64,000 bases of DNA from NCBI RefSeq assembly GCF_017968885.1, contig NZ_CP072913.1, positions 1,534,001-1,598,000 on the forward strand, in the 5' to 3' direction. The DNA comes from Pseudomonas sp. Tri1. Its GTDB lineage: Bacteria; Pseudomonadota; Gammaproteobacteria; Pseudomonadales; Pseudomonadaceae. The notes beneath the pieces were generated by a model. The model made no database searches, was not told the origin of the DNA, and saw nothing but the letters and a program-made list of their open reading frames with translations. The translations under genes were made by a program, and so were the position numbers. This document shows positions 1 through 64,000 of this stretch, in pieces; the first letter of the stretch is position 1; each line of letters begins with the position of its first letter.

Positions 1-1829
1 GCATCGCCCTCACCGCCGTCCTTGCTCGGACGCAGCAGGTACTCACGCATCTTGTCCACTACCACCTGGGTGCGCTCGGCACTGGAGCCGGCCGGCGTCT
101 GCACCTGGGCAAACAGTACACCTTGGTCTTCTTCGGGTAGGAACGCTGTCGGGATGCGGGTGAACAGCCAGACCATGCCAACCACGATAATCACGTAGGC
201 CAGCAGGTACGGGGCCTTGTGCTTGAGCATATTGCCCACGCCGCGCTCGTAGCTTCTTACGCTACGGTCAAAATTGCGGTTGAACCAGCCGAAGAAACCG
301 CGCTTGGGTGTTCCGTGCTCGCCTTTGGGAATCGCCTTGAGCATGGTGGCGCACAACGCCGGGGTGAAGATCAAGGCCACCATGACCGACAAGGCCATGG
401 CCGAGACGATGGTGATGGAGAACTGCTTGTAGATCACGCCGGTGGAGCCGCTGAAGAACGCCATCGGCAGCAGTACCGCCGAGAGCACCAGGGCGATACC
501 CACCAGGGCGCCCTGGATCTGGCCCATGGATTTCTTGGTGGCTTCCTTGGGCGAGAGGCCTTCTTCGCTCATCACCCGTTCGACGTTTTCCACCACGACG
601 ATGGCGTCGTCCACCAGCAAGCCGATGGCCAGCACCATGCCGAACATGGTCAGGGTGTTGATGCTGAAGCCGAACGCCGCGAGGATCCCGAAGGTACCGA
701 GCAGTACCACCGGCACGGTCATCGTGGTGATGATGGTGGCGCGGAAATTCTGCAGGAACAGGAACATCACCAGGAACACCAGCACGACCGCTTCGACCAG
801 GGTTTCAACCACACCTTTGATCGATTCGCTCACCACTGGCGTGGTGTCGTACGGGAATACCACTTCCATGCCTTGCGGGAAGAACGGCTTGAGGTCGTCG
901 ATGGTCTTGCGCAGGGCCTTGGCTGTGTCGAGGGCGTTGGCGCCGTTGGCCAGTTTTACCGCCAGGCCCGAGGCCGGGGCACCGTTGAACTGGGCGCTGA
1001 CGCTGTAGTTTTCACCACCCAAGCCGACATCGGCAACGTCACCGACGCGCACTTGCGAGCCGTCCGAGTTGACCTTGAGCAGGATCGCCTTGAATTGCTC
1101 GGCGGTCTGCAAACGAGTCTTGCCGATGATGGTGGCGTTCAGTTGCTGGCCGGGCAGGGCGGGCAGGCCGCCGAGCTGGCCGGAGGAGACCTGGACGTTC
1201 TGCGCGGAGATGGCGTTTTTCACGTCCACCGGCGTCAGGTTGAAGTTGTTCAGCTTGGCCGGGTCGAGCCAGATCCGCATCGCGTACTGCGCACCGAAGA
1301 CCTGGAAGTCACCGACACCGGCGGTACGCGAGATCGGGTCCTGCAGGTTGGACACGATGTAGTTGGCCAAGTCGTCCTTGGTCATGCTGCCGTCGCGCGA
1401 CACCACGCCGATCACCATCAGGAAGTTCTTCACTGACTTGGTTACGCGGATACCCTGCTGCTGCACTTCTTGCGGCAGCAGCGGGGTGGCCAGGTTCAGC
1501 TTGTTCTGGACCTGGACTTGCGCGGTATCGGAGCTGGTGCCCTGCTCGAAGGTCGCGGTGATGGTCATGCTGCCGTCGGAGTTACTTTCCGAGGACACAT
1601 AACGCAGGTTGTCGATACCGTTGAGCTGTTGTTCGATGACTTGCACCACGGTGTCCTGCACGGTTTGTGCGGATGCACCTGGGTAGGTCACCTGGATCGC
1701 AATGGCCGGTGGCGCGATGCTCGGGTACTGGTTGATCGGCAATTTGAGGATCGATAGAGCCCCGACCAGCATGATCACCAGGGCAATCACCCAAGCGAAA
1801 ATCGGACGGTCGATAAAAAATTTCGACAT
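1..1829 (-). CDS. emhB: RND multidrug efflux permease, inner-membrane subunit (partial, C-terminus off window)
   Basis: Proton-driven inner-membrane pump of a tripartite MexAB-OprM/TtgABC/EmhABC-type drug exporter. About 609 N-terminal residues are visible on the minus strand, starting [17 protein letters not shown]; the gene runs off the left edge, so the second half (out of about 1050 residues in the family) is not seen. The first transmembrane helix is followed by the large periplasmic pore domain. The TM4 motif [17 protein letters not shown] carries the two Asp residues needed for proton relay in this family. It lies 3 bases after emhA, clearly the same operon; an outer-membrane channel gene is expected beyond the window. 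The family is certain; the choice of the emh name over ttg or mex is by genus. Confidence 0.95.
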
Positions 1830-1832
1830 GGT

Positions 1833-2990
1833 TTACTCCCCTTTGCCGCCGGCTGCTTTATCAGCTGCCTGAGCGGGGGCCGGGTTCTTGGCATCGACAT
1901 TGGTGGCTTCGGTGGCTTTGACTTCCACCCCGGGCCGTACGTATTGCAACCCTTCGGTGATCAGGCGGTCGCCGGCCTTGAGCCCGTCTTCGATCAGCCA
2001 CTGGCTGCCGACGGTGCGGCTGGCCTTGAGCTGACGCAGCTCGACCTTGTTGTCCGGGCCTACCACCAGGGCAGTCGGCATGCCTTTGAGGTCGCGGGTC
2101 ACGCCTTGTTGCGGGGCGAGGATCGCCGCGCTGTTCACGCCAGCCTGCAGTTGTGCGTGGACGAACATGCCCGGCAACAGCGTGTGGTCCGGGTTCGGGA
2201 ACACGGCGCGCAAGGTCACGGAACCGGTGGTCTGGTCGACCGACACCTCAGAGAATTCCAGTTTGCCTTCGTGTGGGTACTGGCTGCCGTCTTCCAGGGT
2301 CAGCTTGACCATGGCGGCATTGTCGCCGGCCTTCTGCAGACGACCGCTTTGCAGCTCGCGGCGCAGTTGCAGCAACTCGACCGAACTCTGCGTCACATCG
2401 ACGTAGATCGGGTCCAGTTGCTGGATGGTCGCCAGGGCGTCGGTCTGACCGTTGCTTACCAAGGCGCCCTCGGTTACCGAGGAACGACCGATACGGCCGG
2501 AGATCGGCGCGTAGACCTTGGTGTAGCGCACATTGATCTGGGCAGTCTGCAGATTGGCTTCCGACTCCAGGCGATTGGCCACGGCGGTGTCGTATTCCTG
2601 GCGGCTGACGGCTTGTTCGTCCACCAATTGCTTGTAGCGATCGGCAATCGATTTGGTGGAGCGCAGGTTGGCCTCGGCGCTCTTGAGACTCGCTTCATAG
2701 ACGGCTGGGTCGATCTGGTACAGCTGCTGGCCGGCCTTGACGTCGGCACCTTCCTTGAACAGGCGCTTGAGAATGATGCCATTGACCTGTGGACGAACTT
2801 CCGCGACACGGAACGCGCTGGTGCGTCCTGGAAGCTCCGAGGTCAGGGTGAAGGGCTGGGTCTTGAGCGTTACGACGCCGACCTGAGGAGGGGGAGGAGC
2901 AGGTGCAGCCTCTTCCTTTTTGCATCCGCTGAGCAGCGATGCCAGGGCGATGGCGGTAACCAGAGCGGTAACAGCTGGCTTGAATTGCAT
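1833..2990 (-). CDS. emhA: RND efflux periplasmic adaptor lipoprotein
   Basis: Membrane-fusion subunit linking the inner-membrane pump to the outer-membrane channel. It has 385 residues, the usual MexA/TtgA length. The N-terminus is a lipoprotein signal with lipobox LLSGC (Cys23), followed by a Pro-rich linker, then the lipoyl/barrel-sandwich halves around a coiled-coil hairpin (about residues 95-165), a beta-barrel, and a charged Lys/Ala-rich tail. First gene of the operon with emhB, and transcribed divergently from the TetR gene emhR across a shared control region. The start is supported by a GAGGA-like ribosome site just upstream on the minus strand (around 2996-3000). Confidence 0.95.
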   Translation of the reverse strand: MQFKPAVTALVTAIALASLLSGCKKEEAAPAPPPPQVGVVTLKTQPFTLTSELPGRTSAFRVAEVRPQVNGIILKRLFKEGADVKAGQQLYQIDPAVYEASLKSAEANLRSTKSIADRYKQLVDEQAVSRQEYDTAVANRLESEANLQTAQINVRYTKVYAPISGRIGRSSVTEGALVSNGQTDALATIQQLDPIYVDVTQSSVELLQLRRELQSGRLQKAGDNAAMVKLTLEDGSQYPHEGKLEFSEVSVDQTTGSVTLRAVFPNPDHTLLPGMFVHAQLQAGVNSAAILAPQQGVTRDLKGMPTALVVGPDNKVELRQLKASRTVGSQWLIEDGLKAGDRLITEGLQYVRPGVEVKATEATNVDAKNPAPAQAADKAAGGKGE

Positions 2991-3082
2991 GGAAATCCTC
3001 GGGTCCAGGCGCGCAACAGGCGCACTCGAAAGGTGGAAAGTGAAAAAAGAGCGAGATACGCAATTAGTAGGATGCTAAGAAA

Positions 3083-3114
3083 TATACTTACGTACATGGT
3101 TGTTTGTAAACAGC
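3083..3114. promoter_or_regulatory. TtgR/EmhR-type operator between emhA and emhR
   Basis: On the minus strand this reads TTTACAAACAACCATG followed by TACGTAAGTATA, closely matching the known pseudopalindromic operator of P. putida TtgR, which lies between ttgR and ttgA. It is in the same position here, 93-124 bases upstream of emhA and about 140 bases upstream of emhR, so EmhR probably represses both directions from it. The match is from memory of the published site; binding is inferred. Confidence 0.75.
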
Positions 3115-3254
3115 CAGATTGCGTACCATCTGTATTTACAAAAGCCTGACAAAGGCATCCGGAGGTCGGGACGCGTTTCGAGACGCGCCGCCTCATATTC
3201 GCTCAGCTGATCCCTACGCATTGCTGATTCATCCTGATTGAGGTGTTCATTGCC

Positions 3255-3887
3255 ATGGTCCGTCGTACCAAAGAGGAAGCCCTGGAGACGCGCAGCCAGA
3301 TACTCGAAGCGGCCGAGAAAGCCTTTTTCGAGCGAGGCGTGGCGCGCACGACGCTGGCCGATATCGCAACATTGGCCGGTGTGACGCGTGGCGCCATCTA
3401 TTGGCATTTCAGCAACAAGGCCGATCTGCTCCAGGCCATGCTCGACACCTTGCACGAGCCCCTTGATGAACTGGCCCGTGCCAGTGAAAGAGAAGAAGAG
3501 CTTGATCCGCTGGGCTGTATTCGCAAACTGCTGGTCCAGTTGTTCCGGCAGGTGGCCCTGGACCCGAAAACCCGCCGCATTAATGAGATTCTGTTCCATA
3601 AGTGCGAATTCACCGATGAAATGTGCGATCTGCGCCAGCAGCGGCGCGAGGTCAGCCTGGACTGCAATGTGCGTATTGCGCTGTCGTTGCGCAACGCGAT
3701 AAATCGCGGCCAGTTGCCGGACGATCTGGACCCTGAAAAGGCTGCGATCGCTATTCATGCTTATATCGACGGCATTTTGTATCAGTGGCTACTGGCCCCT
3801 GAAAGCTTCGCCCTGGCCGGTGAGGCCGAGCGCTGGGTGGAAGCCGGGCTGGATATGCTGCGCTTGAGCCCCAACCTGCGCAAATGA
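3255..3887 (+). CDS. emhR: TetR-family repressor of the EmhABC efflux operon
   Basis: Drug-responsive transcriptional repressor of the TtgR/AcrR/MexR-TetR type, 210 residues, which is the family length. The N-terminal helix-turn-helix covers about residues 10-55, with the typical [15 protein letters not shown] and [14 protein letters not shown] segments. The rest is the alpha-helical ligand-binding domain. An in-frame GTG lies 12 bases upstream, but the ATG at 3255 gives the normal MVRRTKEEA start with a GAGG ribosome site at 3240. Divergent from emhAB, with a recognisable operator between them. Confidence 0.92.
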
Positions 3888-4053
3888 AACAAAATGCGTA
3901 ATTGCGTCGGTTTGTGTCAATAGCTGTGGACCAAGGTTGCTTTTATAAACTGACGTCGCCTTGGTTGATAGGGAATCGGTGGCGAATTTTGTAGGTGATT
4001 TGTTTCGCACTTGTGAACGTGTATGAACAGACCGTCCAAGCGGGTCGCTGGAT

Positions 4054-4080
4054 GCCCCGCCAGATGAACCTGGCGGGGCC
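4054..4080. terminator. Hairpin between convergent genes
   Basis: CCCCGCCAG and CTGGCGGGG form a 9-bp GC stem with a short loop, between the end of emhR and the end of the convergent gene at 4086. There is no long T tract on either strand, so terminator activity is only likely. Confidence 0.45.
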
Positions 4081-4085
4081 ACATT

Positions 4086-4712
4086 TCAAGCCAGCGTGAT
4101 TTCCACGGTGAACCCATAGGGTTCATCATTCGCCGCGCGAGTGATTCGGGTCGAGCACTTGATTGGCGTGGCGCCTATAGAGGTCACTTTGTTTGTCCGG
4201 ACGGGTGTCAGCGTCGACGAAATCACTCCGAAAGACGTGTTGACACGCAAACCGAAGTTAAAGACGAAGCCGCAATCCTTGTCGCCAAATACAATGAAGT
4301 TTTTGTACATGTCCTTGCTGCGGCTGCCCAGTTGTCTGGAGTACTTGAAATCGAGTTTGAAGGCCAGGATGTCCCAAGGAATAACACTCAAGAAGTCTCG
4401 TTCGTCGGCGTCCAGGTCGATATCGTTTTCACCCACGGCAAATGCCCGATCGGTATGGTTGATTAACTTTACGATAAGACGGGTGCGGTTCGGGTTAATG
4501 CTTTCTTGCTGCCACGCTTGAATCTGCTGGTTGGCGTCGTCGTTCAGTTTTGCTTGTTTCATCAAGGCGTTGAGGATCTCGGTGTGTTCTTTCGTGTGCA
4601 GCGACTCAATGTATTTATACAAAACATCCGGCGCTGCATAGTTGAACTGTGAAAGTGTCTTTTCGTAAAAACTCTTATCGTCTTGATCGCGGGTTTCGGC
4701 TGGGTTTGTCAT
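4086..4712 (-). CDS. Hypothetical protein, 208 aa
   Basis: Not recognised. A soluble-looking protein with no signal peptide and no membrane segments. The first 75 residues are charged and helical (MTNPAETRDQDDKSFYEKT...). The rest looks beta-rich, with many alternating hydrophobic residues (for example RLIVKLINHTDRAFAVG and MYKNFIVFGDKDCGFVFNF). That suggests a jelly-roll or immunoglobulin-like fold, but this is only an impression. It stands alone, convergent with emhR. A GGAATT ribosome site precedes the ATG. GC content is a little lower than its neighbours. Confidence 0.75.
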   Translation of the reverse strand: MTNPAETRDQDDKSFYEKTLSQFNYAAPDVLYKYIESLHTKEHTEILNALMKQAKLNDDANQQIQAWQQESINPNRTRLIVKLINHTDRAFAVGENDIDLDADERDFLSVIPWDILAFKLDFKYSRQLGSRSKDMYKNFIVFGDKDCGFVFNFGLRVNTSFGVISSTLTPVRTNKVTSIGATPIKCSTRITRAANDEPYGFTVEITLA

Positions 4713-4845
4713 GTTGAATTCCTTTTCAATAGGGCGTTATCAGAGTTTGATCGACCAGGCTGTTTGGCTTTGTCGTCAGGCTGAATATGAGCATTGAAGT
4801 GAGCGATTAGAAAGTTCTGATAGTTGACCGAATATTTAAAGGCAT

Positions 4846-4876
4846 AAAAAAGCCCTGGCTCTTTCGAGGCAGGGCT
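4846..4876 (-). terminator. Intrinsic terminator after the OYE/MFS cluster
   Basis: On the minus strand the stem AGCCCTGCC / GGCCAGGGCT-like arms close an 8-base loop and are followed directly by TTTTTT. It lies about 20 bases after the stop codon of the OYE gene. Confidence 0.85.
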
Positions 4877-4895
4877 GGGGTATTTCAGTCAATGA

Positions 4896-5945
4896 TCAGA
4901 GTACGGGGTAATCAATGTATCCCACGGGCCCTTTGCCATAAAACGTTTCGGGATGTGCCTCGTTCAGTGGCGCATCGGCTTTCAAGCGCGCCGGCAGGTC
5001 CGGATTGGCAATGAACGGCACGCCGAAGGCGACGGCATCGGCCTTGCCCTCGGCCAGCCAGGCGTTGGCACTGTCCTTGGTGAAACGTTCGTTGGCAATG
5101 TACGGGCCGCCGAAGGCTTGCTTGAGTTGCGGGCCGATGCTGTCTTCGCCTTCCTTCTCGCGAGAGCAGATGAAAGCGATGCCGCGCTTGCCCAACTCGC
5201 GGGCCACGTAGCTGAAGGTTTCCAGGCGGTTCTCGTCGCCCATGTCATGGGAGTCGGCGCGTGGTGCCAAGTGCATGCCAACCCGGCCGGCGCCCCAGAC
5301 TTCGATGACGGCGTCGGTCACTTCCAGCATCAGGCGGGCACGGTTTTCCAGGGAACCACCGTATTGGTCGGTGCGCTGGTTGGTGCTGCTTTGCAGGAAC
5401 TGATCGAGCAGATAGCCATTGGCACCGTGGATCTCCACACCGTCGAAACCGGCGGCCTTGGCGTTTTCGGCTCCTACGCGATAAGCGTCGATGATGTCGG
5501 CGATCTCAGCAGTTTCCAGCGCGCGCGGCGTCGGGTAGTCGGCCAGCGGACGCACCAGGCTCACGTGGCCTTTGGGCTGGATGGCGCTTGGCGCCACAGG
5601 CATTTCACCGTTCAGGTACGAGGGGTGGGAGATCCGGCCTACGTGCCACAGTTGCAGGAAGATCTTGCCGCCGGCGCCGTGGATCGCCTTGGTGACGTTG
5701 GCCCAGCCGCGTACCTGGTCGTTGGACCAGATACCGGGAGTGTCCGGGTAGCCCACCCCCATCGGCGTGACGGAGGTCGCCTCGCTGAGAATCAGGCCAG
5801 CGGAAGCGCGTTGCACGTAGTACTCGGCCATCAACGCGTTAGGCACGCGACCGGCGTCAGCGCGGCAGCGAGTGAGTGGAGCCATGATGATGCGGTTTTT
5901 CAGTTCGATGTCGCCAAGTGTGATCGGATCGAAAATAGTCGTCAT
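4896..5945 (-). CDS. xenB: Old Yellow Enzyme family ene-reductase (xenobiotic reductase XenB / NemA type)
   Basis: FMN flavoprotein using NAD(P)H to reduce activated C=C bonds, N-ethylmaleimide and nitro compounds. It has 349 residues, the same length as P. fluorescens XenB. Visible family features are the start (TTIFDPITLGDIELKNRIIMAPLTR), the FMN-binding QLWHVGRISHP, and the substrate-anion pair in GVEIHGANGYLLDQFLQ (His/Asn), followed by the NQRTDQYGGSLENRARL signature. Followed by a terminator. Reading from the promoter, the order is ArsR regulator, MFS transporter, then this gene, with gaps of 18 and 38 bases, so they probably form one operon for electrophile or xenobiotic stress. Confidence 0.92.
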   Translation of the reverse strand: MTTIFDPITLGDIELKNRIIMAPLTRCRADAGRVPNALMAEYYVQRASAGLILSEATSVTPMGVGYPDTPGIWSNDQVRGWANVTKAIHGAGGKIFLQLWHVGRISHPSYLNGEMPVAPSAIQPKGHVSLVRPLADYPTPRALETAEIADIIDAYRVGAENAKAAGFDGVEIHGANGYLLDQFLQSSTNQRTDQYGGSLENRARLMLEVTDAVIEVWGAGRVGMHLAPRADSHDMGDENRLETFSYVARELGKRGIAFICSREKEGEDSIGPQLKQAFGGPYIANERFTKDSANAWLAEGKADAVAFGVPFIANPDLPARLKADAPLNEAHPETFYGKGPVGYIDYPVL

Positions 5946-5983
5946 GAATTACAGCCTCGTCAGAATCAGGGAGTGGTTAAAAG

Positions 5984-7150
5984 TCAGTGAGTCGCCGGTG
6001 CCAGGTCGGCGTTGCCGCCCTGGCGAAAAGTGATCAGGGTAACCAGCAGCGCCAGCACGGCCAGCGCGCCGGCGGCCAGGGGCACGGAGGTCAGGCCCAG
6101 GCCTTGGTCGATGACGCTGCCGCCGACCCAGGCGCCCAAGGCGTTGCCGATGTTGAAGGCGCCGATGTTCAGGGTGGACACCAGGTTGGGCGCGGCTTTG
6201 CCGAAGGTCACCACGTTGACTTGCAGGGCCGGCACGGCGGCGAAGCAGGCAGTGGCCCAGAGAAACAGGGTGATTTCGCTGGGAATCAGCGCGGCGCTGG
6301 TCCAGCTCAGCACGGTGGACACCACGGCCATGGTGACGAAGACGCCCATCAGCGTGTTCGCCAGGCTTTTGTCCGCAAGCTTGCCGCCGATGATATTGCC
6401 CAGGGTCAGGCCCAGGCCGATCAGCACCAATGTCCAGGTCACGCCACGGGGCGACACGCCGGTGACTTCACCCAGCAGCGGGGCGACGTAGGTGAACAGG
6501 GTGAACACCGAGGCGGAGAACAGCGCGGTCATGCTCAGGGACAACCACAGCCCTGCGCCCTTGAGGGCTACCAGTTCCGAACGCATGTCGAGTTTTTCTT
6601 CATCGCGCTTGGCCGGCAGGAAACGGATCAGGCCGATCAGGGCAATGACGCCGATGACGGTCACGGCCCAGAAAGTCGAGCGCCAGCCGGCTTCCTGACC
6701 CAACGCGGTGCCCAGCGGTACGCCGAGCACGTTGGCCAGGGTCAGGCCGGTGAACATCAGGGCCACGGCTGAGGCGCGCTTGTTGGGTGCCACCAGGCCG
6801 GCGGCCACCACCGAACCGATGCCGAAGAACGCGCCGTGGCACAGGGCGGTGACGACCCGGGCGAACATCAGTACGTTGTAGTCGCTGGCGATGGCGCAAA
6901 GCAGGTTGCCGACGATGAAAATCCCCATCAGCGCCACCAGGGCGGCCTTGCGCGGCAGTCGCGCGGTGGCCAGGGCCATGAACGGCGCACCGATGGCCAC
7001 GCCCAAGGCGTATCCGGTCACCAGCCAACCGGCGCCGGGGATCGACACGCCCAGGTCGGCCGCCACATCGGGCAGCAGACCCATGATGACGAACTCGGTG
7101 GTGCCGATGGCGAAGGCGCTCAGGGCCAGGATGAGGAGTGAGAGGGGCAT
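5984..7150 (-). CDS. MFS transporter of the AraJ/YdhP drug-efflux type
   Basis: Inner-membrane 12-helix major facilitator, 388 residues. The start MPLSLLILALSAFAIGTTEFVIMGLLPDVA is the hallmark of the arabinose-efflux/drug:H+ antiporter subfamily (TEF-V-MGLLP in helix 1). The loop 2-3 segment PRKAALVALMGIF follows. Between an ArsR gene (18 bases upstream) and the XenB-type reductase, so export of the same compounds or their products is a fair inference. The substrate cannot be told from sequence. Confidence 0.9.
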   Translation of the reverse strand: MPLSLLILALSAFAIGTTEFVIMGLLPDVAADLGVSIPGAGWLVTGYALGVAIGAPFMALATARLPRKAALVALMGIFIVGNLLCAIASDYNVLMFARVVTALCHGAFFGIGSVVAAGLVAPNKRASAVALMFTGLTLANVLGVPLGTALGQEAGWRSTFWAVTVIGVIALIGLIRFLPAKRDEEKLDMRSELVALKGAGLWLSLSMTALFSASVFTLFTYVAPLLGEVTGVSPRGVTWTLVLIGLGLTLGNIIGGKLADKSLANTLMGVFVTMAVVSTVLSWTSAALIPSEITLFLWATACFAAVPALQVNVVTFGKAAPNLVSTLNIGAFNIGNALGAWVGGSVIDQGLGLTSVPLAAGALAVLALLVTLITFRQGGNADLAPATH

Positions 7151-7168
7151 GATGGAGTCCTTGTCAGG

Positions 7169-7471
7169 TCAGAGCTCTTGGCTCATTTGCTTGAGGAATT
7201 GCTGGATCACTTCCTCGTTGCGTTTGAAAAAATGCCATTGACCGACCTTCTGGCTGGTGATCAGCCCCGCCCGTTGCAACACCGCCAAATGCGCAGACAC
7301 CGTGGATTGCGACAGGCCGCAACGCTGGTCGATCTGTCCGGCGCAAATGCCGAATTCGTGGTTGTGCAGTTGTTCGGGAAACTGGACCTTGGGGTCTTTG
7401 AGCCAGTTGAGGATGTCTCGCCGTACTGGGTGTGCCAGGGCTTTTATTATTTCGTCGAGGTCAAGGGGCAT
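7169..7471 (-). CDS. ArsR-family winged-helix repressor
   Basis: DNA-binding sensor of 100 residues. The ArsR-type winged helix includes LAHPVRRDILNWL, then CGLSQSTVSAHLAVLQRAGLI as the recognition helix, and a wing with QKVGQWHFFKRNEE. It has two Cys residues near the recognition helix (GICAGQIDQRCGLSQ), not the CXCXXC metal site of ArsR itself, which would fit thiol or electrophile sensing; that is inference. First gene of the operon with an MFS transporter and an OYE reductase. Three copies of a palindrome-like site lie just upstream of its start and are candidate operators. Confidence 0.88.
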   Translation of the reverse strand: MPLDLDEIIKALAHPVRRDILNWLKDPKVQFPEQLHNHEFGICAGQIDQRCGLSQSTVSAHLAVLQRAGLITSQKVGQWHFFKRNEEVIQQFLKQMSQEL

Positions 7472-7496
7472 TGGGGGCAGCTCGTGATGAGTAAAA

Positions 7497-7598
7497 CGCT
7501 ATATCGCGATGAGGCGAACCTTAAATCGTTATTTCGCGATATACAAATATGGATTCGATCTGAGGGGCGAACAAATCGCTATATCGGGTTATAACGAT
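7497..7598. promoter_or_regulatory. Three spaced CGYTATWTCG repeats, candidate ArsR operators
   Basis: Between the divergent arsR-type gene and acpH three related sites appear: CGCTATATCGCGAT at 7497, CGTTATTTCGCGAT at 7527 and CGCTATATCGGGTT at 7577. The last extends into an inverted repeat, ATCGCTATA / TATAACGAT, over 7575-7598. Their starts are 30 and 50 bases apart, near whole helical turns. Assignment to the neighbouring ArsR protein is inference. Confidence 0.6.
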
Positions 7599-7627
7599 AT
7601 GGGCGTGGCGGTGCTAAGCTGCCTGCC

Positions 7628-8212
7628 ATGAATTATCTCGCGCACCTGCACCTCGGCGGCCCTGGCCGGGAACAACTGCTTGGCAGCCTCTATGGCGATT
7701 TCGTCAAAGGGCCGCTGCAAGGGCAATACGATCCGCAGATCGAAGCGGCGATAGCCCTGCATCGACGCATCGACATGTACACCGACCGCCATCCCTTGGT
7801 GGACAATGCCCTGTCGCGGTTTTCCACGGTGCGCCGGCGCTATGCCGGGATCGTGCTCGATGTGTTTTTCGACCATTGCCTGGCCCGGGACTGGAGGTTG
7901 TACGGCGATGGTCCGCTGGTGGATTTCACTTCTCGCGTGTATCAGGTGCTGACCAGTGAGCCACAGCTGCCGGGGCGCCTGGCGCAGATCGCGCCCTATA
8001 TGGCGGCGGATGATTGGCTGGGTTCCTATCGGGAATTCGAGGTGCTTGGGCAGGTGCTTCGGGGAATCTCCAGGCGCCTGTCCCGGCCAGAAGAACTGGC
8101 GGGAGCGATGCAGGAGTTGATCAGGCTCTATGAGCCGTTGAGCGAAGATTTCCGGCTGTTCTACCCACAGCTTCAGGATTTTGCTCAAAGCCAAGTCACG
8201 CCGCAGGACTAA
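7628..8212 (+). CDS. acpH: Acyl carrier protein phosphodiesterase
   Basis: Removes the 4'-phosphopantetheine group from holo-ACP, turning over the prosthetic group. 194 residues, as in E. coli AcpH (DUF479). Recognised by the start MNYLAHLHLGGP, GSLYGDFVKG, the conserved IALHRRIDMYTDRHP, and VFFDHCLARDW, which supply the His/Asp metal ligands of this HD-like fold. Monocistronic; its promoter must lie among the repeats shared with the divergent arsR-type gene. Followed by a REP pair. Confidence 0.92.
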   Translation: MNYLAHLHLGGPGREQLLGSLYGDFVKGPLQGQYDPQIEAAIALHRRIDMYTDRHPLVDNALSRFSTVRRRYAGIVLDVFFDHCLARDWRLYGDGPLVDFTSRVYQVLTSEPQLPGRLAQIAPYMAADDWLGSYREFEVLGQVLRGISRRLSRPEELAGAMQELIRLYEPLSEDFRLFYPQLQDFAQSQVTPQD

Positions 8213-8304
8213 TTGTGGGAGCGAGCTTGCTCGCGATAGCGGTGGTCCAGTCAACATCTCTGCTGAATGTTAAGCCGCTATCGCGAGCAAGCTCGCTCCC
8301 ACAA
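8213..8304. repeat. REP pair (REPIN)
   Basis: TTGTGGGAGCGAGCTTGCTC and its inverted partner ending GCTCGCTCCCACAA flank a spacer of about 40 bases. This is the standard fluorescent-Pseudomonas REP doublet. Confidence 0.93.
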
Positions 8305-8327
8305 GAGATTGCACAAGGTTGTCCGGA

Positions 8328-9122
8328 TCAGGCCGCAATGGCAGCAGGCCGCATTGGGGCTTGCTGTTTCTCCGGGATCTCGCCGAACAATGCCTTGTGC
8401 ACCGCCTGTTGCGCCTGGAATGCCAGGGCCGCACGTTCCTGGCCGTGGCAGGCGATCGGTTGCAGCAGGTGAATGTGCACATCGCCCCGATCATTGGCAA
8501 ACAGGCGCATCAGATGCGACAGCAAGTCGTCATCGCCAATGAACGGTGCCAGCGAGTCCGGTTCGCCATTGCGCAGGTAACGGATCGCCACCGGCTGCAA
8601 CGCCACTTCGGCATCGATGGCGGCTGACAACAGGCGACCATGGAAGGTGCGCAACGAACGGCCATCGGTGGTGGTCCCTTCGGGGAACATCAGCAGCGGA
8701 TGAGCCTGTTCCAGGTGGCGGCTCATCTGTTTGCGGATCAACTGGCTGTCACCCGAACCGCGCCGGATAAACAGGCTGCCGGCCTTGGCGGCCAGCCATC
8801 CGGCCACGGGCCAGGTGCGCACTTCGGCCTTGGACAGGAACGACAGCGGGGTGAGCATGCCCAGCAACGGGATGTCGGTCCAGGACACATGGTTGCTGAC
8901 CCACAGCATCGGAAGTTGCGGCAACTGGCCATGAACCGTCACGGAAAACGGCAGGGCATGGCTCAACCGCGCCATGAAGAACCGTGACCAGCGTTGGCGA
9001 CGCACCATGGAGTTGGCAATCCCCAGGCGTTCGAACAACCCGAACAGGCAAGCCATGCTCAGGCCCAGCGCTACCACCAGCAACACTCGCGCGATTCGCG
9101 CGTACACCCGCAGCCGGCTCAT
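8328..9122 (-). CDS. olsA: Lyso-ornithine lipid O-acyltransferase (PlsC family)
   Basis: Second step of ornithine lipid synthesis, esterifying the hydroxyl of lyso-ornithine lipid using acyl-ACP, at the inner membrane. 264 residues from the start [14 protein letters not shown] transmembrane helix at about 10-30 is followed by the PlsC acyltransferase motifs NHVSWTD (H-X4-D), FIRRGSG, and FPEGTTTDG. The start codon overlaps the olsB stop by one base (TGATG), supporting translational coupling. A longer reading frame upstream of this ATG overlaps olsB and is rejected. Confidence 0.88.
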   Translation of the reverse strand: MSRLRVYARIARVLLVVALGLSMACLFGLFERLGIANSMVRRQRWSRFFMARLSHALPFSVTVHGQLPQLPMLWVSNHVSWTDIPLLGMLTPLSFLSKAEVRTWPVAGWLAAKAGSLFIRRGSGDSQLIRKQMSRHLEQAHPLLMFPEGTTTDGRSLRTFHGRLLSAAIDAEVALQPVAIRYLRNGEPDSLAPFIGDDDLLSHLMRLFANDRGDVHIHLLQPIACHGQERAALAFQAQQAVHKALFGEIPEKQQAPMRPAAIAA

Positions 9123-9877
9123 CAGACCGCTGCCTTGAAGTGGCGGGCGTAGCGCGGGCAGAGTTCGTCGCGCTTGAGCAGGATGAACACGTCGGCCACC
9201 TGGAAGTCTTCGTCCCAGCACGGCTCACCGCAAATCTTCGCGCCCAGGCGCATATAGGCCTTGAGCAGCGGTGGCATCTCGGCGATGACGTTGGAGGGGA
9301 CGTCCAGGTTCGGCAACGGTTTTTTCGGCACGGCTTGCAGGTGTTCGGTGCACAGGTAGCGTTCGCGCAGGCGCTGCATGATCGCCTGGGCCTGGATGCC
9401 GCCATCCTGCATCGGAATGCTCGCGCAACCCATCAGGTAGCTGTAGCCGCCTTCGTTCAGGACTTCGGCCAGCTCGCCCCACAGTACGGCGATGGTGCCG
9501 CCGTTGCGGTAGGCCGGGTCGACGCAGGTACGGCCGATTTCCAGGATCGGGCCCTTGAGATGGACCAGGCCGTGGAGGCTGAATTCTTCTTCACTGTAGA
9601 ACCGGCCCAGGCTGCTGGCGGCCTGGTGGTCGAGCAGGCGGGTGGTCGCCACGAGACGGCCGGTGTTCAGGTCGCGTACGCCGATGTGGGCGCAGTGAAC
9701 ATCATAATCATCCATGTCCAGACCCACTTCCGCGCCTTTGAGCTTGGCGTTGAATTCGCCGCTGAAGACGTTGAAGCGCAGGGCCTGGGCTTCTTGCAAG
9801 GCCGTGGCGCCGATCAGGCGTTCGGCTTGCAGGCGGCGTTCATTGCCGGTGTCGCTGATGCGGGCGATCTGAGTCAT
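9122..9877 (-). CDS. olsB: L-ornithine N(alpha)-acyltransferase
   Basis: First step of ornithine lipid synthesis: transfers a 3-hydroxyacyl group from ACP to the alpha-amine of ornithine. 251 residues of the GNAT-like OlsB/hemolysin acyltransferase fold. Family segments include [39 protein letters not shown], and [14 protein letters not shown]. Directly upstream of olsA and overlapping it. Ornithine lipids replace phospholipids in phosphate starvation; no PHO box was clearly seen upstream. Confidence 0.93.
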
Positions 9878-10019
9878 AGCGAATCTCCGTGGGCTGTTCA
9901 GTTGCAGCCAATCGACTTTCTTTATGCAGCCATGTTGTGCAAAGTCAGGCTATGTAGCCCCGGTGTCATCGCCATGAAGCTTTGGTGATGCTTATATGAC
10001 AGCCCTCGAGGAGCCTCTT

Positions 10020-10904
10020 ATGCCCTGGCAAACCCTGATCGAACGTGGTGAGCGCCTGCCCGCCCAGTCGGACCTGGCTGAGGGTTATGCGACCTTGTTG
10101 CAGCGCCTGGGGCCGGTCACACCATTCGAGCTGGCCGTGGCCGGGGGGCGGTTGATGGCAACGCCGGGGCTGGCGTTCCTGGTGGGGTATCAGGCGGCAC
10201 TGCGGGTGCTGTGGCCGAGTGCGCCGCAGAGCCTTGGCGCCTTGTGTGCCACCGAACAACGCAGCCTGCGCCCGGCGGACATGCAGACCCGCCTCAGTGA
10301 TTTGCGCCTGAGCGGGCGCAAGGATTTCGTCACCGCCGGCGATGCTGCCGAATGGTTGTTGATCGCCGCCCGTAGTGAAGCACCCGGTGAAGCGCCACGG
10401 CTGAACCTGGCGGTGGCCTACCCCGGCGAGCCTGGCGTGACCCTGGAAAAGCTCCCGGCCATTGCCCTGATGCCGGACATCAGCCATGGCCGCGTACTGC
10501 TAGACGGTGCGCTGTGCGAATTGCTGGCGGGCGACGGTTGGGATGCGTATGTCAAACCGTTCCGCACCCTGGAAGACCTTTACGTACTCAGCGCCATGAC
10601 CGCCTGGTTGTATGGCCTGGGGCAGGAATGTGGCTGGCCGCAGCCTTTGCAGTTGCGCCTGCTGGCGTTGCTGGCAGGCTGCGCCGAGGTGAGCCGTCAC
10701 AACCCGTCCAGTGCTGCCGGGCATGTCCTGCTGGGTGGGTTGTTCGCCCAGTTTGAAGGGCTCGCTGGCGAGCTGAATGACGCACTGGCTGCCGGGCCTG
10801 CAACGTGGCGCGAGATGTGGACGCGGGACAAGGCAGTGATGGAGATGGCGGCGGGCGCGCGGGCCAAGCGGTTGGCCAAGGCGCTGGAATCTTCATTGGT
10901 TTGA
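10020..10904 (+). CDS. Acyl-CoA-dehydrogenase-like protein, function unknown
   Basis: 294 residues, starting at the ATG at 10020, preceded by GAGGAG at 10007-10012. A second ATG 24 bases upstream in frame lacks a good ribosome site. The sequence is Leu/Ala-rich and helical. Parts resemble the middle and C-terminal regions of acyl-CoA dehydrogenases (RVLLDGALCELL, AMTAWLYGLGQECG), but the catalytic and FAD-binding motifs of a full enzyme are not evident and the length is about 100 residues short. It may be a non-catalytic relative. Divergent from olsBA. Confidence 0.6.
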   Translation: MPWQTLIERGERLPAQSDLAEGYATLLQRLGPVTPFELAVAGGRLMATPGLAFLVGYQAALRVLWPSAPQSLGALCATEQRSLRPADMQTRLSDLRLSGRKDFVTAGDAAEWLLIAARSEAPGEAPRLNLAVAYPGEPGVTLEKLPAIALMPDISHGRVLLDGALCELLAGDGWDAYVKPFRTLEDLYVLSAMTAWLYGLGQECGWPQPLQLRLLALLAGCAEVSRHNPSSAAGHVLLGGLFAQFEGLAGELNDALAAGPATWREMWTRDKAVMEMAAGARAKRLAKALESSLV

Positions 10905-10910
10905 AGGCCT

Positions 10911-10990
10911 CATCGCGAGCAAGCTCGCTCCCACACGGGATCTCTGTCGCACATGAGTCCGTTGTGGGAGCGAGCTTGCTCGCGATGAGG
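10911..10990. repeat. REP pair
   Basis: CATCGCGAGCAAGCTCGCTC and its inverted copy ending TGCTCGCGATG. This pair has outward-facing order, the reverse of most pairs in the window. Confidence 0.9.
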
Positions 10991-11069
10991 CCCTTATAAA
11001 CGGCACAAATATCGAAACTGTCATCAAGTCTGACTAGGCTCAGCAAGTTCAACCCTTCGAGCCCCAAGC

Positions 11070-12164
11070 ATGTTCAAAGGCTGGTTCCTGATCCCGCTCC
11101 TGCTGCTCACCCTGAATGTCCACGCTGAAGATTGGCCCGGCGAGCAATGGCCAACCGGTCCGCGCCCCACCGGGCCGGCCATCGAAGCCCTGGAGCGATA
11201 CGCCTTCCCACCCCGGGACGATGTCACCCGGCAAGGCATCCGCACTGACGCGCTGCTGGTGATCCAGGACGGTCGGCTGGTCTATGAACGCTACGCCGGG
11301 CCGACCTCTGCCGACACCCCGCACCTGACCTGGTCCGTCAGCAAAAGCCTGATGGCGACGGTGTTTGGCGTGGCCTATGGTCAAAAGCTGTTTGGCCTGC
11401 AGGAGCCGGCGGCCAAATACTACCCGGCGCTGAGCAAGCACCCGGACATGACCCTCGCCGATCTTTTTCACTGGGCCTCGGGCCTGGATTGGCAAGAGGA
11501 CTACGAATACGCGCCGCTCAACTCCTCGGTGGTGGCGATGCTGTATACCCGGGGCCGCCACGACATGGCGGCGTTCACCGCGCAGCATGAAGGCTTCAGC
11601 CCGCCGGGGCAGGCGTTTCGGTACTCCAGCGGCGACAGCAACCTGCTGGCCGCGGCGCTGAAAAACATCGTCGGCCCGGCGCGCTATCCCGATTACCCTT
11701 GGACGGCCCTGTTCGAACCCTTGGGCATTCGCCACGCCATCTGGGAAACCGACGCCAGCGGCACGTTCGTCGGTTCGTCCTATGCCTACCTCACGGCGCG
11801 GGACCTGGCGCGTGTCGGGTTGTTGATGCAACGGGACGGTCGCTGGGGGGAACGGCAGTTGATCCCCAAGGATTGGGTCGCCTTCAATCGCCAGCCCTTC
11901 GCCCGCTTCCAGGCCGGCCAGGACGAGGCCGTCCCCGGAGGGCATTGGTGGCTCAACCGCGCCGTCGACCCGGCGATCCGCCCCTGGCCCGATGCGCCAA
12001 CGGATACATTCGCCGCGTTGGGCCATTGGGGCCAAGTGTTGTACATCATCCCCAGCGCCAGGCTGGTGATCGTGCGCTACGGCGATGACCGCGACGGCAG
12101 CTACCGCCACAATGAACTGCTCAAGCGAGTCATGGCGGTGTTCGCCGGGGCGGTGCAGCCATGA
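11070..12164 (+). CDS. Periplasmic serine hydrolase, beta-lactamase/EstB-like fold
   Basis: 364 residues with a clear signal peptide (MFKGWFLIPLLLLTLNVHA) and so exported. The class-C beta-lactamase/esterase fold is shown by the SXXK motif WSVSKSLMA (Ser89, Lys92), the YSSGDSN motif in place of YXN, and a later HWGQVLYIIPS in place of the KTG strand. This family includes esterases and D-amino-acid peptidases; the substrate is not known. The stop overlaps the next gene by ATGA, so the two are translationally coupled. Confidence 0.85.
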   Translation: MFKGWFLIPLLLLTLNVHAEDWPGEQWPTGPRPTGPAIEALERYAFPPRDDVTRQGIRTDALLVIQDGRLVYERYAGPTSADTPHLTWSVSKSLMATVFGVAYGQKLFGLQEPAAKYYPALSKHPDMTLADLFHWASGLDWQEDYEYAPLNSSVVAMLYTRGRHDMAAFTAQHEGFSPPGQAFRYSSGDSNLLAAALKNIVGPARYPDYPWTALFEPLGIRHAIWETDASGTFVGSSYAYLTARDLARVGLLMQRDGRWGERQLIPKDWVAFNRQPFARFQAGQDEAVPGGHWWLNRAVDPAIRPWPDAPTDTFAALGHWGQVLYIIPSARLVIVRYGDDRDGSYRHNELLKRVMAVFAGAVQP

Positions 12165-12469
12165 GACGCAAACTGTTGCTCACTCTGGCGTTGGCGCTTC
12201 TCATCGCTCTGCTGGGCTGGGTCTGGCTTGAACGGGTGGCGCTGCGGGCCTTTCCCGACATCATCAGTGCCTACACCGCCAAGGAGTACTGCTCGTGCCG
12301 TTACGTGATGGAGCAACCGGCTGATTATTGCCGTGGCTATGTGAAGCAGTCGGTGCCCATCAGTGACTTTCTCGATACCCCCGAAGCGAAGCGCGTCACC
12401 GTCAGCGGGTTGGGGCGTAGCAGCAGCGCGCGGTGGATGGGGGCGCGGCAGGGGTGTCGGTTGGAGTAA
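12161..12469 (+). CDS. Small membrane-anchored protein with Cys motif, unknown function
   Basis: 102 residues. One N-terminal transmembrane helix (LLLTLALALLIALLGWVWL) is followed by a short exported domain with CSCRYVMEQ and DYC and a final Cys, so disulfides or a bound metal are likely. Overlaps the upstream serine hydrolase by 4 bases, so they probably act together. Not recognised beyond that. Confidence 0.75.
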   Translation: MRRKLLLTLALALLIALLGWVWLERVALRAFPDIISAYTAKEYCSCRYVMEQPADYCRGYVKQSVPISDFLDTPEAKRVTVSGLGRSSSARWMGARQGCRLE

Positions 12470-12487
12470 GGCCGGACCCCGATTCTA

Positions 12488-12513
12488 TTGTGGGAGCAAG
12501 GCTTGCCCACAGG
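12488..12513. repeat. Degenerate REP-like hairpin
   Basis: TTGTGGGAGCAAGGCTTGCC followed by CACAG: an imperfect REP palindrome 18 bases after the preceding stop codon. Confidence 0.6.
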
Positions 12514-12610
12514 TTCCCTGTATTTCTGAGCAGTTGTTGAAACGGACAGTTTGCAAGCGCTCTCGGCGCGGTTAAGGTTCGCCACAGGTTTATCTGCCCT
12601 CCGAGTGTGT

Positions 12611-13201
12611 ATGTTCAAGCGGTCTTTCTCTCACGCTGTCGCGACTTTGCTGCTGGCTTGCGCCGCGTTGCCGGCCCAGGCCGATTGGTACCTGGACGGT
12701 GAATCGTCGCGGCTGTCGTTCATCAGTAGCAAAAACGGCAATGTCTCCGAAGTCCAGCGCTTCCTGGTGCTTCATGGCCAAGTCCAGCCCAACGGATTGG
12801 CTCGCCTGGAAGTGGAGCTGGACTCCATCAACAGTGGCATTCCCCTGCGGGACGAACGCATGCGCGCCGAGCTGTTCGAGATCAAGCAATTTGCCGAAGC
12901 CACCATCACTGCACAAATCGACCTGGTGCCGATCCAGGACCTGGCCAACGGAGCGCAGTTGGAATTGCGCCTGCCGCTGACGGTGAACCTGCACGGCAAG
13001 CAGCATGAATACAACGTTGAACTGCTGGCGACACGCCTTGATGAACGACGCTTCCAAGTGGTGACCCTCGAGCCGCTGGTGCTCAACGCCGCGGATTTCG
13101 ACTTGGCGCCGGGCCTGGAGAAGCTGCGTAACCTGGCTGGGTTGTCGGCCATCAGTCTGTCGGTGCCGGTGAATGCGGTACTGATTTTTACGGCGCGCTG
13201 A
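12611..13201 (+). CDS. YceI-family periplasmic lipid-binding protein
   Basis: 196 residues with a cleavable signal peptide (MFKRSFSHAVATLLLACAALPAQA, then DWYLDGESSRLSF). The mature part is a YceI lipocalin-like barrel, a fold that binds polyisoprenoids. The conserved YceI elements are SRLSFISSKNG near the N-terminus, VELDSINSGIPLRDERM, and the LNLHGK-type strand. The reading frame is open 60 bases further upstream, but this ATG gives the signal peptide. Two bases before clsB, so co-transcribed; a role in envelope lipid handling is inferred. Confidence 0.9.
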   Translation: MFKRSFSHAVATLLLACAALPAQADWYLDGESSRLSFISSKNGNVSEVQRFLVLHGQVQPNGLARLEVELDSINSGIPLRDERMRAELFEIKQFAEATITAQIDLVPIQDLANGAQLELRLPLTVNLHGKQHEYNVELLATRLDERRFQVVTLEPLVLNAADFDLAPGLEKLRNLAGLSAISLSVPVNAVLIFTAR

Positions 13202-13202
13202 C

Positions 13203-14360
13203 ATGAGCGGCCCGGTATTTCCCTGGCGTGAAGGCAATCGCTTCGAACTATTGATCGACGGCCCGCAGTTCTTTCCGCGCATGCTGGTGGAAATCGCCCG
13301 TGCCCAGGAACAGGTCGAACTGGAACTGTACCTGGTGGAGGCGGGGGCCTGCGCCGAGGCGATGGTCCAGGCCCTGGTCCAGGCCTCCGAGCGTGGGGTA
13401 CGGGTGCGCTGTCTGTTCGATGACTACGGCAGCCTGGCGTTTACCCTTGGCTTGCGTAACCGCCTGATCGAGGCTGGCGTCGAACTGCGTTTCTACAATC
13501 GCTTGAGCTGGCGCCGCTGGGTACGCAACCTCTACCGCGATCACCGCAAGTTGTTGTTGGTGGATCAGCGTCTGGCAGTGGTTGGTGGCACGGGTGTGAC
13601 CGATGAATTCTGGAACCCCCTCGATGACCACTGTGAGTGGCACGAAGTGATGGTGGAAATCGTCGGTCCGCTGGTGCTCGACTGGCAATTACTGTTCGAT
13701 CGCCAATGGCTCGCCAACCGTCATCGCCGTGCCTGGAAACCGGCCTCCAACTTTGGTTTGCCGCGCTTGCCCCGCGTGCCTCCAATGGGCGAGGGCATGG
13801 GCCGGGTGGCGTATGCCGACGCCCGCCAGCATCGCGATATTCTGCAATCGTTGTCTCGGGCGTTGAACAGTGGTCAGAAGAGGATCTGGATGGCGACGCC
13901 GTATTTCCTGCCGACCTGGAACGTGCGCCGTTCCTTGCGCAAAGCCGCTGCCCGCGGTATTGACGTGCGCCTGTTGCTGACCGGCCCGCGCACCGACCAC
14001 CCCTCCGTGCGCTACGCCGGGCACCGTTACTACCCTCGACTGCTCAAGGCCGGGGTGAAAATATTCGAATACCAGCCATGTTTCCTGCACCTGAAGATGG
14101 TGTTGGTGGACGATTGGGTCAGCATCGGCTCATGCAATTTCGATCACTGGAACCTGCGTTTCAACCTGGAAGCGAACCTTGAAGCCTTGGATTCCGGGCT
14201 CAGCAGTGCGGTGGCGGCGAGTTTCGAACGGGACTTCGCCCAGAGCCTGCAGGTCAGCCTCGACGCCTGGCAGCGTCGACCTCTGTGGAAGCGGGTCAAG
14301 CAGCGGTTGTGGGGGTGGGTGGATCGGGTGGTGGTGAATCTGTTGGATCGGCGGGGTTAG
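13203..14360 (+). CDS. clsB: Cardiolipin synthase B-like phospholipase D superfamily protein
   Basis: 385 residues, close to E. coli ClsB (YbhO). Two HKD half-sites are present: HRKLLLVDQRLAVVGGTG and HLKMVLVDDWVSIGSCNFD. ClsB joins phosphatidylglycerol with another phospholipid to make cardiolipin. There are no long transmembrane helices, as in ClsB and unlike ClsA. Directly follows yceI. The second site has HXK followed by VDD, which is usual. Confidence 0.87.
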   Translation: MSGPVFPWREGNRFELLIDGPQFFPRMLVEIARAQEQVELELYLVEAGACAEAMVQALVQASERGVRVRCLFDDYGSLAFTLGLRNRLIEAGVELRFYNRLSWRRWVRNLYRDHRKLLLVDQRLAVVGGTGVTDEFWNPLDDHCEWHEVMVEIVGPLVLDWQLLFDRQWLANRHRRAWKPASNFGLPRLPRVPPMGEGMGRVAYADARQHRDILQSLSRALNSGQKRIWMATPYFLPTWNVRRSLRKAAARGIDVRLLLTGPRTDHPSVRYAGHRYYPRLLKAGVKIFEYQPCFLHLKMVLVDDWVSIGSCNFDHWNLRFNLEANLEALDSGLSSAVAASFERDFAQSLQVSLDAWQRRPLWKRVKQRLWGWVDRVVVNLLDRRG

Positions 14361-14380
14361 CCCGAACACCCAGATACAAC

Positions 14381-14464
14381 TGTGGGAGCGAGCTTGCTCG
14401 CGATGGCGGTCTGATATTCAACATCTGAGTTGAATGTTAAGCCGCTATCGCGAGCAAGCTCGCT
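14381..14464. repeat. REP pair interrupted by the IS110 element
   Basis: The doublet begins TGTGGGAGCGAGCTTGCTCG at 14381. The inverted arm stops at GCAAGCTCGCT (14464), and its last five bases, CCCAC, reappear at 15634-15638 on the other side of the insertion sequence. This fixes the insertion point to the base. Confidence 0.9.
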
Positions 14465-14484
14465 TGTATGTTTAGACTTGAAGG

Positions 14485-14630
14485 GGTGGGCGGGACTAAA
14501 AGCTCGATTCCGACTCTAGCCAGTACGGACCGTGGGAGACTTCTCGTTCCGCCCTTTCTACCTAAAGCGCCGATAAGGAATTCATCGGTAAAACCGACGA
14601 TAGAGGCAAGCCAGCGCAAAGGTAGACCCC
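14485..14630 (+). ncRNA. Candidate bridge RNA of the IS110 element
   Basis: Two stem-loops fit the two-loop bridge RNA plan. Loop 1 is closed by GGGCGGGA (14488-14495) with TTCCGCCC (14547-14554). It holds AAGCTCG (14500-14506), identical to the seven target bases left of the CT core, and GTGGGAG (14532-14538), the exact complement of core CT plus CCCAC on the right. Loop 2 is closed by TCTACC/GGTAGA and GCGC/GCGC (14557-14570 with 14614-14626). It holds AAGGAAT (14575) and GGCAAG (14605), partly matching the element's own ends. The limits are estimates. Confidence 0.72.
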
Positions 14631-14665
14631 GACAAGCACCTAAACCCTAGCTCCGAGGATTCGTC

Positions 14666-15628
14666 ATGACAATCCTTAACTCACCAACGGTTATTGGTAT
14701 CGATGTAGCGAAGGCCGAAATCGTCGTTTACCGCGAAGACCTGAAAATCACTCAAGCCATCGCCAACAATCGCGAAGCTCTTGGCCGGTGGCTCAAAACG
14801 CTACCAGCCCAAAGCTCGATTGCGCTGGAAGCCACCAGTTTTTATCACCTGGACACAGCTGAGCTGGCCCATGGAATGGGGTTTCATGTTTACGTTGTGG
14901 ATCCTTATCGGGTGGCCCATTACCGTGAAAGTATTGGGCTGCGGGCTAAAACTGATCCTTGTGATGCGCGTTTGCTGGCTCGTTATCTAACGAACGAGCA
15001 AGCAAGGCTGCGTATCTGGAGCCCACCTCCAGAAGCCTACAAAGTGTTAAAAAACCTGCTTAGAAAACGTGCGGCACTCATCAAGGCCCGTGTCAGTATC
15101 GTGCTGAGTTTTTCGAACGAACCGTGCCTAAAGGACATCTTGGCCCGGCAGTTGGAGGTCTTCAAAGAGTCCGATCAGGCCATTCAGAAGCTAATGCGTG
15201 AGGCCAGCCAAGCGGTAGGGATCACTGAAAACATCAACCGCTGCAAAGCCATTGAAGGGATTGGTGAACTGACGGCCATTGGCTTGGCGACCGCATTCAT
15301 GCGCGGTCACTTTGTCAGTGGCGATGCATTCATTGCTTTCTTGGGGATGGATTTGCGTCCAAAAGACTCAGGGAAGAAGCACAGTCCTCGTCACTTGAGC
15401 AAAAAAGGGGACGGGGAGCTACGACGCCTGGCGCACAACGCCGCGATGGCGGCCTGTCGGTCTCCTGCCTGGAAACCTTACTATGAGGCCTTCTTGGCAC
15501 GAGGCCTGGCCAGAACTCAGGCCTTGGTTATCCTTGCCCGCAAGTTGTGTCGGGTAGCATTCGCCCTGATGAAAAATCAGAGCGAATACCAACCAAATTC
15601 ACGGTTGCAGGGTTCCCCTGCAACATAG
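14666..15628 (+). CDS. IS110-family transposase (DEDD recombinase)
   Basis: 320 residues. The N-terminal RuvC-like DEDD domain begins IGIDVAKAEIVVYRE with the first Asp, followed by IALEATSFYH (Glu) and AKTDPCDARLLARYL (Asp, Asp). A central coiled region precedes the C-terminal transposase-20 domain with the invariant Ser region (KAIEGIGELTAIGL, AFLGMDLRPKDSGKK). Full length, no internal stop. The ATG follows a GAGGA ribosome site at 14655. It should use the RNA encoded just upstream to choose REP targets. Confidence 0.93.
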   Translation: MTILNSPTVIGIDVAKAEIVVYREDLKITQAIANNREALGRWLKTLPAQSSIALEATSFYHLDTAELAHGMGFHVYVVDPYRVAHYRESIGLRAKTDPCDARLLARYLTNEQARLRIWSPPPEAYKVLKNLLRKRAALIKARVSIVLSFSNEPCLKDILARQLEVFKESDQAIQKLMREASQAVGITENINRCKAIEGIGELTAIGLATAFMRGHFVSGDAFIAFLGMDLRPKDSGKKHSPRHLSKKGDGELRRLAHNAAMAACRSPAWKPYYEAFLARGLARTQALVILARKLCRVAFALMKNQSEYQPNSRLQGSPAT

Positions 15629-15661
15629 AATCTCCCACGCTGGTTTTGTGTTGCCTGAGGG

Positions 15662-17953
15662 TCAGAGCAACTCAAAACTCTGCTGCTTCACTTCCTGGGA
15701 GTCCAGGCCGATCTGCACGTTGAACTTGCCCGGCTCAGCCGCGTATTTGAGCTGAGCGTTGAAGAACTTCAGGTCATCTTCGGTGATGGTGAAGTGGACG
15801 ACTTTTTTCTCACCGGCCTTGAGCATCACCTTGCGGAAGTTTTTCAGTTCCTTCACCGGACGGATGATCGAGCCGGTCACGTCCTGGATGTACAACTGCA
15901 CCACGGTTTCGCCGTCACGCTTGCCGGTGTTTTCCACCGTCACGCTGGCGTCGAGCTTGCCAGTCTTGTTCAGGGTGGTAGACGACAGGGCCATGTCCGA
16001 CAGGCTGAACTCGGTGTAGCTCAGGCCGTAGCCGAACGGATAAAGCGGGCCGGTGGTGTCATCGAAGTATTGCGAGGTGTAGTTGCCCGGCTTGCCCGGT
16101 GTGAACGGCCGGCCAATGCTCAGGTGGTTGTAGTAGGTCGGAATCTGTCCTACTGAGCGTGGGAAGGTAATCGGTAGCTTGCCCGATGGGTTGTAGTCGC
16201 CGAACAGCACGTCGGCGATGGCGTTGCCGCCTTCGGTGCCGCTGAACCAGGTTTCCAGGATGGCATCGGCCTGTTGTTTTTCTTCGAGCAACGACAGCGG
16301 ACGGCCATTCATCAGCACCAGCACCAACGGCTTGCCGGTGGCCTTCAAGGCCTTGATCAGTTCGCGCTGGCTGGCCGGGATGTTCAGGTCGGTGCGGCTC
16401 GAGGATTCATGGGACATGCCACGGGACTCACCCACGGCGGCTACCACCACATCGGCATCCTTGGCTGCCTTGACCGCTTCGTCGATCAGCACCTGGGCCG
16501 GGCGCGGGTCGTCCACCACTTCCGGTGCGTCGAAGTTAAGGAAGTTCAGGTAGTCGAGCACCTTCTTGTCGCCGGTAATGTTGGCACCACGGGCGTAGAT
16601 CAGCTTCGACTCAGCACCCAGGGCGCGGGTCATGCCATCGAACAAGGTGACCGACTGCGCAGGGCGCCCGGCGGCGGCCCAACTGCCCATCATGTCGATC
16701 GGTGCCTTGGCCAGCGGGCCGACCAGGGCGATTTTCGCGTTTTTGTTCAGGGGCAGGGTCTGGTTGCGGTTTTCCAGCAGCACCAGGCTGCGGCGTGCCA
16801 CGTCACGGGCATCGGCGCGGTGCAGGCGGCTTTCGGCGTAAGTGTCGGCCGGATCGTCCTCGGCCTTGCCGATGCGCAGGTACGGGTCCTTGAACAGGCC
16901 CATGTCGTATTTGGCCGCGAGCACTTCCCGTACCGCGTTGTCGATGTCGCTCTGCTCGATCTCACCGGCCTTGAGCAGCCCTGGCAGCTCCTTGCCGTAG
17001 AGCGAGTCGTTCATGCTCATGTCGATGCCGGCCTTGATTGCCAGCTTCGCCGCTTCGCGACCGTCCTTGGCGACACCGTGCTTGATCAACTCGAAGATGG
17101 CGCCATGGTCACTCACGGCCAGGCCCTTGAAGCCCCACTCCTTGCGCAGCAGGTCGTGCATCAGCCAGGTGTTGGCGGTGGCGGGCACGCCGTTGATGGA
17201 GTTCAGCGCGACCATCACCCCGCCGGCTCCGGCGTCGATGGCGGCGCGGTAAGGCGGCAGGTAGTCCTGGTACATTTTCACCGGGCTCATGTCCACGGTG
17301 TTGTAGTCCCGGCCGCCTTCCACTGCGCCGTAGAGGGCGAAGTGCTTGACGCTGGCCATGATGCTGTCGGCCGCGTTGGCGCCATTACCCTGGAACGCCT
17401 TGACCATCACCCCGGCGATGCGCGACACCAGGTAGGTGTCCTCGCCAAAACCTTCGGAGGTCCGGCCCCAGCGTGGGTCGCGGGAAATGTCGACCATCGG
17501 CGCGAAGGTAATGTCCAGGCTGTCAGCCGCGGCTTCCTGGGCGGCAATGCGGCCGGAGTGGTAGATGGCGTCCATGTCCCAGCTCGAGGCCAGGGCCAGG
17601 GGGATCGGGAAAATGGTGCGATGGCCGTGGATCACGTCATAGGCGAAGAACATCGGGATCTTCAGCCGGCTGCGCATGGCCGCGTCCTGCATCGGACGGT
17701 TTTCAGCGCGAGTGATGGAGTTGAACGTGCCGCCGATGTTGCCGGCAGCGATTTCCTTGCGGATCATCTCCCGGGGCATTTCCGGGCCGATGCTGATCAG
17801 GCGCAATTGGCCGATCTTTTCCTCTAGGGTCATCTGCTTCATCAGGTTGCTGATGAACGCGTCCTTGTTCTCTATGGGGGCAGGCAGGTTGTCGGCTAAT
17901 ACGGATTGACTGGCCAGACTGACAAACAGGCCCAGCAAACACAGCTTCTTCAT
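15662..17953 (-). CDS. bglX: Periplasmic beta-glucosidase, GH3
   Basis: Hydrolyses beta-linked glucosides in the periplasm. 763 residues, full BglX length, with signal peptide MKKLCLLGLFVSLASQSVLA. The N-terminal TIM-barrel domain has KIGQLRLIS, DVIHGHRTIFPIPLALASSWD, the SVKHFALYG strand, and the nucleophile loop GLAVSDHGAI (Asp). The GH3 C-terminal sandwich contains VVAAVGESRGMSHESSSRTD, and a fibronectin-III-like domain closes the protein (about 660-763). Alone on the minus strand, just beyond the IS110 right end; its coding region is not damaged. Confidence 0.95.
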   Translation of the reverse strand: MKKLCLLGLFVSLASQSVLADNLPAPIENKDAFISNLMKQMTLEEKIGQLRLISIGPEMPREMIRKEIAAGNIGGTFNSITRAENRPMQDAAMRSRLKIPMFFAYDVIHGHRTIFPIPLALASSWDMDAIYHSGRIAAQEAAADSLDITFAPMVDISRDPRWGRTSEGFGEDTYLVSRIAGVMVKAFQGNGANAADSIMASVKHFALYGAVEGGRDYNTVDMSPVKMYQDYLPPYRAAIDAGAGGVMVALNSINGVPATANTWLMHDLLRKEWGFKGLAVSDHGAIFELIKHGVAKDGREAAKLAIKAGIDMSMNDSLYGKELPGLLKAGEIEQSDIDNAVREVLAAKYDMGLFKDPYLRIGKAEDDPADTYAESRLHRADARDVARRSLVLLENRNQTLPLNKNAKIALVGPLAKAPIDMMGSWAAAGRPAQSVTLFDGMTRALGAESKLIYARGANITGDKKVLDYLNFLNFDAPEVVDDPRPAQVLIDEAVKAAKDADVVVAAVGESRGMSHESSSRTDLNIPASQRELIKALKATGKPLVLVLMNGRPLSLLEEKQQADAILETWFSGTEGGNAIADVLFGDYNPSGKLPITFPRSVGQIPTYYNHLSIGRPFTPGKPGNYTSQYFDDTTGPLYPFGYGLSYTEFSLSDMALSSTTLNKTGKLDASVTVENTGKRDGETVVQLYIQDVTGSIIRPVKELKNFRKVMLKAGEKKVVHFTITEDDLKFFNAQLKYAAEPGKFNVQIGLDSQEVKQQSFELL

Positions 17954-18204
17954 GAATAGTTTTCTCGCAAGCCTAAAGGGCGGTAATCAGGACACGCCGG
18001 TCAGCCAAAATGTGAGGAGCGGCTATTGTTGTTCGGTTAAATGCAGCACACTTTCGAACCATTGGGCTGAACTTAGTTTCGCACTGCGCATCTTTTAGCC
18101 CATCGACCCGATTCAATCCAGTGCGGCGGCAGATTATGCCCCAGACGCCGGTGAGATAGGTGGCAGTGTTTTTTCCAATGTATCGCAAGGGAGAGCTTCA
18201 CCCG

Positions 18205-18813
18205 ATGAATCTACGACTGAACCACCGCACAGGCCTGCAAATGCTGGCCCTGATGCTGTTCACCACGCTGCTGGCCGGTTGCGGTATCAACAACATCCCG
18301 ACCCTGGACGAGCAGGCCAAGGCCGCCTGGGGCCAGGTGCAGAACCAATACCAGCGCCGTGCCGACCTGATTCCCAATCTGGTGGAAACCGTCAAGGGCT
18401 ATGCCCAGCATGAGCAGGAAACCCTGACCGCGGTGATTGAAGCACGGGCCAAGGCCACCTCGATCCAGGTCGATGCCAGCACCCTGGATAACCCGGAAAA
18501 ACTCAAGCAATTCCAACAGGCCCAGGATCAGTTGACCGGTGCGTTGAGCCGGTTGATGGTGGTGTCCGAGCGTTACCCGGACCTCAAGGCCAACCAGAAC
18601 TTCCTGGCCTTGCAATCGCAGCTCGAAGGCACCGAGAACCGCATCGCCGTGGCCCGCCGTGACTTCATCCTGGCGGTGCAGAAGTACAACACTGAAATCC
18701 GCACCTTTCCCGGTCGCCTGTGGCACAGCGTGATGTATAGCGACCTGCCGATCCGCGAAACCTTCGAGGCCACCAGCCCCAACGCCGAGAAAGCGCCTGA
18801 AGTGAAGTTCTGA
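18205..18813 (+). CDS. lemA: LemA-family lipoprotein
   Basis: 202 residues, starting at the ATG at 18205 with AAGGGAG ribosome site 11 bases before; an in-frame GTG 45 bases further up is rejected. The N-terminal lipobox LLAGC is followed by the LemA helical bundle, with the family signatures AWGQVQNQYQRRADLIPNLV and YNTEIRTFPGRLW. Molecular role unknown. It heads a lemA-TPM-TPM cluster that is common in bacteria. Confidence 0.92.
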   Translation: MNLRLNHRTGLQMLALMLFTTLLAGCGINNIPTLDEQAKAAWGQVQNQYQRRADLIPNLVETVKGYAQHEQETLTAVIEARAKATSIQVDASTLDNPEKLKQFQQAQDQLTGALSRLMVVSERYPDLKANQNFLALQSQLEGTENRIAVARRDFILAVQKYNTEIRTFPGRLWHSVMYSDLPIRETFEATSPNAEKAPEVKF

Positions 18814-18856
18814 TCAATGCTCCACAGGCTGTGGCGTTACCACGGATGAGGTTCCA

Positions 18857-19609
18857 ATGCGCGTGTTGAAAATTGGCCTGGTGCTGTTGCTCTGGGTGTT
18901 TGCAGTCACGGCCCAGGCCGAATTGAAATTTCCGGCGCTGACCGGGCGGGTGGTGGACACCGCACAGATGCTCGATCCATCGGTGCGTGGCCAACTGGAC
19001 GCGCAGCTCAAGGCCCATGAACAGGCCACTGGCGAACAAGTGGTGGTCGTCACCCTGGCAGACCTGCAAGGCACCAGCATCGAAGACTTCGGCTATCAGC
19101 TGGGGCGGCATTGGGGCATCGGGCAAAAAGATAAGAACAACGGTGCGTTGCTGATCGTGGCCCGGGATGACCGTAAACTGCGGATCGAAGTGGGCTATGG
19201 CCTGGAGGATCGCCTGACCGATGCCCAGAGCTCGGTGATCATCAACCAGGTGATCACCCCGGCGTTCAAGACCGGTAACTTCAACAAAGGCATCAGCGAC
19301 GGCGTGGCGGCGATGCTGGTGGTGTTGGGCGGCAGCCCGCTGGATGAGCCGGCGCCGGTGTACAGTGCGGACGGGGAGCAGGAGCAGGGGGATTTCGTCG
19401 AGCGTCATCCTGGGCTGTTCATCTTCCTGGTGCTGCTGTTTATCGTGACGATATTCATTTGCCAGATGCTGGGTATCCTGCCTGCGGGACGGGGTGGCTC
19501 CAGCGGCTCAAGCGGATCCGGAGGGGGAGGCTTTGGCGGTGGTGGCGGCGGCGGTTTCAGCGGCGGCGGTGGCAGTTTCGGGGGCGGCGGTTCGTCGGGC
19601 GGCTGGTGA
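18857..19609 (+). CDS. TPM-domain membrane protein with Gly-rich tail (YgcG type)
   Basis: 250 residues. A signal peptide (MRVLKIGLVLLLWVFAVTAQA) precedes an exported TPM domain (about 25-165) with VVDTAQMLD, VVVTLADLQG and LRIEVGYGLEDRLTD. A transmembrane helix (about 194-215) and a tail of over 30 residues made almost only of Gly and Ser, with Phe/Trp, follow. This is the standard YgcG layout. Between lemA and a second TPM gene; operon likely. Confidence 0.9.
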   Translation: MRVLKIGLVLLLWVFAVTAQAELKFPALTGRVVDTAQMLDPSVRGQLDAQLKAHEQATGEQVVVVTLADLQGTSIEDFGYQLGRHWGIGQKDKNNGALLIVARDDRKLRIEVGYGLEDRLTDAQSSVIINQVITPAFKTGNFNKGISDGVAAMLVVLGGSPLDEPAPVYSADGEQEQGDFVERHPGLFIFLVLLFIVTIFICQMLGILPAGRGGSSGSSGSGGGGFGGGGGGGFSGGGGSFGGGGSSGGW

Positions 19610-19637
19610 CAATAATAATGAGCAGGCATTTCTAACC

Positions 19638-20255
19638 ATGGCATTACTGACTGAACACGAACAACGCAAGGTCGCCGAGGCCATTGCCCGGGTCGAGCGC
19701 GATACCGATGCCGAACTGGTCACGGTGCTCGCCGCCCGCGCTGACGACTACGCCTACATTCCGCTGCTGTGGGCCAGCCTGTTGGCCCTGGTGGTGCCTG
19801 GCGTGGTGCATTACCTGACAGGTTGGCTGGCCATGCACAGCCTGTTGCTGGTGCAATGGGTCAGCTTCGTCGTGCTGTGCCTGGTGTTCCGCATTCCCAG
19901 GATCACCACGCACCTGATCCCTCGTTCCGTGCGCCACTGGCGGGCCTCGAACCTGGCGCGTCGGCAGTTTCTCGAACAGAACCTGCACCACACCGTGGGC
20001 AGCACGGGGATGCTGATTTTTGTTTGCGAGGCCGAGCGCTATGTCGAGATCCTGGTGGACGAAGGCATTTCCAAGCGTCTGGACAACAAGCGTTGGGATG
20101 CCATCGTCGCGGCGTTCACCCAGCAGGTCCGCCAGGGGCAGACGCTGGAGGGCTTCGTGACCTGCATCGAGGCCTGTGGCGAGTTGCTCAAAGTGCATGT
20201 GCCGGTGACTCACGAGCGCAATGAACTGCCGAATCGGTTGGTGGTTCTGGGCTGA
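19638..20255 (+). CDS. TPM-domain membrane protein
   Basis: 205 residues, starting MALLTEHEQRKVAEAIARVE; the frame is open into the upstream Gly-rich region, but the ATG at 19638 is the natural start. The N-terminal part of the TPM domain (RDTDAELVTVLAARADDY) is split by two transmembrane helices (about 40-85) from its C-terminal part (GMLIFVCEAERYVEILVDEGI). Third gene of the lemA cluster. Function unknown. Confidence 0.88.
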   Translation: MALLTEHEQRKVAEAIARVERDTDAELVTVLAARADDYAYIPLLWASLLALVVPGVVHYLTGWLAMHSLLLVQWVSFVVLCLVFRIPRITTHLIPRSVRHWRASNLARRQFLEQNLHHTVGSTGMLIFVCEAERYVEILVDEGISKRLDNKRWDAIVAAFTQQVRQGQTLEGFVTCIEACGELLKVHVPVTHERNELPNRLVVLG

Positions 20256-20270
20256 TTTCCTGCCGGACCA

Positions 20271-20302
20271 TTGTGGCGAGGGAGCAAGCTCCCTCGCCAC
20301 AA
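20271..20302. repeat. Perfect palindrome of the GTGGCGAGGGAGC REP class
   Basis: TTGTGGCGAGGGAGC, two bases, then the exact inverse. This is a second REP sequence class in this genome, seen again in altered form near 22930, 33510 and 50870. It follows the lemA cluster and may act as its transcript end. Confidence 0.85.
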
Positions 20303-20451
20303 AAGCCCAGTCCCTTTGCAAGAGATTGCTCATGATCGAGAGGGTATCTCGCGGATTTTGCACCATTGGGGAATTTCCCCGTGCCCTCTCACCCCATCCC
20401 CCCTAAAATACCCGCCATTCCCGATCCGCCCGCCCCGAGGCCGCTTTTTTC

Positions 20452-21669
20452 ATGTCTGTCACTGCCACCCCCGCCCGTCCTGCGCCGGATCACCACGCCC
20501 AGTTCATCGAGCTGCTGCGCACCAGCCTCGAACAAAATGCTTTCATCAAGCTGGTGTTGGCCAAGTACGTCGGCGAGGAAACGGACCTGCAACGGCTGAT
20601 CATCAAGCAACTGACGGTCAAGGACCAGCCGTGCCTGTCCTTCGTCTACCGCTACAAGACCCGCGACATCACCAAGAATTTCCCGCTGGCCGAAGGTGTA
20701 GCGACCGTTGCCGCGCTGTTGCCGGCATCGTTCAAGAACGCGCATTTGCTCGCGGTCACCGACGAGGCGCAGCTCGAATACAGCAAAAAGGGCAAGAGCT
20801 CGCTGTTCAAGAGCAAGCCCCAGCAACTGCGGGAAGTGCCCTCGGCCGAGCACAATCGCGAGAAAAACCGCTTCCTTGATCTGAGCCGGCCGTTCCTGGC
20901 TGATTTGGGCGTGACCAACCACAAGCACGAGCTGATTCCGGCGATGTCGCGCAAATGGAAGCAGATCAACAAATTCATCGAAGTCTTCAGCCATGCGCTG
21001 ACGTCCTCGCCGCTGGCCCTGGACAAACCGGTACGGGTGTCGGATTTCGGTTCGGGCAAGGGTTACCTGACCTTTGCCATCCACGATTACCTGCGCAACA
21101 CCTTGCAGGCCGAAGGCCTGGTGACCGGTGTCGAGTTGCGCGAAGACATGGTCAAGTTGTGCAACGAAGCCGCCGCGCGGCTGGAACATCCGGGCCTGAG
21201 TTTCCAGCACGGTGACGTGCGCAGCGTGGCGCCAAGCGCGGTGGATGTGATGATCGCCTTGCACGCCTGCGACATCGCCACCGATTACGCGATCCACATG
21301 GGCATTCGCTCGGGCGCCTCGATCATCATGTGCTCGCCGTGCTGCCACAAGCAGATCCGCCTGCAGATCCAGAGCCCGGCCTTGCTCAAGCCGATGCTGC
21401 AATATGGCCTGCATCTGGGCCAGCAGGCGGAAATGGTCACCGACAGCCTGCGGGCGCTGTTTCTGGAGGCGTGCGGCTACGAAACGAAGGTGTTCGAGTT
21501 CATCTCCCTGGACCACACCAACAAGAACAAGATGATCCTGGCCGTCAAGCGCGCCGAACCGATGGATTCGACCGAACTGCTGGCGAAAATCCAGGAGCTC
21601 AAGGCGTTCTACCACGTCACCGAGCACTGCCTGGAAACGCTGTTGCGGGCGGACGGTTACCTCGCCTGA
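20452..21669 (+). CDS. SAM-dependent methyltransferase (Methyltransf_32 / GSTCD-like)
   Basis: 405 residues. An N-terminal region of about 170 residues with no known motif (HHAQFIELLRTSL...) leads into a Rossmann methyltransferase domain with SAM motif I VRVSDFGSGKGYLTFAIHDYL (about residues 185-205), the acidic motif II GVELREDMVKL, and motif IV-like VMIALHACDIATDYAI. The CSPCCHKQIR segment is typical of this family, which is linked to RNA or tRNA modification in some members. Substrate unknown. Single-gene unit followed by a REP pair. Confidence 0.85.
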   Translation: MSVTATPARPAPDHHAQFIELLRTSLEQNAFIKLVLAKYVGEETDLQRLIIKQLTVKDQPCLSFVYRYKTRDITKNFPLAEGVATVAALLPASFKNAHLLAVTDEAQLEYSKKGKSSLFKSKPQQLREVPSAEHNREKNRFLDLSRPFLADLGVTNHKHELIPAMSRKWKQINKFIEVFSHALTSSPLALDKPVRVSDFGSGKGYLTFAIHDYLRNTLQAEGLVTGVELREDMVKLCNEAAARLEHPGLSFQHGDVRSVAPSAVDVMIALHACDIATDYAIHMGIRSGASIIMCSPCCHKQIRLQIQSPALLKPMLQYGLHLGQQAEMVTDSLRALFLEACGYETKVFEFISLDHTNKNKMILAVKRAEPMDSTELLAKIQELKAFYHVTEHCLETLLRADGYLA

Positions 21670-21689
21670 CAACGGCTTACGCCGATCCA

Positions 21690-21779
21690 TTGTGGGAGCG
21701 AGCTTGCTCGCGATGAACGATTATGCGGCGTGTCTGAAAGATCACGTCGCCTGAATCGCGAGCAAGCTCGCTCCCACAG
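21690..21779. repeat. REP pair
   Basis: TGTGGGAGCGAGCTTGCTCG at 21691 and inverted partner GAGCAAGCTCGCTCCCACAG ending 21779. Confidence 0.92.
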
Positions 21780-21901
21780 GACTCTCTGCAACCTCATTCC
21801 TATGCAGCCCGTCAGGTAATCACCGCTTATCCCACGTCTACCGGCCTACCGGACTACCTTTAATGCGTTCACCCCTCACGCATTCCCAAAGGAGCCCATC
21901 C

Positions 21902-22483
21902 ATGGCCGCTAAGAAAATCCTGATGTTGGTCGGCGATTACGTTGAAGACTACGAAGTCATGGTGCCGTTCCAGGCGTTGCAGATGGTCGGCCACACCGTG
22001 CATGCAGTCTGCCCGGACAAAACTGCCGGGCAAACCGTGCGCACGGCGATCCATGACTTCGAAGGCGACCAGACCTACAGTGAAAAACCGGGGCACCTGT
22101 TTGCCCTCAATCATGACTTTGCCAGTGTCCAGGCCTCTGACTACGACGCGCTGCTGGTGCCGGGCGGTCGTGCGCCGGAATACCTGCGCCTGAATGAAGA
22201 TGTCCTGCAACTGGTGCGCGATTTTGACCTGGCAGGTAAGCCGATTGCCGCAGTGTGCCATGCAGCGCAGCTGTTGGCGGCGGCCGGGATTCTGGACGGC
22301 CGTGAATGCAGCGCCTACCCGGCGTGCGCACCGGAGGTACGCCTGGCGGGTGGCACCTATATCGACATTGCCGTGACCGAAGGCCACGTCCAAGGCAACC
22401 TGGCGACCGCCCCGGCTTGGCCGGCGCACCCGAAATGGCTGGCGGGATTCCTCACCCTGCTGGGCACGGCCATCACCCTGTAG
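21902..22483 (+). CDS. DJ-1/PfpI family protein
   Basis: 193 residues from the ATG at 21902 with a GGAG ribosome site at 21891. The glutamine-amidotransferase-like fold is shown by [11 protein letters not shown] (the conserved Glu), [13 protein letters not shown], and the nucleophile elbow AVCHAAQLL (Cys). Members are deglycase-like, chaperone or protease-like proteins that act in carbonyl or oxidative stress; the exact activity is open. Confidence 0.9.
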
Positions 22484-22564
22484 CGCGGCGGGCCTGACTG
22501 GCAGAACACGCACAGCGGGTCTTTACTGCTTGGGCAACTATTTGCGCGCCTGAGGAGAACTCCT

Positions 22565-22909
22565 ATGTCTGGATGGTACGAAATAAGCAAAAGCAGCAAC
22601 GGCCAGTTTCGGTTCGTGCTCAAGGCGGCCAACGCCGAGACGATTTTGACCAGCGAGCTGTATGCCACCCGCAGCGGTGCGGACGGCGGCATCGCTTCGG
22701 TGCAGAAAAACAGTCCGTTGGCCGAGCGCTACGAGCTCAAGAACACCAAGGACGGCCATCCGTACTTCAATCTCAAGGCTGCCAACCACGAAGTGATCGG
22801 CAGCAGCGAGGCCTATTCCTCGGACGCCGTCCGAGACAAAGGCATTGCCAGCGTCAAGGCCAATGGGCCGACAACGGTCATCAAGGACAAGACCGTGGCG
22901 GCGCTTTGA
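22565..22909 (+). CDS. YegP-family protein (tandem DUF1508)
   Basis: 114 residues made of two copies of the DUF1508 unit: first GWYEISKSSNGQFRFVLKAANAE, then YELKNTKDGHPYFNLKAANHE, each ending in a SSEAY-type and GIASV segment. Function is unknown in the family. ATG preceded by GAGGAG. Monocistronic. Confidence 0.92.
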   Translation: MSGWYEISKSSNGQFRFVLKAANAETILTSELYATRSGADGGIASVQKNSPLAERYELKNTKDGHPYFNLKAANHEVIGSSEAYSSDAVRDKGIASVKANGPTTVIKDKTVAAL

Positions 22910-22917
22910 GTTTTCCC

Positions 22918-22972
22918 CCGGTGGGAGCGAGCTTGCTGTGGCGAGGGAGCTTGCTCCCGCTGGACCGCGAAG
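22918..22972. repeat. Mosaic of two REP classes
   Basis: GGTGGGAGCGAGCTTGCT of the common class runs directly into TGGCGAGGGAGCTTGCTCCC of the second class, then GACCGCGAAGCGGTC. It looks like one REP landing in another. Confidence 0.65.
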
Positions 22973-23071
22973 CGGTCCCCATAGCAGGCTCACAAATGAC
23001 GACTGCTTCGCAGCCGAGCCCACACTCATGCGCTGATCGGGCGTTGAGTTTCCAGATCATGTAGCCCGAGA

Positions 23072-24103
23072 CTAAACCTCCACTGGCACCGACAGCTTAG
23101 GATCGCCCAGCGGATGGCTCTTGGCATCGAAGAACCGCAGTTGCACCTCCAATCCTTGGAACACTTTGGCGTAATGGCGCTTCTGGTGCTGGATGAACGC
23201 CTGGCTACGGGGGTAGATCGAAATCGCCACGGTTTTTGGTGCAGCCAGGCGCAGGGCCTGCACGATGTGGCTGTCCTGCTCGCCCAAGGCATGGCCAAAC
23301 AGGCACAGGTTGTCGGCGTGGTGCAGCAGTTGGTCATAGCAGAACGACAGGTAGTCGGAGCTGCGGATGGTCTTGAGCTTGTCCTGGCTCGGGCCTTCAT
23401 TGACGAACAGCGGCACGTCGTCGAGGGTCTTGATCGTGTTGTTGATGGCGAAACTGCCCAGCAGCGTGCCTTCGGTAGAGGTGAGTTTGCGCGCGGTGCC
23501 GTCCTGGTTGCGCACCAGGTGCAGGCCACCGTGCAGGTACAGCAGGCGCGGTTTATCCGTGGCCACTTGGCTCAGGTCAAAACTGTGATCGCTGCCGAAG
23601 AACAAGTCGGTGAGATTCTCGCTCGCGTGCTGGATCGCCCAGTAGTTGAGCAAATCGTAGTTGGTGGTGAACACCGTGCGGTAGCGGCTCAGTTCCTGGT
23701 TGAGCGTTGCCAGGGTCGACGGCTGCACCAGTCGCCACGGGATATGCACAGCGTGCACGGTGTTGATCAGCGCTTCTTTTATCGCGTAATAGCGGTTGCG
23801 CGGCGCGGCGGAGCTGACGGCCAGGGCTTTGTTGACCCGGCTGGTGGTTTTCAGCGCGCCGAGCACCTGTTCGAAACTGCGCGTCTGCATCGCCTCGAAT
23901 ACGCTCAGTTCCGACGGGCTAAGCGGTTTCTCTTCGACGGTGCGGGCGTTTTCGAACAGCGAGTCATAGCCGAAATCGTCCCATACGGCGCGGCTGGCGC
24001 CATTACCCACCAGCAAGCCGCTGAAGAGGGTATTGGCGCGCACGGCCTCCCAATCTTCGAGCCGGGCGTCATATTCCTGGAAATCGGTCATCGCGAAGCT
24101 CAT
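23072..24103 (-). CDS. DUF4917 family protein, SIR2-like fold
   Basis: 343 residues. SIR2-like features are LLVGNGASRAVWDDFGYDSLF near the N-terminus (nucleotide-loop-like), VFTTNYDLLNYWA, LLYLHGGLHL, and LCLFGHALGEQDSHIVQAL, the same order as in NAD-binding SIR2 proteins. Such SIR2-like domains can be NAD hydrolases, but DUF4917 proteins occur as single conserved genes in pseudomonads, and activity has not been inferred with confidence. The start could instead be the ATG four codons later. Confidence 0.82.
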   Translation of the reverse strand: MSFAMTDFQEYDARLEDWEAVRANTLFSGLLVGNGASRAVWDDFGYDSLFENARTVEEKPLSPSELSVFEAMQTRSFEQVLGALKTTSRVNKALAVSSAAPRNRYYAIKEALINTVHAVHIPWRLVQPSTLATLNQELSRYRTVFTTNYDLLNYWAIQHASENLTDLFFGSDHSFDLSQVATDKPRLLYLHGGLHLVRNQDGTARKLTSTEGTLLGSFAINNTIKTLDDVPLFVNEGPSQDKLKTIRSSDYLSFCYDQLLHHADNLCLFGHALGEQDSHIVQALRLAAPKTVAISIYPRSQAFIQHQKRHYAKVFQGLEVQLRFFDAKSHPLGDPKLSVPVEV

Positions 24104-24231
24104 CCAAAACGTGGCAAAAGGCAGGGCGCGACTTTATCACGACCCAGTCTTGAGCCAGATCAAGATACGCCATGACTACTCGGTCATTCTGTAGGCCCTG
24201 CCGATCCGGCCTCAACCAGGAGCGTGACCCC

Positions 24232-25380
24232 ATGAGCAGTACTTTTTTCATTCCCGCCGTGAACATCATGGGGCTGGGCTGCCTCGATGAAGCGATGACC
24301 GCCATCCGCAACTACGGCTTTCGCAAGGCGCTGATCGTCACCGACGTGGGGCTGGCCAAGGCCGGTGTCGCGAATATGGTGGCCGAACAACTGGCGCTGC
24401 AAGACATCGATTCGGTGATCTTCGACGGTGCCAAGCCCAACCCGAGCATTGCCAATGTCGAGCTTGGATTGGGCCTGCTGAAGGAGAGCCGATGCGATTT
24501 CGTGGTGTCGCTGGGTGGCGGTTCGCCTCACGATTGCGCCAAGGGCATTGCCCTGTGCGCCACTAACGGCGGGCAGATCCGTGACTATGAAGGCGTCGAC
24601 CGCTCGAGCAAGCCGCAATTGCCTTTGATCGCCATCAACACCACGGCGGGCACCGCCAGCGAGATGACCCGTTTTTGCATCATCACCGACGAAACCCGCC
24701 ACGTGAAAATGGCGATTGTCGACCGCAACGTGACCCCGCTCATGTCGGTCAACGACCCGGCCCTGATGGTGGCGATGCCCAAGGGCCTGACCGCCGCCAC
24801 GGGCATGGATGCGTTGACCCACGCGGTCGAGGCGTATGTGTCCACCGCCGCCAATCCGATCACCGATGCCTGCGCGCTGAAAGCCATCACCCTGATCAGC
24901 AACAACCTACGTCTGGTCGTGCGCGACGGTAATGATCTGACAGCACGGGAGAATATGGCCTACGCGCAGTTTCTCGCGGGGATGGCGTTCAACAATGCAT
25001 CGCTGGGTTTCGTGCACGCGATGGCGCACCAGTTGGGTGGTTTTTACGACTTGCCTCACGGCGTCTGCAACGCGGTGTTGCTGCCTCACGTGCAGAGCTT
25101 CAATGCCTCGGTGTGCGCTGCTCGTCTGACGGATGTGGGCTTGGCCATGGGGGTCGATACGCGCGGGTTCAGCCCGGAAGAGGGCGCCCAGGCCGCCATT
25201 GCGGCCATTCGCAGCCTGGCTCATGACGTGGATATTCCAGCCGGTTTGCGTGACTTGGGTGTACGCCTCAACGACGTGCCGGTGTTGGCCGCCAACGCCT
25301 TGAAAGATGCGTGCGGCCTGACCAACCCACGGGCGGCGGACCAGCGGCAGATCGAGGAAATTTTCCGCAGCGCGTTTTAA
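24232..25380 (+). CDS. yiaY: Iron-containing (group III) alcohol dehydrogenase
   Basis: NAD-dependent oxidation of short alcohols or reduction of aldehydes. 382 residues from the ATG at 24232. NAD-binding [14 protein letters not shown] and [16 protein letters not shown] are followed by the Fe-ligand region [41 protein letters not shown], where Asp and His ligands are in place. Closest in style to E. coli YiaY/P. Adh2; the symbol is by similarity. Its stop codon overlaps that of the convergent MFS gene. Confidence 0.9.
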
Positions 25381-26540
25381 GCGGCTCGGGGCGGCATGGA
25401 CCTCACACATAGCATTGCCGCCACCCCCAGCAGCGCGCACAACGCCGCCAGCGGCCAGGCCTGTTGGCTCACCAACAGGCTGGCCATGGCGCCGATCACC
25501 GACGCCATCAGTTGGTGCACAAAGCCGCTCAACGCCATGGCATAAGCACCGGCCACGGGTGAACCTTCGTTGGCCAGGGACAGGCTGATGGGGTAATTCA
25601 ACGACTGGCCGAACACCGCAAAGCAATACGGAAGCCAGAAGAGCAGTGCGACGCTGCCCAGGGTGAGGCTGCCTGCCAGCATGGTCGCGCTCCCGCCCAG
25701 CACCAGTGCGATGCCCCAGCGCATCATCCGTCGTTGGCCAGTGCGCAGCACAAACGCGTTCACCGCCAGCGCGCCCAGCAGATAGGCCACACTGATTGGC
25801 CAACCCAGGAGACCGTATTCAATGGGCGACCAGCGAAAACTTTCCTGCAGGATCAGCGGCGCTGCGGTATTGAAGGCCACGATCACGCCGTAACCCAGCC
25901 CACCCGCCAATGCCGGCAACAAAAAACCACGGCGCGTGAGGATCTGTCCGTAGATGCGCCACGCCGATTGCCCGTTGCCGCTTGGTGCCAGTGCCGCGAA
26001 CCGGGCCCGAGACACGACTGCCGCCATGATCAGGCTGACTGCGCCCAACCCTTGGAAGATCGCCTCCCACCCGAAAGCGGCCTGGATCAGCGAGCCCAGG
26101 TACTGGCCGATGCCGAGAGCAATCACGAAGGCTATGGAGATCCAGGACAGGGCCTTGGCCAGCAGGTCACCGGTGAAACTGTCGCGAATCAACACCCGCG
26201 CCATCACTGAGATCCCGCTGGCGCCGATGCCCTGGATCAACCTGAGCGTCAGGAACGCTTCCACCGTAGTGCCCAGCGGCAGGGCCAGGTTGCCCAGGCC
26301 GTACAGCCCCAATGCCGCCAGCAGAACCGGTTTGCGCCCCAGGCGCTCGCCCAGGCTGCCCCATAACAACATGGGCAGGGCCATGCCGATCAGGTACACC
26401 GACAGCCCCCAGGATACCCGGGACGCATCGGCCCCCAGATCCCGGGCGATATCAGGCAGGGCCGGCAAGTAGATGCTCATGCCCAGTTGTGCCAGGAAGA
26501 CTGTGGTGCAGGTGACGATCAGGGTTGTACGGGGCTTCAT
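25377..26540 (-). CDS. MFS exporter of the Bcr/CflA-like type
   Basis: 387 residues from [32 protein letters not shown]; an ATG 30 bases upstream is also in frame but would overlap the preceding gene. Twelve transmembrane helices, loop 2-3 [18 protein letters not shown], and the drug-exporter motif C ([17 protein letters not shown]). Follows the alpha-oxoamine synthase gene by 13 bases, so an export role for its product is likely. Ends tail to tail with the alcohol dehydrogenase, sharing four bases. Confidence 0.87.
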
Positions 26541-26553
26541 CAAGGGGCTCTTT

Positions 26554-27789
26554 TCAAGGGCGGATGTCACGCCCGTGGGCCAGCAGCCGGTCGGTGATTT
26601 TTTCGCAAAACGAGCGAATCACGTTGGGCTCCATGTCGGCACGCAGAGTGATACGGATTGCGGCCTTGCCTTGCGGCACCACGGGGAAAAAGACCGCTGA
26701 AGTGAAATACCCCAGCTCGGCCAGTTCGACCGCCACGCTGTTGGCCAGGGCTGCCTCACCGCAGGGCATCAGGCGGATCGCCATGGAATTGCCATGCTGT
26801 TCGGTACGAACGAGGCTGTCGAAGAAGCGGATATTAGCCTGTAAACGCTCCTGCAAGGCGCTGAATTCCCGGCTGCGATGCAGGCGGATCGAAGCCATGC
26901 CAGCGCCAATCGCTGCTGCGTTGAGGCTTTGCGACCAGTTGCTCGGCCCTCCGTAACGCTGCACCAGCGCTTTGTGCCGTTCACTGCCAAACATTGCCAG
27001 CCCGCCACTGGCCCCGAATGACTTGGCCAATGAGGCGACAATCAGGGTGCGTTCGTCTACCGCATGGAGGCGCGAGCGGGCCAGGCCGGCGCCGCACTGT
27101 CCTATGGTGGACAGCGCATGAGAGTCGTCCAGATAGAGAAACAGACCATAACGATGCTTGAGATACAGCAGGCTATCCAGATCCGCCACGCCGCCCATGC
27201 TATAGGCGCCATCGGCCACGTAGGCCACGTTGCGTTGCTGTTTGCACAGGTCTTCGAGGAAATCCATGTCGTTATGTGGGCACGTGACGACTTGGGTTTC
27301 ATCGGCGCAGGCTGCCTTGATGTGGTTCATCGAGTAATGGGCGTGCTTATCAAACACCATCACGGGCGGTCGATTGCCGGTCAGCACACCGCTGGCCAGT
27401 AACGGTAAAATCCCGGCGCTGGCTGCACTGCAAGACAAGGCACTGAGACAACTGGCGCCAAACAACTCTGATAATTGGGTTTCGTATTGGTCCAGGATCG
27501 CCAGCTTGCAGCGATTTTTAGAGTTGGCGACACGCAGGGTCCCGCTTTCCCACAGGGCGGTCATGGCGCCATCCAGCAGCGCGGGGTGGTAATCCAGGCC
27601 CAGGTAGGACGTGGTGCAGAAGTGATGAAAGGTCCGGCCGTATTGGTCGACCAGGACATTGGGGGTCTTGACATCGACATTCAGGCCCGAGATTTTTCCG
27701 ACTTCGGCGCTTTGCCAGTCCGGGTCTGCGAGGGAAATCACCTTGCGGTAGTTGGTGAAGTGATGGGGCGATTGTGCAGTCTGGTTCAT
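26554..27789 (-). CDS. Alpha-oxoamine synthase-type PLP enzyme (BioF/KBL/CqsA-like)
   Basis: 411 residues, fold-type I aminotransferase superfamily. Motifs of the oxoamine synthases, which join an amino acid with an acyl-CoA and lose CO2: NVLVDQYGRTFHHFCTTSYLGLDYHP, the PLP-ring DDSHALSTIGQCGAGL, and the PLP lysine in IVASLAKSFGASGG. No biotin, haem or threonine genes lie near, and an MFS exporter follows in the same operon. That points to a secondary metabolite or a CqsA/LqsA-like signal rather than BioF or KBL; this is inference. A leader of about 300 bases precedes it. Confidence 0.82.
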   Translation of the reverse strand: MNQTAQSPHHFTNYRKVISLADPDWQSAEVGKISGLNVDVKTPNVLVDQYGRTFHHFCTTSYLGLDYHPALLDGAMTALWESGTLRVANSKNRCKLAILDQYETQLSELFGASCLSALSCSAASAGILPLLASGVLTGNRPPVMVFDKHAHYSMNHIKAACADETQVVTCPHNDMDFLEDLCKQQRNVAYVADGAYSMGGVADLDSLLYLKHRYGLFLYLDDSHALSTIGQCGAGLARSRLHAVDERTLIVASLAKSFGASGGLAMFGSERHKALVQRYGGPSNWSQSLNAAAIGAGMASIRLHRSREFSALQERLQANIRFFDSLVRTEQHGNSMAIRLMPCGEAALANSVAVELAELGYFTSAVFFPVVPQGKAAIRITLRADMEPNVIRSFCEKITDRLLAHGRDIRP

Positions 27790-28094
27790 GGCGCGATTAC
27801 ATTCCTTGGTTGATTGGTGCTGTCCGTGGGGTGTTTCAATATCTGTGTGTTTCCAGACTTTACAGATCGTTGTACAGGGCTTTGAATCGGCTGTTTCTGG
27901 TGTGCTTGAGTGTTACCGGAGACTTCTGTGTAGGACTTTGCCCAAGGGCTTGGGCGGGGAATCCATTTGCGCTGTCGGAGCGCAGTGAAGTGCCGCTTCT
28001 ACCCCCGAATCTGCTGCGTTTCGCTGTGCCGGCGAGGCGGTCAGGCCATCGGTTGGCGGCGTAACGTCGATATTTTTCTCAAGGGTGCTTGTCC
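27790..28094. other. Divergent control region, 305 bases
   Basis: Lies between the oxoamine synthase (minus) and fosA (plus). No RNA gene or open frame recognised. Read toward the synthase, the last 80 bases hold CACGGACAG and CAAGGAATG, the latter overlapping the ribosome site; both resemble RsmA/CsrA GGA sites. Confidence 0.4.
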
Positions 28095-28511
28095 ATGCTC
28101 TCAGGCTTGAATCATCTGACCCTTGCCGTCACCGACCTGGACCGGAGCGTGGGGTTTTATCACGGGTTATTGCAGCTTCATCTCCAGGCCAAGTGGGCCA
28201 GCGGCGCTTACCTGTCGCTGCCTGGGCTATGGTTGTGCCTGTCTTTGGACCCTTTGCGTAAAACCGAGCCGGCGGCGGACTACACTCATTACGCATTCAG
28301 CATAAGTGCCGAGCTTTTCCCGGTGCTGGTGGCGCGGCTTAATGCCGCACAGGTCACTCCATGGCGAGACAATCGCAGCGAAGGCGACTCGTTTTATTTT
28401 CTGGATCCGGATGGGCACAAGCTTGAAGTCCATGTGGGAGACCTGGCGTCGCGGCTGAACGCCTGTCGGCAGGCGCCTTATGCCGCTATGGAGTTTTTTA
28501 CGGATCCGTGA
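28095..28511 (+). CDS. fosA: Fosfomycin glutathione transferase
   Basis: Mn-dependent addition of glutathione to fosfomycin, giving resistance. 138 residues, the FosA length; vicinal-oxygen-chelate fold. Metal ligands in place: His7 in LNHLTLAV, His in DYTHYAF, Glu in GHKLEVHVG. Also the substrate-contact segments [17 protein letters not shown] and [16 protein letters not shown]. The frame opens with a TTG two codons earlier, but the ATG at 28095 follows AAGGGTG well. Confidence 0.92.
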
Positions 28512-28666
28512 CGCTTGATGTGGTGTCACGTTCGGCCGAGTAGAGTGACGGTACAGGTGAGCTCCTCCAGTATTCATCCGATCGCATACGCTATCCTCAT
28601 GGGTAACGGGCCGTACGTCTCGTATCGCCTGGCACACAAGGTTTCGTTCACCGCAGCATTATCCGG

Positions 28667-30031
28667 ATGACCTCCAGCCCCATGGACACTCGAAGTTCCG
28701 CGCCGTTGGCCAGTTACATCGACCTTCTGCTGGACGCTGTGTGTGCCGTCGACGGTCAAGGGCGGTTTGTCTTCGTCAGTGCCGCCTGCGAACGCATTTT
28801 CGGCTACACCCCGCAGGAATTGATCGGCCGGCCGATGATCGATCTGGTGCACCCTGCCGACCGCCAACGGACCCTCGAAGCGGCGCGGGAGATCATGGAC
28901 GGCGAACCCAAGCTCAATTTCGAGAACCGCTACCTGCGCAAGGACGGTCAGGTGGTGCATATCCTGTGGTCGGCGCGCTGGTCTGCGGTGGATCAATTAC
29001 GCATCGCCGTGGCGCGGGACATCACCGAGCGCAAGCAGGCTGAGTCCCGACAAGCGGCGTTGTACGCGATTTCCGAAGCCGCTCATGCCGCGGCGGACTT
29101 GTTGGCGTTGTTCAAACGCATCCACCTGATCATTGGCGAGTGGCTGCCGGCGCTGAACTTTTCGGTAGCGTTGTATGACGAGCAATGCGCGCAACTGAAC
29201 TTTCCTTACCACGTCGACGACCTCGAGCGACAACCTGAGTTGCCGGGCACGGTTACCGGGCGGTTGTGTGCCGAGGTGATTCGCAGCGGCCAGCCGATCC
29301 TGCTGACCCCCGGTTCCAGCCAGTTGCCGCCAGGCTTCTGCGACCTCGTGGCGCAGCCGGACGCGCCTTGTTGGCTGGGTGTGCCATTGAACTCCCAGAA
29401 TGGCACGATCGGCGCGCTGATTGTAAAGAGCGCCCCACACCACGAACGCTACACCGAGCAGGACAAGGAACTGCTGCAGTATGTTTGTGCGCAGATCACC
29501 ATCGCTGTCGAGCGCCAGCAATTGCACGCCCGGTTGCAGCACATGGCGCAGTACGATCAACTGACCCAGGTGCCCAACCGCGCATTGTTGCGTGACCGGT
29601 TCAAGTCCGCACTGATCACCGCCCGCGCCGCGTCAGGGCGCATGGCCTTGTTGTATATCGACCTCGATCGCTTCAAGCAGATCAACGACACCTACGGTCA
29701 CGGAGTGGGCGATATGCTGCTGCAAGCGGTGGCCAGTCGTCTCAAGGGATGTATACGGGACACCGATACCGTAGCGCGCATTGGCGGCGATGAGTTCGTG
29801 GTCCTGCTCCATAGCATCCAGGATCTGGAAGACGCCCATCGCGTACAGGAAAAAATCCGCCATGCGCTGGCCCAGCCGCTGCGCCTGGACGGGCATTGCC
29901 TGAGCATCGAGCCGAGCATTGGTGTGGCCTGTTTTCCTGACCATGGCACTGAAGATGTGGACCTGTTCCGCCACGCGGACGCGGCAATGTATGCCGCCAA
30001 GCGTCGCAATCACCTGGCGTTCGGTAACTGA
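28667..30031 (+). CDS. PAS-GAF-GGDEF diguanylate cyclase
   Basis: Makes the second messenger c-di-GMP. 454 residues: PAS domain (about 15-125; LLLDAVCAVDGQGRFVFVSAACERIFGYTP), GAF domain (about 130-285), GGDEF domain (about 290-454). The active-site motif is intact (RIGGDEFVVLL), and an inhibitory-site RXXD (RDTD) lies five residues before it, so product feedback is expected. No membrane segments and no EAL domain, so a cytoplasmic sensor. Single gene; the ATG at 28682 is an alternative start. Confidence 0.93.
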   Translation: MTSSPMDTRSSAPLASYIDLLLDAVCAVDGQGRFVFVSAACERIFGYTPQELIGRPMIDLVHPADRQRTLEAAREIMDGEPKLNFENRYLRKDGQVVHILWSARWSAVDQLRIAVARDITERKQAESRQAALYAISEAAHAAADLLALFKRIHLIIGEWLPALNFSVALYDEQCAQLNFPYHVDDLERQPELPGTVTGRLCAEVIRSGQPILLTPGSSQLPPGFCDLVAQPDAPCWLGVPLNSQNGTIGALIVKSAPHHERYTEQDKELLQYVCAQITIAVERQQLHARLQHMAQYDQLTQVPNRALLRDRFKSALITARAASGRMALLYIDLDRFKQINDTYGHGVGDMLLQAVASRLKGCIRDTDTVARIGGDEFVVLLHSIQDLEDAHRVQEKIRHALAQPLRLDGHCLSIEPSIGVACFPDHGTEDVDLFRHADAAMYAAKRRNHLAFGN

Positions 30032-30248
30032 CCACGCGCCACCGTTCGTCGTGGTATTGGATGTTTTTTCAAACCTTTCAGGCCTTGTTCCTTTCGGATG
30101 TAGGGCGAGTCCCACTCGCCGGAAAGATGACCCACGATCGAACGAAGGTGTTTGATGCGGGTCGCAAAAGTGGGAGAACCACCATCGCGAGCACCGTGAC
30201 AGCCGAATCTGGCCGTTAACGGGACAGACGTCTCGCTGATTTTTCACC

Positions 30249-30290
30249 GGTGGTTCTGATTCAGAGGCGGGACACCCGCCAGAACTTTTA
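30249..30290 (+). other. Inverted repeat in the 5' leader of the DUF4142 gene
   Basis: GGCGGG ACA CCCGCC makes a tight hairpin flanked by GTTCTG-type and CAGAAC arms that can extend it, ending about 20 bases before the start codon. It may be a regulatory hairpin or an operator. Confidence 0.4.
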
Positions 30291-30308
30291 TCAGAGGAGG
30301 GCGCGACC

Positions 30309-30812
30309 ATGAGCCGTATGGCCAGCTTTTTTCGCACCACCAGTCTTGTCGTGTTGATGGGCCTGGGTGCCAACAGTGCCTGGGCCCAATCGCCTGTCGA
30401 ATTCATCAACGACGCCTCGGCCAAAGGCATGGCCGACATCGAGGCCAGTCGCTTGGCCCACGGGAAAGCCGAGTCCAGGGAGGTCAAGGATTACACCATC
30501 ATGGTGATCAACGACCGCACCACGGCCAATCAACATCTGGCCAAGATTGCGAAAAAGCTCGACTTGCCCGTTGCGCCCAGAGAGGAAGTGGCTGACAAGG
30601 CCAAGGCCCTGATGCCACAGGTGCAGGAAGGGGAGTCGTTCGAAGCCGCTTATGCTGCCAGCCAGGTCAAGGCCACCGAGGAAGCCATTGCGCAGATCCA
30701 GCAGCAGGCCCAGACGACCGAAGTGCCGGAAATCAAAGCCTTCGCCGATGAAACCCTGCCTAAATTGCAGACTCATCTCCAGATGGCCAGGGCGCTGCAG
30801 GCCAGTCGCTGA
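30309..30812 (+). CDS. Periplasmic DUF4142 protein
   Basis: 167 residues with a signal peptide ([26 protein letters not shown]). The mature part is the ferritin-like four-helix DUF4142 domain: [39 protein letters not shown], and a C-terminal [14 protein letters not shown]. Such proteins are associated with envelope or osmotic stress. Followed after 76 bases by an SDR gene of the type also induced in general stress. Confidence 0.9.
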
Positions 30813-30888
30813 TTCGTATCACTTCTTGAATTCAGGACCGGGGCGTTCACGCCCTGGTTCAACTCGCCCGCAAAAAAGGAGAAGTTCG

Positions 30889-31797
30889 ATGTCCACACGT
30901 CGAGAACCCAACCAATACGCGATGCAGAACCCGTTGACCCAGTATCCTCGTCCGCCATTTCCCGACCAGCCGCAATCGCCGCCGGGCATTGATCAGGACA
31001 TGGTGCCCAAGCCCGATCATGGCGAAAAAAGTTATCAAGGCTTCGGGCGCCTGGAAGGGCGCAAGGCACTGGTCACCGGTGGTGACTCGGGCATCGGCCG
31101 TGCCGCCGCCATCGCCTATGCTCGCGAGGGCGCTGACGTAGCGATCAATTATTTGCCCAGTGAAGAGCGGGATGCGCGGCAAGTCATTGAACTGATCGAA
31201 GCCGAAGGCCGCAAGGCGATTGCGATCCCGGGCGACCTCAAGGACGAAGCCTTCTGCGTCCAATTGGTGAAAAGCGCCCACGAGCAATTGGGTGGGCTGG
31301 ATATTTTGGTGAATGTCGCCGGCAAACAGCAAGCGCAAAAAGATATCGCCGATATCACCACCGCGCAGTTCGATGACACCATGAAAACCAACATCTATGC
31401 GATGTTCTGGCTCTGCAAGGCGGCGCTGCCGCTGATGCCGGCGGGCGCGACGGTCATCAATACTGCATCGATCCAATCCTATGATCCGTCCGCGACATTG
31501 TTGGACTACGCCACCACCAAAGCGGCCATCGTGGCGTTCACCAAGGCGCTGGCGGGGCAGGTCATCAGCAAGGGCATCCGCGTCAACGCGGTGGCACCCG
31601 GGCCGATTTGGACCGTGCTGCAACCTAGCGGTGGGCAACCTCAGGAGAAAATTCCCACTTTTGGCTCACAGGTGCCGATGAAACGTCCAGGCCAACCCGC
31701 CGAGTGCGCGCCACTCTACGTATTGCTGGCGTCCCAGGAGTCGAGCTACATCACCGGGGAAGTGTTCGGCGTGACCGGCGGCAATCCGTTGCCTTGA
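30889..31797 (+). CDS. Short-chain dehydrogenase of the YghA/GsiB-associated stress type
   Basis: 302 residues from the ATG at 30889, which has AAGGAGAAG before it. The N-terminal extension of about 45 residues ([17 protein letters not shown]) is typical of this subfamily. Rossmann motif [27 protein letters not shown], the catalytic Ser in NTASIQSYD, and YATTK (Tyr, Lys). NADP(H)-dependent aldehyde/alcohol reduction is expected; the true substrate is unknown. Confidence 0.9.
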
Positions 31798-31845
31798 TCC
31801 TTGGCCGGGCCGAGCGAGTGGTACATCACCACTCGCGCTCCCCGC

Positions 31846-32250
31846 TTAACACTGGTTCAGGTCGATCTTGGTTTTTTCTTCCAGGCCTTCAAGGTTTTTC
31901 ACTTCGCCTTGCCCCATGTCCTGGTAATGCTTCCTCAACGCCTCCAGTTGCTTGAGGTCTAGCGATTCGAGCCCGAGCATCGCATTTTGTGCATCCTTGG
32001 TTGCTCGCAATAGCTCATCGATCTTCAGGTGCAAGATGTCGGTATCGCGGTTCTGCGTGTTCTGAATCAGGAACACCATCAGGAAGGTGATAATCGTCGT
32101 TGAGGTATTGATGATCAGTTGCCAAGTGTCATTGAACTGGAACAGAGGCCCGCTGAGGGCCCAAAGCACCAATAACACGATGGCCCCCAAAAAGGTCTTG
32201 GGGCTCCCCGCCCAGAGGGCCAGTTTTTGGGCGATTTTTGCGAAGGTCAT
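31846..32250 (-). CDS. Low-affinity iron permease family protein
   Basis: 134 residues from MTFAKIAQKLALWAG, whose ATG follows AAGGAAA; the frame extends eight codons further up without a ribosome site. Two transmembrane helices (about 20-40 and 50-72), the segment GPLFQFNDTWQLIINTSTTIITFLMVFLIQNTQNRD being the family signature, then a cytoplasmic helical tail. Related to yeast Fet4 only in part; transport is not proven for the bacterial short forms. Confidence 0.85.
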   Translation of the reverse strand: MTFAKIAQKLALWAGSPKTFLGAIVLLVLWALSGPLFQFNDTWQLIINTSTTIITFLMVFLIQNTQNRDTDILHLKIDELLRATKDAQNAMLGLESLDLKQLEALRKHYQDMGQGEVKNLEGLEEKTKIDLNQC

Positions 32251-32424
32251 TGCTGTTTTCCTTGTGGGATGCACCTGTCTGGTGAGACAGCGACGACACA
32301 GTGAAAATTCTGCTCACATTTGAGCTGCAGTCTTTTGGCGAACGTTTATCGCCCTGCCAGATGACCATCGCAACATTTGCCGTATCCACGGGTCACTCCT
32401 TAACGCCCTCGACCGGAGTACACC

Positions 32425-32571
32425 ATGAACCTCACCCGCACCTTCTGCCTTGCCTGTTGCCTGTTCGCCCTGCAAGGCTGCTTCGACAACTCGGACAATG
32501 AGACCAAGGACAACACCGATGGCACCAAGTCTTCAGTGCAGATGCAGGAGTCTGGCTCAGAGAAAAAATAG
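32425..32571 (+). CDS. Small lipoprotein, 48 aa
   Basis: An ATG with a GGAG ribosome site (32414-32417) opens a 48-codon frame: MNLTRTFCLACCLFALQGC is a lipoprotein signal with lipobox LQGC, followed by an acidic, polar tail (FDNSDNETKDNTDGTK...) ending in KK. It would be a surface or periplasmic lipoprotein of about 29 mature residues. Divergent from the iron permease-like gene. Function unknown. Confidence 0.65.
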   Translation: MNLTRTFCLACCLFALQGCFDNSDNETKDNTDGTKSSVQMQESGSEKK

Positions 32572-32607
32572 CGGTTAAGAAACGGCCGCCCCTTGGTACG
32601 CGAGCCA

Positions 32608-32692
32608 TGCGGGAGCGGGCTTGCTCGCGAAAGCGGTGTATCTGCAGCATGACACACCGGCTTCGCGCGCAAGTCCGCTCCCACAGGTTTTT
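32608..32692. repeat. Diverged REP pair
   Basis: GCGGGAGCGGGCTTGCTCGC and inverted GCGCGCAAGTCCGCTCCCAC, both with several changes from the common form. Confidence 0.85.
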
Positions 32693-33102
32693 CAGCGCCC
32701 CTGCTGCAACACCTTCAGCGCCGCCGAAGCCAGAAAGCCTGAGCGGCTTTTTTCCTCAGGATGGTGCAACACATATTCATCGATACGATTGAGCAGGTAG
32801 CCAGGCAACGTGATGTTGAGTTTTTGCGCCTTGCCCAGGTATTTGGTCACATCGATGTCCACCAGCGCCCAGGTGCAGCCGGCATATTTTGGATTCGCCG
32901 CATGCAAGGTGACGGTGTTGGCCGGCGGAATCGCCGAACCGTCCTCAGCCAAAATCTCGAAGTGCCCCTCAATGGCCTCACGGGCCATCGCCATGGCCTC
33001 GTCCAGGTCGTCGCCAGCGGAAAAACAGCCGGGAATATCCGGCACTTCAACGCCCCAGGCGTGTTTTTCATCGCCCATGGAAATCGCAATCGGGTAAAGC
33101 AT
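32692..33102 (-). CDS. hicB: HicB antitoxin
   Basis: 136 residues: an N-terminal partial RNase-H-like HicB domain (WGVEVPDIPGCFSAGDDLDEAMAMAREAIEGHFE) and a C-terminal ribbon-helix-helix (KLNITLPGYLLNRIDEYV) that binds its own promoter. Starts one base after the HicA stop codon. Neutralises HicA and represses the operon in this family. Confidence 0.93.
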   Translation of the reverse strand: MLYPIAISMGDEKHAWGVEVPDIPGCFSAGDDLDEAMAMAREAIEGHFEILAEDGSAIPPANTVTLHAANPKYAGCTWALVDIDVTKYLGKAQKLNITLPGYLLNRIDEYVLHHPEEKSRSGFLASAALKVLQQGR

Positions 33103-33103
33103 T

Positions 33104-33319
33104 TCAATCGTCCTCCGCAGACGTAGCGCAACTGGCCGTCTGAAGCAGGGCCTGTTGCAAAATACTGATGGCCGTTTTTTTGAGCAGGTCCTTCTTTGGA
33201 TGGGGCACCGTCACCAGCCCCGGTTTGGTCGGATGCTTGAAGTGATGATGACTGCCCCGCACCCGCACCAGATACCAACCGTCCGCAATAATTTGGCTTA
33301 TCAGAAATCGGCTATTCAC
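33104..33319 (-). CDS. hicA: HicA toxin, mRNA interferase
   Basis: 71 residues, double-stranded-RNA-binding-like fold. Catalytic His lies in VRGSHHHFKHPTKPG, with VTVPHPKKDLLKKT following as in other HicA toxins. Cleaves mRNA at translation. First gene of hicAB, with GGAGGTG ribosome site directly upstream. No truncation seen, so probably active. Confidence 0.93.
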   Translation of the reverse strand: MNSRFLISQIIADGWYLVRVRGSHHHFKHPTKPGLVTVPHPKKDLLKKTAISILQQALLQTASCATSAEDD

Positions 33320-33342
33320 ATCACCTCCGTGTGGTGTGCTTG

Positions 33343-33359
33343 GTAGGTACTATACCTAC
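33343..33359. promoter_or_regulatory. Candidate HicB operator
   Basis: GTAGGTA CTA TACCTAC, a perfect 7-base inverted repeat 24 bases upstream of hicA, in the expected position for ribbon-helix-helix autorepression. Confidence 0.65.
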
Positions 33360-33507
33360 TAAGATTCAATGATCAACACTATAACCACCGAGGGCGAGAT
33401 CGGTAGGCAAGCGCAGTCATCGTAGCGAAGTCTGGAAGCAGCGTCGCACAAGGGCGGCAGCGAGGCGGGGTGGGTCTATTTCGGGATGTGAAACAGGGCG
33501 CAAATGC

Positions 33508-33560
33508 TTGGGTGGCGAGGGAGCTTGCTCCCGCTGGGGGGCGAAGCAACCCCTGGGTTT
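33508..33560. repeat. Second-class REP mosaic
   Basis: GGTGGCGAGGGAGCTTGCTC followed by GGGGCGAAGCAACCCC, the same arrangement as near 22940. Confidence 0.6.
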
Positions 33561-33601
33561 ACAGCTCAAATATCAGCAGCTGCTTCGCGAAACTTCAGTC
33601 G

Positions 33602-34231
33602 CTATGACTGCTGCACAAATGTCAGTCGCAGCGCAAACCCGATCAGAAGACTCCCAAACAACCACTGCTGCGCGCGCTGGGCCGAAGGGGAACGCTGAAG
33701 CCAGCGTCCGAGCGTCACACCGACCAGCGCGTAGGCGCTATCAAACAAGAAACCGACGCTGACCAACACCACGCCCAGGGTCGCAAACTGCCCCAGCACC
33801 GGCCCGCCCTGTGGGTCGATGAACTGCGGCAACAACACCGAGCAAAACAGCAAGGCCTTGGGATTGAGCAGATTCGTCAGCAGCCCACGCCGAATCGCCT
33901 GGTGCCAACACCGCTTTGCGGCTTCCACACCGGCATCGTCAATACTCGGCAACAACGTGGTCCGCAGGCACTGAAAACCAATCCATAACAAATAAGCCGC
34001 ACCGGCCAGACGCACCACATCAAAGGTCCATGGCGCTGTCTTGAACAACGCCGAGAGCCCCAACGCCGCCAGCGCAACATGACAGCCCCGAGCAACGCCG
34101 AGCCCCAGCGCCGTTGCCAGCGCCGCGCCTTTACCCTGACGGGCGCCGGTTTGCAGCAGCAGAATCATGTCCGGCCCGGGCAGCACATACACCACCATCA
34201 AGGCCATCAAGAACAACCAGAGCTCTGCCAT
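33602..34231 (-). CDS. LysE/RhtB-family amino-acid exporter
   Basis: 209 residues from MAELWLFLMALMVVYVLPGPDMILLL; the AGGGGAG ribosome site supports this ATG over one five codons up. Six hydrophobic segments; the VLPGPDMILLLQTGARQG and GLLTNLLNPKALLFCSVLLPQF motifs are the family signatures. Exports amino acids or homoserine-like compounds. Divergent from an Lrp/AsnC regulator, which probably controls it. Confidence 0.9.
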   Translation of the reverse strand: MAELWLFLMALMVVYVLPGPDMILLLQTGARQGKGAALATALGLGVARGCHVALAALGLSALFKTAPWTFDVVRLAGAAYLLWIGFQCLRTTLLPSIDDAGVEAAKRCWHQAIRRGLLTNLLNPKALLFCSVLLPQFIDPQGGPVLGQFATLGVVLVSVGFLFDSAYALVGVTLGRWLQRSPSAQRAQQWLFGSLLIGFALRLTFVQQS

Positions 34232-34374
34232 GTCACTCCCCTTCATCGACGATTCGGTGGTGCCAGTCTAGGGCCGATGGGGAGGGCAGGTGGTTGCGAA
34301 GTCAGCTTCTATAGCCAATGAAATTAGCATAACCTGCTACATATTCACGGTAATAAATTGGAATCTACCAATTC

Positions 34375-34857
34375 ATGAAGCTAGACGCCTTCGACCGCAA
34401 AATCCTCGCCGCGCTGCAACGCGATGGTCGCCTGAGCAATGTGCAACTGGCCGAAGAAATCGGCCTGTCCCCGTCACCCTGCCTGCGCCGGGTGCGGATG
34501 CTCGAAGAGGCCGGTGTCATTCGCGGTTATCAAGCCATCCTGGACCGTGATGAAGTGGGGCTCGGACTGACGATCTTTGTCGGCGTGAAGGTTGAACGGC
34601 ACAACGACGAACAAGCCGAAGCGTTTCGCCAGGCCGTTACGTCGTTGCCGGAAGTGATCTCGGCTTTTCTGGTGTCGGGTGAATCGGATTTTCTGTTGCA
34701 AGTGGTGGTGCCGGACCTGCGGGCCTACGACCGATTCCTCACAGGGCGGCTGCTGAAACTGCCGGGGGTGAGCGATATCCGCAGCAACTTTGCGATTCAT
34801 ACGGTGAAGACGCCGGGGGCGTTGCCCTTGGGGCATTTACCGGGCACTGAGCAATGA
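34375..34857 (+). CDS. Lrp/AsnC-family regulator
   Basis: 160 residues: N-terminal helix-turn-helix (DAFDRKILAALQRDGRLSNVQLAEEIGLSPSPCLRRVRMLEEAG) and C-terminal RAM effector domain (ESDFLLQVVVPDLRAYDRFL). Such regulators sense amino acids as octamers. Divergent from the LysE exporter over a 143-base AT-rich gap (TAGCATAACCTGC..., TTACGGT-type repeats), so it likely senses the exported amino acid. Confidence 0.92.
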   Translation: MKLDAFDRKILAALQRDGRLSNVQLAEEIGLSPSPCLRRVRMLEEAGVIRGYQAILDRDEVGLGLTIFVGVKVERHNDEQAEAFRQAVTSLPEVISAFLVSGESDFLLQVVVPDLRAYDRFLTGRLLKLPGVSDIRSNFAIHTVKTPGALPLGHLPGTEQ

Positions 34858-34884
34858 ACGACACAAGTGGGCGGCCAAGATCCC

Positions 34885-34919
34885 AAAAGCCCCGCTGTGA
34901 AAAACACCGGGGCTTTTTG
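34885..34919 (+). terminator. Intrinsic terminator after the Lrp gene
   Basis: AAAAGCCCCG, 12-base loop, CCGGGGCTTTTT. It could serve both strands: the Lrp gene and the convergent DUF3077 gene. Confidence 0.9.
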
Positions 34920-34973
34920 TCTTGTCGTTAGGTGGGGAATGTTGCGACTCCCATTCTCAAACGTACGGTCTAT

Positions 34974-35273
34974 CTATTGTTTCTCGGCTTTTTTTCTAAC
35001 TTCAACTTCCTGTCTAGGCGTAATGACTTTCACAACGTCATCAATCACCGCCTTGCTCATTTCCAACAAAAAATGCGCAGCCCAGGCGTAGCGGTCGGTG
35101 CTCTTTTCAAACGCCGCGTCTTCGGCCAACCGGTGAGCGAGATGCAAAAGGTCCGACGCCCGTTCCAATGCCTCTTGGATGGGTACGCCGCCGTTGACAC
35201 GGAACAGCGCTCGATCAGCGGAATAGTTGAAGGGGGTGTAGCCGATGGTTTTTAGCTCAGTGTTTTCGTTCAT
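34974..35273 (-). CDS. DUF3077-type small protein
   Basis: 99 residues. The core YSADRALFRVNGGVPIQEALERASDLLHLAHRLAEDA is the pattern of the small DUF3077/DUF6124 proteins that occur in many copies in pseudomonads. A helical C-terminal half (AAHFLLEMSKAVIDDVV) ends in a Lys/Glu-rich tail. No known function. It shares the terminator with the Lrp gene. Confidence 0.85.
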   Translation of the reverse strand: MNENTELKTIGYTPFNYSADRALFRVNGGVPIQEALERASDLLHLAHRLAEDAAFEKSTDRYAWAAHFLLEMSKAVIDDVVKVITPRQEVEVRKKAEKQ

Positions 35274-35785
35274 GGCCTACCTCCGAGGATCGGAAGGTCG
35301 TTGGCCCGAAGCTGAAGCTTGGTTCGGTAAGAGCGGAAATAGGATGGAATTGCGTTTCGCATAGTTTCACTCCTTGACTTGAGAAACCGCCGCCATCCTT
35401 TCCTAGATTCGGGTGGCGGCCGTACGTGGGCTAGGAACCGGGAATCAAGGCACCCGGCACACCCGAGGGTGTCCCACGCACAGCCGCCATAAAACATCAT
35501 CGCAAACACAAAAAGCGCCTGCAATTTTATGGGCGCTGTGCGCCTTGAGTTCAACGGGTTCCTAGGCCCGGTCGCTGAATTTGCAGCGACGTCTGGGAGA
35601 GTAGCCACCGAAGGACAAGGGCAACAAGGCGAAAACTCGCCGAAAAGCGAAGTAAGCGTACCCCCTACGTAATTCTCGGATTTTGCCTACAAATATCCAT
35701 GGGAGCCCTACGATATTGTCAGTTGTGCTGATTTCCCAGCCCATGATGAGGTCAGATCGTTGAGCCGCTAAGAAGGTAAAAACCG
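35274..35785. other. 512 bases without a recognised gene
   Basis: Moderate GC, several short frames with poor codon use. It holds the promoter of the DUF3077 gene at its left end. No RNA family recognised. Confidence 0.4.
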
Positions 35786-35965
35786 ATGTGTGCAGATAGG
35801 GACAGGAAAACCAGCGCTTTGACTGAGTTTTTCACCAACACCCCCGCCGAGACTAGAAAAGAGACCTTGATGGGCATCATTGGCAAGGCTAACGCCTCTC
35901 AACGTGATGTTGTGCAGAAAGCGGAGGCTATCAAAGTTGCACGGGCCTCCGCTCAGGCAAACTGA
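35786..35965 (+). CDS. Small hypothetical protein, 59 aa
   Basis: Starts ATG TGT GCA at 35786 with AAGGT eight bases before. The sequence MCADRDRKTSALTEFFTNT, then about 40 helical charged residues, ends ARASAQAN. No signal peptide or membrane segment. Lies just outside the left copy of the tRNA-Gly 3' end. Codon use looks coding; function unknown. Confidence 0.55.
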   Translation: MCADRDRKTSALTEFFTNTPAETRKETLMGIIGKANASQRDVVQKAEAIKVARASAQAN

Positions 35966-35982
35966 ACTCTACAAACTCCAGA

Positions 35983-36017
35983 CCAAAAAAAACGGCCACC
36001 AAGAGCCGGTTTTTTTA
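35983..36017. terminator. Second copy of the tRNA-Gly terminator
   Basis: ACCAAAAAAAACGGC...GAGCCGG then TTTTTTT, nearly the same as the hairpin at 47593. The left arm has lost one C, so the stem is slightly weaker. Confidence 0.7.
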
Positions 36018-36040
36018 TCCCTCGCCAACACACAGCGCGG

Positions 36041-36079
36041 GACCAGAATTCGATTGGAGCGGGTGAAGGGAATCGAACC
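36041..36079. repeat. Left attachment-like repeat (duplicate of tRNA-Gly 3' end)
   Basis: 39 bases identical to 47657-47695 except one position. It starts GACCAGAATTCG and includes TGGAGCGGGTGAAGGGAATC, the 3' end and T-arm of tRNA-Gly. After 36079 the tRNA likeness ends, so this is a fragment and not a gene. Confidence 0.88.
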
Positions 36080-36090
36080 TTTATTGGCCA

Positions 36091-36505
36091 AAAAACCCAG
36101 AAAGTGTGTATCCGTGTAGCCGTCTGTAGGTGCCGAATGCAGTATCACTCGCGACCCTGGGCGCTGCTCACGGTGCACTATGGTGCACGAGGTGTCCACC
36201 TCAAATTTGAGCGTCCCTTAACCATGCTGATTCCGAGAATGGACGCTGTGATCAGGGCATGGCGACGAAGAGTGAAATCGCCACGTATTGGTGATGCAAT
36301 CTGCTTACACGCTACGACCATCATTGCCTCGCAGGTGACAGGGCGACGGCCTGTTGCAAATTGTTGCGTATGTCATGATCGTCCAAGTAGGTAGCATCTA
36401 CGTTAGGTGTACATTAGCAGGCGGGCCTGCCCGAGCGCATGATGGGAAAGGTATAGATGTTATCATCATGGCCGGTAGGAAAATTAAATGCTACAAGGAG
36501 TTAGC
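36091..36505. other. 415 bases at the island left end without a clear gene
   Basis: Only short unconvincing frames. The last 100 bases are AT-rich and probably hold the promoter of the next gene. Confidence 0.4.
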
Positions 36506-37363
36506 ATGAAGCCAGATGTTGTCGTGACGTATGATCGGATTGAACAACTACCTAGTGAGGTTGCGGGTATATATGCCGAGTTTAAGAAGGAGATTAGACC
36601 TTCCTCGGATTTGCATAAATATCTTCTGCTATGTGAGAACGTAACTGAAAGGCTGAATTCGTTGAGTGTTGCTGATGGACTTGAAGTTCACCATGCTCAG
36701 CGGATACTCGTTGCTATCGTAGACTGCTATAAGCTTTTAACAGATGTATACGAAAGAAAAGCATTCAAGGGACTGATTGCGCAGATCGAGGCCACCCCTC
36801 TTGCGCCAAAAACGCCGGGTGGGTCTCATGGGCTTAACTCCGTGTTTGAGCTGGAGTTTCTGCAGTATCTGCGGCACAGAAAATTAAAAGCGAGGCTAGG
36901 TGAGCCAGATATCATTATTTCTACTGCGCAAGGTGACTATCTTGTCGCTTGTAAGTCCATCAATTCGCTCAAGAACATCAAGACAAATTTAGACTCAGCT
37001 GCCTCTCAAATTGCGGGGAGGGGGGTTGGGATTGTCGCGCTGAATTTCGAGCCTCACGTCTATTATGACGGAGCTATGGCAGTAGATGATCCGCTTGAGA
37101 TTTTAGCAACATTAGATGAAAATGCCAGTAACCTGTATAAAGATTATGAGGGGCTTTTTGATAGTAAGCTTGCGAATGGTTGTTTTGATGGTATTACTAT
37201 ACAAGTCTGTTGTGTTGCGAATGTCATGGGTCAAAATACCGATTTTAACACGATGATTCATAATGTCTACTATTCAAGATCTCAGCTTCAGTCCGAAGAA
37301 GCTTTAGCAAGGTTTCGATCTTTCCGTTCGGCTATGAAAGGGTCGAATAGTTATTATCGGTGA
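36506..37363 (+). CDS. Putative PD-(D/E)XK-fold protein upstream of the Septu-like pair
   Basis: 285 residues from the ATG at 36506 (AGGAG six bases before; another ATG lies 18 bases upstream). Not recognised as a named family. The N-terminal 100 residues look helical. Residues 111-170 resemble a PD-(D/E)XK nuclease core: VFELEFLQYLR (Glu117), GEPDIIIST (Asp135), then DYLVACKSIN, in which the usual Glu/Asp of (D/E)XK is Ala148 but Lys150 is present. A Gln-bearing helix (SAASQIAGRG) follows, as in that fold. AT-rich coding. It is 183 bases before the ATPase gene, same strand. Confidence 0.6.
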   Translation: MKPDVVVTYDRIEQLPSEVAGIYAEFKKEIRPSSDLHKYLLLCENVTERLNSLSVADGLEVHHAQRILVAIVDCYKLLTDVYERKAFKGLIAQIEATPLAPKTPGGSHGLNSVFELEFLQYLRHRKLKARLGEPDIIISTAQGDYLVACKSINSLKNIKTNLDSAASQIAGRGVGIVALNFEPHVYYDGAMAVDDPLEILATLDENASNLYKDYEGLFDSKLANGCFDGITIQVCCVANVMGQNTDFNTMIHNVYYSRSQLQSEEALARFRSFRSAMKGSNSYYR

Positions 37364-37561
37364 TTTCGGGGCAGTATGTAGATTTCATGGTGGCGATTAG
37401 AAGAGTAAGGCAGGGCGGCCTTGCCGATGGTGATGAGGGATTGCAGAGATTTTCTAAATGCGACCTTGACTCCGTATAAGGATTTAAGTCAAGGGTTATA
37501 TAGTGGTCTGTAGTTTAGGGTCTGATTTTAAAATTATACTTATGGAGTGGTGAGGTGTTTT

Positions 37562-39076
37562 TTGTCTGAGCAAATAATTTTTACCAGCAAGTCTTCGTCG
37601 AGTGTTTCGCGCTCCATTGGTAAAGAGGGTTTTTTTCTAAAGTCAGACTCTTGGGATGATTATGGGCATAAAGTTAAGTTTCATTTAGAGTACGTGTCTG
37701 AAGCTGGCGAAATTACTCGTATTGGTGCCGTTAAGATTATTCAGCATGTTCTTTCTGGAAATGGAAAGTTGGATGTGTCCATGGCTACCAAGCTTCCAGC
37801 GCAGTTTGAGGCGTTAGATGATAACTTTATCTCGCTGGGTCAAAGTGATGATTACTATAAGAATTTTCATAAATTGTTTGGTAGTCGGAAGGCGGTCGAG
37901 GTCCTCAAATTGCTAAATGATATTGCGATCTCACCGTCGCTCGGCGAAAGGTATGAGTCTAGCACTGCGTATCGAAATGCGCTTCTGAGAGAAAATGGTG
38001 CGCGGCGGACGCAACGATTCGGTCGTGAATTGGCGAAGGGACGGAAGTTTAAAGAGTCTCTAGATTTTTCATATGTCGGATCGATTCGTGGTGCCGATGC
38101 GGCGGTAGAAGTAGATTTTGATTTTGATAATGAAGATCCAGTTCCTGGCAGAATTATAGCAATCATAGGTCGAAATGCTGTTGGTAAAACGAGATTCCTT
38201 GCAAGCCTCGGTGAAGATTTGGCTCAGATATCGAAATCCTCGAAGTCCAAGCTGACAGAGAGAGAATCTAGATTTCCTACAGGACGGCCTTTGTTCACTA
38301 GGATAATAGCTATTTCTTATAGCGCGTTTGACCAGTTTAAGCGTCCAGCTGCAGATAGTAGTGTAAGTTATGTATATTGTGGAATCAGAAATAGCAAGGG
38401 CAGCCTGTCGAGGTCTTCGCTGAATAGTGCGTACCTTGATAACTTGAGTAGGATACGTGATCGTCATCTAGAAGATGTATGGATGGATTACGTCAAGGAA
38501 GTTATTGGCGATGTGAATGATGATATATTTAATCCCGCTATGGATATTGATGACGACAGGGAGTACTCCCCGGATGAAGGATATGGCTTGACTAGGCTGA
38601 GTTCTGGGCAGTCGATCCTCACCCACCTGGTGACTGCGATACTTGCATGGATTCAACCAAACTCGATAGTTTTATTTGATGAACCTGAAACGCATCTCCA
38701 TCCCAATGCTGTCGCTAATCTGTTTCTTGTTTTGTCAAATATTCTGAAAGACTATGACTCATACGCGGTGGTTGCAACACATTCTCCAGTTGTCATTCAA
38801 GAGATTCCGGCTAAGCGAGTCGTTGTTTTTCAGCGAGAGGGGAATGAAACCTATGCTGAACCGTTGAATCTCGAAAGTTTTGGGGAGAGTATTACTGAGA
38901 TTACCAAGCACGTTTTCGAGACGGTTGAGGTCGATAGTGTTTACCGTAAGACGCTGAAAAGGCTAGCGAGCAGAGAATCGTTGGAGGAAGTGGCTTCTCG
39001 ATTTGAACATGGTTTGAGTTTAAGTGCTGAAGCCTATCTCCTGTCTCAGTATGCTAGAAAGGCGGGGCGAAAGTGA
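37562..39076 (+). CDS. Septu-like ABC-type ATPase (PtuA-like)
   Basis: About 504 residues. The start is uncertain: GTG at 37547 or TTG at 37562 after AGGTG. ABC ATPase split over the chain: Walker A IIGRNAVGKTRFLASL, signature TRLSSGQSILTH, Walker B SIVLFDEPETHLHPNA, and H-loop VVATHSPVV, all intact. An N-terminal region of about 160 residues has no known motif. The stop overlaps the HNH gene by four bases (GTGA). ATPase plus overlapping HNH nuclease is the layout of the Septu anti-phage system (PtuAB), also used as the effector of some retrons; no reverse transcriptase is near. Confidence 0.78.
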   Translation: MSEQIIFTSKSSSSVSRSIGKEGFFLKSDSWDDYGHKVKFHLEYVSEAGEITRIGAVKIIQHVLSGNGKLDVSMATKLPAQFEALDDNFISLGQSDDYYKNFHKLFGSRKAVEVLKLLNDIAISPSLGERYESSTAYRNALLRENGARRTQRFGRELAKGRKFKESLDFSYVGSIRGADAAVEVDFDFDNEDPVPGRIIAIIGRNAVGKTRFLASLGEDLAQISKSSKSKLTERESRFPTGRPLFTRIIAISYSAFDQFKRPAADSSVSYVYCGIRNSKGSLSRSSLNSAYLDNLSRIRDRHLEDVWMDYVKEVIGDVNDDIFNPAMDIDDDREYSPDEGYGLTRLSSGQSILTHLVTAILAWIQPNSIVLFDEPETHLHPNAVANLFLVLSNILKDYDSYAVVATHSPVVIQEIPAKRVVVFQREGNETYAEPLNLESFGESITEITKHVFETVEVDSVYRKTLKRLASRESLEEVASRFEHGLSLSAEAYLLSQYARKAGRK

Positions 39077-39915
39077 AGCAATTAGTTGCGGTTTCGAATG
39101 CGCCGACATATATTGAGCGGTACATCAAGATTAGGGATAGCAAAAATCTTGCAACTCGTACAGCCTTGGAGGCAGTGCATGATTTTTTGATAAGAAGATA
39201 TGCTTCTTACGAGTTGGGGTTTAAGTTTGATAGGTTGGCTTTTATAAGAAAAAAGAATAAAGCCATTGGGCTGAGCGACCAGCTTAGAGCTTGTTATAAA
39301 ATCAAAACTAAGGCCCTGCAGAGATTGAAAGGTGCCATTGACTCTGCTCAGCCGCCACGTCGACTTAAGAATTGCCCGATGTGTGGTATTACACGCCCAA
39401 CCACTTATGATCATTATATGCCGGCTGTTATTTTTCCAGAGTATTCGGTTCACCCCCTAAATCTGGTTCCATGTTGCTCTAGTTGTAACTCTACAAAAGA
39501 TGATGATTGGCTTTGTGGTGAGGGGAGGCGCCAGTACCTTCATGCCTATATGGATAGTCTTCCGGATTTGATATTTCTGAATGTTGAGATTGTGGAGCGC
39601 CCGCCTTTGAGAGGGGTTGGAGCTTCTTTCTCTATTTCAAAACCCAGAGGCATGGACGAAAATCTCTGGAAATTAATTGAAAAGCATTTTGAAAGGCTTA
39701 AGCTGATTGAGCGATACACAAAATATTGCAATGACGAGATTGTAGATATTTTAGCTAGCGGGAAAGCTTATCTTGAAGGTGGTGACCCTGATGTTCGGGG
39801 CTTTCTCAAGAGAACGGGAAGGGATTATCAGTCTATGTGGGGTAAAAACCACTGGGTTGCTTTGTTAATGCTGAAGCTTAGCGACTATCCCGGTCTGAAC
39901 AGGCTCGTTAGATAG
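39073..39915 (+). CDS. HNH endonuclease, Septu-like (PtuB-like)
   Basis: 280 residues, GTG start overlapping the ATPase stop. The HNH core is clear: NCPMCGITRPTTYDHYMPA (two Cys, Asp113-His114), then HPLNLVPCCSSCNSTKDD (Asn130, Cys pair, final Asn139). A helical N-terminal part of about 95 residues and a C-terminal half with no known motif flank it. In Septu the HNH protein is the nuclease held in check by the ATPase. Ends before a hairpin. Confidence 0.8.
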   Translation: MKQLVAVSNAPTYIERYIKIRDSKNLATRTALEAVHDFLIRRYASYELGFKFDRLAFIRKKNKAIGLSDQLRACYKIKTKALQRLKGAIDSAQPPRRLKNCPMCGITRPTTYDHYMPAVIFPEYSVHPLNLVPCCSSCNSTKDDDWLCGEGRRQYLHAYMDSLPDLIFLNVEIVERPPLRGVGASFSISKPRGMDENLWKLIEKHFERLKLIERYTKYCNDEIVDILASGKAYLEGGDPDVRGFLKRTGRDYQSMWGKNHWVALLMLKLSDYPGLNRLVR

Positions 39916-40246
39916 GGGGGTAACCAGCGACCTATCAGCGATGTTGCTGGTTACTTGATAAACCCTAGCCTAAGCCGGAACGTCGAGCTCCTGTTCGAGG
40001 AGGGGGAAGCCCAAAGGGCTTTCAGGTGTTGCTAATGGAACACGCTATCTTCGGCGATGACCTATTGGCTTCGTGGCCAAGTGTATGAGGGGGAACAAAC
40101 TGTTAGAGAGTGCTGTGATCTCTGAAAATTAATCGTGGATGATGATATCCAATCGGACGACCATGGGAGGCTCGACCTCGACCGTCATATAGTGTTTCTT
40201 CCATATTGCTCCCTAGATATCATGATAGCGCTGATGGTTGGATCCG
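39916..40246. other. 331-base gap between convergent defence operons
   Basis: It starts with the hairpin GTAACCAGC / GCTGGTTAC (39920-39954), a perfect 9-base stem with a 17-base loop and no T tract, a possible transcript end for the Septu-like genes. Nothing else recognised. Confidence 0.5.
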
Positions 40247-41635
40247 CTAAAGGTTCGGCAAAGGGAATTCCAGAATGGGAGTTTTACTAGAGATCGTGAG
40301 GGTATGCCTGGCTCTGGAAATGGCGACGTAGAAGGACTTGGCAGCTGCAGATTTTTGCCTTGCGTAGTGGATCGCGTCGGGAATCAACACGTGGTCGAAC
40401 TCCAGCCCTTTGAGGAGCAGGGGAGTTGAAATTGTCCTGGCCACTGGTGCTCGTCCTGTCCTGCTTAGACGCTGCCTTACTGCTTCCGACGCAGCGACAA
40501 GGCTCTGATGCCTGCCATCCATGATTTCACTTAATGCCCGCCTGGTATCACCGATGAGCTCCCCTCGGAATGTTCTCGACAGGGGGTGACTCCTTTCTAG
40601 TTTTAATACCTCCAGAGCACTTTCAGCTGAACCACTAATCGACAGTAGCGCCCAGGCAGTGGATATTTCGATATCGAGGCTGGCATCCGATGGCTTTCCT
40701 GGCTCAGCTGGCGCACGAGTGATCGCATCATCAATTAGTGATCTCAACCCATTGGCGCGTGCCTGTGGCGCGGATACTGATATATCCCAAATTTCTGCAA
40801 AATCCATCAAACGTTTTGCAGCTATTTCTTCTATGGATTGAAAAGCACCCCTGGTGCTCTTGGCTAAGTCATTGCAGGTGTTTCTCCAGCAGTTTATCGC
40901 TGCCGTCGAGCCGGTTCTGGAGTTGAACTCATCAAAGAACAACGACATATCAAATGCGTTACTGCTCTGGATGTAGTTAATGGGCCCGTCTCGCAGATCG
41001 ATTGGTTCCCCTGTCATCAGTTTCTTCCGAGCTTCCGCAATCCATTTACCCAGCTCGGTATTTGCTGTGGCCCAACGGTGGGGTATTTGAAGTTCATAAG
41101 CGTGGGCGAAGTAACTGGCGACAGAGTCGTTCCAGCCGATTTTGGTTTCGACGAATTCAAAGATTCCCTGCATGGGATCCCCGAAAATAACGGTCGGAAC
41201 GATGCAGGAGAGCCAGCATGCGATCAAATGCTGGTACTGCTCGCAGTCTTGATATTCGTCTATCAGCACGCGGTCGTAGGAGGCCTTGATGACCTCCTGG
41301 ACGACAGGGCTTTGCAAGATCGAAGCCGCACCAAGGTATACGTCATCCCAATTGGGTTTGTTGGGATGAAGTGCAGGCCTTCCTGAACGACTGGGGAATG
41401 CCTGTACATAATGGCGAGCCCACGATGCAATAGTGTCTACGACGACCTTGTCGCTGGGCACGTGCATTCGCTGGAGGCGAGCCCGGATTGCGTGAACCCC
41501 TGCATGCGTGTGGGTCAGTACCAAGGTTCGGCGTCCCAGAGCGGCCACCTTAGCGATCAGTTCTGTTTTCCCATGGCCCGCTGGAGCCACGACGGCCCGA
41601 CGGCTGAGCGTGAGAATGGACTCAGGCGTTACCAT
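40247..41635 (-). CDS. UvrD-like helicase, Gabija GajB-like
   Basis: 462 residues, superfamily 1 helicase in a short form. Motif I VVAPAGHGKTELI (Lys23), motif II RVLIDEYQDCEQYQ, motif III IFGDPMQGIFEF, motif V STPLLLKGLEFDHVLIPD, and motif VI YVAISRARHTLTI. Much shorter than UvrD itself (about 720), as in GajB. Overlaps the OLD-type nuclease gene by 14 bases and is translated after it. In Gabija the helicase partner senses DNA and supports the nuclease. No named system can be fixed without a search. Confidence 0.8.
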   Translation of the reverse strand: MVTPESILTLSRRAVVAPAGHGKTELIAKVAALGRRTLVLTHTHAGVHAIRARLQRMHVPSDKVVVDTIASWARHYVQAFPSRSGRPALHPNKPNWDDVYLGAASILQSPVVQEVIKASYDRVLIDEYQDCEQYQHLIACWLSCIVPTVIFGDPMQGIFEFVETKIGWNDSVASYFAHAYELQIPHRWATANTELGKWIAEARKKLMTGEPIDLRDGPINYIQSSNAFDMSLFFDEFNSRTGSTAAINCWRNTCNDLAKSTRGAFQSIEEIAAKRLMDFAEIWDISVSAPQARANGLRSLIDDAITRAPAEPGKPSDASLDIEISTAWALLSISGSAESALEVLKLERSHPLSRTFRGELIGDTRRALSEIMDGRHQSLVAASEAVRQRLSRTGRAPVARTISTPLLLKGLEFDHVLIPDAIHYARQKSAAAKSFYVAISRARHTLTISSKTPILEFPLPNL

Positions 41636-43340
41636 AAAGCCAGCTCTCTACGGTGCGGAGGCATAGGCCTATGGGCGACCCATGTGGGTTGTCGATAATT
41701 TGCATCATGAGAGCGGATATAGCGCGACCGCGCTCAGCATTTTTGAACCAGCTTTTTTCGGCGGCTAGATCACTGAGGCGTAGCCGAAGGTTTGGGCTGT
41801 CACCGACCAGATCCCAATCACAAAAACAGGCGTCGACATCAAGGCCTTCGAAGGTCTTTTCTAAGTGATCCACTAACGTGGGTTCGCTGATGAAGCCAGC
41901 CACCAGGTCGAGTAGGCCGTCTATTTGGGTATCAGTGGCTGATTGGAACACCGCCCTCTCCGTGTTCAGACCACCCCCATACTCGATGACGCGCACGCTT
42001 TGAGCTTGTAGTTTGGCAGCGAAGTGGGTATCCAGTTTTCTATCTGAATCTCTGAAAAGACCCACTTCGTACCCGAGCGCCTGGAGCGCGAGCGCCAGGG
42101 GCGGGCCTGCTGATCCCCCTCCATCAATAATGGCCGCGCCGAGTTGCTCGATCGGCACTCCATCGTGTCTGTCGGGGTAGCGCTCCCTCAATCCAAGCAT
42201 CATTCCGAGTTCTGTTGCGCCTTCGCAGAGTAAAATCTTCCGGGCGAATAGGGCCCGTGGGGCCCCCTTCAACACTCGGGAAATATCTCCACTTGCCAGG
42301 GCATGTTTGATGTCTGCAACCGCCTCGGGCGAGCGGGAAACTATGAATAGAGAAGGTGGAGGCAACTCAGCCAAGACGACATCGGAGTGGGTGGTCATCA
42401 GAATTTGGCCTTTAGCCAGATTCGCCTTCTCTGCCTCCTTTTGCCATTTTTTGAGCTGTGCCATTGCGCCAAGGACGCGATGCGGCTCAAGGCCTTGCTC
42501 CAGTTCATCAACAAGGACAATGGCGCCTTCGCTGATAGCAGAACGTTGAACAGCCAACGTCGCCAAACGCCTGGTTCCAAGGCCAGCCAACCGCAATGGT
42601 ACGGAACCGTCATGCAACGCGATCGAGCTGGAGTTGAACCCACCTCGCCCGAGCTCAAGGTCGGGGCCGTAGGCTTGGTTGATGTAGGCGCCGAGTGAGC
42701 GGGCAGCCGTTTCGGCAGAGGCCGCAGCTTGGGCTAACTCTGGGATGGAGCCCAGGTTGGCACTTTGACGAGCAGAACGATAAGCATGAGCCAGCATCTG
42801 CGCGGTCTCATCGTTGGCCTCAGTCATCTTGGAAAGCACTGAGCCTTGGGCCCAGGTCAGATGGCGTGCCTCGTCACCGGCCAGTCTGACAAGACAAAAC
42901 ATTGCCCTGTCCCTGTTCGAAAGGATTCTTGGAACTGGATAGCGATCGCAGACCAGAGACCAAACGGGTTCCATGGTCGCATCGACCGAAAGCCTTACTG
43001 TCAGGACGGGGGTGTCGGCGTCCTCGGGTTCATCGTTGAGCTCGCCCGTTGGGGAGAGGCCACGAAGATACAGACCGAAGCGACCATCAGAGAGCAGGGC
43101 GCGGGACAATTCGCCGATAGTGACTTCCACTTCGATGTCTTCAGCGGTGTTCGCGTGGTGGAAGTCGGCCTCGTTGAAGGTCATCCACCGTGGGGATAAG
43201 GCTGCCTCCACAGCGTCCAGCACGGTTGTTTTCGCGCTGTCGCCCACGCCGATCAGGCAACAAATGGACTGTCCCATCAGCTTCCATTCGAGATGCTTGA
43301 TGCCCCTGAAATTCTTTACAGTCAACTGCTCAACGCGCAT
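41622..43340 (-). CDS. OLD-family ATPase/TOPRIM nuclease, Gabija GajA-like
   Basis: 572 residues. N-terminal ABC ATPase and C-terminal TOPRIM nuclease, the class 2 OLD layout, close in length to GajA. The Walker A is unusual: IGVGDSAKTTVLDAVE has Ala where Gly normally precedes Lys37. Signature-like LAGLGTRRLA (251-260), Walker B AIVLVDELEQGLEPHR (273-288), H-loop MTTHS (315-319). TOPRIM Glu373 in LLCEGATELG, Asp406 in IIDGGGS, and Asp431/Asp433 in FRDSDRK are present. Followed by a UvrD-like helicase, the pairing that defines class 2 OLD/Gabija. Confidence 0.82.
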   Translation of the reverse strand: MRVEQLTVKNFRGIKHLEWKLMGQSICCLIGVGDSAKTTVLDAVEAALSPRWMTFNEADFHHANTAEDIEVEVTIGELSRALLSDGRFGLYLRGLSPTGELNDEPEDADTPVLTVRLSVDATMEPVWSLVCDRYPVPRILSNRDRAMFCLVRLAGDEARHLTWAQGSVLSKMTEANDETAQMLAHAYRSARQSANLGSIPELAQAAASAETAARSLGAYINQAYGPDLELGRGGFNSSSIALHDGSVPLRLAGLGTRRLATLAVQRSAISEGAIVLVDELEQGLEPHRVLGAMAQLKKWQKEAEKANLAKGQILMTTHSDVVLAELPPPSLFIVSRSPEAVADIKHALASGDISRVLKGAPRALFARKILLCEGATELGMMLGLRERYPDRHDGVPIEQLGAAIIDGGGSAGPPLALALQALGYEVGLFRDSDRKLDTHFAAKLQAQSVRVIEYGGGLNTERAVFQSATDTQIDGLLDLVAGFISEPTLVDHLEKTFEGLDVDACFCDWDLVGDSPNLRLRLSDLAAEKSWFKNAERGRAISALMMQIIDNPHGSPIGLCLRTVESWLYGNA

Positions 43341-43885
43341 CCGTCACCCGAGAAGTGGCCTAATGCAATCAAGGGTAGCTGAGCTCAAACATAACTCAAT
43401 GTTTAGCTTGTTATTTTTTCAGATTCGTATCGGCGCGTTGAAGAACGCTTGGGTTTGAAGGATTAGGAAAGAAGTGCCTGTAAATGTATAGAGTACTCGT
43501 TGGGTATTGCCTAGGGTGCGGCAATGGGAGCTGTCGAGGCCACTAGGGAAAGCCGAGCGCTGCTGTCTTCACAGACTACGATATCCCCTGTTACATAAAT
43601 TCATATTATAATTAAACGCATTTCGAGGTCTGCTACGGTCGTGCCTTGAAGAATTAACTAATGCTCTTCTTGATCTTCATGTATCGGAGATCAGGCTGGA
43701 GTTGGCCAGTGGTCAAATGCAAGGAGTACTGGTCTGAAAGTAGGAGTTTTTTTGTTATTATATTTTTCACTAAATGCGGCTTCTTAACCTCTCCAATGCT
43801 CATGAGGATTCCATAGTCGTGCAGCGCTACCCGAAATATTTTATTTATGGGTCGGATAGCTATTTTGCATTTTTAAACTGAAATG
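43341..43885. other. 545-base AT-rich gap
   Basis: Holds the promoter side of the OLD/helicase operon at its left end (minus strand) and the 3' end of the next gene at its right. No frame with good codon use and no known RNA recognised. Confidence 0.4.
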
Positions 43886-44707
43886 TCAGCCGAGCTGGTG
43901 AAGAAGTGTGGTTATCTCTTTCTCTTTTCTTTTGCGCTTCGCATCTTCAATTTTCTGATCTAGGATAAGTTCTATTGCTGTTCTAAGGATCGGGAACTGC
44001 TTCATGCATTCCTCTTCAGAGCCTGAATGAATTCCAAGGCTGAGCACGCTATATATCTTTTTGTTGTTTACTAGATACTCTGGTAGGTAGTCTGATAACG
44101 CTTTAATTTTTTCTCCAACCGACGCCCTGCTAAAGTCTACACTGTTTGTCTTCTTCCAGGTCTCGGACTGCTGGGCTTCCAAATGTGCTTTTTCCAGCAA
44201 GTATTCAAGGAGTCGCCTTAAGTAAATCAAGCTTCCGGCGCCCACACCATGTGAAAAAAGCCCGATCGCTTTAACCAGCTCGCGGCATCGATCTTCCCCT
44301 AAGACTTTTCGGTAGCGCTTAACACTTGGAGCTGCTACGTCATAAGTGGATGGATATTGACCGATTTTTTGTACGCCTTGGTTTTCATCAAATTGAAAGC
44401 TGTAACTTATTGCGTGATTGTTATCGCGACTGCATTTGAATCTGAATTCGATGAATGGAAAATACTGCCACCATGAGTCTAAGGTTGTGCGGCCTTGATT
44501 GTAGCCGTTGTCCTGACGTTTGAAGGTGCTGTCTTTTGAGCAATAAGGACAAAATGAATCGATGACGGCATCCCGTTGTGTGAACATTAAGAAGTCGTTG
44601 AAGTTTTCCTCGGTAACTTTGTAGAAGGCGTACAGCGGAAGGTCAACGCAGAAGCTTTGGAGTGACGGAAAGGAGGGGTCAGGCGGCGCCGTTTGAACAT
44701 CAGTCAT
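43886..44707 (-). CDS. Zinc-ribbon protein with DUF4145-like C-terminus, unknown
   Basis: 273 residues. An N-terminal region holds a likely zinc site: SFCPYCSKDS (Cys53, Cys56) and a second knuckle around FKCSRDNNHAISY. The C-terminal half is helical: SLIYLRRLLEYLLEKAHLEA, then YSVLSLGIHSGSEEECMKQFPILRTAIELIL, a pattern like DUF4145, a domain found near restriction and defence genes. A Lys/Arg/Glu-rich tail closes it. Stand-alone, AT-rich, with a GAGGAATAC leader. A defence role is only suggested by location. Confidence 0.7.
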   Translation of the reverse strand: MTDVQTAPPDPSFPSLQSFCVDLPLYAFYKVTEENFNDFLMFTQRDAVIDSFCPYCSKDSTFKRQDNGYNQGRTTLDSWWQYFPFIEFRFKCSRDNNHAISYSFQFDENQGVQKIGQYPSTYDVAAPSVKRYRKVLGEDRCRELVKAIGLFSHGVGAGSLIYLRRLLEYLLEKAHLEAQQSETWKKTNSVDFSRASVGEKIKALSDYLPEYLVNNKKIYSVLSLGIHSGSEEECMKQFPILRTAIELILDQKIEDAKRKRKEKEITTLLHQLG

Positions 44708-45182
44708 TCGTATTCCTCAAATACACAGTCCATCTTGAAGAGGCTGTTTGATTTTTTGATGGTAAGTGAGGGCTAAACGACCTCAGAGTAGATTAGAAGC
44801 CAAGACAGGGCCGAAAACAACCAGGCAGCGAGGCAGATTTACAGGCGTGAATCCGCCTTGGACGGAGGGGGGAAAACAGGCTAGGCAAGACTACTCCGTG
44901 GCATGCCACAGTCCACAGCGGCATGGGTGCGGCTTGCCGCACTCATGGATATGAGCAGGTCAACTGGATGTGTAGTTGCTGCCGGCAGCGAGCTCAACGA
45001 GGGTGACCTCGCTAGAGTGCGATGTAGACGATAGTGCGCGGGACCGTTGCTTGTTTCATCGGATTGGCGTCGAAGACCTCCTGAGTAACCTTGGCATGCT
45101 GGGCCTCGATGATTGGAGGGGCTGGCGAGACCCGGACACAGCGAGTTCCCTCTCGCTCTATACCCGGCTCATAATTGATCCT
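44708..45182. other. 475 bases without a clear gene
   Basis: Contains the promoter side of the zinc-ribbon gene. Short frames only, none with a convincing start or codon use. Confidence 0.4.
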
Positions 45183-46280
45183 TCAGACCAGCCTCAAAGG
45201 TGGCTCAGGTGGTGTGAGCATGAAGCGGCTTTCAACCATCTCGCGGGTAAGCCCACAAGCCTTGAGAGCCTTTCTCCAACTCGCATGATCCAGCAAATCC
45301 AGCGCGCGCTGCACCAGTCGAGGTGACTCCATCTCGATCTGATCATCGAGATCTTCCCGCCGTGTGAAGCCCTTACGATTCAGGTATGTGAAGCCTGACT
45401 TGGCCTGCTCTTGGCTGATGAGATCCAGAGCCTGAGCCCGATAGATCAGAGCCTTGAAACTAACCTTCCACCTCAGCTTTAGCTCACCCAATGCTTGCCA
45501 GTTGAGATACCGGCCTCGCATTGCAGGGAATTCTCCTGCAAAGCTTGCCCTGGGCATCAAAAGGGCACTTGCGAATTGGTTGGCCTGATCTTCCGTGTGC
45601 CGGCAGCCCGTTTCCACACCTTGGTGCATCACCAGGTGACCGAGCTCATGGGCGATGTCGAAACGTTGCCTGCATGGGTTCTGCTTCGCGGTATTGCGAA
45701 CAATCAGTGGGCGCTTGTTGTGTAAGGAAAACGCGTCGATGCGATCATCCGCTTCAGCGATATTGACGACCAGCACTCCAATTTTTTCGACCAGTTTGGT
45801 GACGTTCGAGAGAGGGCCAAGCCCCAACGATTGCTCTCTACGAAAACGCTCAGCAATCTGTTCGATAGTATCGACCCTTGTCACTGGTTCATCATGTGTC
45901 CGAAAGCTGATATCCGGAAACGCGACTTCTTTGTCGAGCTCATCGATCAGCAGTTCGAAAAGCTCAACCTGAGCTGCAATCGATTTCTTCATCGTCACCG
46001 TTGAGGCGCGCACGCTTCGGAAATGGCATTGCTCAAGTTCAACGGAGCTGCGTCTGGGCGCAAAGAAAAACTCCTGAGTGACGCCCAGAGCCGTGCTCAG
46101 CATTTCCAGCTGCACGGCGGAGGGAAATCCATTCACCTCCAGTTTGTGAGCATACTGCCGGGTAACTCCAAGCAGGTCACCGATGTCTGCAAGCGACCAA
46201 CCGGACGCGCAGCGCGCAAGGCGCAGCTTGTCCGGGGAGAATTCGTCGCCTAATGCCAGTTGCTGTGTTCTATCGTCCAT
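45183..46280 (-). CDS. XRE-ImmA/IrrE regulator-metalloprotease
   Basis: 365 residues. An N-terminal XRE helix-turn-helix (about 15-70; DKLRLARCASGWSLADIGDLLGVT) is fused to an ImmA/IrrE zinc protease domain with FDIAHELGHLVMH (His211, Glu212, His215) and the third-ligand segment HTEDQANQFASALLMP (Glu230). Such fusions cut repressors or control toxin and phage genes. Overlaps the upstream gene by 11 bases, so the two act together. A C-terminal extension of about 70 residues has no known motif. Confidence 0.88.
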   Translation of the reverse strand: MDDRTQQLALGDEFSPDKLRLARCASGWSLADIGDLLGVTRQYAHKLEVNGFPSAVQLEMLSTALGVTQEFFFAPRRSSVELEQCHFRSVRASTVTMKKSIAAQVELFELLIDELDKEVAFPDISFRTHDEPVTRVDTIEQIAERFRREQSLGLGPLSNVTKLVEKIGVLVVNIAEADDRIDAFSLHNKRPLIVRNTAKQNPCRQRFDIAHELGHLVMHQGVETGCRHTEDQANQFASALLMPRASFAGEFPAMRGRYLNWQALGELKLRWKVSFKALIYRAQALDLISQEQAKSGFTYLNRKGFTRREDLDDQIEMESPRLVQRALDLLDHASWRKALKACGLTREMVESRFMLTPPEPPLRLV

Positions 46281-46890
46281 CTACGCTGCCAGGTTCGTCG
46301 GGGTTTTTCGTGTCGGCGTCTTTGTTTCTGCGAACCACCAAAGGTTCCTCGATCTCGACTTGAGCAGGGAGATCGCTGGTTCTGACCGGCACGCTGGCCT
46401 TGTATTCATGTGCCCAGTGGCAAAGGATATTTTGGTTGATATCGAAGCCCACGATCGTGGCTTTGAATTCGGGGAATTCGAGGTCGTTGTTCCCATCAAC
46501 AAACAGTCTCCAGGTGGAAACCTCGGGGCAGGCCTCGAAGAGGCTCAGTTGGTGCAGCTCTACCAGATTGGCCTTGAGCCTATGCAGCTTCTTAGGAGCA
46601 TTTGGGTCATCGGTGACGATCTGAAGGAGCACGCCGTTGAGGCTGATCGTGAAGTCCATGGTGCCGTTTCGTAGCTCAAGCCATGGCAAGGTCACGTCCG
46701 TACCCAACGCTTTACAGAGCCCCTGCAGACGCCCGTAGAGGAGGGTCGCGCGAGTGTATGCGGTATCGTTTGGTGTAGATGCATCAGCCAGCGCCTGATA
46801 CGCAACTGAGATCACTTCCTGGCAGACCAGATCCAGATATTCGGGGAGCAACTCGGGTGCGAAATGACTTGGGTGCTGGGTTTCATGCAT
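46270..46890 (-). CDS. Hypothetical partner of the XRE-ImmA/IrrE protein
   Basis: 206 residues from MHETQHPSHFAPELLPEYL; an ATG 42 bases further up is weaker. Not recognised. The N-terminal half is helical (LVCQEVISVAYQALADA), the middle may be a beta domain (GTMDFTISLNGVLLQIVTDD, TWRLFVDGNNDLEFPEFKATIVGFD), and the tail is polar. No signal peptide. It overlaps the metalloprotease gene, so a toxin, substrate or immunity partner is possible. The family should be searched. Confidence 0.72.
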   Translation of the reverse strand: MHETQHPSHFAPELLPEYLDLVCQEVISVAYQALADASTPNDTAYTRATLLYGRLQGLCKALGTDVTLPWLELRNGTMDFTISLNGVLLQIVTDDPNAPKKLHRLKANLVELHQLSLFEACPEVSTWRLFVDGNNDLEFPEFKATIVGFDINQNILCHWAHEYKASVPVRTSDLPAQVEIEEPLVVRRNKDADTKNPDEPGSVDGR

Positions 46891-47592
46891 CGATATAACC
46901 TCAAAAACCGTGCAAATTATTGATACTGTCAACCGGCATTTTTGTGCAGAAGTATTGGTTTGTCAACTGGCTGGTCCGAGGCCACTCAGCCGAAAAAAGC
47001 ATTTCACCCTAGGTGGGTTACTGAGCCGAAGGGACTTTCGGTCGATTCACCTTGTTGGCGTACGCGGACATCGACTGTTAGGAAGTAGCGAGACATCTGC
47101 TCGACGGCTGCATCAGCCGGCAGGGCGACATCGACCAATGCAACCAAATTCACCACGTTTCCTGGCTCTGCCAGCAGCTCAAAAATCTCGAACAAAGGCA
47201 ACTGATTGAACTGATGTACCACGATCATCTGCCCGTGAGCCCCTTCGGTGATCTCATAGAACGGAACGTGGGCAACACCCAATTCATCCTCATAGGTCGC
47301 ACACCTCGCTTTGGCAACAGTCACCAAAGCCGATTGGTCGGCACGCTTGCCGCCCCGCAGTGTCCCTCGTTCTCCGCCAGCCTCATAAGGACGTGGCTCG
47401 TCGCGGGGCACAGGAAGTCAAAACATCCCGTCAGCAGCACGCTACGTTCCTTGGGTATCAGATTTCTTGTGCAAAGAAATATTGTCGTGCTATCACGCAA
47501 GGACGCTCAGTGCCCAGTTAACTCCCAATAGGGAGAAAGGCCTTGGATGGAGCTCAGCATTCGAGAACACCGCGAACCCTCACAAACACCAG
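46891..47592. other. 700-base island end, no confident gene
   Basis: Includes the promoter of the XRE-ImmA pair at its left end. One minus-strand frame (47004-47411) looks partly coding and is listed separately. No integrase or excisionase recognised. Confidence 0.4.
47004..47411 (-). CDS. Possible small protein or gene remnant
   Basis: 135-residue frame on the minus strand. The first 30 residues are low quality (Arg/Gly-rich), but from about residue 35 it reads like a real protein: CATYEDELGVAHVPFYEITEGAHGQMIVVHQFNQLPLFEIFELLAEPG. It could be the end of a gene whose start was lost when the island formed. Unknown family. Confidence 0.3.
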   Translation of the reverse strand: MPRDEPRPYEAGGERGTLRGGKRADQSALVTVAKARCATYEDELGVAHVPFYEITEGAHGQMIVVHQFNQLPLFEIFELLAEPGNVVNLVALVDVALPADAAVEQMSRYFLTVDVRVRQQGESTESPFGSVTHLG

Positions 47593-47629
47593 ACCAAAAA
47601 AAACCGGCCACCAAGAGCCGGTTTTTTAC
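47593..47629 (-). terminator. tRNA-Gly terminator
   Basis: On the minus strand AACCGGCTC, loop, GGCCGGTT followed by a run of T. It lies about 45 bases after the tRNA 3' end, and a similar copy is at 35983. Confidence 0.85.
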
Positions 47630-47656
47630 GTCCCTCGTCAAAACCACACGACGTGA

Positions 47657-47695
47657 GACCAGAATTCGTTTGGAGCGGGTGAAGGGAATCGAACC
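47657..47695. repeat. Right attachment-like repeat, within tRNA-Gly
   Basis: 39 bases matching 36041-36079 with one difference. 25 of them (47671-47695) are the tRNA 3' end and T-arm. Confidence 0.88.
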
Positions 47696-47744
47696 CTCGT
47701 TATCAGCTTGGGAAGCTGGAGTAATGCCATTATACGACACCCGC
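47671..47744 (-). tRNA. tRNA-Gly(CCC)
   Basis: 74 bases on the minus strand, starting GCGGGTGTCGTATAATGG and ending CACCCGCTCCA with encoded CCA. The 7-base acceptor stem GCGGGTG/CACCCGC pairs fully. Anticodon loop TTCCCAA gives anticodon CCC, the T-arm reads GAGGG TTCGATT CCCTT. Intact on the flank side of the island, as expected when an element enters at the 3' end. Confidence 0.93.
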
Positions 47745-47847
47745 TCAGAGCGGCTGACTTTGTACCAGATGTGGGCAAGGATTTGAAGTTTTTCTTTACG
47801 CGCGGCGAGGTCAGTCGTCTACGCAAGTCTCAAACCAGAGCGGTCGT

Positions 47848-47900
47848 TCGCGGGCAAGCCCCGTTGCCAAAAGCGCAGGGCGGGGCTTGCTCGCGAGGAC
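47848..47900. repeat. REP-like inverted repeat
   Basis: TTCGCGGGCAAGCCCCG and its inverse CGGGGCTTGCTCGCGA around an 18-base spacer, just after the end of phaG. Confidence 0.75.
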
Positions 47901-47906
47901 TCGGTT

Positions 47907-48791
47907 TCAGATAGCCAGTGCATGGTAGCCCTGTACGTAGTTATAGCGCGGTCGGCTTTCGTGGTGAGCCGGCTTGAGGAAATCCAGCAGGGCGTTGCGG
48001 CTGTCCCGGCAGGCGGCTTTGTGTTCCATGTCCAGGAAGTGCCCGGTGGCTTGCAGTGTGCTGAAGCTGCTGTGCTGCACGTGATCGGCAAAGAGCTTCG
48101 CGTCTTCGGCCGCCGTGTATTCGTCCCATTCGCCGTTGAGAAACAAGACAGGCACGTTGATTTTTTTCGCTGCGTTGACGTAGCACAACCGATCGCTGTG
48201 GAGCACGTCGCTGATGTGGAAATGCATCTGCCCGTATTCATGCTCGGCCAGGCTGCTGACGTGGCGATAGTTGAAGCGCTTGAACAGCGGCGGCAGGTGT
48301 TTGCCAATCGTGCTGTTGACCAGGTGCCCGACACGGTCGCCATCCAGGCTGCCGAGGTAATCCACACCGCGTTCCAGGTAGTCGCGCATCGGCGCATTGA
48401 GCACCGGTGAAAACGAGCTGATCACCGCTTTTTCGATGCGCCGTGGACGCTCTGCCAATGCAGTCAGCGTGGCGGCGCCGCCCCAGGAAAACGACAGTAC
48501 ATGCTCGGCGGCGAAGTGGTCGATCAGTTCCAGAAGGATCTGACCTTCGATCTCTTTCGTCAGCATTTGCTCATGTCGGTTGTGGGCTTTGGACTTGCCC
48601 GCGTAGGGTTGGTCGTACAGCACGACATTGAATTGCGGATAGAGGTTTTTGGCGGTCTGTGCAAACGACGCAGTCGTGGCCATTGAGCCGTTGACCAAAA
48701 TGATGGTCTTTTGTGCGGCGTCTGCGCGATAGAACTCCGTGTAAACCCGATACTGACCCTGTATATCCAGCACAGCGATTTCTGGCCTCAT
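47907..48791 (-). CDS. phaG: (R)-3-hydroxydecanoyl-ACP:CoA transacylase/thioesterase
   Basis: Links fatty acid synthesis to medium-chain polyhydroxyalkanoate: frees or transfers 3-hydroxyacyl groups from ACP. 294 residues starting MRPEIAVLDIQGQYRVYTEFYR, close to P. putida PhaG along its length. Alpha/beta-hydrolase fold with oxyanion LVNGSMATTASFAQT, the nucleophile elbow SFSWGGAATL (Ser), Asp in NGEWDEYTAAEDA, and His in ATGHFLDMEHK. RhlA is the nearest alternative, but the start and the C-terminal HALAI favour PhaG. Confidence 0.93.
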   Translation of the reverse strand: MRPEIAVLDIQGQYRVYTEFYRADAAQKTIILVNGSMATTASFAQTAKNLYPQFNVVLYDQPYAGKSKAHNRHEQMLTKEIEGQILLELIDHFAAEHVLSFSWGGAATLTALAERPRRIEKAVISSFSPVLNAPMRDYLERGVDYLGSLDGDRVGHLVNSTIGKHLPPLFKRFNYRHVSSLAEHEYGQMHFHISDVLHSDRLCYVNAAKKINVPVLFLNGEWDEYTAAEDAKLFADHVQHSSFSTLQATGHFLDMEHKAACRDSRNALLDFLKPAHHESRPRYNYVQGYHALAI

Positions 48792-49099
48792 GTCATAAGA
48801 CTCCTGGCAAGCGGGTATGCGCGCAATGAGATTGCACGGGCAATGTGACAGGTAGGCATACGCCTGAAAGATAAGGCCCATGTCGATCCGAAAAATGGTC
48901 GACGGGTGTTGTTATAGGCGGGCAGTTTGCCGGGGAGCAAGGCGGAACCTGAGGGTTCCAACCGGCAAAAGGTTTCTTGGAAGTATGTTGTGACTCATCG
49001 GTCACATTTCGGCCGACGGTTTGATTCAAGCAGGGGGCCGACCGTTGCGCAAGTACCGATTGGAAAATTGTTCGACACTTCTGCCCAGCGGTAGCGGGC
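48792..49099. other. 308-base gap upstream of phaG
   Basis: Promoter region of phaG and 3' side of rsuA; no frame or RNA recognised. Confidence 0.4.
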
Positions 49100-49792
49100 T
49101 CAGATCAAGCGGATCTCTTCAGGGCTCAAGGCGCGGTACTGGCCTGGCTCTAGATGGGCGTCCAGCAGCAATGGCCCCATGCGTTCACGGTGCAGGCGCA
49201 ATACCTTGTTATCGAAGTGGCCGAACATGCGTTTGACCTGATGATAGCGTCCTTCAACGATGCTCAGTCGCGCCGATCTGGGGCCCAGTAGCGTCAACTC
49301 CGCCGGCTGGGTGGTGAGGTCTTCGAAAGCGAAGTACAGGCCACGAGCGAAGGTGGCGGCGTATTCGGCTGTGATGGGTTGCTCGGTCTCGACGTAATAG
49401 ACCTTGGGCAATTTGGTCTGCGGTTGGGTCAGGCGTCGCGACCAGCTGCCATCATTGGTGATCAGCATCAATCCGGTGGTGTTGAAGTCCAGGCGCCCGG
49501 CTATGTGCAGGTCGTTCTTGTCCGGTTCGTCCAGTAAGTCGAGGACGGTGGGGTGCTGCGGATCGCGGGTGGCGCTGACGCAGCCGGGTGGTTTGTGCAG
49601 CATGAAATAGCGCGCCGCTCGGCCTGCTTGCAGCAGGTCGTCGTCGACTTCGACGCGGCTGAACTCACGCACTTGCGCATGGGGATCGCTGACTGCCTGG
49701 CCGTCGATCCGCACTCGACGTTCCACCAGCAGCAGTCGGACCTGTTGGCGATTGAAACGGGGCAGATTACTGAGGAAACGGTCAATGCGCAT
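49100..49792 (-). CDS. rsuA: 16S rRNA pseudouridine(516) synthase
   Basis: 230 residues, RsuA length, starting MRIDRFLSNLPRFNRQQVRLLL. N-terminal S4 RNA-binding domain (about 1-60), then the catalytic TruA/RsuA fold with AGRLDFNTTGLMLITNDG containing the active Asp in GRLD. C-terminal SIVEGRYHQVKRMFGHFDNKVLRLHRERMG is the family end motif. Modifies U516 in the small ribosomal subunit RNA. The open frame extends 117 bases upstream but this ATG matches the family start. Confidence 0.93.
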   Translation of the reverse strand: MRIDRFLSNLPRFNRQQVRLLLVERRVRIDGQAVSDPHAQVREFSRVEVDDDLLQAGRAARYFMLHKPPGCVSATRDPQHPTVLDLLDEPDKNDLHIAGRLDFNTTGLMLITNDGSWSRRLTQPQTKLPKVYYVETEQPITAEYAATFARGLYFAFEDLTTQPAELTLLGPRSARLSIVEGRYHQVKRMFGHFDNKVLRLHRERMGPLLLDAHLEPGQYRALSPEEIRLI

Positions 49793-49827
49793 GGGCAGGG
49801 CAGGCAAGAGGGCGGAGGGCGCGCATC

Positions 49828-50046
49828 TTACGTGATCGGCCGGGGCTTGGCTTGCAACTGTGCTTCGACCTGGGCGCAGCGCGGGCACAGACAGGATTGA
49901 TCTCGCCACTCGGCCGGCAATGCTTCAAGCACAGCTGGGTCGATACTCACGCCGAAACACCAGCAGGCATGGTCGGCGGTTTTCGGGTTGGCCAAAGTGC
50001 AATCGTTGGTGGCACCGCAGGCTGGACAAAGCTGGGGTTTATTCAT
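49828..50046 (-). CDS. Cysteine-rich CWC family protein
   Basis: 72 residues, starting MNKPQLCPACGATNDCTLA. Conserved CPACG, CWCF and CLCPRCA make a small zinc-binding protein. Function unknown. Its start overlaps the end of the upstream GGDEF gene by eight bases, and rsuA follows 35 bases later, so the three may be co-transcribed. Confidence 0.88.
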   Translation of the reverse strand: MNKPQLCPACGATNDCTLANPKTADHACWCFGVSIDPAVLEALPAEWRDQSCLCPRCAQVEAQLQAKPRPIT

Positions 50047-50785
50047 AGCTGGAGTGAGGCAGTTCCACGCAGGTTCGGTTGCACCCAGTCTGCCGGGCGC
50101 GTTGCAGCGCATGATCGGTCCGCAATAGCAGGCTGTGCAAGACGTCTTCGTCTTGCAAGGTGGTGAGGCCAATGCTGACGGTCACCAGCAATTGTTTGCC
50201 ACTGCAGAAATAGCGCTGATTTTCGATGTGCTGACGAATTTTCTCAGCGATTTTCAGACCAGTCTGGCCATCGGTGTCCTTGAGCAGTATGACAAAGGCA
50301 TCTGTACTCCAGCGACACACAATGTCTGATTGCCGCAGGCTTTCAGTCAGGTCGCGTGCGAGCCCGGTCAGCAGTTGATCACTGGCGATGTGACCGTGGG
50401 TGGCATCCAGTGTCTTGAAGTCGTCCAGCTCCAGCAACAGCGCGGTCAAGGGTTTGGGCTCGCGCTGGGCTTCGTGCAGGGCCTGCGCAGCCAACAGATC
50501 GAAGCCGCGACGGTTCGGCAGTTCGGTCAGGCCGTCGAGGATGGTCTGGGCGTCGATGCGCCGTTCATAGTTGTCGATCAGTCGATAAAGGAGTGCCAGC
50601 GCGGCCAGTGTCACGAGCAGGCCGATCAGCAGGTTCAGGTATAGCGCCTTGATGACGTTCTCGCGCATCGAAGTGCCAGCGGCGTAATACCCCAGTAGTG
50701 AGGTCACCAGGAAACCGACACCGAGTAAAATCGCCAGCATCAGCAGCAGTGAACGTTGGGCATACAACGGTGAGCGGAGCGACAT
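50039..50785 (-). CDS. Membrane GGDEF protein with degenerate active site
   Basis: 248 residues. Two N-terminal transmembrane helices (about 12-35 and 48-68), then a GGDEF domain (DGLTELPNRRGFDLLAAQAL...). The catalytic motif is CRWSTDAFVILL, that is STDAF in place of GGDEF, so diguanylate cyclase activity is not expected; it may bind nucleotide or be a scaffold. The rest of the fold, including LLELDDFKTLDATHGH, is kept. Overlaps the CWC gene by eight bases. Confidence 0.88.
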   Translation of the reverse strand: MSLRSPLYAQRSLLLMLAILLGVGFLVTSLLGYYAAGTSMRENVIKALYLNLLIGLLVTLAALALLYRLIDNYERRIDAQTILDGLTELPNRRGFDLLAAQALHEAQREPKPLTALLLELDDFKTLDATHGHIASDQLLTGLARDLTESLRQSDIVCRWSTDAFVILLKDTDGQTGLKIAEKIRQHIENQRYFCSGKQLLVTVSIGLTTLQDEDVLHSLLLRTDHALQRARQTGCNRTCVELPHSSYE

Positions 50786-50868
50786 GGCGATTCCCCTGGC
50801 ACAGACCCAATGGAGTCAGTTTAGTGGCCTTGTGGGAAAAGACAGTCGAATTTGCAGGTTTGTAGGAC

Positions 50869-50900
50869 CGTGGCGAAGGAGCTTGCTCCCTCGCCACGGG
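50869..50900. repeat. Second-class REP palindrome after atzF
   Basis: CCGTGGCGAAGGAGC and GCTCCCTCGCCACGG around two bases, one mismatch in the arms. It lies eight bases beyond the original allophanate hydrolase stop and may end the guanidine operon. Confidence 0.8.
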
Positions 50901-50907
50901 GTCGGCC

Positions 50908-52685
50908 TTATTCCAGGCTACGCAGATAAGCCCGCCATCCCCCAAATGGCTGATCTCCCGTGCGCCTTCCAAACCATACGCCTCGCAAATGAATCCGCTT
51001 TCCCAACGACCATCGGCCAATTGCACCTTGCCCAGCCCCAACGGTGCGGGGATGCCGGTCAGGAACGAGCCCAGTTCACTGCTCGGCAGTTCCCAGACCT
51101 CTACCTCAATCGCCACGCCGCCGTCACTGACCCGAAGCATGCCGGGGCGCAAGGGTGGGCCGCCGGCCAAAGCGTAGAGGCGGTAGTCGGCTGAACTGTG
51201 GGTGGCTTCGACCAGATGGGCACCGCGTCGTTTGAGCTGCCAATTGAGCGCCAATCCGTCCAGGTGCGCACCACACACCACCAGCCGTGCCCGGTCGTGG
51301 CGTGCCGGGTTGGCTGGCGTTGGCAACGCCGGATCCTGCTGGCGCTGCAAGGCATCGGCCACGCCGAGCAGGTATTGATCAGTGAAGGCTCGACCGAACA
51401 GCGTCACCCCCCAAGGCAGTCCGTTGGCCATGAACGCGCTGGGAACGGCGACGGCGGCATAGTCCAGCAGGTTCATGAAATTGGTGTAGTAACCCAGCTC
51501 GGAATTGCGCAACACCGGTTCGGCGGCCAACTCGGCGAGGGTCACCGGCCGACCGATGGTGGGTGTGAGGACGCAATCGAGCGTTTCCATGATGCGGTCG
51601 CATTGGGCTTTGAGTGCTTGCAAACGGTACTGGGCGCGGAACGTCTGTACGCCGTCCACGCTAGGCGCTTTCGCCAATACGGCGCGGATCACCGGTAATA
51701 CGGCGTCAGGCTCGCGCTCCATCAATTGGCCGGCGACGCTGTAGCGCTCGGCGACCCAAGGCCCTTCATAAAGCAGGCGTGCGGCTTCCAGGAACGGCGA
51801 CAGGTCCAGTTCCACCGCTTCGCCACCGATGCGTTCGAGCCGCTCGATGGCATCCAGAAACAGTTGCGGACCTTCGTCGCAGCCGAAAAAGGCCAGGTCC
51901 TGAGGACGAGGCACGCCGAAGCGAAAGCGTCGGGGGGCGCCGAACGCTGAGCCGTCGTTCCACAGTGGGTTGCTGCGGCTGTATTCGTCGCGAGGGTCGA
52001 GACGGGCCGTCAGCGCCAGCAACTGGCTGGCTTCCCGCGCCGTTGCGGTAAAGGTCGTGACGCAGTCCAGCGTGCGACAGGCCGGTACCACGCCAGCGGT
52101 GGAGATCAAGCCCTTGGTCGCTTTCAATCCCAGCAGATTGTTCAATGCCGCTGGCACTCGACCCGAACCTGCGGTGTCGGTGCCCAAGGCAAAACTGGCC
52201 ACGCCCAGGGCCACCGCCAGTGACGAACCGGCGCTCGAACCGCCCGCCGGATAGTCGGACAGCACGCTGTTGCGGCAGGCGCCATACGGCGAGCGGGTGC
52301 CATTGAGCCCGGTGGCGAACTGATCGAGGTTGGTCTTGCCTAGCGGAATCGCCCCCAACGCCAATAGCTGCTCGACAATGGTGGCCGAGCGCTGCGGTAC
52401 GTAGGCAAATGCCGGGCAGGCGGCGGTGGTAGGAATACCGGCCAGGTCGATGTTGTCCTTGATGGCGAAAGGTACGCCGTACAGCGGTAGGCTTTCCAAG
52501 TCCTGGTCTTGCAGTGCGATCAGGTAGGGTTCCAGCTCTTCGGGCGTCAGCAGGTGGATGAACAGGTGATAGTCCGGGTTGAGTGCGGCGGCTTTTTCCC
52601 GCAGGTCCAACAGCAATTGGCGGGGCGTCAGTTCACCGCTGCGGTAGGCGTCGCGCAGGTCGTCCAGGCGTAAAGAGAGCTTCAT
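50908..52685 (-). CDS. atzF: Allophanate hydrolase, one-base frameshift near the C-terminus
   Basis: Splits allophanate to ammonia and CO2, the last step of guanidine/urea carboxylation. Amidase-signature domain: Lys in AIKDNIDLAG, GYPAGGSSAGSSLAVALG (Ser-Ser-Lys triad region), then a C-terminal allophanate domain. Starts MKLSLRLDDLRDAYRSG, 22 bases after the carboxylase stop. At 50939-50943 the minus strand has five G; with six the protein would end HLGGWRAYLRSLE and stop at 50908, the normal family end. As read, the frame instead runs on into the next gene. Either a sequencing slip or a real mutation; only the last 13 residues are changed. Confidence 0.85.
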
Positions 52686-52707
52686 GGCATTGATCCTTTG
52701 ATTGAGT

Positions 52708-55700
52708 TCAGTCACGTTCCAGCACCACGACGCGCTGTCCGGCGCGCACCGCCGAACCTGGCTGGACGCGAACTTCGCGCACCACCCCGGCCACGGGCGC
52801 CAGTACCGGGATTTCCATCTTCATCGACTCCAGAATCACCAGCACATCACCGACGGCGACCCGAGTGCCCAGCTCCACCTGGACCTGCCAGAGGTTGCCG
52901 GCAATGTGGCTGTCGACGCTCAGTTGATGTTCGTCCAGCAATGAGTCTTCGCTTGGCGCGGGTGTCGGTTCTTCGCTGTCGAAGTGAGCCTGGCCGCTGG
53001 CGATCCAGCGCTCGCGCTCGGCATTGAAGGCGCCTTGTTGCTGCTGTCGGAATGCGGCGATGCTGTTCGCCTCCTGCGCCAGAAAATGCTGGTAATCCGC
53101 GAGGTTGAGCTGGCTGTGTTCGATGTTCAGATCGAAGCGGCCCAGGGGGAAATCCCGGCGGATGCGCAGCAGTTCATCGGCACTGACTGGATAGAAGCGG
53201 ATCTGGTCGAAAAACCTAAGCAGCCAAGGCTTGCCGTCGAAGGCCGCGACGTCCCGATAACGATTCCACATCTGCAAAGTGCGCCCGACGAACTGATAGC
53301 CACCCGGACCTTCCATGCCGTACACGCACATATAGGCGCCGCCGATGCCCACCGAGTTTTCCGCAGTCCAGGTGCGGGCCGGGTTGTATTTGGTGGTCAC
53401 CAGCCGATGCCGTGGGTCCAGCGGCGTGGCCACCGGCGCGCCGAGGTAGACGTCCCCCAGGCCCATCACCAGGTAGCTGGCGTCGAACACGGTGCGTTGC
53501 ACTTCGTCGAGGTTGGGCAGGTCGTTGATACGCCGGATGAACTCCAAGTTGCTCGGGCACCAGGGCGCGTCCTTGCGCACCGTGGTCATGTATTTTTCGA
53601 TGGCCAGCTGGCACGCCGGGTCATCCCAGGACAGCGGCAGGTGGACGATGCGCGACGGCACTTGCAGATCCTGTGCGGCGCACACCGCGTCCCATTCACC
53701 GGCGACGATTGTCAGAAGGTCGACCAGGGGCATTTGCTCGGGTTGATAATGCACTTGCAGCGAGCGAATGCCCGGCGTGAGGTCGATCACCCCGTGTAGC
53801 TCTTTGTGTTCCAGGGCTTGCATCAAGGCGTGGGCGCGAAAGCGCAGCACAAGGTCCAGTTCGGGGGCGCCGATTTCCAGCAGCAGATGGGTATCGCCGG
53901 CCAATCTCGCCACCAGGCGGGTAGCGTCCTGCCCGATATCCAACACCACAGGCGACCCCATCCCCTGTGGGAGCGAGCTTGCTCGCGATAGCGGCGGCAC
54001 ATCCAACCGTGATGACACTGACAGACCGCTATCGCGGGCAAGCTCGCTCCCACATTGATCCCATTTCAAGGCCAGAGATCGGGCGGTCGATACATCCACC
54101 GGTACAAACCGCACCTTGTCCCCCGCCTTGAGTTGCCCCAGTTGCCAAAGATCCGCCTCGATCACCGTCACCGGGCAAACGAAGCCGCCCAGGCTCGGAC
54201 CGTCGGGGCCGAGGATGACGGGCATGTCGCCGGTAAAGTCCACGGCACCGATGGCGTAGGGGTTGTCATGGATGTTGGAAGGATGCAGGCCGGCCTCGCC
54301 ACCGTCGGCGCGTACCCATTCGGGTTTTGGCCCGATCAGGCGTACGCCGGTGCGGCTGGAATTGAAATGCACTTCCCATGCAGTGTCGAAGAAGGTCTGG
54401 ATGTAGCGCTCGGTAAAATATTCCGGTGCGCCGTGAGGGCCATAAATCACCCGGATCTGCCGTTGCGGCGGCAACTCCAGGATCGGCGCGCTCTGTTGTG
54501 GCAGCGCGGCGTGTTCATCCAGTTCAGTCAGATGCAGTACATCGCCGGTACACAATGCCCGTCCGCCGTGACCGCCGAATTGGCCGAGGGTGAAGGTGCT
54601 TTTACTGCCCAGGTAGTCCGGCACCTGCACGCCGCCTTGCAGGCACAGGTAACTGCGCGCCCCGGCCCCAGTGATGGTGCCGATCGCCAGGGTGGCGCCG
54701 GCCCCAATCGATAACACTGTATTCATCGGCACGGCTTCACCGTCCAGAGCCAGGGCAATCACCGCACCGGTCACGGCCACCCGGGCAGCGCAGTTGAAGC
54801 GCAACAGCGGCCCGCTCATGGTGATTTCCAACGCTGCTGCGCCTTCTTCGTTGCCCAGCAGGCGATTGCCCAGGCGCAGCGAGCGGCTGTCCATCGGTCC
54901 CGACGGCGGTACACCCACCGCCCAATAACCGAGGCGACCGGGATAGTCCTGGACGCTGGTCTGGGTGCCAGGGCTGAGGACTTCAAAAGTGTTGGCGCGG
55001 TAGACCAGCGACTCCAGGCAACGCGTCCAAGGCCGGCCGCTGGCGAACGGTGCGTCGAGGAGAATCTGTTGCAGGTATTGGCGGTTGGTTTCCACGCCGT
55101 ACAGCAGGCTTTCATCCAGTGCTTGATGCAAGCCCAGGCGCGCCTGCTCGCGAGTGGGTGCCCAACGAATGACTTTGGCGATCATCGGATCGAAGTAAGG
55201 CGGGATCTGGCAACCGGCCTCGACCCAGGTGTCGATGCGCAGTTGTTTACCATCGCATTGCGGGAGTTGCACCGCCGTCAGCAGCCCTGGGCTCGGCTGG
55301 AAATCCCGGCCCGGATCTTCGGCATACAACCGTGCCTGAATCGCGTGACCCTCGGCCTTCAAACCCTGGCTCAACTCGCTCAGTGGCGGCAGGTCTCCGG
55401 CGGCCAGTTGCACCATCCAGCGCACCAGGTCCACGCCCCATACCTGTTCGGTGACACCATGCTCGACTTGCAGTCGAGTGTTCACCTCCAGGAAATAGAA
55501 GCGTCCGGCATCACTGTCGAACACGAACTCCACGGTGCCGGCGCTGCGGTAGTTCACGGCCTTGGCCAGTTGGATCGCCGCGGCGCAGAGTTCGTCGGCC
55601 ATGCCCTCGGGCAGGTTCGGCGCCGGGGTTTCCTCGAGGACTTTCTGATTGCGCCGCTGCACCGAACAGTCGCGCACGCCCAGGGCGATCACCTGGCCCT

Positions 55701-56349
55701 GGCCGTCGCCGAACACCTGCACCTCAAGGTGCCGGGCGCGCTCGATGTACTTCTCGATGAACACCCCGGCATCGCTGAAGTTGTTCTGGCCCAGGCGCTT
55801 CACGGCTTCGAAGGATTCGCTCAGCTCGCCGGCAGTGCGGCATACGCGCATGCCGATGCCGCCACCGCCGGCGGTACTTTTGAGCATCACCGGATAACCG
55901 ATCTGGGTAGCGGCCAACAGCGCGGCGTCGAGGCTGTCGAGCAGTTCGGTGCCTTCGAGCAGCGGCACGCCGTGTCGGCGCGCCAGGTCGCGGGCGGTGT
56001 GCTTGAGGCCGAACACCCGCAATTGTTCTGGCGTCGGACCGATGAAGGCGATACCAGCAGCCACGCAGGCTTCGGCGAAAGCGGCGTTTTCCGAGAGAAA
56101 GCCATAGCCGGGATGAATCGCCGTCGCGCCGCTGCTTTTGGCGACGGCCAGGAGCTTGTCCACCGCCAGATAGGTAGTGGCCGCTGCGCCTTCGCCCAGG
56201 CAGTGGGCTTCATCGGCTTGCAGGATATGCAGGCTGGCGGCATCGGCTTGGGAGTACACCGCGACGCCTTGGACCTTAAGTTCGCCCAAGGTCCGCAGGA
56301 TGCGGCAGGCGATGGCGCCACGGTTGGCGATGAGGATTTTTTCGAACAT
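52708..56349 (-). CDS. Biotin-dependent guanidine/urea carboxylase
   Basis: 1213 residues. Order: biotin carboxylase (about 1-450; GGGGIGMRVC, EVNTRLQVEHGVTE), AHS2 carboxyltransferase (about 465-760), AHS1 (about 800-1050), and biotinyl domain with VILESMKMEIPVLAP (biotinyl Lys). Annotated usually as urea carboxylase, but the guanidine-I riboswitch and the paired DUF1989 genes mark it as the guanidine-carboxylating kind, giving carboxyguanidine. Between AHS2 and AHS1 the gene contains a REP pair in frame (about 32 extra residues, [10 protein letters not shown]...ASSLPQ). The enzyme is otherwise intact. Confidence 0.9.
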   Translation of the reverse strand: MFEKILIANRGAIACRILRTLGELKVQGVAVYSQADAASLHILQADEAHCLGEGAAATTYLAVDKLLAVAKSSGATAIHPGYGFLSENAAFAEACVAAGIAFIGPTPEQLRVFGLKHTARDLARRHGVPLLEGTELLDSLDAALLAATQIGYPVMLKSTAGGGGIGMRVCRTAGELSESFEAVKRLGQNNFSDAGVFIEKYIERARHLEVQVFGDGQGQVIALGVRDCSVQRRNQKVLEETPAPNLPEGMADELCAAAIQLAKAVNYRSAGTVEFVFDSDAGRFYFLEVNTRLQVEHGVTEQVWGVDLVRWMVQLAAGDLPPLSELSQGLKAEGHAIQARLYAEDPGRDFQPSPGLLTAVQLPQCDGKQLRIDTWVEAGCQIPPYFDPMIAKVIRWAPTREQARLGLHQALDESLLYGVETNRQYLQQILLDAPFASGRPWTRCLESLVYRANTFEVLSPGTQTSVQDYPGRLGYWAVGVPPSGPMDSRSLRLGNRLLGNEEGAAALEITMSGPLLRFNCAARVAVTGAVIALALDGEAVPMNTVLSIGAGATLAIGTITGAGARSYLCLQGGVQVPDYLGSKSTFTLGQFGGHGGRALCTGDVLHLTELDEHAALPQQSAPILELPPQRQIRVIYGPHGAPEYFTERYIQTFFDTAWEVHFNSSRTGVRLIGPKPEWVRADGGEAGLHPSNIHDNPYAIGAVDFTGDMPVILGPDGPSLGGFVCPVTVIEADLWQLGQLKAGDKVRFVPVDVSTARSLALKWDQCGSELARDSGLSVSSRLDVPPLSRASSLPQGMGSPVVLDIGQDATRLVARLAGDTHLLLEIGAPELDLVLRFRAHALMQALEHKELHGVIDLTPGIRSLQVHYQPEQMPLVDLLTIVAGEWDAVCAAQDLQVPSRIVHLPLSWDDPACQLAIEKYMTTVRKDAPWCPSNLEFIRRINDLPNLDEVQRTVFDASYLVMGLGDVYLGAPVATPLDPRHRLVTTKYNPARTWTAENSVGIGGAYMCVYGMEGPGGYQFVGRTLQMWNRYRDVAAFDGKPWLLRFFDQIRFYPVSADELLRIRRDFPLGRFDLNIEHSQLNLADYQHFLAQEANSIAAFRQQQQGAFNAERERWIASGQAHFDSEEPTPAPSEDSLLDEHQLSVDSHIAGNLWQVQVELGTRVAVGDVLVILESMKMEIPVLAPVAGVVREVRVQPGSAVRAGQRVVVLERD
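53965..54054. repeat. REP pair inside a coding region
   Basis: CTGTGGGAGCGAGCTTGCTC and the inverse ending AGCTCGCTCCCACA, in the carboxylase gene. The spacer (GCGGCGGCACATCCAAC...) is almost the same as that of the pair at 56463, so these are close relatives. Confidence 0.93.
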
Positions 56350-56462
56350 GGCATTGCCCCCTCAGGCATGAGCGCTGCCTGAACTGGGATGCGGGCCGTC
56401 CCGCAGTTTTCGATGGCCGCCGGGGTCGTCCCTGGCGGCAAACCTCCAAACACCTTCTTCCC

Positions 56463-56552
56463 TGTGGGAGCGAGCTTGCTCGCGATAGCGGCGGCACATC
56501 CAACATTGATGTAACTGACAGACCGCAATCGCGAGCAAGCTCGCTCCCACAT
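56463..56552. repeat. REP pair between carboxylase and DUF1989 genes
   Basis: TGTGGGAGCGAGCTTGCTCG and inverse, spacer close to that of the REP pair inside the carboxylase gene. Confidence 0.92.
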
Positions 56553-56642
56553 GGATCGTGGGCGTTGATAAAAGCTATTTAATGCACTGCCCCGACCGGC
56601 TCTGGCACAACACAAACAGCCAGCGTCGCAGGCGGCTGAGTT

Positions 56643-57284
56643 TCAGTTCCATATCAAGAGCTCCGCTGGCGTGGGGTTGTAGGCGTTGCATGGGTTGTTC
56701 AGTTGCGGGCAGTTGGAGATCAACACGATCACGTCCATCTCGGCCCGCAGGTCGACGTATTTGCCTGGCGCCGAGATGCCGTCTTCGAAGGTCAGGCCGC
56801 CGTCGGCGGTGACCGGCACGTTCATGAAAAAGTTGATGTTCGGTCCGATATCGCCCTTGGCCAGGCGACCGTCGTGGGCGCAGGCCCGCAGGTAGTTGTC
56901 GCGGCAGCTGTGCATGTAGCGTTTTTCCAGGGCGTAGCGCACGGTGTTGCTTTCCTGGGCGCAGGCGCCGCCGAGGGTGTCGTGGCGCCCGCAAGTGTCT
57001 TCGACGATGGTCAGCATCGGGTGGCCGAGGTTGGAGTACAGGACGCTGCCGGTGCTCAGGTAAACGCTGTTTTGCCGGCGCAGGGTGCGCTGCACGTCGT
57101 AGCGTTCCTTGGGGTTGGCCAGGCTGTAGAACAGCGTATCGACCGCCTGGTTGCCCTCCAGGTCGAGGATGCGCAGGGTCTGGCCGGCCTTGACCTCCAC
57201 CAGCCACGGTTCTCCGGCGGGAATGGTGGCGCGATAGATGGCGGTGTCAGGCTGCTTTTGTACGGTGGCGATGGCGAGTGACAT
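56643..57284 (-). CDS. DUF1989 protein, carboxyguanidine deiminase subunit (UAAP2 type)
   Basis: 213 residues starting [23 protein letters not shown]1989 (urea-carboxylase-associated) fold with [19 protein letters not shown], the metal-region [28 protein letters not shown] segment, and [19 protein letters not shown]. With its paralogue it makes the CgdAB enzyme, which deiminates carboxyguanidine to allophanate (shown in P. syringae). Cys and His of the zinc site look intact. Second of the two subunit genes, 11 bases after the first. Confidence 0.88.
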
Positions 57285-57295
57285 GGCAGCGATCC

Positions 57296-58021
57296 TCAGG
57301 CGAACAGACGGTCGGTGTTGATGAAGCCGCGCTGGTTTTCCGGGCGCGACTGGCGGCAGTGCTCGGCGACGCTGGGGTCCGCGTTCATCCAACTGAGCTT
57401 GAGTGGTTGCGGGGCGTATTGCGGGTTCGGGTCCATCGGATGTTGCAGCGCGGTCAGCACCACCAGGGTGTCCATCGGCGCGTACAGCTCGATGTAGTCA
57501 CCGGCTTTGGAATGGCCTTCGACAAAGTGAAAGTGTCCGGCCTCATCGACGTTGACCCGACTGAACAAGTTGAGGGTCATCAGCAGGTCGGACAGGCCCA
57601 AGCCCCATTTGCCCAGTTCCACCAACAGGTTGTCGGTGCCGTTGCGAAAGAAGCCGTTGCGCAGTTCCTGATAGCGGCCCTGGCCGTATTTTTGCGCGAC
57701 TTCCTCGGCGCAGAGCACGCCGCCAAGGCTATCGCTCCAGCCGCAGGTGTCGGCGGTGATGGCTGCCAGTACCCGACCCATATCCGAGTACAGGCAATGG
57801 CCGGCGGTGAGTTTGGCGGTGTGTTGGCATTTGAGGCTGTCGGGCAGGTTCAGGCGTTCGGTTTTTTCGTTGGCATTGAGCAGCGTCAGGCTCACGTTGG
57901 CTGCGCCGCGCAGGTCAGTCAGGCGCAGCAGCTGGCCGCGCTTGAGCACGAAGGAACGGTGGCCGCCACCGGGCAGCAGTTCTTCGGCGAAGGGCGCAAA
58001 CAACGGGGTCGAATCGGTCAT
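57296..58021 (-). CDS. DUF1989 protein, carboxyguanidine deiminase subunit (UAAP1 type)
   Basis: 241 residues, starting [23 protein letters not shown]1989 fold: [44 protein letters not shown], and [22 protein letters not shown]. Paralogue of the following gene and its partner in carboxyguanidine deimination. Starts 13 bases after the ABC ATPase stop. A longer frame runs upstream but overlaps the ATPase. Confidence 0.88.
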
Positions 58022-58034
58022 GGAAAAACTCCTT

Positions 58035-58823
58035 TCAAGCGATACGCAACGTGCCGGCCAGTGCGGCGGGCAGGGCGTCGACGGCGGCCCGGGCGGTGCG
58101 CCGGTCGCTGTTGAGTGGAATGTCGTAGGTGATGCGTGCGCCATAGGCGCCGGGGGCGTGCGGGTCGGCACGGACCTTGTCGAACACCAACAGGCGCGTG
58201 CCGAGGCTGAAACCTTCGGACAGGTCATGGGTGACCATGAACACCGTCAGCCGGGTTTCGCGCCACAGCTCCAGCAACAGGGTGTGCATGTCTTTGCGGA
58301 TGCCCGGGTCGAGGGCGCCGAAAGGTTCGTCCAGCAGCAGCACCCGGGGTTTCATGATCAGCGCTTGGGCAATGGCCAGCCGTTGTTGCATGCCGCCGGA
58401 CAACTGCGCCGGGTATTTGTCCAGCGCATGGCCCAGTCCAACCTTATCGAGCAGTCGTGCGGCTTCTTCGCGGGCCTGGCGCTTGGCGCTGCCGAACAGT
58501 CGTCCCAACAGCGGCGAGCGCGGCAGTTCCAGGCCTAGGGCTACGTTGTCCAGCACCGTCAGATGCGGGAACACCGAGTAGCGCTGGAACACTACCCCCC
58601 GGCTGGCATCCGGCTCACCGGCCAAGGGTTCTCCGTCCAGGAGAATCTGCCCGCGACTGGCGCGCTCCTGGCCCAGCAGCAAGCGCAGGAAGGTCGACTT
58701 GCCGCAACCCGATGCGCCCACGAGGGTGCAGAACTCACCCTCGGCGACGCTCAGGTTCAAGCGCTCAAGCACCACCTGATCGCCATATTGTTGCCAGACG
58801 TTGTTCACGGTAATGAAGCTCAT
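58035..58823 (-). CDS. ABC transporter ATPase, guanidine operon (NitT/TauT type)
   Basis: 262 residues. Walker A LVGASGCGKSTFLRLLLG, signature LSGGMQQRLAIAQALIM, Walker B RVLLLDEPFGALDPG, and H-loop MVTHDLSEG. Nitrate/taurine/cyanate import subfamily. Overlaps the permease gene by four bases. Energises uptake of guanidine or a related compound; the substrate is inferred from the riboswitch. Confidence 0.92.
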   Translation of the reverse strand: MSFITVNNVWQQYGDQVVLERLNLSVAEGEFCTLVGASGCGKSTFLRLLLGQERASRGQILLDGEPLAGEPDASRGVVFQRYSVFPHLTVLDNVALGLELPRSPLLGRLFGSAKRQAREEAARLLDKVGLGHALDKYPAQLSGGMQQRLAIAQALIMKPRVLLLDEPFGALDPGIRKDMHTLLLELWRETRLTVFMVTHDLSEGFSLGTRLLVFDKVRADPHAPGAYGARITYDIPLNSDRRTARAAVDALPAALAGTLRIA

Positions 58824-59635
58824 GCCTTCGCCCCTTCATACCAAGGGAACGCTTGCCGCGTCAGGCGCTTGAGGCCCCAATCCATCAGCCAGGCGAGCAG
58901 GGTGATCCACACCACGTACGGCAAGATCACGTCCATTGCCAGGTAACGCCGCACCAGGAAAATCCGATAGCCCAGCCCGTCGGTGGAGGCGATGGCTTCG
59001 GCGGCGATCAGAAACAGCCAGGCCGACCCCAGCATCAGTCGCAGGGAAATCAACAGGCGCGGCAGCAATTGCGGCAGCACCACCCGCAGCATCAGCGTCC
59101 AGGTCGAAGCGCCGAGGGTCTGGGCCTTGATCAGCAACTCGGGCGGAATTTCCCGGGCGCGCTGTTCCAGATCCCGGGCCAGGCACGGCGTGATGCCAAT
59201 CACGATCAGCATGACTTTCGATAATTCCCCCAATCCGAAGACGATGAACAGGATTGGCAGGATCGCCAGCGGCGGCACCATCGACACCACGGTGAGCAAT
59301 GGCGATAGCGGCGCGCCCAGCAGCGGCAACGTGCCGGCGGCGATGCCCAGGCACAGCCCCGCCAGGGCACTGATGCCCAGGCCGATGGCCAGCCGACGCA
59401 GACTCGACGCGGTGTCTTGCCAGAGCAAGTAATCGCCACTGCGTGCATCGGCGGTGAAGGCCAGGCGTTTCACCGCATCGGCCATCTGCACGGCACTGGG
59501 CAGCAACTTGTCGTTAGGGTTATCCGTCAACCGGTCGGCCGAGCCCATGAAGTAGGCGAACAACACCAGCGCGAATGGCAGGATCACCAGCAACAAGCGG
59601 CTGGGACGATCCGGGTAGCGGTTGATCAGGCGCAT
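58820..59635 (-). CDS. ABC transporter permease, guanidine operon
   Basis: 271 residues, six transmembrane helices, BPD-transp-1 fold with the EAA loop EIPPELLIKAQTLGASTWTLM and LPQLLPRLLISLRLMLGSAWLFLIAAE. NitT/TauT import class. Between the binding protein (15 bases upstream) and the ATPase. Confidence 0.92.
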   Translation of the reverse strand: MRLINRYPDRPSRLLLVILPFALVLFAYFMGSADRLTDNPNDKLLPSAVQMADAVKRLAFTADARSGDYLLWQDTASSLRRLAIGLGISALAGLCLGIAAGTLPLLGAPLSPLLTVVSMVPPLAILPILFIVFGLGELSKVMLIVIGITPCLARDLEQRAREIPPELLIKAQTLGASTWTLMLRVVLPQLLPRLLISLRLMLGSAWLFLIAAEAIASTDGLGYRIFLVRRYLAMDVILPYVVWITLLAWLMDWGLKRLTRQAFPWYEGAKA

Positions 59636-59650
59636 GCCAGCTTCTCCGGT

Positions 59651-60718
59651 TTACAGCTTGGCGTCGGCGGCCAACTGTACGTAGGTCGGGTCGAAGCGCA
59701 GCTTGAGGTTGGCCTTGTCGCCGCGGGTCACGCCATTGGCGAAAGCCATGCCGACCGCGTCGGTATTTTTGGCGCCTTCGCCGAGCAAGCCGTGCTGGAA
59801 CGAGAACTCGGCCACCTTGCCCATGGTCGTCGGCAGTTGCTGGCTGGTGGCGAAGCTCAGGGCTTCCTTGGGCGTGGCGAACAGCTTGGTGGTGTCCAGT
59901 TGCGACTGAAAGCCGGCCAGGTCGGTGCCCGAGGCCTTGGCCATGTGTTCCAGTGCCGCCTTGCTGGCGGCGTTTTTCGCGTTCATCAGCGCCACCACTT
60001 CAAACCAGGCGCCGGTCAACGCCTTGCCCAGGGCTGGGTTGTCCTGCAGGGTCTGGGTGTTGACCACCATCATGTCCATGATCTCGCCGGGGATCTGGCT
60101 GGAGTTGAACACTTCGCTCACGCCGGGCTGGGCCTTGATGTCCGAGAGCATCGGGTTCCAGGTGGTAACGGCCTTGACCTGATCAGTGTTGAAGGCGGCG
60201 GAGATATCGGCGTCGGAGGTGTTGACCACTTTCAGGTCTTTCTCGGTAAGACCGGCCGAATCCAGGGCGCGGGCCAGCAAGTAATGGGAGACCGACAGTT
60301 CCACCAGGTTGACGTCCATGCCCTTGAGATCAGCGACTTTCTTGCCCGCGCCCTTGAGGACGATGCCGTCGTTGCCGTTGGAGAAATCGCTGACGATCAG
60401 TGCGGTGCTGTCCACGCCACCGGCGGCGGGAATGGTCAGGGCGTCCATATTGGTCATGGTGCAGCCGTCGAACTGACCGGCGGTGTACTGGTTGATGGAT
60501 TCGACGTAATCGTTGAGTTGCACGACATCGATCTTGATGCCGTATTTTTTCGCCCATTTGTCGACGATGCCTTGGCTGCCGGCGTATTCCCAGGGCATCC
60601 AGCCAGCGTAAATGGTCCAGCAGACGCTGAAGTGGTCTTTTTGCGCAGCGGGGGAGGAAAGGCTCACCAGGGCCGAAAAGGCGGCGATGAGCAGAGTGGC
60701 CAGACGAAGCTTGAGCAT
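59651..60718 (-). CDS. ABC substrate-binding protein, guanidine operon
   Basis: 355 residues from MLKLRLATLLIAAFSALVSL, a cleavable signal peptide ending near SSPAAQ. NMT1/TauA-like periplasmic binding protein: WTIYAGWMPWEYAGSQGIVDKWAKKYG, the DGCTMTNMDALTIPAAGG loop, and VNTSDADISAAFNTDQVKAVTTWNP. The start follows a GGAG at about 60726. First gene after the riboswitch. The ligand is inferred, not seen. Confidence 0.92.
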   Translation of the reverse strand: MLKLRLATLLIAAFSALVSLSSPAAQKDHFSVCWTIYAGWMPWEYAGSQGIVDKWAKKYGIKIDVVQLNDYVESINQYTAGQFDGCTMTNMDALTIPAAGGVDSTALIVSDFSNGNDGIVLKGAGKKVADLKGMDVNLVELSVSHYLLARALDSAGLTEKDLKVVNTSDADISAAFNTDQVKAVTTWNPMLSDIKAQPGVSEVFNSSQIPGEIMDMMVVNTQTLQDNPALGKALTGAWFEVVALMNAKNAASKAALEHMAKASGTDLAGFQSQLDTTKLFATPKEALSFATSQQLPTTMGKVAEFSFQHGLLGEGAKNTDAVGMAFANGVTRGDKANLKLRFDPTYVQLAADAKL

Positions 60719-60760
60719 GGTGGTTCTCCAGTTGATCGAGGGCGGACAGGAGCAACGCAG

Positions 60761-60774
60761 CACCGCGAACGGTG
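60761..60774 (-). other. UUCG-capped hairpin between riboswitch and first gene
   Basis: On the minus strand CACCG TTCG CGGTG. It directly follows the aptamer's 3' end and lies about 40 bases before the start codon, so it may be part of the expression platform. No T run follows. Confidence 0.55.
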
Positions 60775-60778
60775 GCTT

Positions 60779-60872
60779 GTCTCCCGGGCTTTTGTCCCGC
60801 CGTGTAACCTCAACTGGAGGTCGCCAACTCTCGGACCAGTCACTCGCCAGAGGCGAGCCGGAACCCTAGTCA
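60779..60872 (-). promoter_or_regulatory. Guanidine-I (ykkC) riboswitch
   Basis: On the minus strand the consensus blocks appear in order: CTAGGGTTCCGG near the 5' end, GACTGGTCCGAGAG in the middle, and CGGCGGGACAAAAGCCCGGG followed by AGA at the 3' end. These are the ligand-binding core of the guanidine-I aptamer, which turns expression on when guanidine binds. It stands 60 bases upstream of the ABC binding-protein gene and controls the operon down to atzF. Confidence 0.93.
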
Positions 60873-61184
60873 GCCATTGCAAATTGTGGTGCCGCGAACC
60901 TGTGATGACTCCTGCACGGAGTTTGTTAAAGCGAGAGCCGTGCCAATTCGGGCAAAGGCCCGGGCCAGATGGGGTAGGTGGTGGGGACGGATGATGGAGG
61001 GCGGATTTGTGCTTGCTTGTGGTGCTACCGCGCACCGGAAGAGGGCGACGAGTGACATGTTTCCAGTTGTTGCCGGGTCGCACCAGATTCCCATTTTGCT
61101 GTCTGAGTATTTGTCAGTCACACAAAGTTGACTGCCGCCCATCAGCGTCGCTGATGTGGCCCATCCGCGGTCCAGGAGGCCGCC
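60873..61184. other. Region upstream of the riboswitch, 312 bases
   Basis: Promoter of the guanidine operon (minus) and of the Tyr-rich lipoprotein gene (plus) must lie here. A sigma-54-like GGCAC...TTTGC string is present but with wrong spacing. No gene recognised. Confidence 0.45.
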
Positions 61185-61577
61185 ATGTATCGACGACTGC
61201 TACTCCTTGCGTTTCTCGGTTTGAGTCTTTCGGCTTGCGTGCCTTATTACGACGCAGACACCAGCTACTACCGTTCCGAGGTCTACACCTCACCGGCGCC
61301 GATCTATTACGGCGGCGGGAGCTACTATTCGGCGCCGCGTGGTTATTACGCCCCGCGGTATTACCAACCGGCGCCACGTTATTACTCGCCGCCGCGTTAC
61401 TACCAACAAGGCCCACGCTATTACTCGCCACCGCGAGCTGCGTACCGGTCTTATCCGAATCGGGGCGGCTGGGATGGCCGTGACCGGGGTGGCTGGAATG
61501 ACGACCGCAGTGGTGGTCGAGGCGGGCGTGATCATCGGGGACGCGGCGATCATGATGGACGGGGCAGCCACCGCTGA
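61185..61577 (+). CDS. Tyr/Arg-rich repeat lipoprotein
   Basis: 130 residues. A lipoprotein signal, MYRRLLLLAFLGLSLSAC, is followed by a low-complexity domain. The middle repeats short units ending in YY (YYSAPRG, YYAPR, YYQPAPR, YYSPPR, YYQQGPR), and the end is Gly/Arg/Asp-rich (GGWDGRDRGGWNDDRSGG, then more). Likely an outer-membrane or surface lipoprotein; no function known. Followed by a strong terminator. Confidence 0.8.
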   Translation: MYRRLLLLAFLGLSLSACVPYYDADTSYYRSEVYTSPAPIYYGGGSYYSAPRGYYAPRYYQPAPRYYSPPRYYQQGPRYYSPPRAAYRSYPNRGGWDGRDRGGWNDDRSGGRGGRDHRGRGDHDGRGSHR

Positions 61578-61591
61578 TCCATCGGCAACAG

Positions 61592-61619
61592 AAAGCGGCG
61601 CATTGAGCGCCGCTTTTTT
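61592..61619 (+). terminator. Intrinsic terminator
   Basis: AAAGCGGCGC ATTGA GCGCCGCTTTTTT, a perfect stem and T tract 15 bases after the lipoprotein stop. Confidence 0.95.
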
Positions 61620-61634
61620 GTGCCTGCATAAAAC

Positions 61635-61725
61635 TTGTGGGAGCGAGCCTGCTCGCGATGGCGTCGGGTCAGTCAGCATTGATGTGTCTGACATGCCGCT
61701 ATCGCGAGCAAGCTCGCTCCCACAG
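61635..61725. repeat. REP pair
   Basis: TTGTGGGAGCGAGCCTGCTC and inverse GCTCGCTCCCACAG, in the convergent gap before the next gene. Confidence 0.9.
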
Positions 61726-61744
61726 GGATCTCTTCCTGGATCGT

Positions 61745-62857
61745 TTACTCGTTGGACAAATCCGCCAACGGATGCCGCCCTTCCCACGCCTTGTGAAAAT
61801 GCGCCTCGACCGCCGCTTCGGGCACATGATTGATGTCCGGCCAGTGCCAATGGGGTTTGTGATCCTTGTCGATCAGCCGCGCGCGCACGCCTTCGCTGAA
61901 CTCCGGATGACGGCAGCAGTTGAGGCTCAGGGTGTACTCCATCCTGAACACCCCGGCCAAGGACAGATGCCGGGCACGGGCGATCTGTTCCCAGACCAGA
62001 TGAGCGGTCAGTGGTGAGCCTTCGGTCATGGTCTTGGCCGCCCTGGCGATCAACGGATCCGGGTGCTCCACCAGCAGGCTGAGGGCCTTCCAGGCGCAGC
62101 GCACATCGCTGACATCCAGCCACTCATCGATTTTCTGTCGACGCGGCAGCCACTGGGCTTCAGGCAATTGGCTAACCGCTTCCTGTTGCAGGGCCTTGAG
62201 CAGGCTGTTGAGCTGCATCTCGGTCTGTTCCTGCCAATTGAGTTGCAGCAGGCCTTCGATCAGATCGTCCTGTTGTTCATCCAGCAGGAAGCGATCGGCC
62301 AGCCCCAGGTCGATGGCGTCCCGGGCGTTCATATGGGCACCGGTCAGGCCGAGAAACAGGCCGAGCTTGCCGGGCAGGCGCGACAGAAACCAACTGGCGC
62401 CGACATCCGGGTACAGGCCGATGCTGATCTCCGGCATTGCCAGGCGACTGCTCGGCGTGACGATCCGGGTGCTCGCGCCTTGCAGCAGGCCCATGCCGCC
62501 GCCCAGGACATAGCCGTGGCCCCAGCACAGCAAGGGCTTGGGGTAGGTGTGCAGGTTGAAGTCCAAGCGGTATTCCGCTGCGAAAAATTGCGCAGCCAGG
62601 GGCGGTACTTCACCGGGGTTGGCCCGGCAGGCCTCCACCAGGCTGCGCACTTCGCCGCCGGCGCAGAAGGCCTTGGCGCCATTGCCGCGCAATAAAACAC
62701 AAACGATTTGCGGGTCTCTGGCCCAGGTATCGAAACGATCACGCAGGGCGTTGATCATCGGTAGCGAAAGGGCGTTCAGGGATTTCTCGGCATCCAGCGT
62801 GGCGATGCCGATGCGGGCACCGTCGATGCCAGTGAGCTCTTCGAAGTGCAGATTCAT
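61745..62857 (-). CDS. Enoyl-CoA hydratase/isomerase family, 3-hydroxyisobutyryl-CoA hydrolase-like
   Basis: 370 residues, longer than true enoyl-CoA hydratases and typical of HIBYL-CoA hydrolase-like proteins of valine breakdown. Crotonase fold with NALSLPMINALRDRF, oxyanion loop GAKAFCAGGEVRSL, then GYVLGGGMGLLQGASTRI, and MPEISIGLYPDVGASWFLSRLPG. The Glu of MPEI and Asp of YPD are the catalytic pair in this group. Alone on the minus strand. Substrate assigned by family only. Confidence 0.87.
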   Translation of the reverse strand: MNLHFEELTGIDGARIGIATLDAEKSLNALSLPMINALRDRFDTWARDPQIVCVLLRGNGAKAFCAGGEVRSLVEACRANPGEVPPLAAQFFAAEYRLDFNLHTYPKPLLCWGHGYVLGGGMGLLQGASTRIVTPSSRLAMPEISIGLYPDVGASWFLSRLPGKLGLFLGLTGAHMNARDAIDLGLADRFLLDEQQDDLIEGLLQLNWQEQTEMQLNSLLKALQQEAVSQLPEAQWLPRRQKIDEWLDVSDVRCAWKALSLLVEHPDPLIARAAKTMTEGSPLTAHLVWEQIARARHLSLAGVFRMEYTLSLNCCRHPEFSEGVRARLIDKDHKPHWHWPDINHVPEAAVEAHFHKAWEGRHPLADLSNE

Positions 62858-62988
62858 CGTGACCTCGATCAGAAAATTGAATGTTCAGTATGACCGCTGC
62901 GTAGGAAAGTGCCGGTTCTACGTCAGATCAATTGACAAGCCATGTAGGCTTTCCTAGGGTGCGCCCATTGTTTTTACCGGGTGCAACC

Positions 62989-63681
62989 ATGACTGCTGAC
63001 GACCGTATCAAACTCGAACCGAGCTGGAAGCAGGCACTGCGTGCCGAGTTCGACCAGCCCTACATGACAGAGTTGCGCGAATTCCTGCGTCGGGAATACG
63101 CGGCCGGCAAGGAGATTTATCCACCGGCATCGTTGATTTTCAATGCCCTCAATTCCACGCCGTTGGACAAGGTCAAAGTGGTGATCCTCGGCCAAGACCC
63201 GTACCACGGCCCTGGCCAGGCCCATGGTTTGTGTTTCTCGGTACAGCCGGGTGTGCCAGCACCGCCGTCGCTGGTGAACATCTTCAAGGAATTGAAACGC
63301 GATTTGAACATCGACATCCCGAATCACGGTTACCTGCAAAGCTGGGCCGATCAGGGCGTGTTGTTGCTCAACACCACCATGACCGTGGAGCGCGCCAATG
63401 CCAACGCCCATGCGGGCAAGGGGTGGCAGCACTTCACCGACCGAATCATCGAAGTGGTCAGTGAGCACCAACCGCACTTGGTATTCCTGTTGTGGGGCGC
63501 CCATGCCCAGGGCAAGCAAAAGCTGATCGACGCCACCAAGCACCTGGTGCTGACCTCGGTCCATCCGTCGCCGTTGTCGGCTTATCGCGGTTTCCTGGGT
63601 TGCGGGCATTTCAGCCGGACCAACAAGTTTCTCGAACAACAGGGTGAGACGCCGATTGACTGGCGGTTGCCGCCGGTTTGA
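62989..63681 (+). CDS. ung: Uracil-DNA glycosylase
   Basis: Removes uracil from DNA to begin base-excision repair. 230 residues from [15 protein letters not shown]. The family-1 motifs are complete: [22 protein letters not shown] (catalytic Asp), LLNTTMTVE, and [19 protein letters not shown] (His). The reading frame is open 57 bases upstream, but this ATG gives the family length. Single gene, followed by a REP pair. Confidence 0.96.
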
Positions 63682-63700
63682 GTGGTCGGCTATGAGGGCC

Positions 63701-63779
63701 CCATCGCGAGCAGGCTCGCTCCCACATTGATCTGTGTATGCCGCCAATCCATGCGGGAGCGAGCTTGCTCGCGATGAGG
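63701..63779. repeat. REP pair
   Basis: CCATCGCGAGCAGGCTCGCT and inverse GGGAGCGAGCTTGCTCGCGA; outward order as at 10911. Confidence 0.9.
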
Positions 63780-63792
63780 GTGCCTCGGACGA

Positions 63793-64000
63793 TCAGACCG
63801 AACCCGGCCTGCGCATCCAGTACCTGAACAACGGCTCCGCCAGAAACAGCACGAACAACAACCGCATCACTTGCAACGCCGTCACCAGCGGCACCGACAG
63901 TTGCAGCGTCTCTGCCGTCAGGCTCATTTCCGCGATGCCGCCGGGCATCATGCCCAATGTCAGCGAACGCAAGTCCAGAAGCGTCAAGGTGCTCAGGCCC
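63793..64000 (-). CDS. AbrB-family (AmoA-like) membrane protein, C-terminal part
   Basis: The last 68 residues or so, running off the right edge. The sequence LGMMPGGIAEMSLTAETLQLSVPLVTALQVMRLLFVLFLAEPLFRYW is the end of the second AbrB/gate domain of the family of ten-helix membrane proteins once called ammonia monooxygenase-like. Function in pseudomonads not settled. Ends after a REP pair, convergent with ung. Confidence 0.85.
   Translation of the reverse strand, partial: GLSTLTLLDLRSLTLGMMPGGIAEMSLTAETLQLSVPLVTALQVMRLLFVLFLAEPLFRYWMRRPGSV

Follow-up and report, generated by a model that had tools for sequence, protein, structure and literature searches.

Does the insertion sequence carried by this 64,000-nucleotide stretch of Pseudomonas sp. 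Tri1 DNA (the window) encode the RNA that selects its landing site? Analysis of its left end, its flanks and related elements suggested an affirmative answer. The IS appears to be a small mobile element of Pseudomonas carrying its own guide RNA, in which the repeat used for insertion is spelled out. Within the full mechanism proposed below, the IS, a member of the IS110 group, very probably uses region 14477-14636 to encode its bridge (seeker) RNA.

The insertion sequence and its REP landing site

The element (Table 1) was present as nine full copies in its own genome. Its predicted transposase contained both the DEDD_Tnp_IS110 (PF01548) and the Transposase_20/Tnp20 (PF02371) domains, scored 177 bits against the NF033542 "IS110 family RNA-guided transposase" model (cut-off 140), and matched PDB chains of ISCro4 (E = 2.4e-22) and IS621 (E = 8.9e-21). 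The coding sequence was preceded by 201 nt of non-coding DNA ahead of the ATG and separated from the right core by 3 nt after the stop codon. The domains, the long non-coding left end with a short right end, and the specific target with CT cores all fit the IS110 group of the IS110 family. Transposase matches among the named loci of the genome collection all came from Pseudomonas (48/48), and a search of the plasmid collection found no near-identity match to the IS. Scanning 14400-15700 as it stands detected no promoter-like site.

All nine own-genome copies had a CT core on each side and occupied one REP position in one orientation, splitting the repeat as GCGAGCA, then AGCTCG-CT, the element, and CT-CCCAC. 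The left flank was AAGCTCG in eight copies and AGGCTCG in one, and CT core flanks were also found in the 114 parsed elements of relatives described below. The proposal of the first-pass annotation that a single guide setting gives access to many genomic targets was borne out by exact counts of the 14-nt target, which occurs 929 times in the genome, compared to none for the pattern read backwards; counted by left half, the 14-mers numbered 929 (AAGCTCG), 203 (AGGCTCG), and 64 (AAGCCCG). The REP pair beside the element (14393-14458) weakly matched two microRNA families in Rfam below their gathering scores, probably a hairpin artefact.

Table 1. Positions of the insertion sequence, its putative bridge RNA, the interrupted REP, and solo left-end stubs (window positions, except for the stubs, which are numbered within their own loci).
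Feature	Position	Strand	Basis or remark
Left target half AAGCTCG of interrupted REP	14456..14462	+	Sequence and nine-copy comparison
Left CT core	14463..14464	+	Sequence and nine-copy comparison
IS110-group insertion sequence, 1167 bp between two CT cores	14465..15631	+	Ends and flanks of nine own-genome copies compared
Closing stem P1, 5' arm CUUGaaGGGG	14477..14486	+	Single folds of 39 distinct left ends; consensus fold
Target-loop stem P2, 5' arm, GGGCGGGAC	14488..14496	+	Fold; single folds of 39 left ends
Left target guide AAGCTCG (putative)	14500..14506	+	Equals left flank; covaries with flank in relatives
Hairpin separating both target guides	14509..14529	+	Paired in fold; two-sided changes in relatives
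Right target guide GTGGGAG (putative)	14532..14538	+	Complement of CT-CCCAC; 7/7 pairs in 106/114 elements
Target-loop stem P2, 3' arm, GTTCCGCCC	14546..14554	+	Fold; single folds of 39 left ends
Donor-loop stem P3, 5' arm (CUACCU and GCGC)	14558..14570	+	Single folds of 39 left ends
Candidate left donor guide GATAAGGAAT	14572..14581	+	Read by eye
Candidate split right donor guide (AU, then GCAAG), complementary to left-end CTTGTAT	14600..14610	+	By eye against the IS621 pattern
Donor-loop stem P3, 3' arm (GCGC and AGGUAG)	14614..14625	+	Single folds of 39 left ends
Closing stem P1, 3' arm CCCCgaCAAG	14627..14636	+	Single folds of 39 left ends; consensus fold
IS110 transposase gene, 320 aa	14666..15628	+	ORF; PF01548, PF02371; NF033542; PDB chains
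Inverted repeat TTGCAGGG-TT-CCCCTGCAA, late in transposase gene	15605..15623	+	Not kept in every relative
TAGAAT, possible -10 box of a circle-formed promoter	15626..15631	+	Identical in the 37 genomes listed; TAG is the transposase stop codon
Right CT core	15632..15633	+	Sequence and nine-copy comparison
Right target half CCCAC	15634..15638	+	Sequence and nine-copy comparison
Solo left-end stub, L010	1501-1529	minus	
Solo left-end stub, L011	1501-1531		
Solo left-end stub, L180	1556-1583	minus	
Solo left-end stub, L181	762-789		
Solo left-end stub, L182	1505-1534	minus	

Putative bridge RNA in the left end

The left end followed the IS621-type order of a closing stem, a target loop with two guides, and a donor loop. 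The stem-closed loop at 14488-14554 noted in the first-pass annotation was recovered with exactly those limits, and both guide words attributed to it were located: AAGCTCG is identical to the seven bases left of the CT core at the insertion point and GTGGGAG is the complement of the CT-CCCAC (15632-15638) that follows the right end. When the left end was shuffled 20,000 times with dinucleotides preserved, AAGCTCG arose in 504 shuffles and GTGGGAG in 196, and the ordered pair of guides, 10-45 nt apart, arose in one. The element has one other AAGCTCG, at 14812 within the transposase gene, and GTGGGAG was confined to the loop.

Stems lacking conserved pairing among homologues had been named beforehand as an observation that would speak against a bridge RNA. 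Of 39 distinct left ends, that of the window element included, all except G216 formed the closing, target-loop, and donor-loop stems (38/39), with pair-for-pair compensatory changes such as GGGCGGG/CCCGCCC to GGGUGGG/CCCACCC and CUACC/GGUAG to UCACC/GGUGA. The inner hairpin between the guides was missing from the single folds of three left ends (G011, G216, and G254). Each left end was folded singly because a consensus fold of 35 left ends, judged by eye, shifted the register of stem P2 between subgroups; only 3 of the 30 pairs in that fold had changed on both sides. For 14480-14665, the fold energy was ordinary (z = -0.59, with 50 of 200 shuffles as good) and was therefore dropped as evidence for an RNA, and only one of the seven left-guide bases was unpaired in the predicted free RNA of the window element, such that the proposed structure rests on comparison rather than on energy. 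A search of 12001-18000 against Rfam gave no bridge RNA match.

Mean entropy in a 35-row alignment of left ends was 0.87 bit for the left guide, 0.10 for a conserved neighbour, and 0.05 for the right guide; the linker before the left guide (0.98) and the hairpin loop (1.02) were as variable as the left guide itself. The two bases after the left guide were AU in 28 of 37 genomes, CA in five, and CU in two, with the register unclear in the remaining two; both bases pair with the core in 2/37 genomes (CU) and one does so in 33/37 (AU and CA).

Covariation of guides and flanks among relatives

Relatives were collected from 298 genomes of the same genus, 40 of which held a transposase match at E <= 1e-60, with at most seven places scored per genome. 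The own-genome copies, the match loci of the relatives, and 80 further stretches provided 118 elements in 39 genomes (G283 was left out and not every listed copy was included), of which 115 elements in 38 genomes were parsed; removal of the single G091 element, whose left end was not recognised, gave the final set of 114 elements in 37 genomes. Three G052 elements, in which an inserted base caused the loop parser to fail, lie outside this set and by eye have AAGCCCG as both guide and flank; further copies in G125, G022, G052, and G011 also lie outside it. In G005 and G128 the guide end was manually set a base earlier, and the right guide of G080 was also positioned manually.

Pairing between the left guide and the element's own left flank was perfect by Watson-Crick rules over all seven bases in 58 of the 114 elements, perfect with wobbles in 71, and had at most one mismatch in 106, wobbles not being scored as mismatches and their weight being the analysts' choice. 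Permuting the guides among the 37 genomes gave a mean of 5.44 paired bases out of seven versus 6.27 observed, and permutation over the 14 distinct guides gave 4.77 versus 6.23, with none of 20,000 permutations as good in either case. Identical loops at unrelated targets, the other finding held in advance to count against guide function, did not emerge as the pattern, as the same 106 elements paired with their flank and at least two left-guide mismatches were restricted to eight (G186, L046 and L014 of G214, L059 of G128, one in G213, and three in G245). The right guide formed 7/7 pairs in 106/114 elements, the misses being six in G080, one in G139, and one in G254. Between them, the two target guides are complementary to both strands at the insertion site.

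The 37 genomes contained 14 distinct seven-base left guides, sometimes differing between near-identical transposases. In the transposase tree (36 genomes, constructed without G005, G052, and G091), G039 and G160 with guide AAGCTCG had proteins nearly identical to that of G205 with AGGCTCG, a difference at -6. Departures of guide and flank in company were identified in G070 (AAGCCGG, 1/1), G296 (AAGCCAG, 5/6), G080 (AGCCGCC, 6/6), and G217 (guide ATGCCCG with flank ATGCCCG or ACGCCCG, 4/5), and two G022 copies outside the 114 were located at AAGCTTG, their exact guide. On the right side, the G094 guide GTAGGAG and flank CCTAC had changed together in 4/4 elements, and the left-side guides and flanks of this genome also differed together. 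In G004 and G139, the mismatch adjoined the core in 4/5 landings; the commonest REP allele of these genomes seems to be AAGCCCC, which mismatches their guide beside the core.

Choice among REP alleles within genomes

Alleles were counted as exact 14-mers with left half AAGCTCG, AGGCTCG, or AAGCCCG in 39 genomes. A badly designed REP pattern, AAGCCGSCYCYCCCAC, had 0 matches in the 39 genomes, and other patterns were used in 8 + 1 genomes. The in-genome test covered these three alleles, on which 78 landings from 29 genomes fell; landings are not independent events, and the alleles were chosen after the flanks had been seen. Mean pairing was 6.55 compared to 6.36 expected from random REP choice, with 0/20,000 draws as high. 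In the 12 genomes whose best-paired allele was not the commonest, 13 of 29 landings were on the best-paired allele, a value reached by 4/20,000 null draws. Landings overall favour better-paired REP alleles.

In G125, whose best copy encodes a transposase 99% identical to that of the window element, six of seven copies were at AAGCTCG, which accounts for 106/1074 of the three counted alleles (p = 5.9e-6); the shares were AAGCTCG 10%, AGGCTCG 72%, and AAGCCCG 18%. Both landings in G254 (guide AGACTCG) were at AGGCTCG, representing 45/1287 (3.5%) of the three alleles. Contrary cases were G005 and G128, where elements with guide AAGCTCG landed at AGGCTCG in 4/4 landings on the counted alleles. Also contrary were the elements of G205, G267, and G290, with guide AGGCTCG, which landed at AAGCTCG in 6/6 cases via wobble.

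Insertions common to G000 (the genome of the window) and G125 were considered as the cause of the G125 bias and rejected, as no shared insertion was seen: comparing the flanks of the nine G000 copies with those of the seven G125 copies yielded nothing beyond short matches of REP type, although most G125 flanks were only 285-594 bases, and at the one exception, a shared intergenic locus (L006 and L044), the two elements lay in opposite orientation. Among the seven transposase copies listed for G125 (L042-L044 and L183-L185), five had a stop codon within the match and a sixth matched residues 1-250 only; three of them were ~98.9% identical to the window element as DNA.

Candidate donor guides

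The guides of the donor loop are candidates and weaker than the target guides. Compared with the right end (..ATAGAAT), GATAAGGAAT showed a single mismatch and a single wobble across the last seven positions. By eye, GCAAG (14606-14610) may pair with the left-end CTTGT if one G-T wobble is allowed, and after a gap the following two left-end bases could be paired by AU (14600-14601). For IS621, the available text describes a right donor guide that is split and includes a G-T pair (PMC11208158). The donor ends were almost invariant among the relatives and so offer no covariation test, leaving these guides as candidates.

Proposed mechanism and alternative explanations

By analogy with the family, the element would excise as a circle and the transposase would bind an RNA transcribed from 14477-14636, forming an RNA-protein complex. 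Of the two target-loop guides, AAGCTCG would recognise the bottom strand to the left of the CT core; GTGGGAG would pair to the top strand, spanning the core plus the next five bases on its right. The donor loop, as in other family members, would read the joined ends of the circle (..ATAGAAT-CT-TGTAT..), and strand exchange at the two CT cores would then produce insertion in one orientation at one REP position. Taken as a whole, including pairing, circle, and strand exchange, this bridge RNA explanation is held with high confidence. The data directly show the guide-flank identity, the target common to nine copies, the conserved layout, the guide-target covariation, and the in-genome allele bias; production of the RNA and its role in choosing the site are inferred from the family.

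The left end could instead be a mere structured 5' leader of the transposase mRNA under antisense control, with the REP palindrome recognised by the protein alone and the guide-like words being REP residues. ISPpu9 provides a precedent, as it has a 244-nt leader with an antisense sRNA over it and also resides in REPs (PMC8450116, in the text available). This reading predicts neither guide changes that track the flanks nor a bias among alleles within a genome, and the difference at -6 between the guides of the near-identical G039, G160, and G205 transposases runs contrary to recognition by protein alone, making it very unlikely; leader control by an antisense RNA can also hold alongside a bridge RNA. 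The match of guide and flank might equally have been produced by gene conversion off a REP, or by joint drift with the host REPs, in which case the guide would not choose the site. The guide does equal the commonest of the three counted REP alleles in 12/29 genomes, as conversion or drift would have it, but the elements of G125 and G254 occupy the minority alleles that best fit their guides, and the 13 landings on best-paired, non-commonest alleles point the same way; this explanation was considered very improbable. The left target guide would rather probably track REP variants by small steps within one genus, guide and host repeat coevolving and an element that has moved to another host keeping to the allele of its old guide.

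Relation to known systems

As far as the available text of the sources extends, bridge RNA/seekRNA, REP targeting in Pseudomonas (ISPpu9, ISPpu10, and ISPa11), guide-target covariation, and natural re-direction are already published. The bridge RNA papers present the same layout, guide-target covariation across thousands of pairings of element and target, and the integration of IS621 into REPs (PMC11208160; PMC11208158), and the seekRNA paper describes natural re-direction in relatives and REP targeting by ISPa11 (PMC11187229). The novelty implied by the first-pass annotation was overstated, since ISPpu10 is one of six elements for which a legend gives predicted pairings of guide and target (PMC11208160) and P. 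putida insertions of ISPpu9 and ISPpu10 at one REP position have been reported (PMC1525189).

IS621 of E. coli resembles the window element in its sequence-related DEDD transposase, CT core, left-end RNA region, and target loop before donor loop, and, in the text available, in a left guide that reads the bottom strand, a right guide that reads the top strand across the core, and a REP target (PMC11208160; PMC11208158). In contrast to IS621, the window element targets the Pseudomonas REP, its right guide pairs over 7 nt rather than the four bases given in the paper, usually only one of the two core bases is paired where IS621 includes the core in the left-guide pairing (PMC11208160), and stem P1 closes over both loops whereas a separate 5' stem-loop is described for IS621. 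ISPpu10 and ISPpu9 of P. putida KT2440, likened here by published description and not by sequence, are IS110-type with a two-base direct repeat and insertion in the Pseudomonas REP (PMC1525189), ISPpu9 also having antisense and downstream sRNAs (PMC8450116). ISEc21 (IS110) and ISPa11 (IS1111, P. aeruginosa REP) likewise have a non-coding-region RNA matching both target strands (PMC11187229); according to the same available text, ISPa11 as an IS1111-group member has this RNA downstream of the gene, whereas it lies upstream in the window element.

The locus is a well supported, ordinary example of a mechanism described in 2024, accompanied by a useful comparative series, and the new detail is the manner in which guides follow REP variants inside one genus. 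No study of guide change along Pseudomonas REP alleles appeared among the titles and abstract beginnings of the papers listed, a weak result as most subscription journals and preprints were outside the search. The sequenced genomes provide natural evidence that the target loop biases which repeat is used when near-identical copies differ at one or two bases. The IS is compact (1.17 kb), its own genome offers hundreds of possible sites, and its relatives have altered guides; together they form a ready panel for gauging the tolerance of mismatches and wobbles and for asking how RNA-guided insertion sequences switch target.

Stubs and unusual copies

BLAST located five solo stubs of the left end, all at the customary REP position, in three of the ten genomes searched; they terminated at left-end position 28-32, and the right end was absent within the 2.4-3 kb examined near them. 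The plain reading is deletion at the G-rich stem by short homology, and scars of aborted insertion are possible. A sixth stub-like match in G022 was at a contig end. The left flank of the G186 element (L192), CTCCCACATTTGGTAG, repeats its right flank, and the element is therefore not in an ordinary REP split. In G066 (L065, C45:123825-127303), two copies of a relative, each within a separate REP copy, are spaced ~1.35 kb apart.
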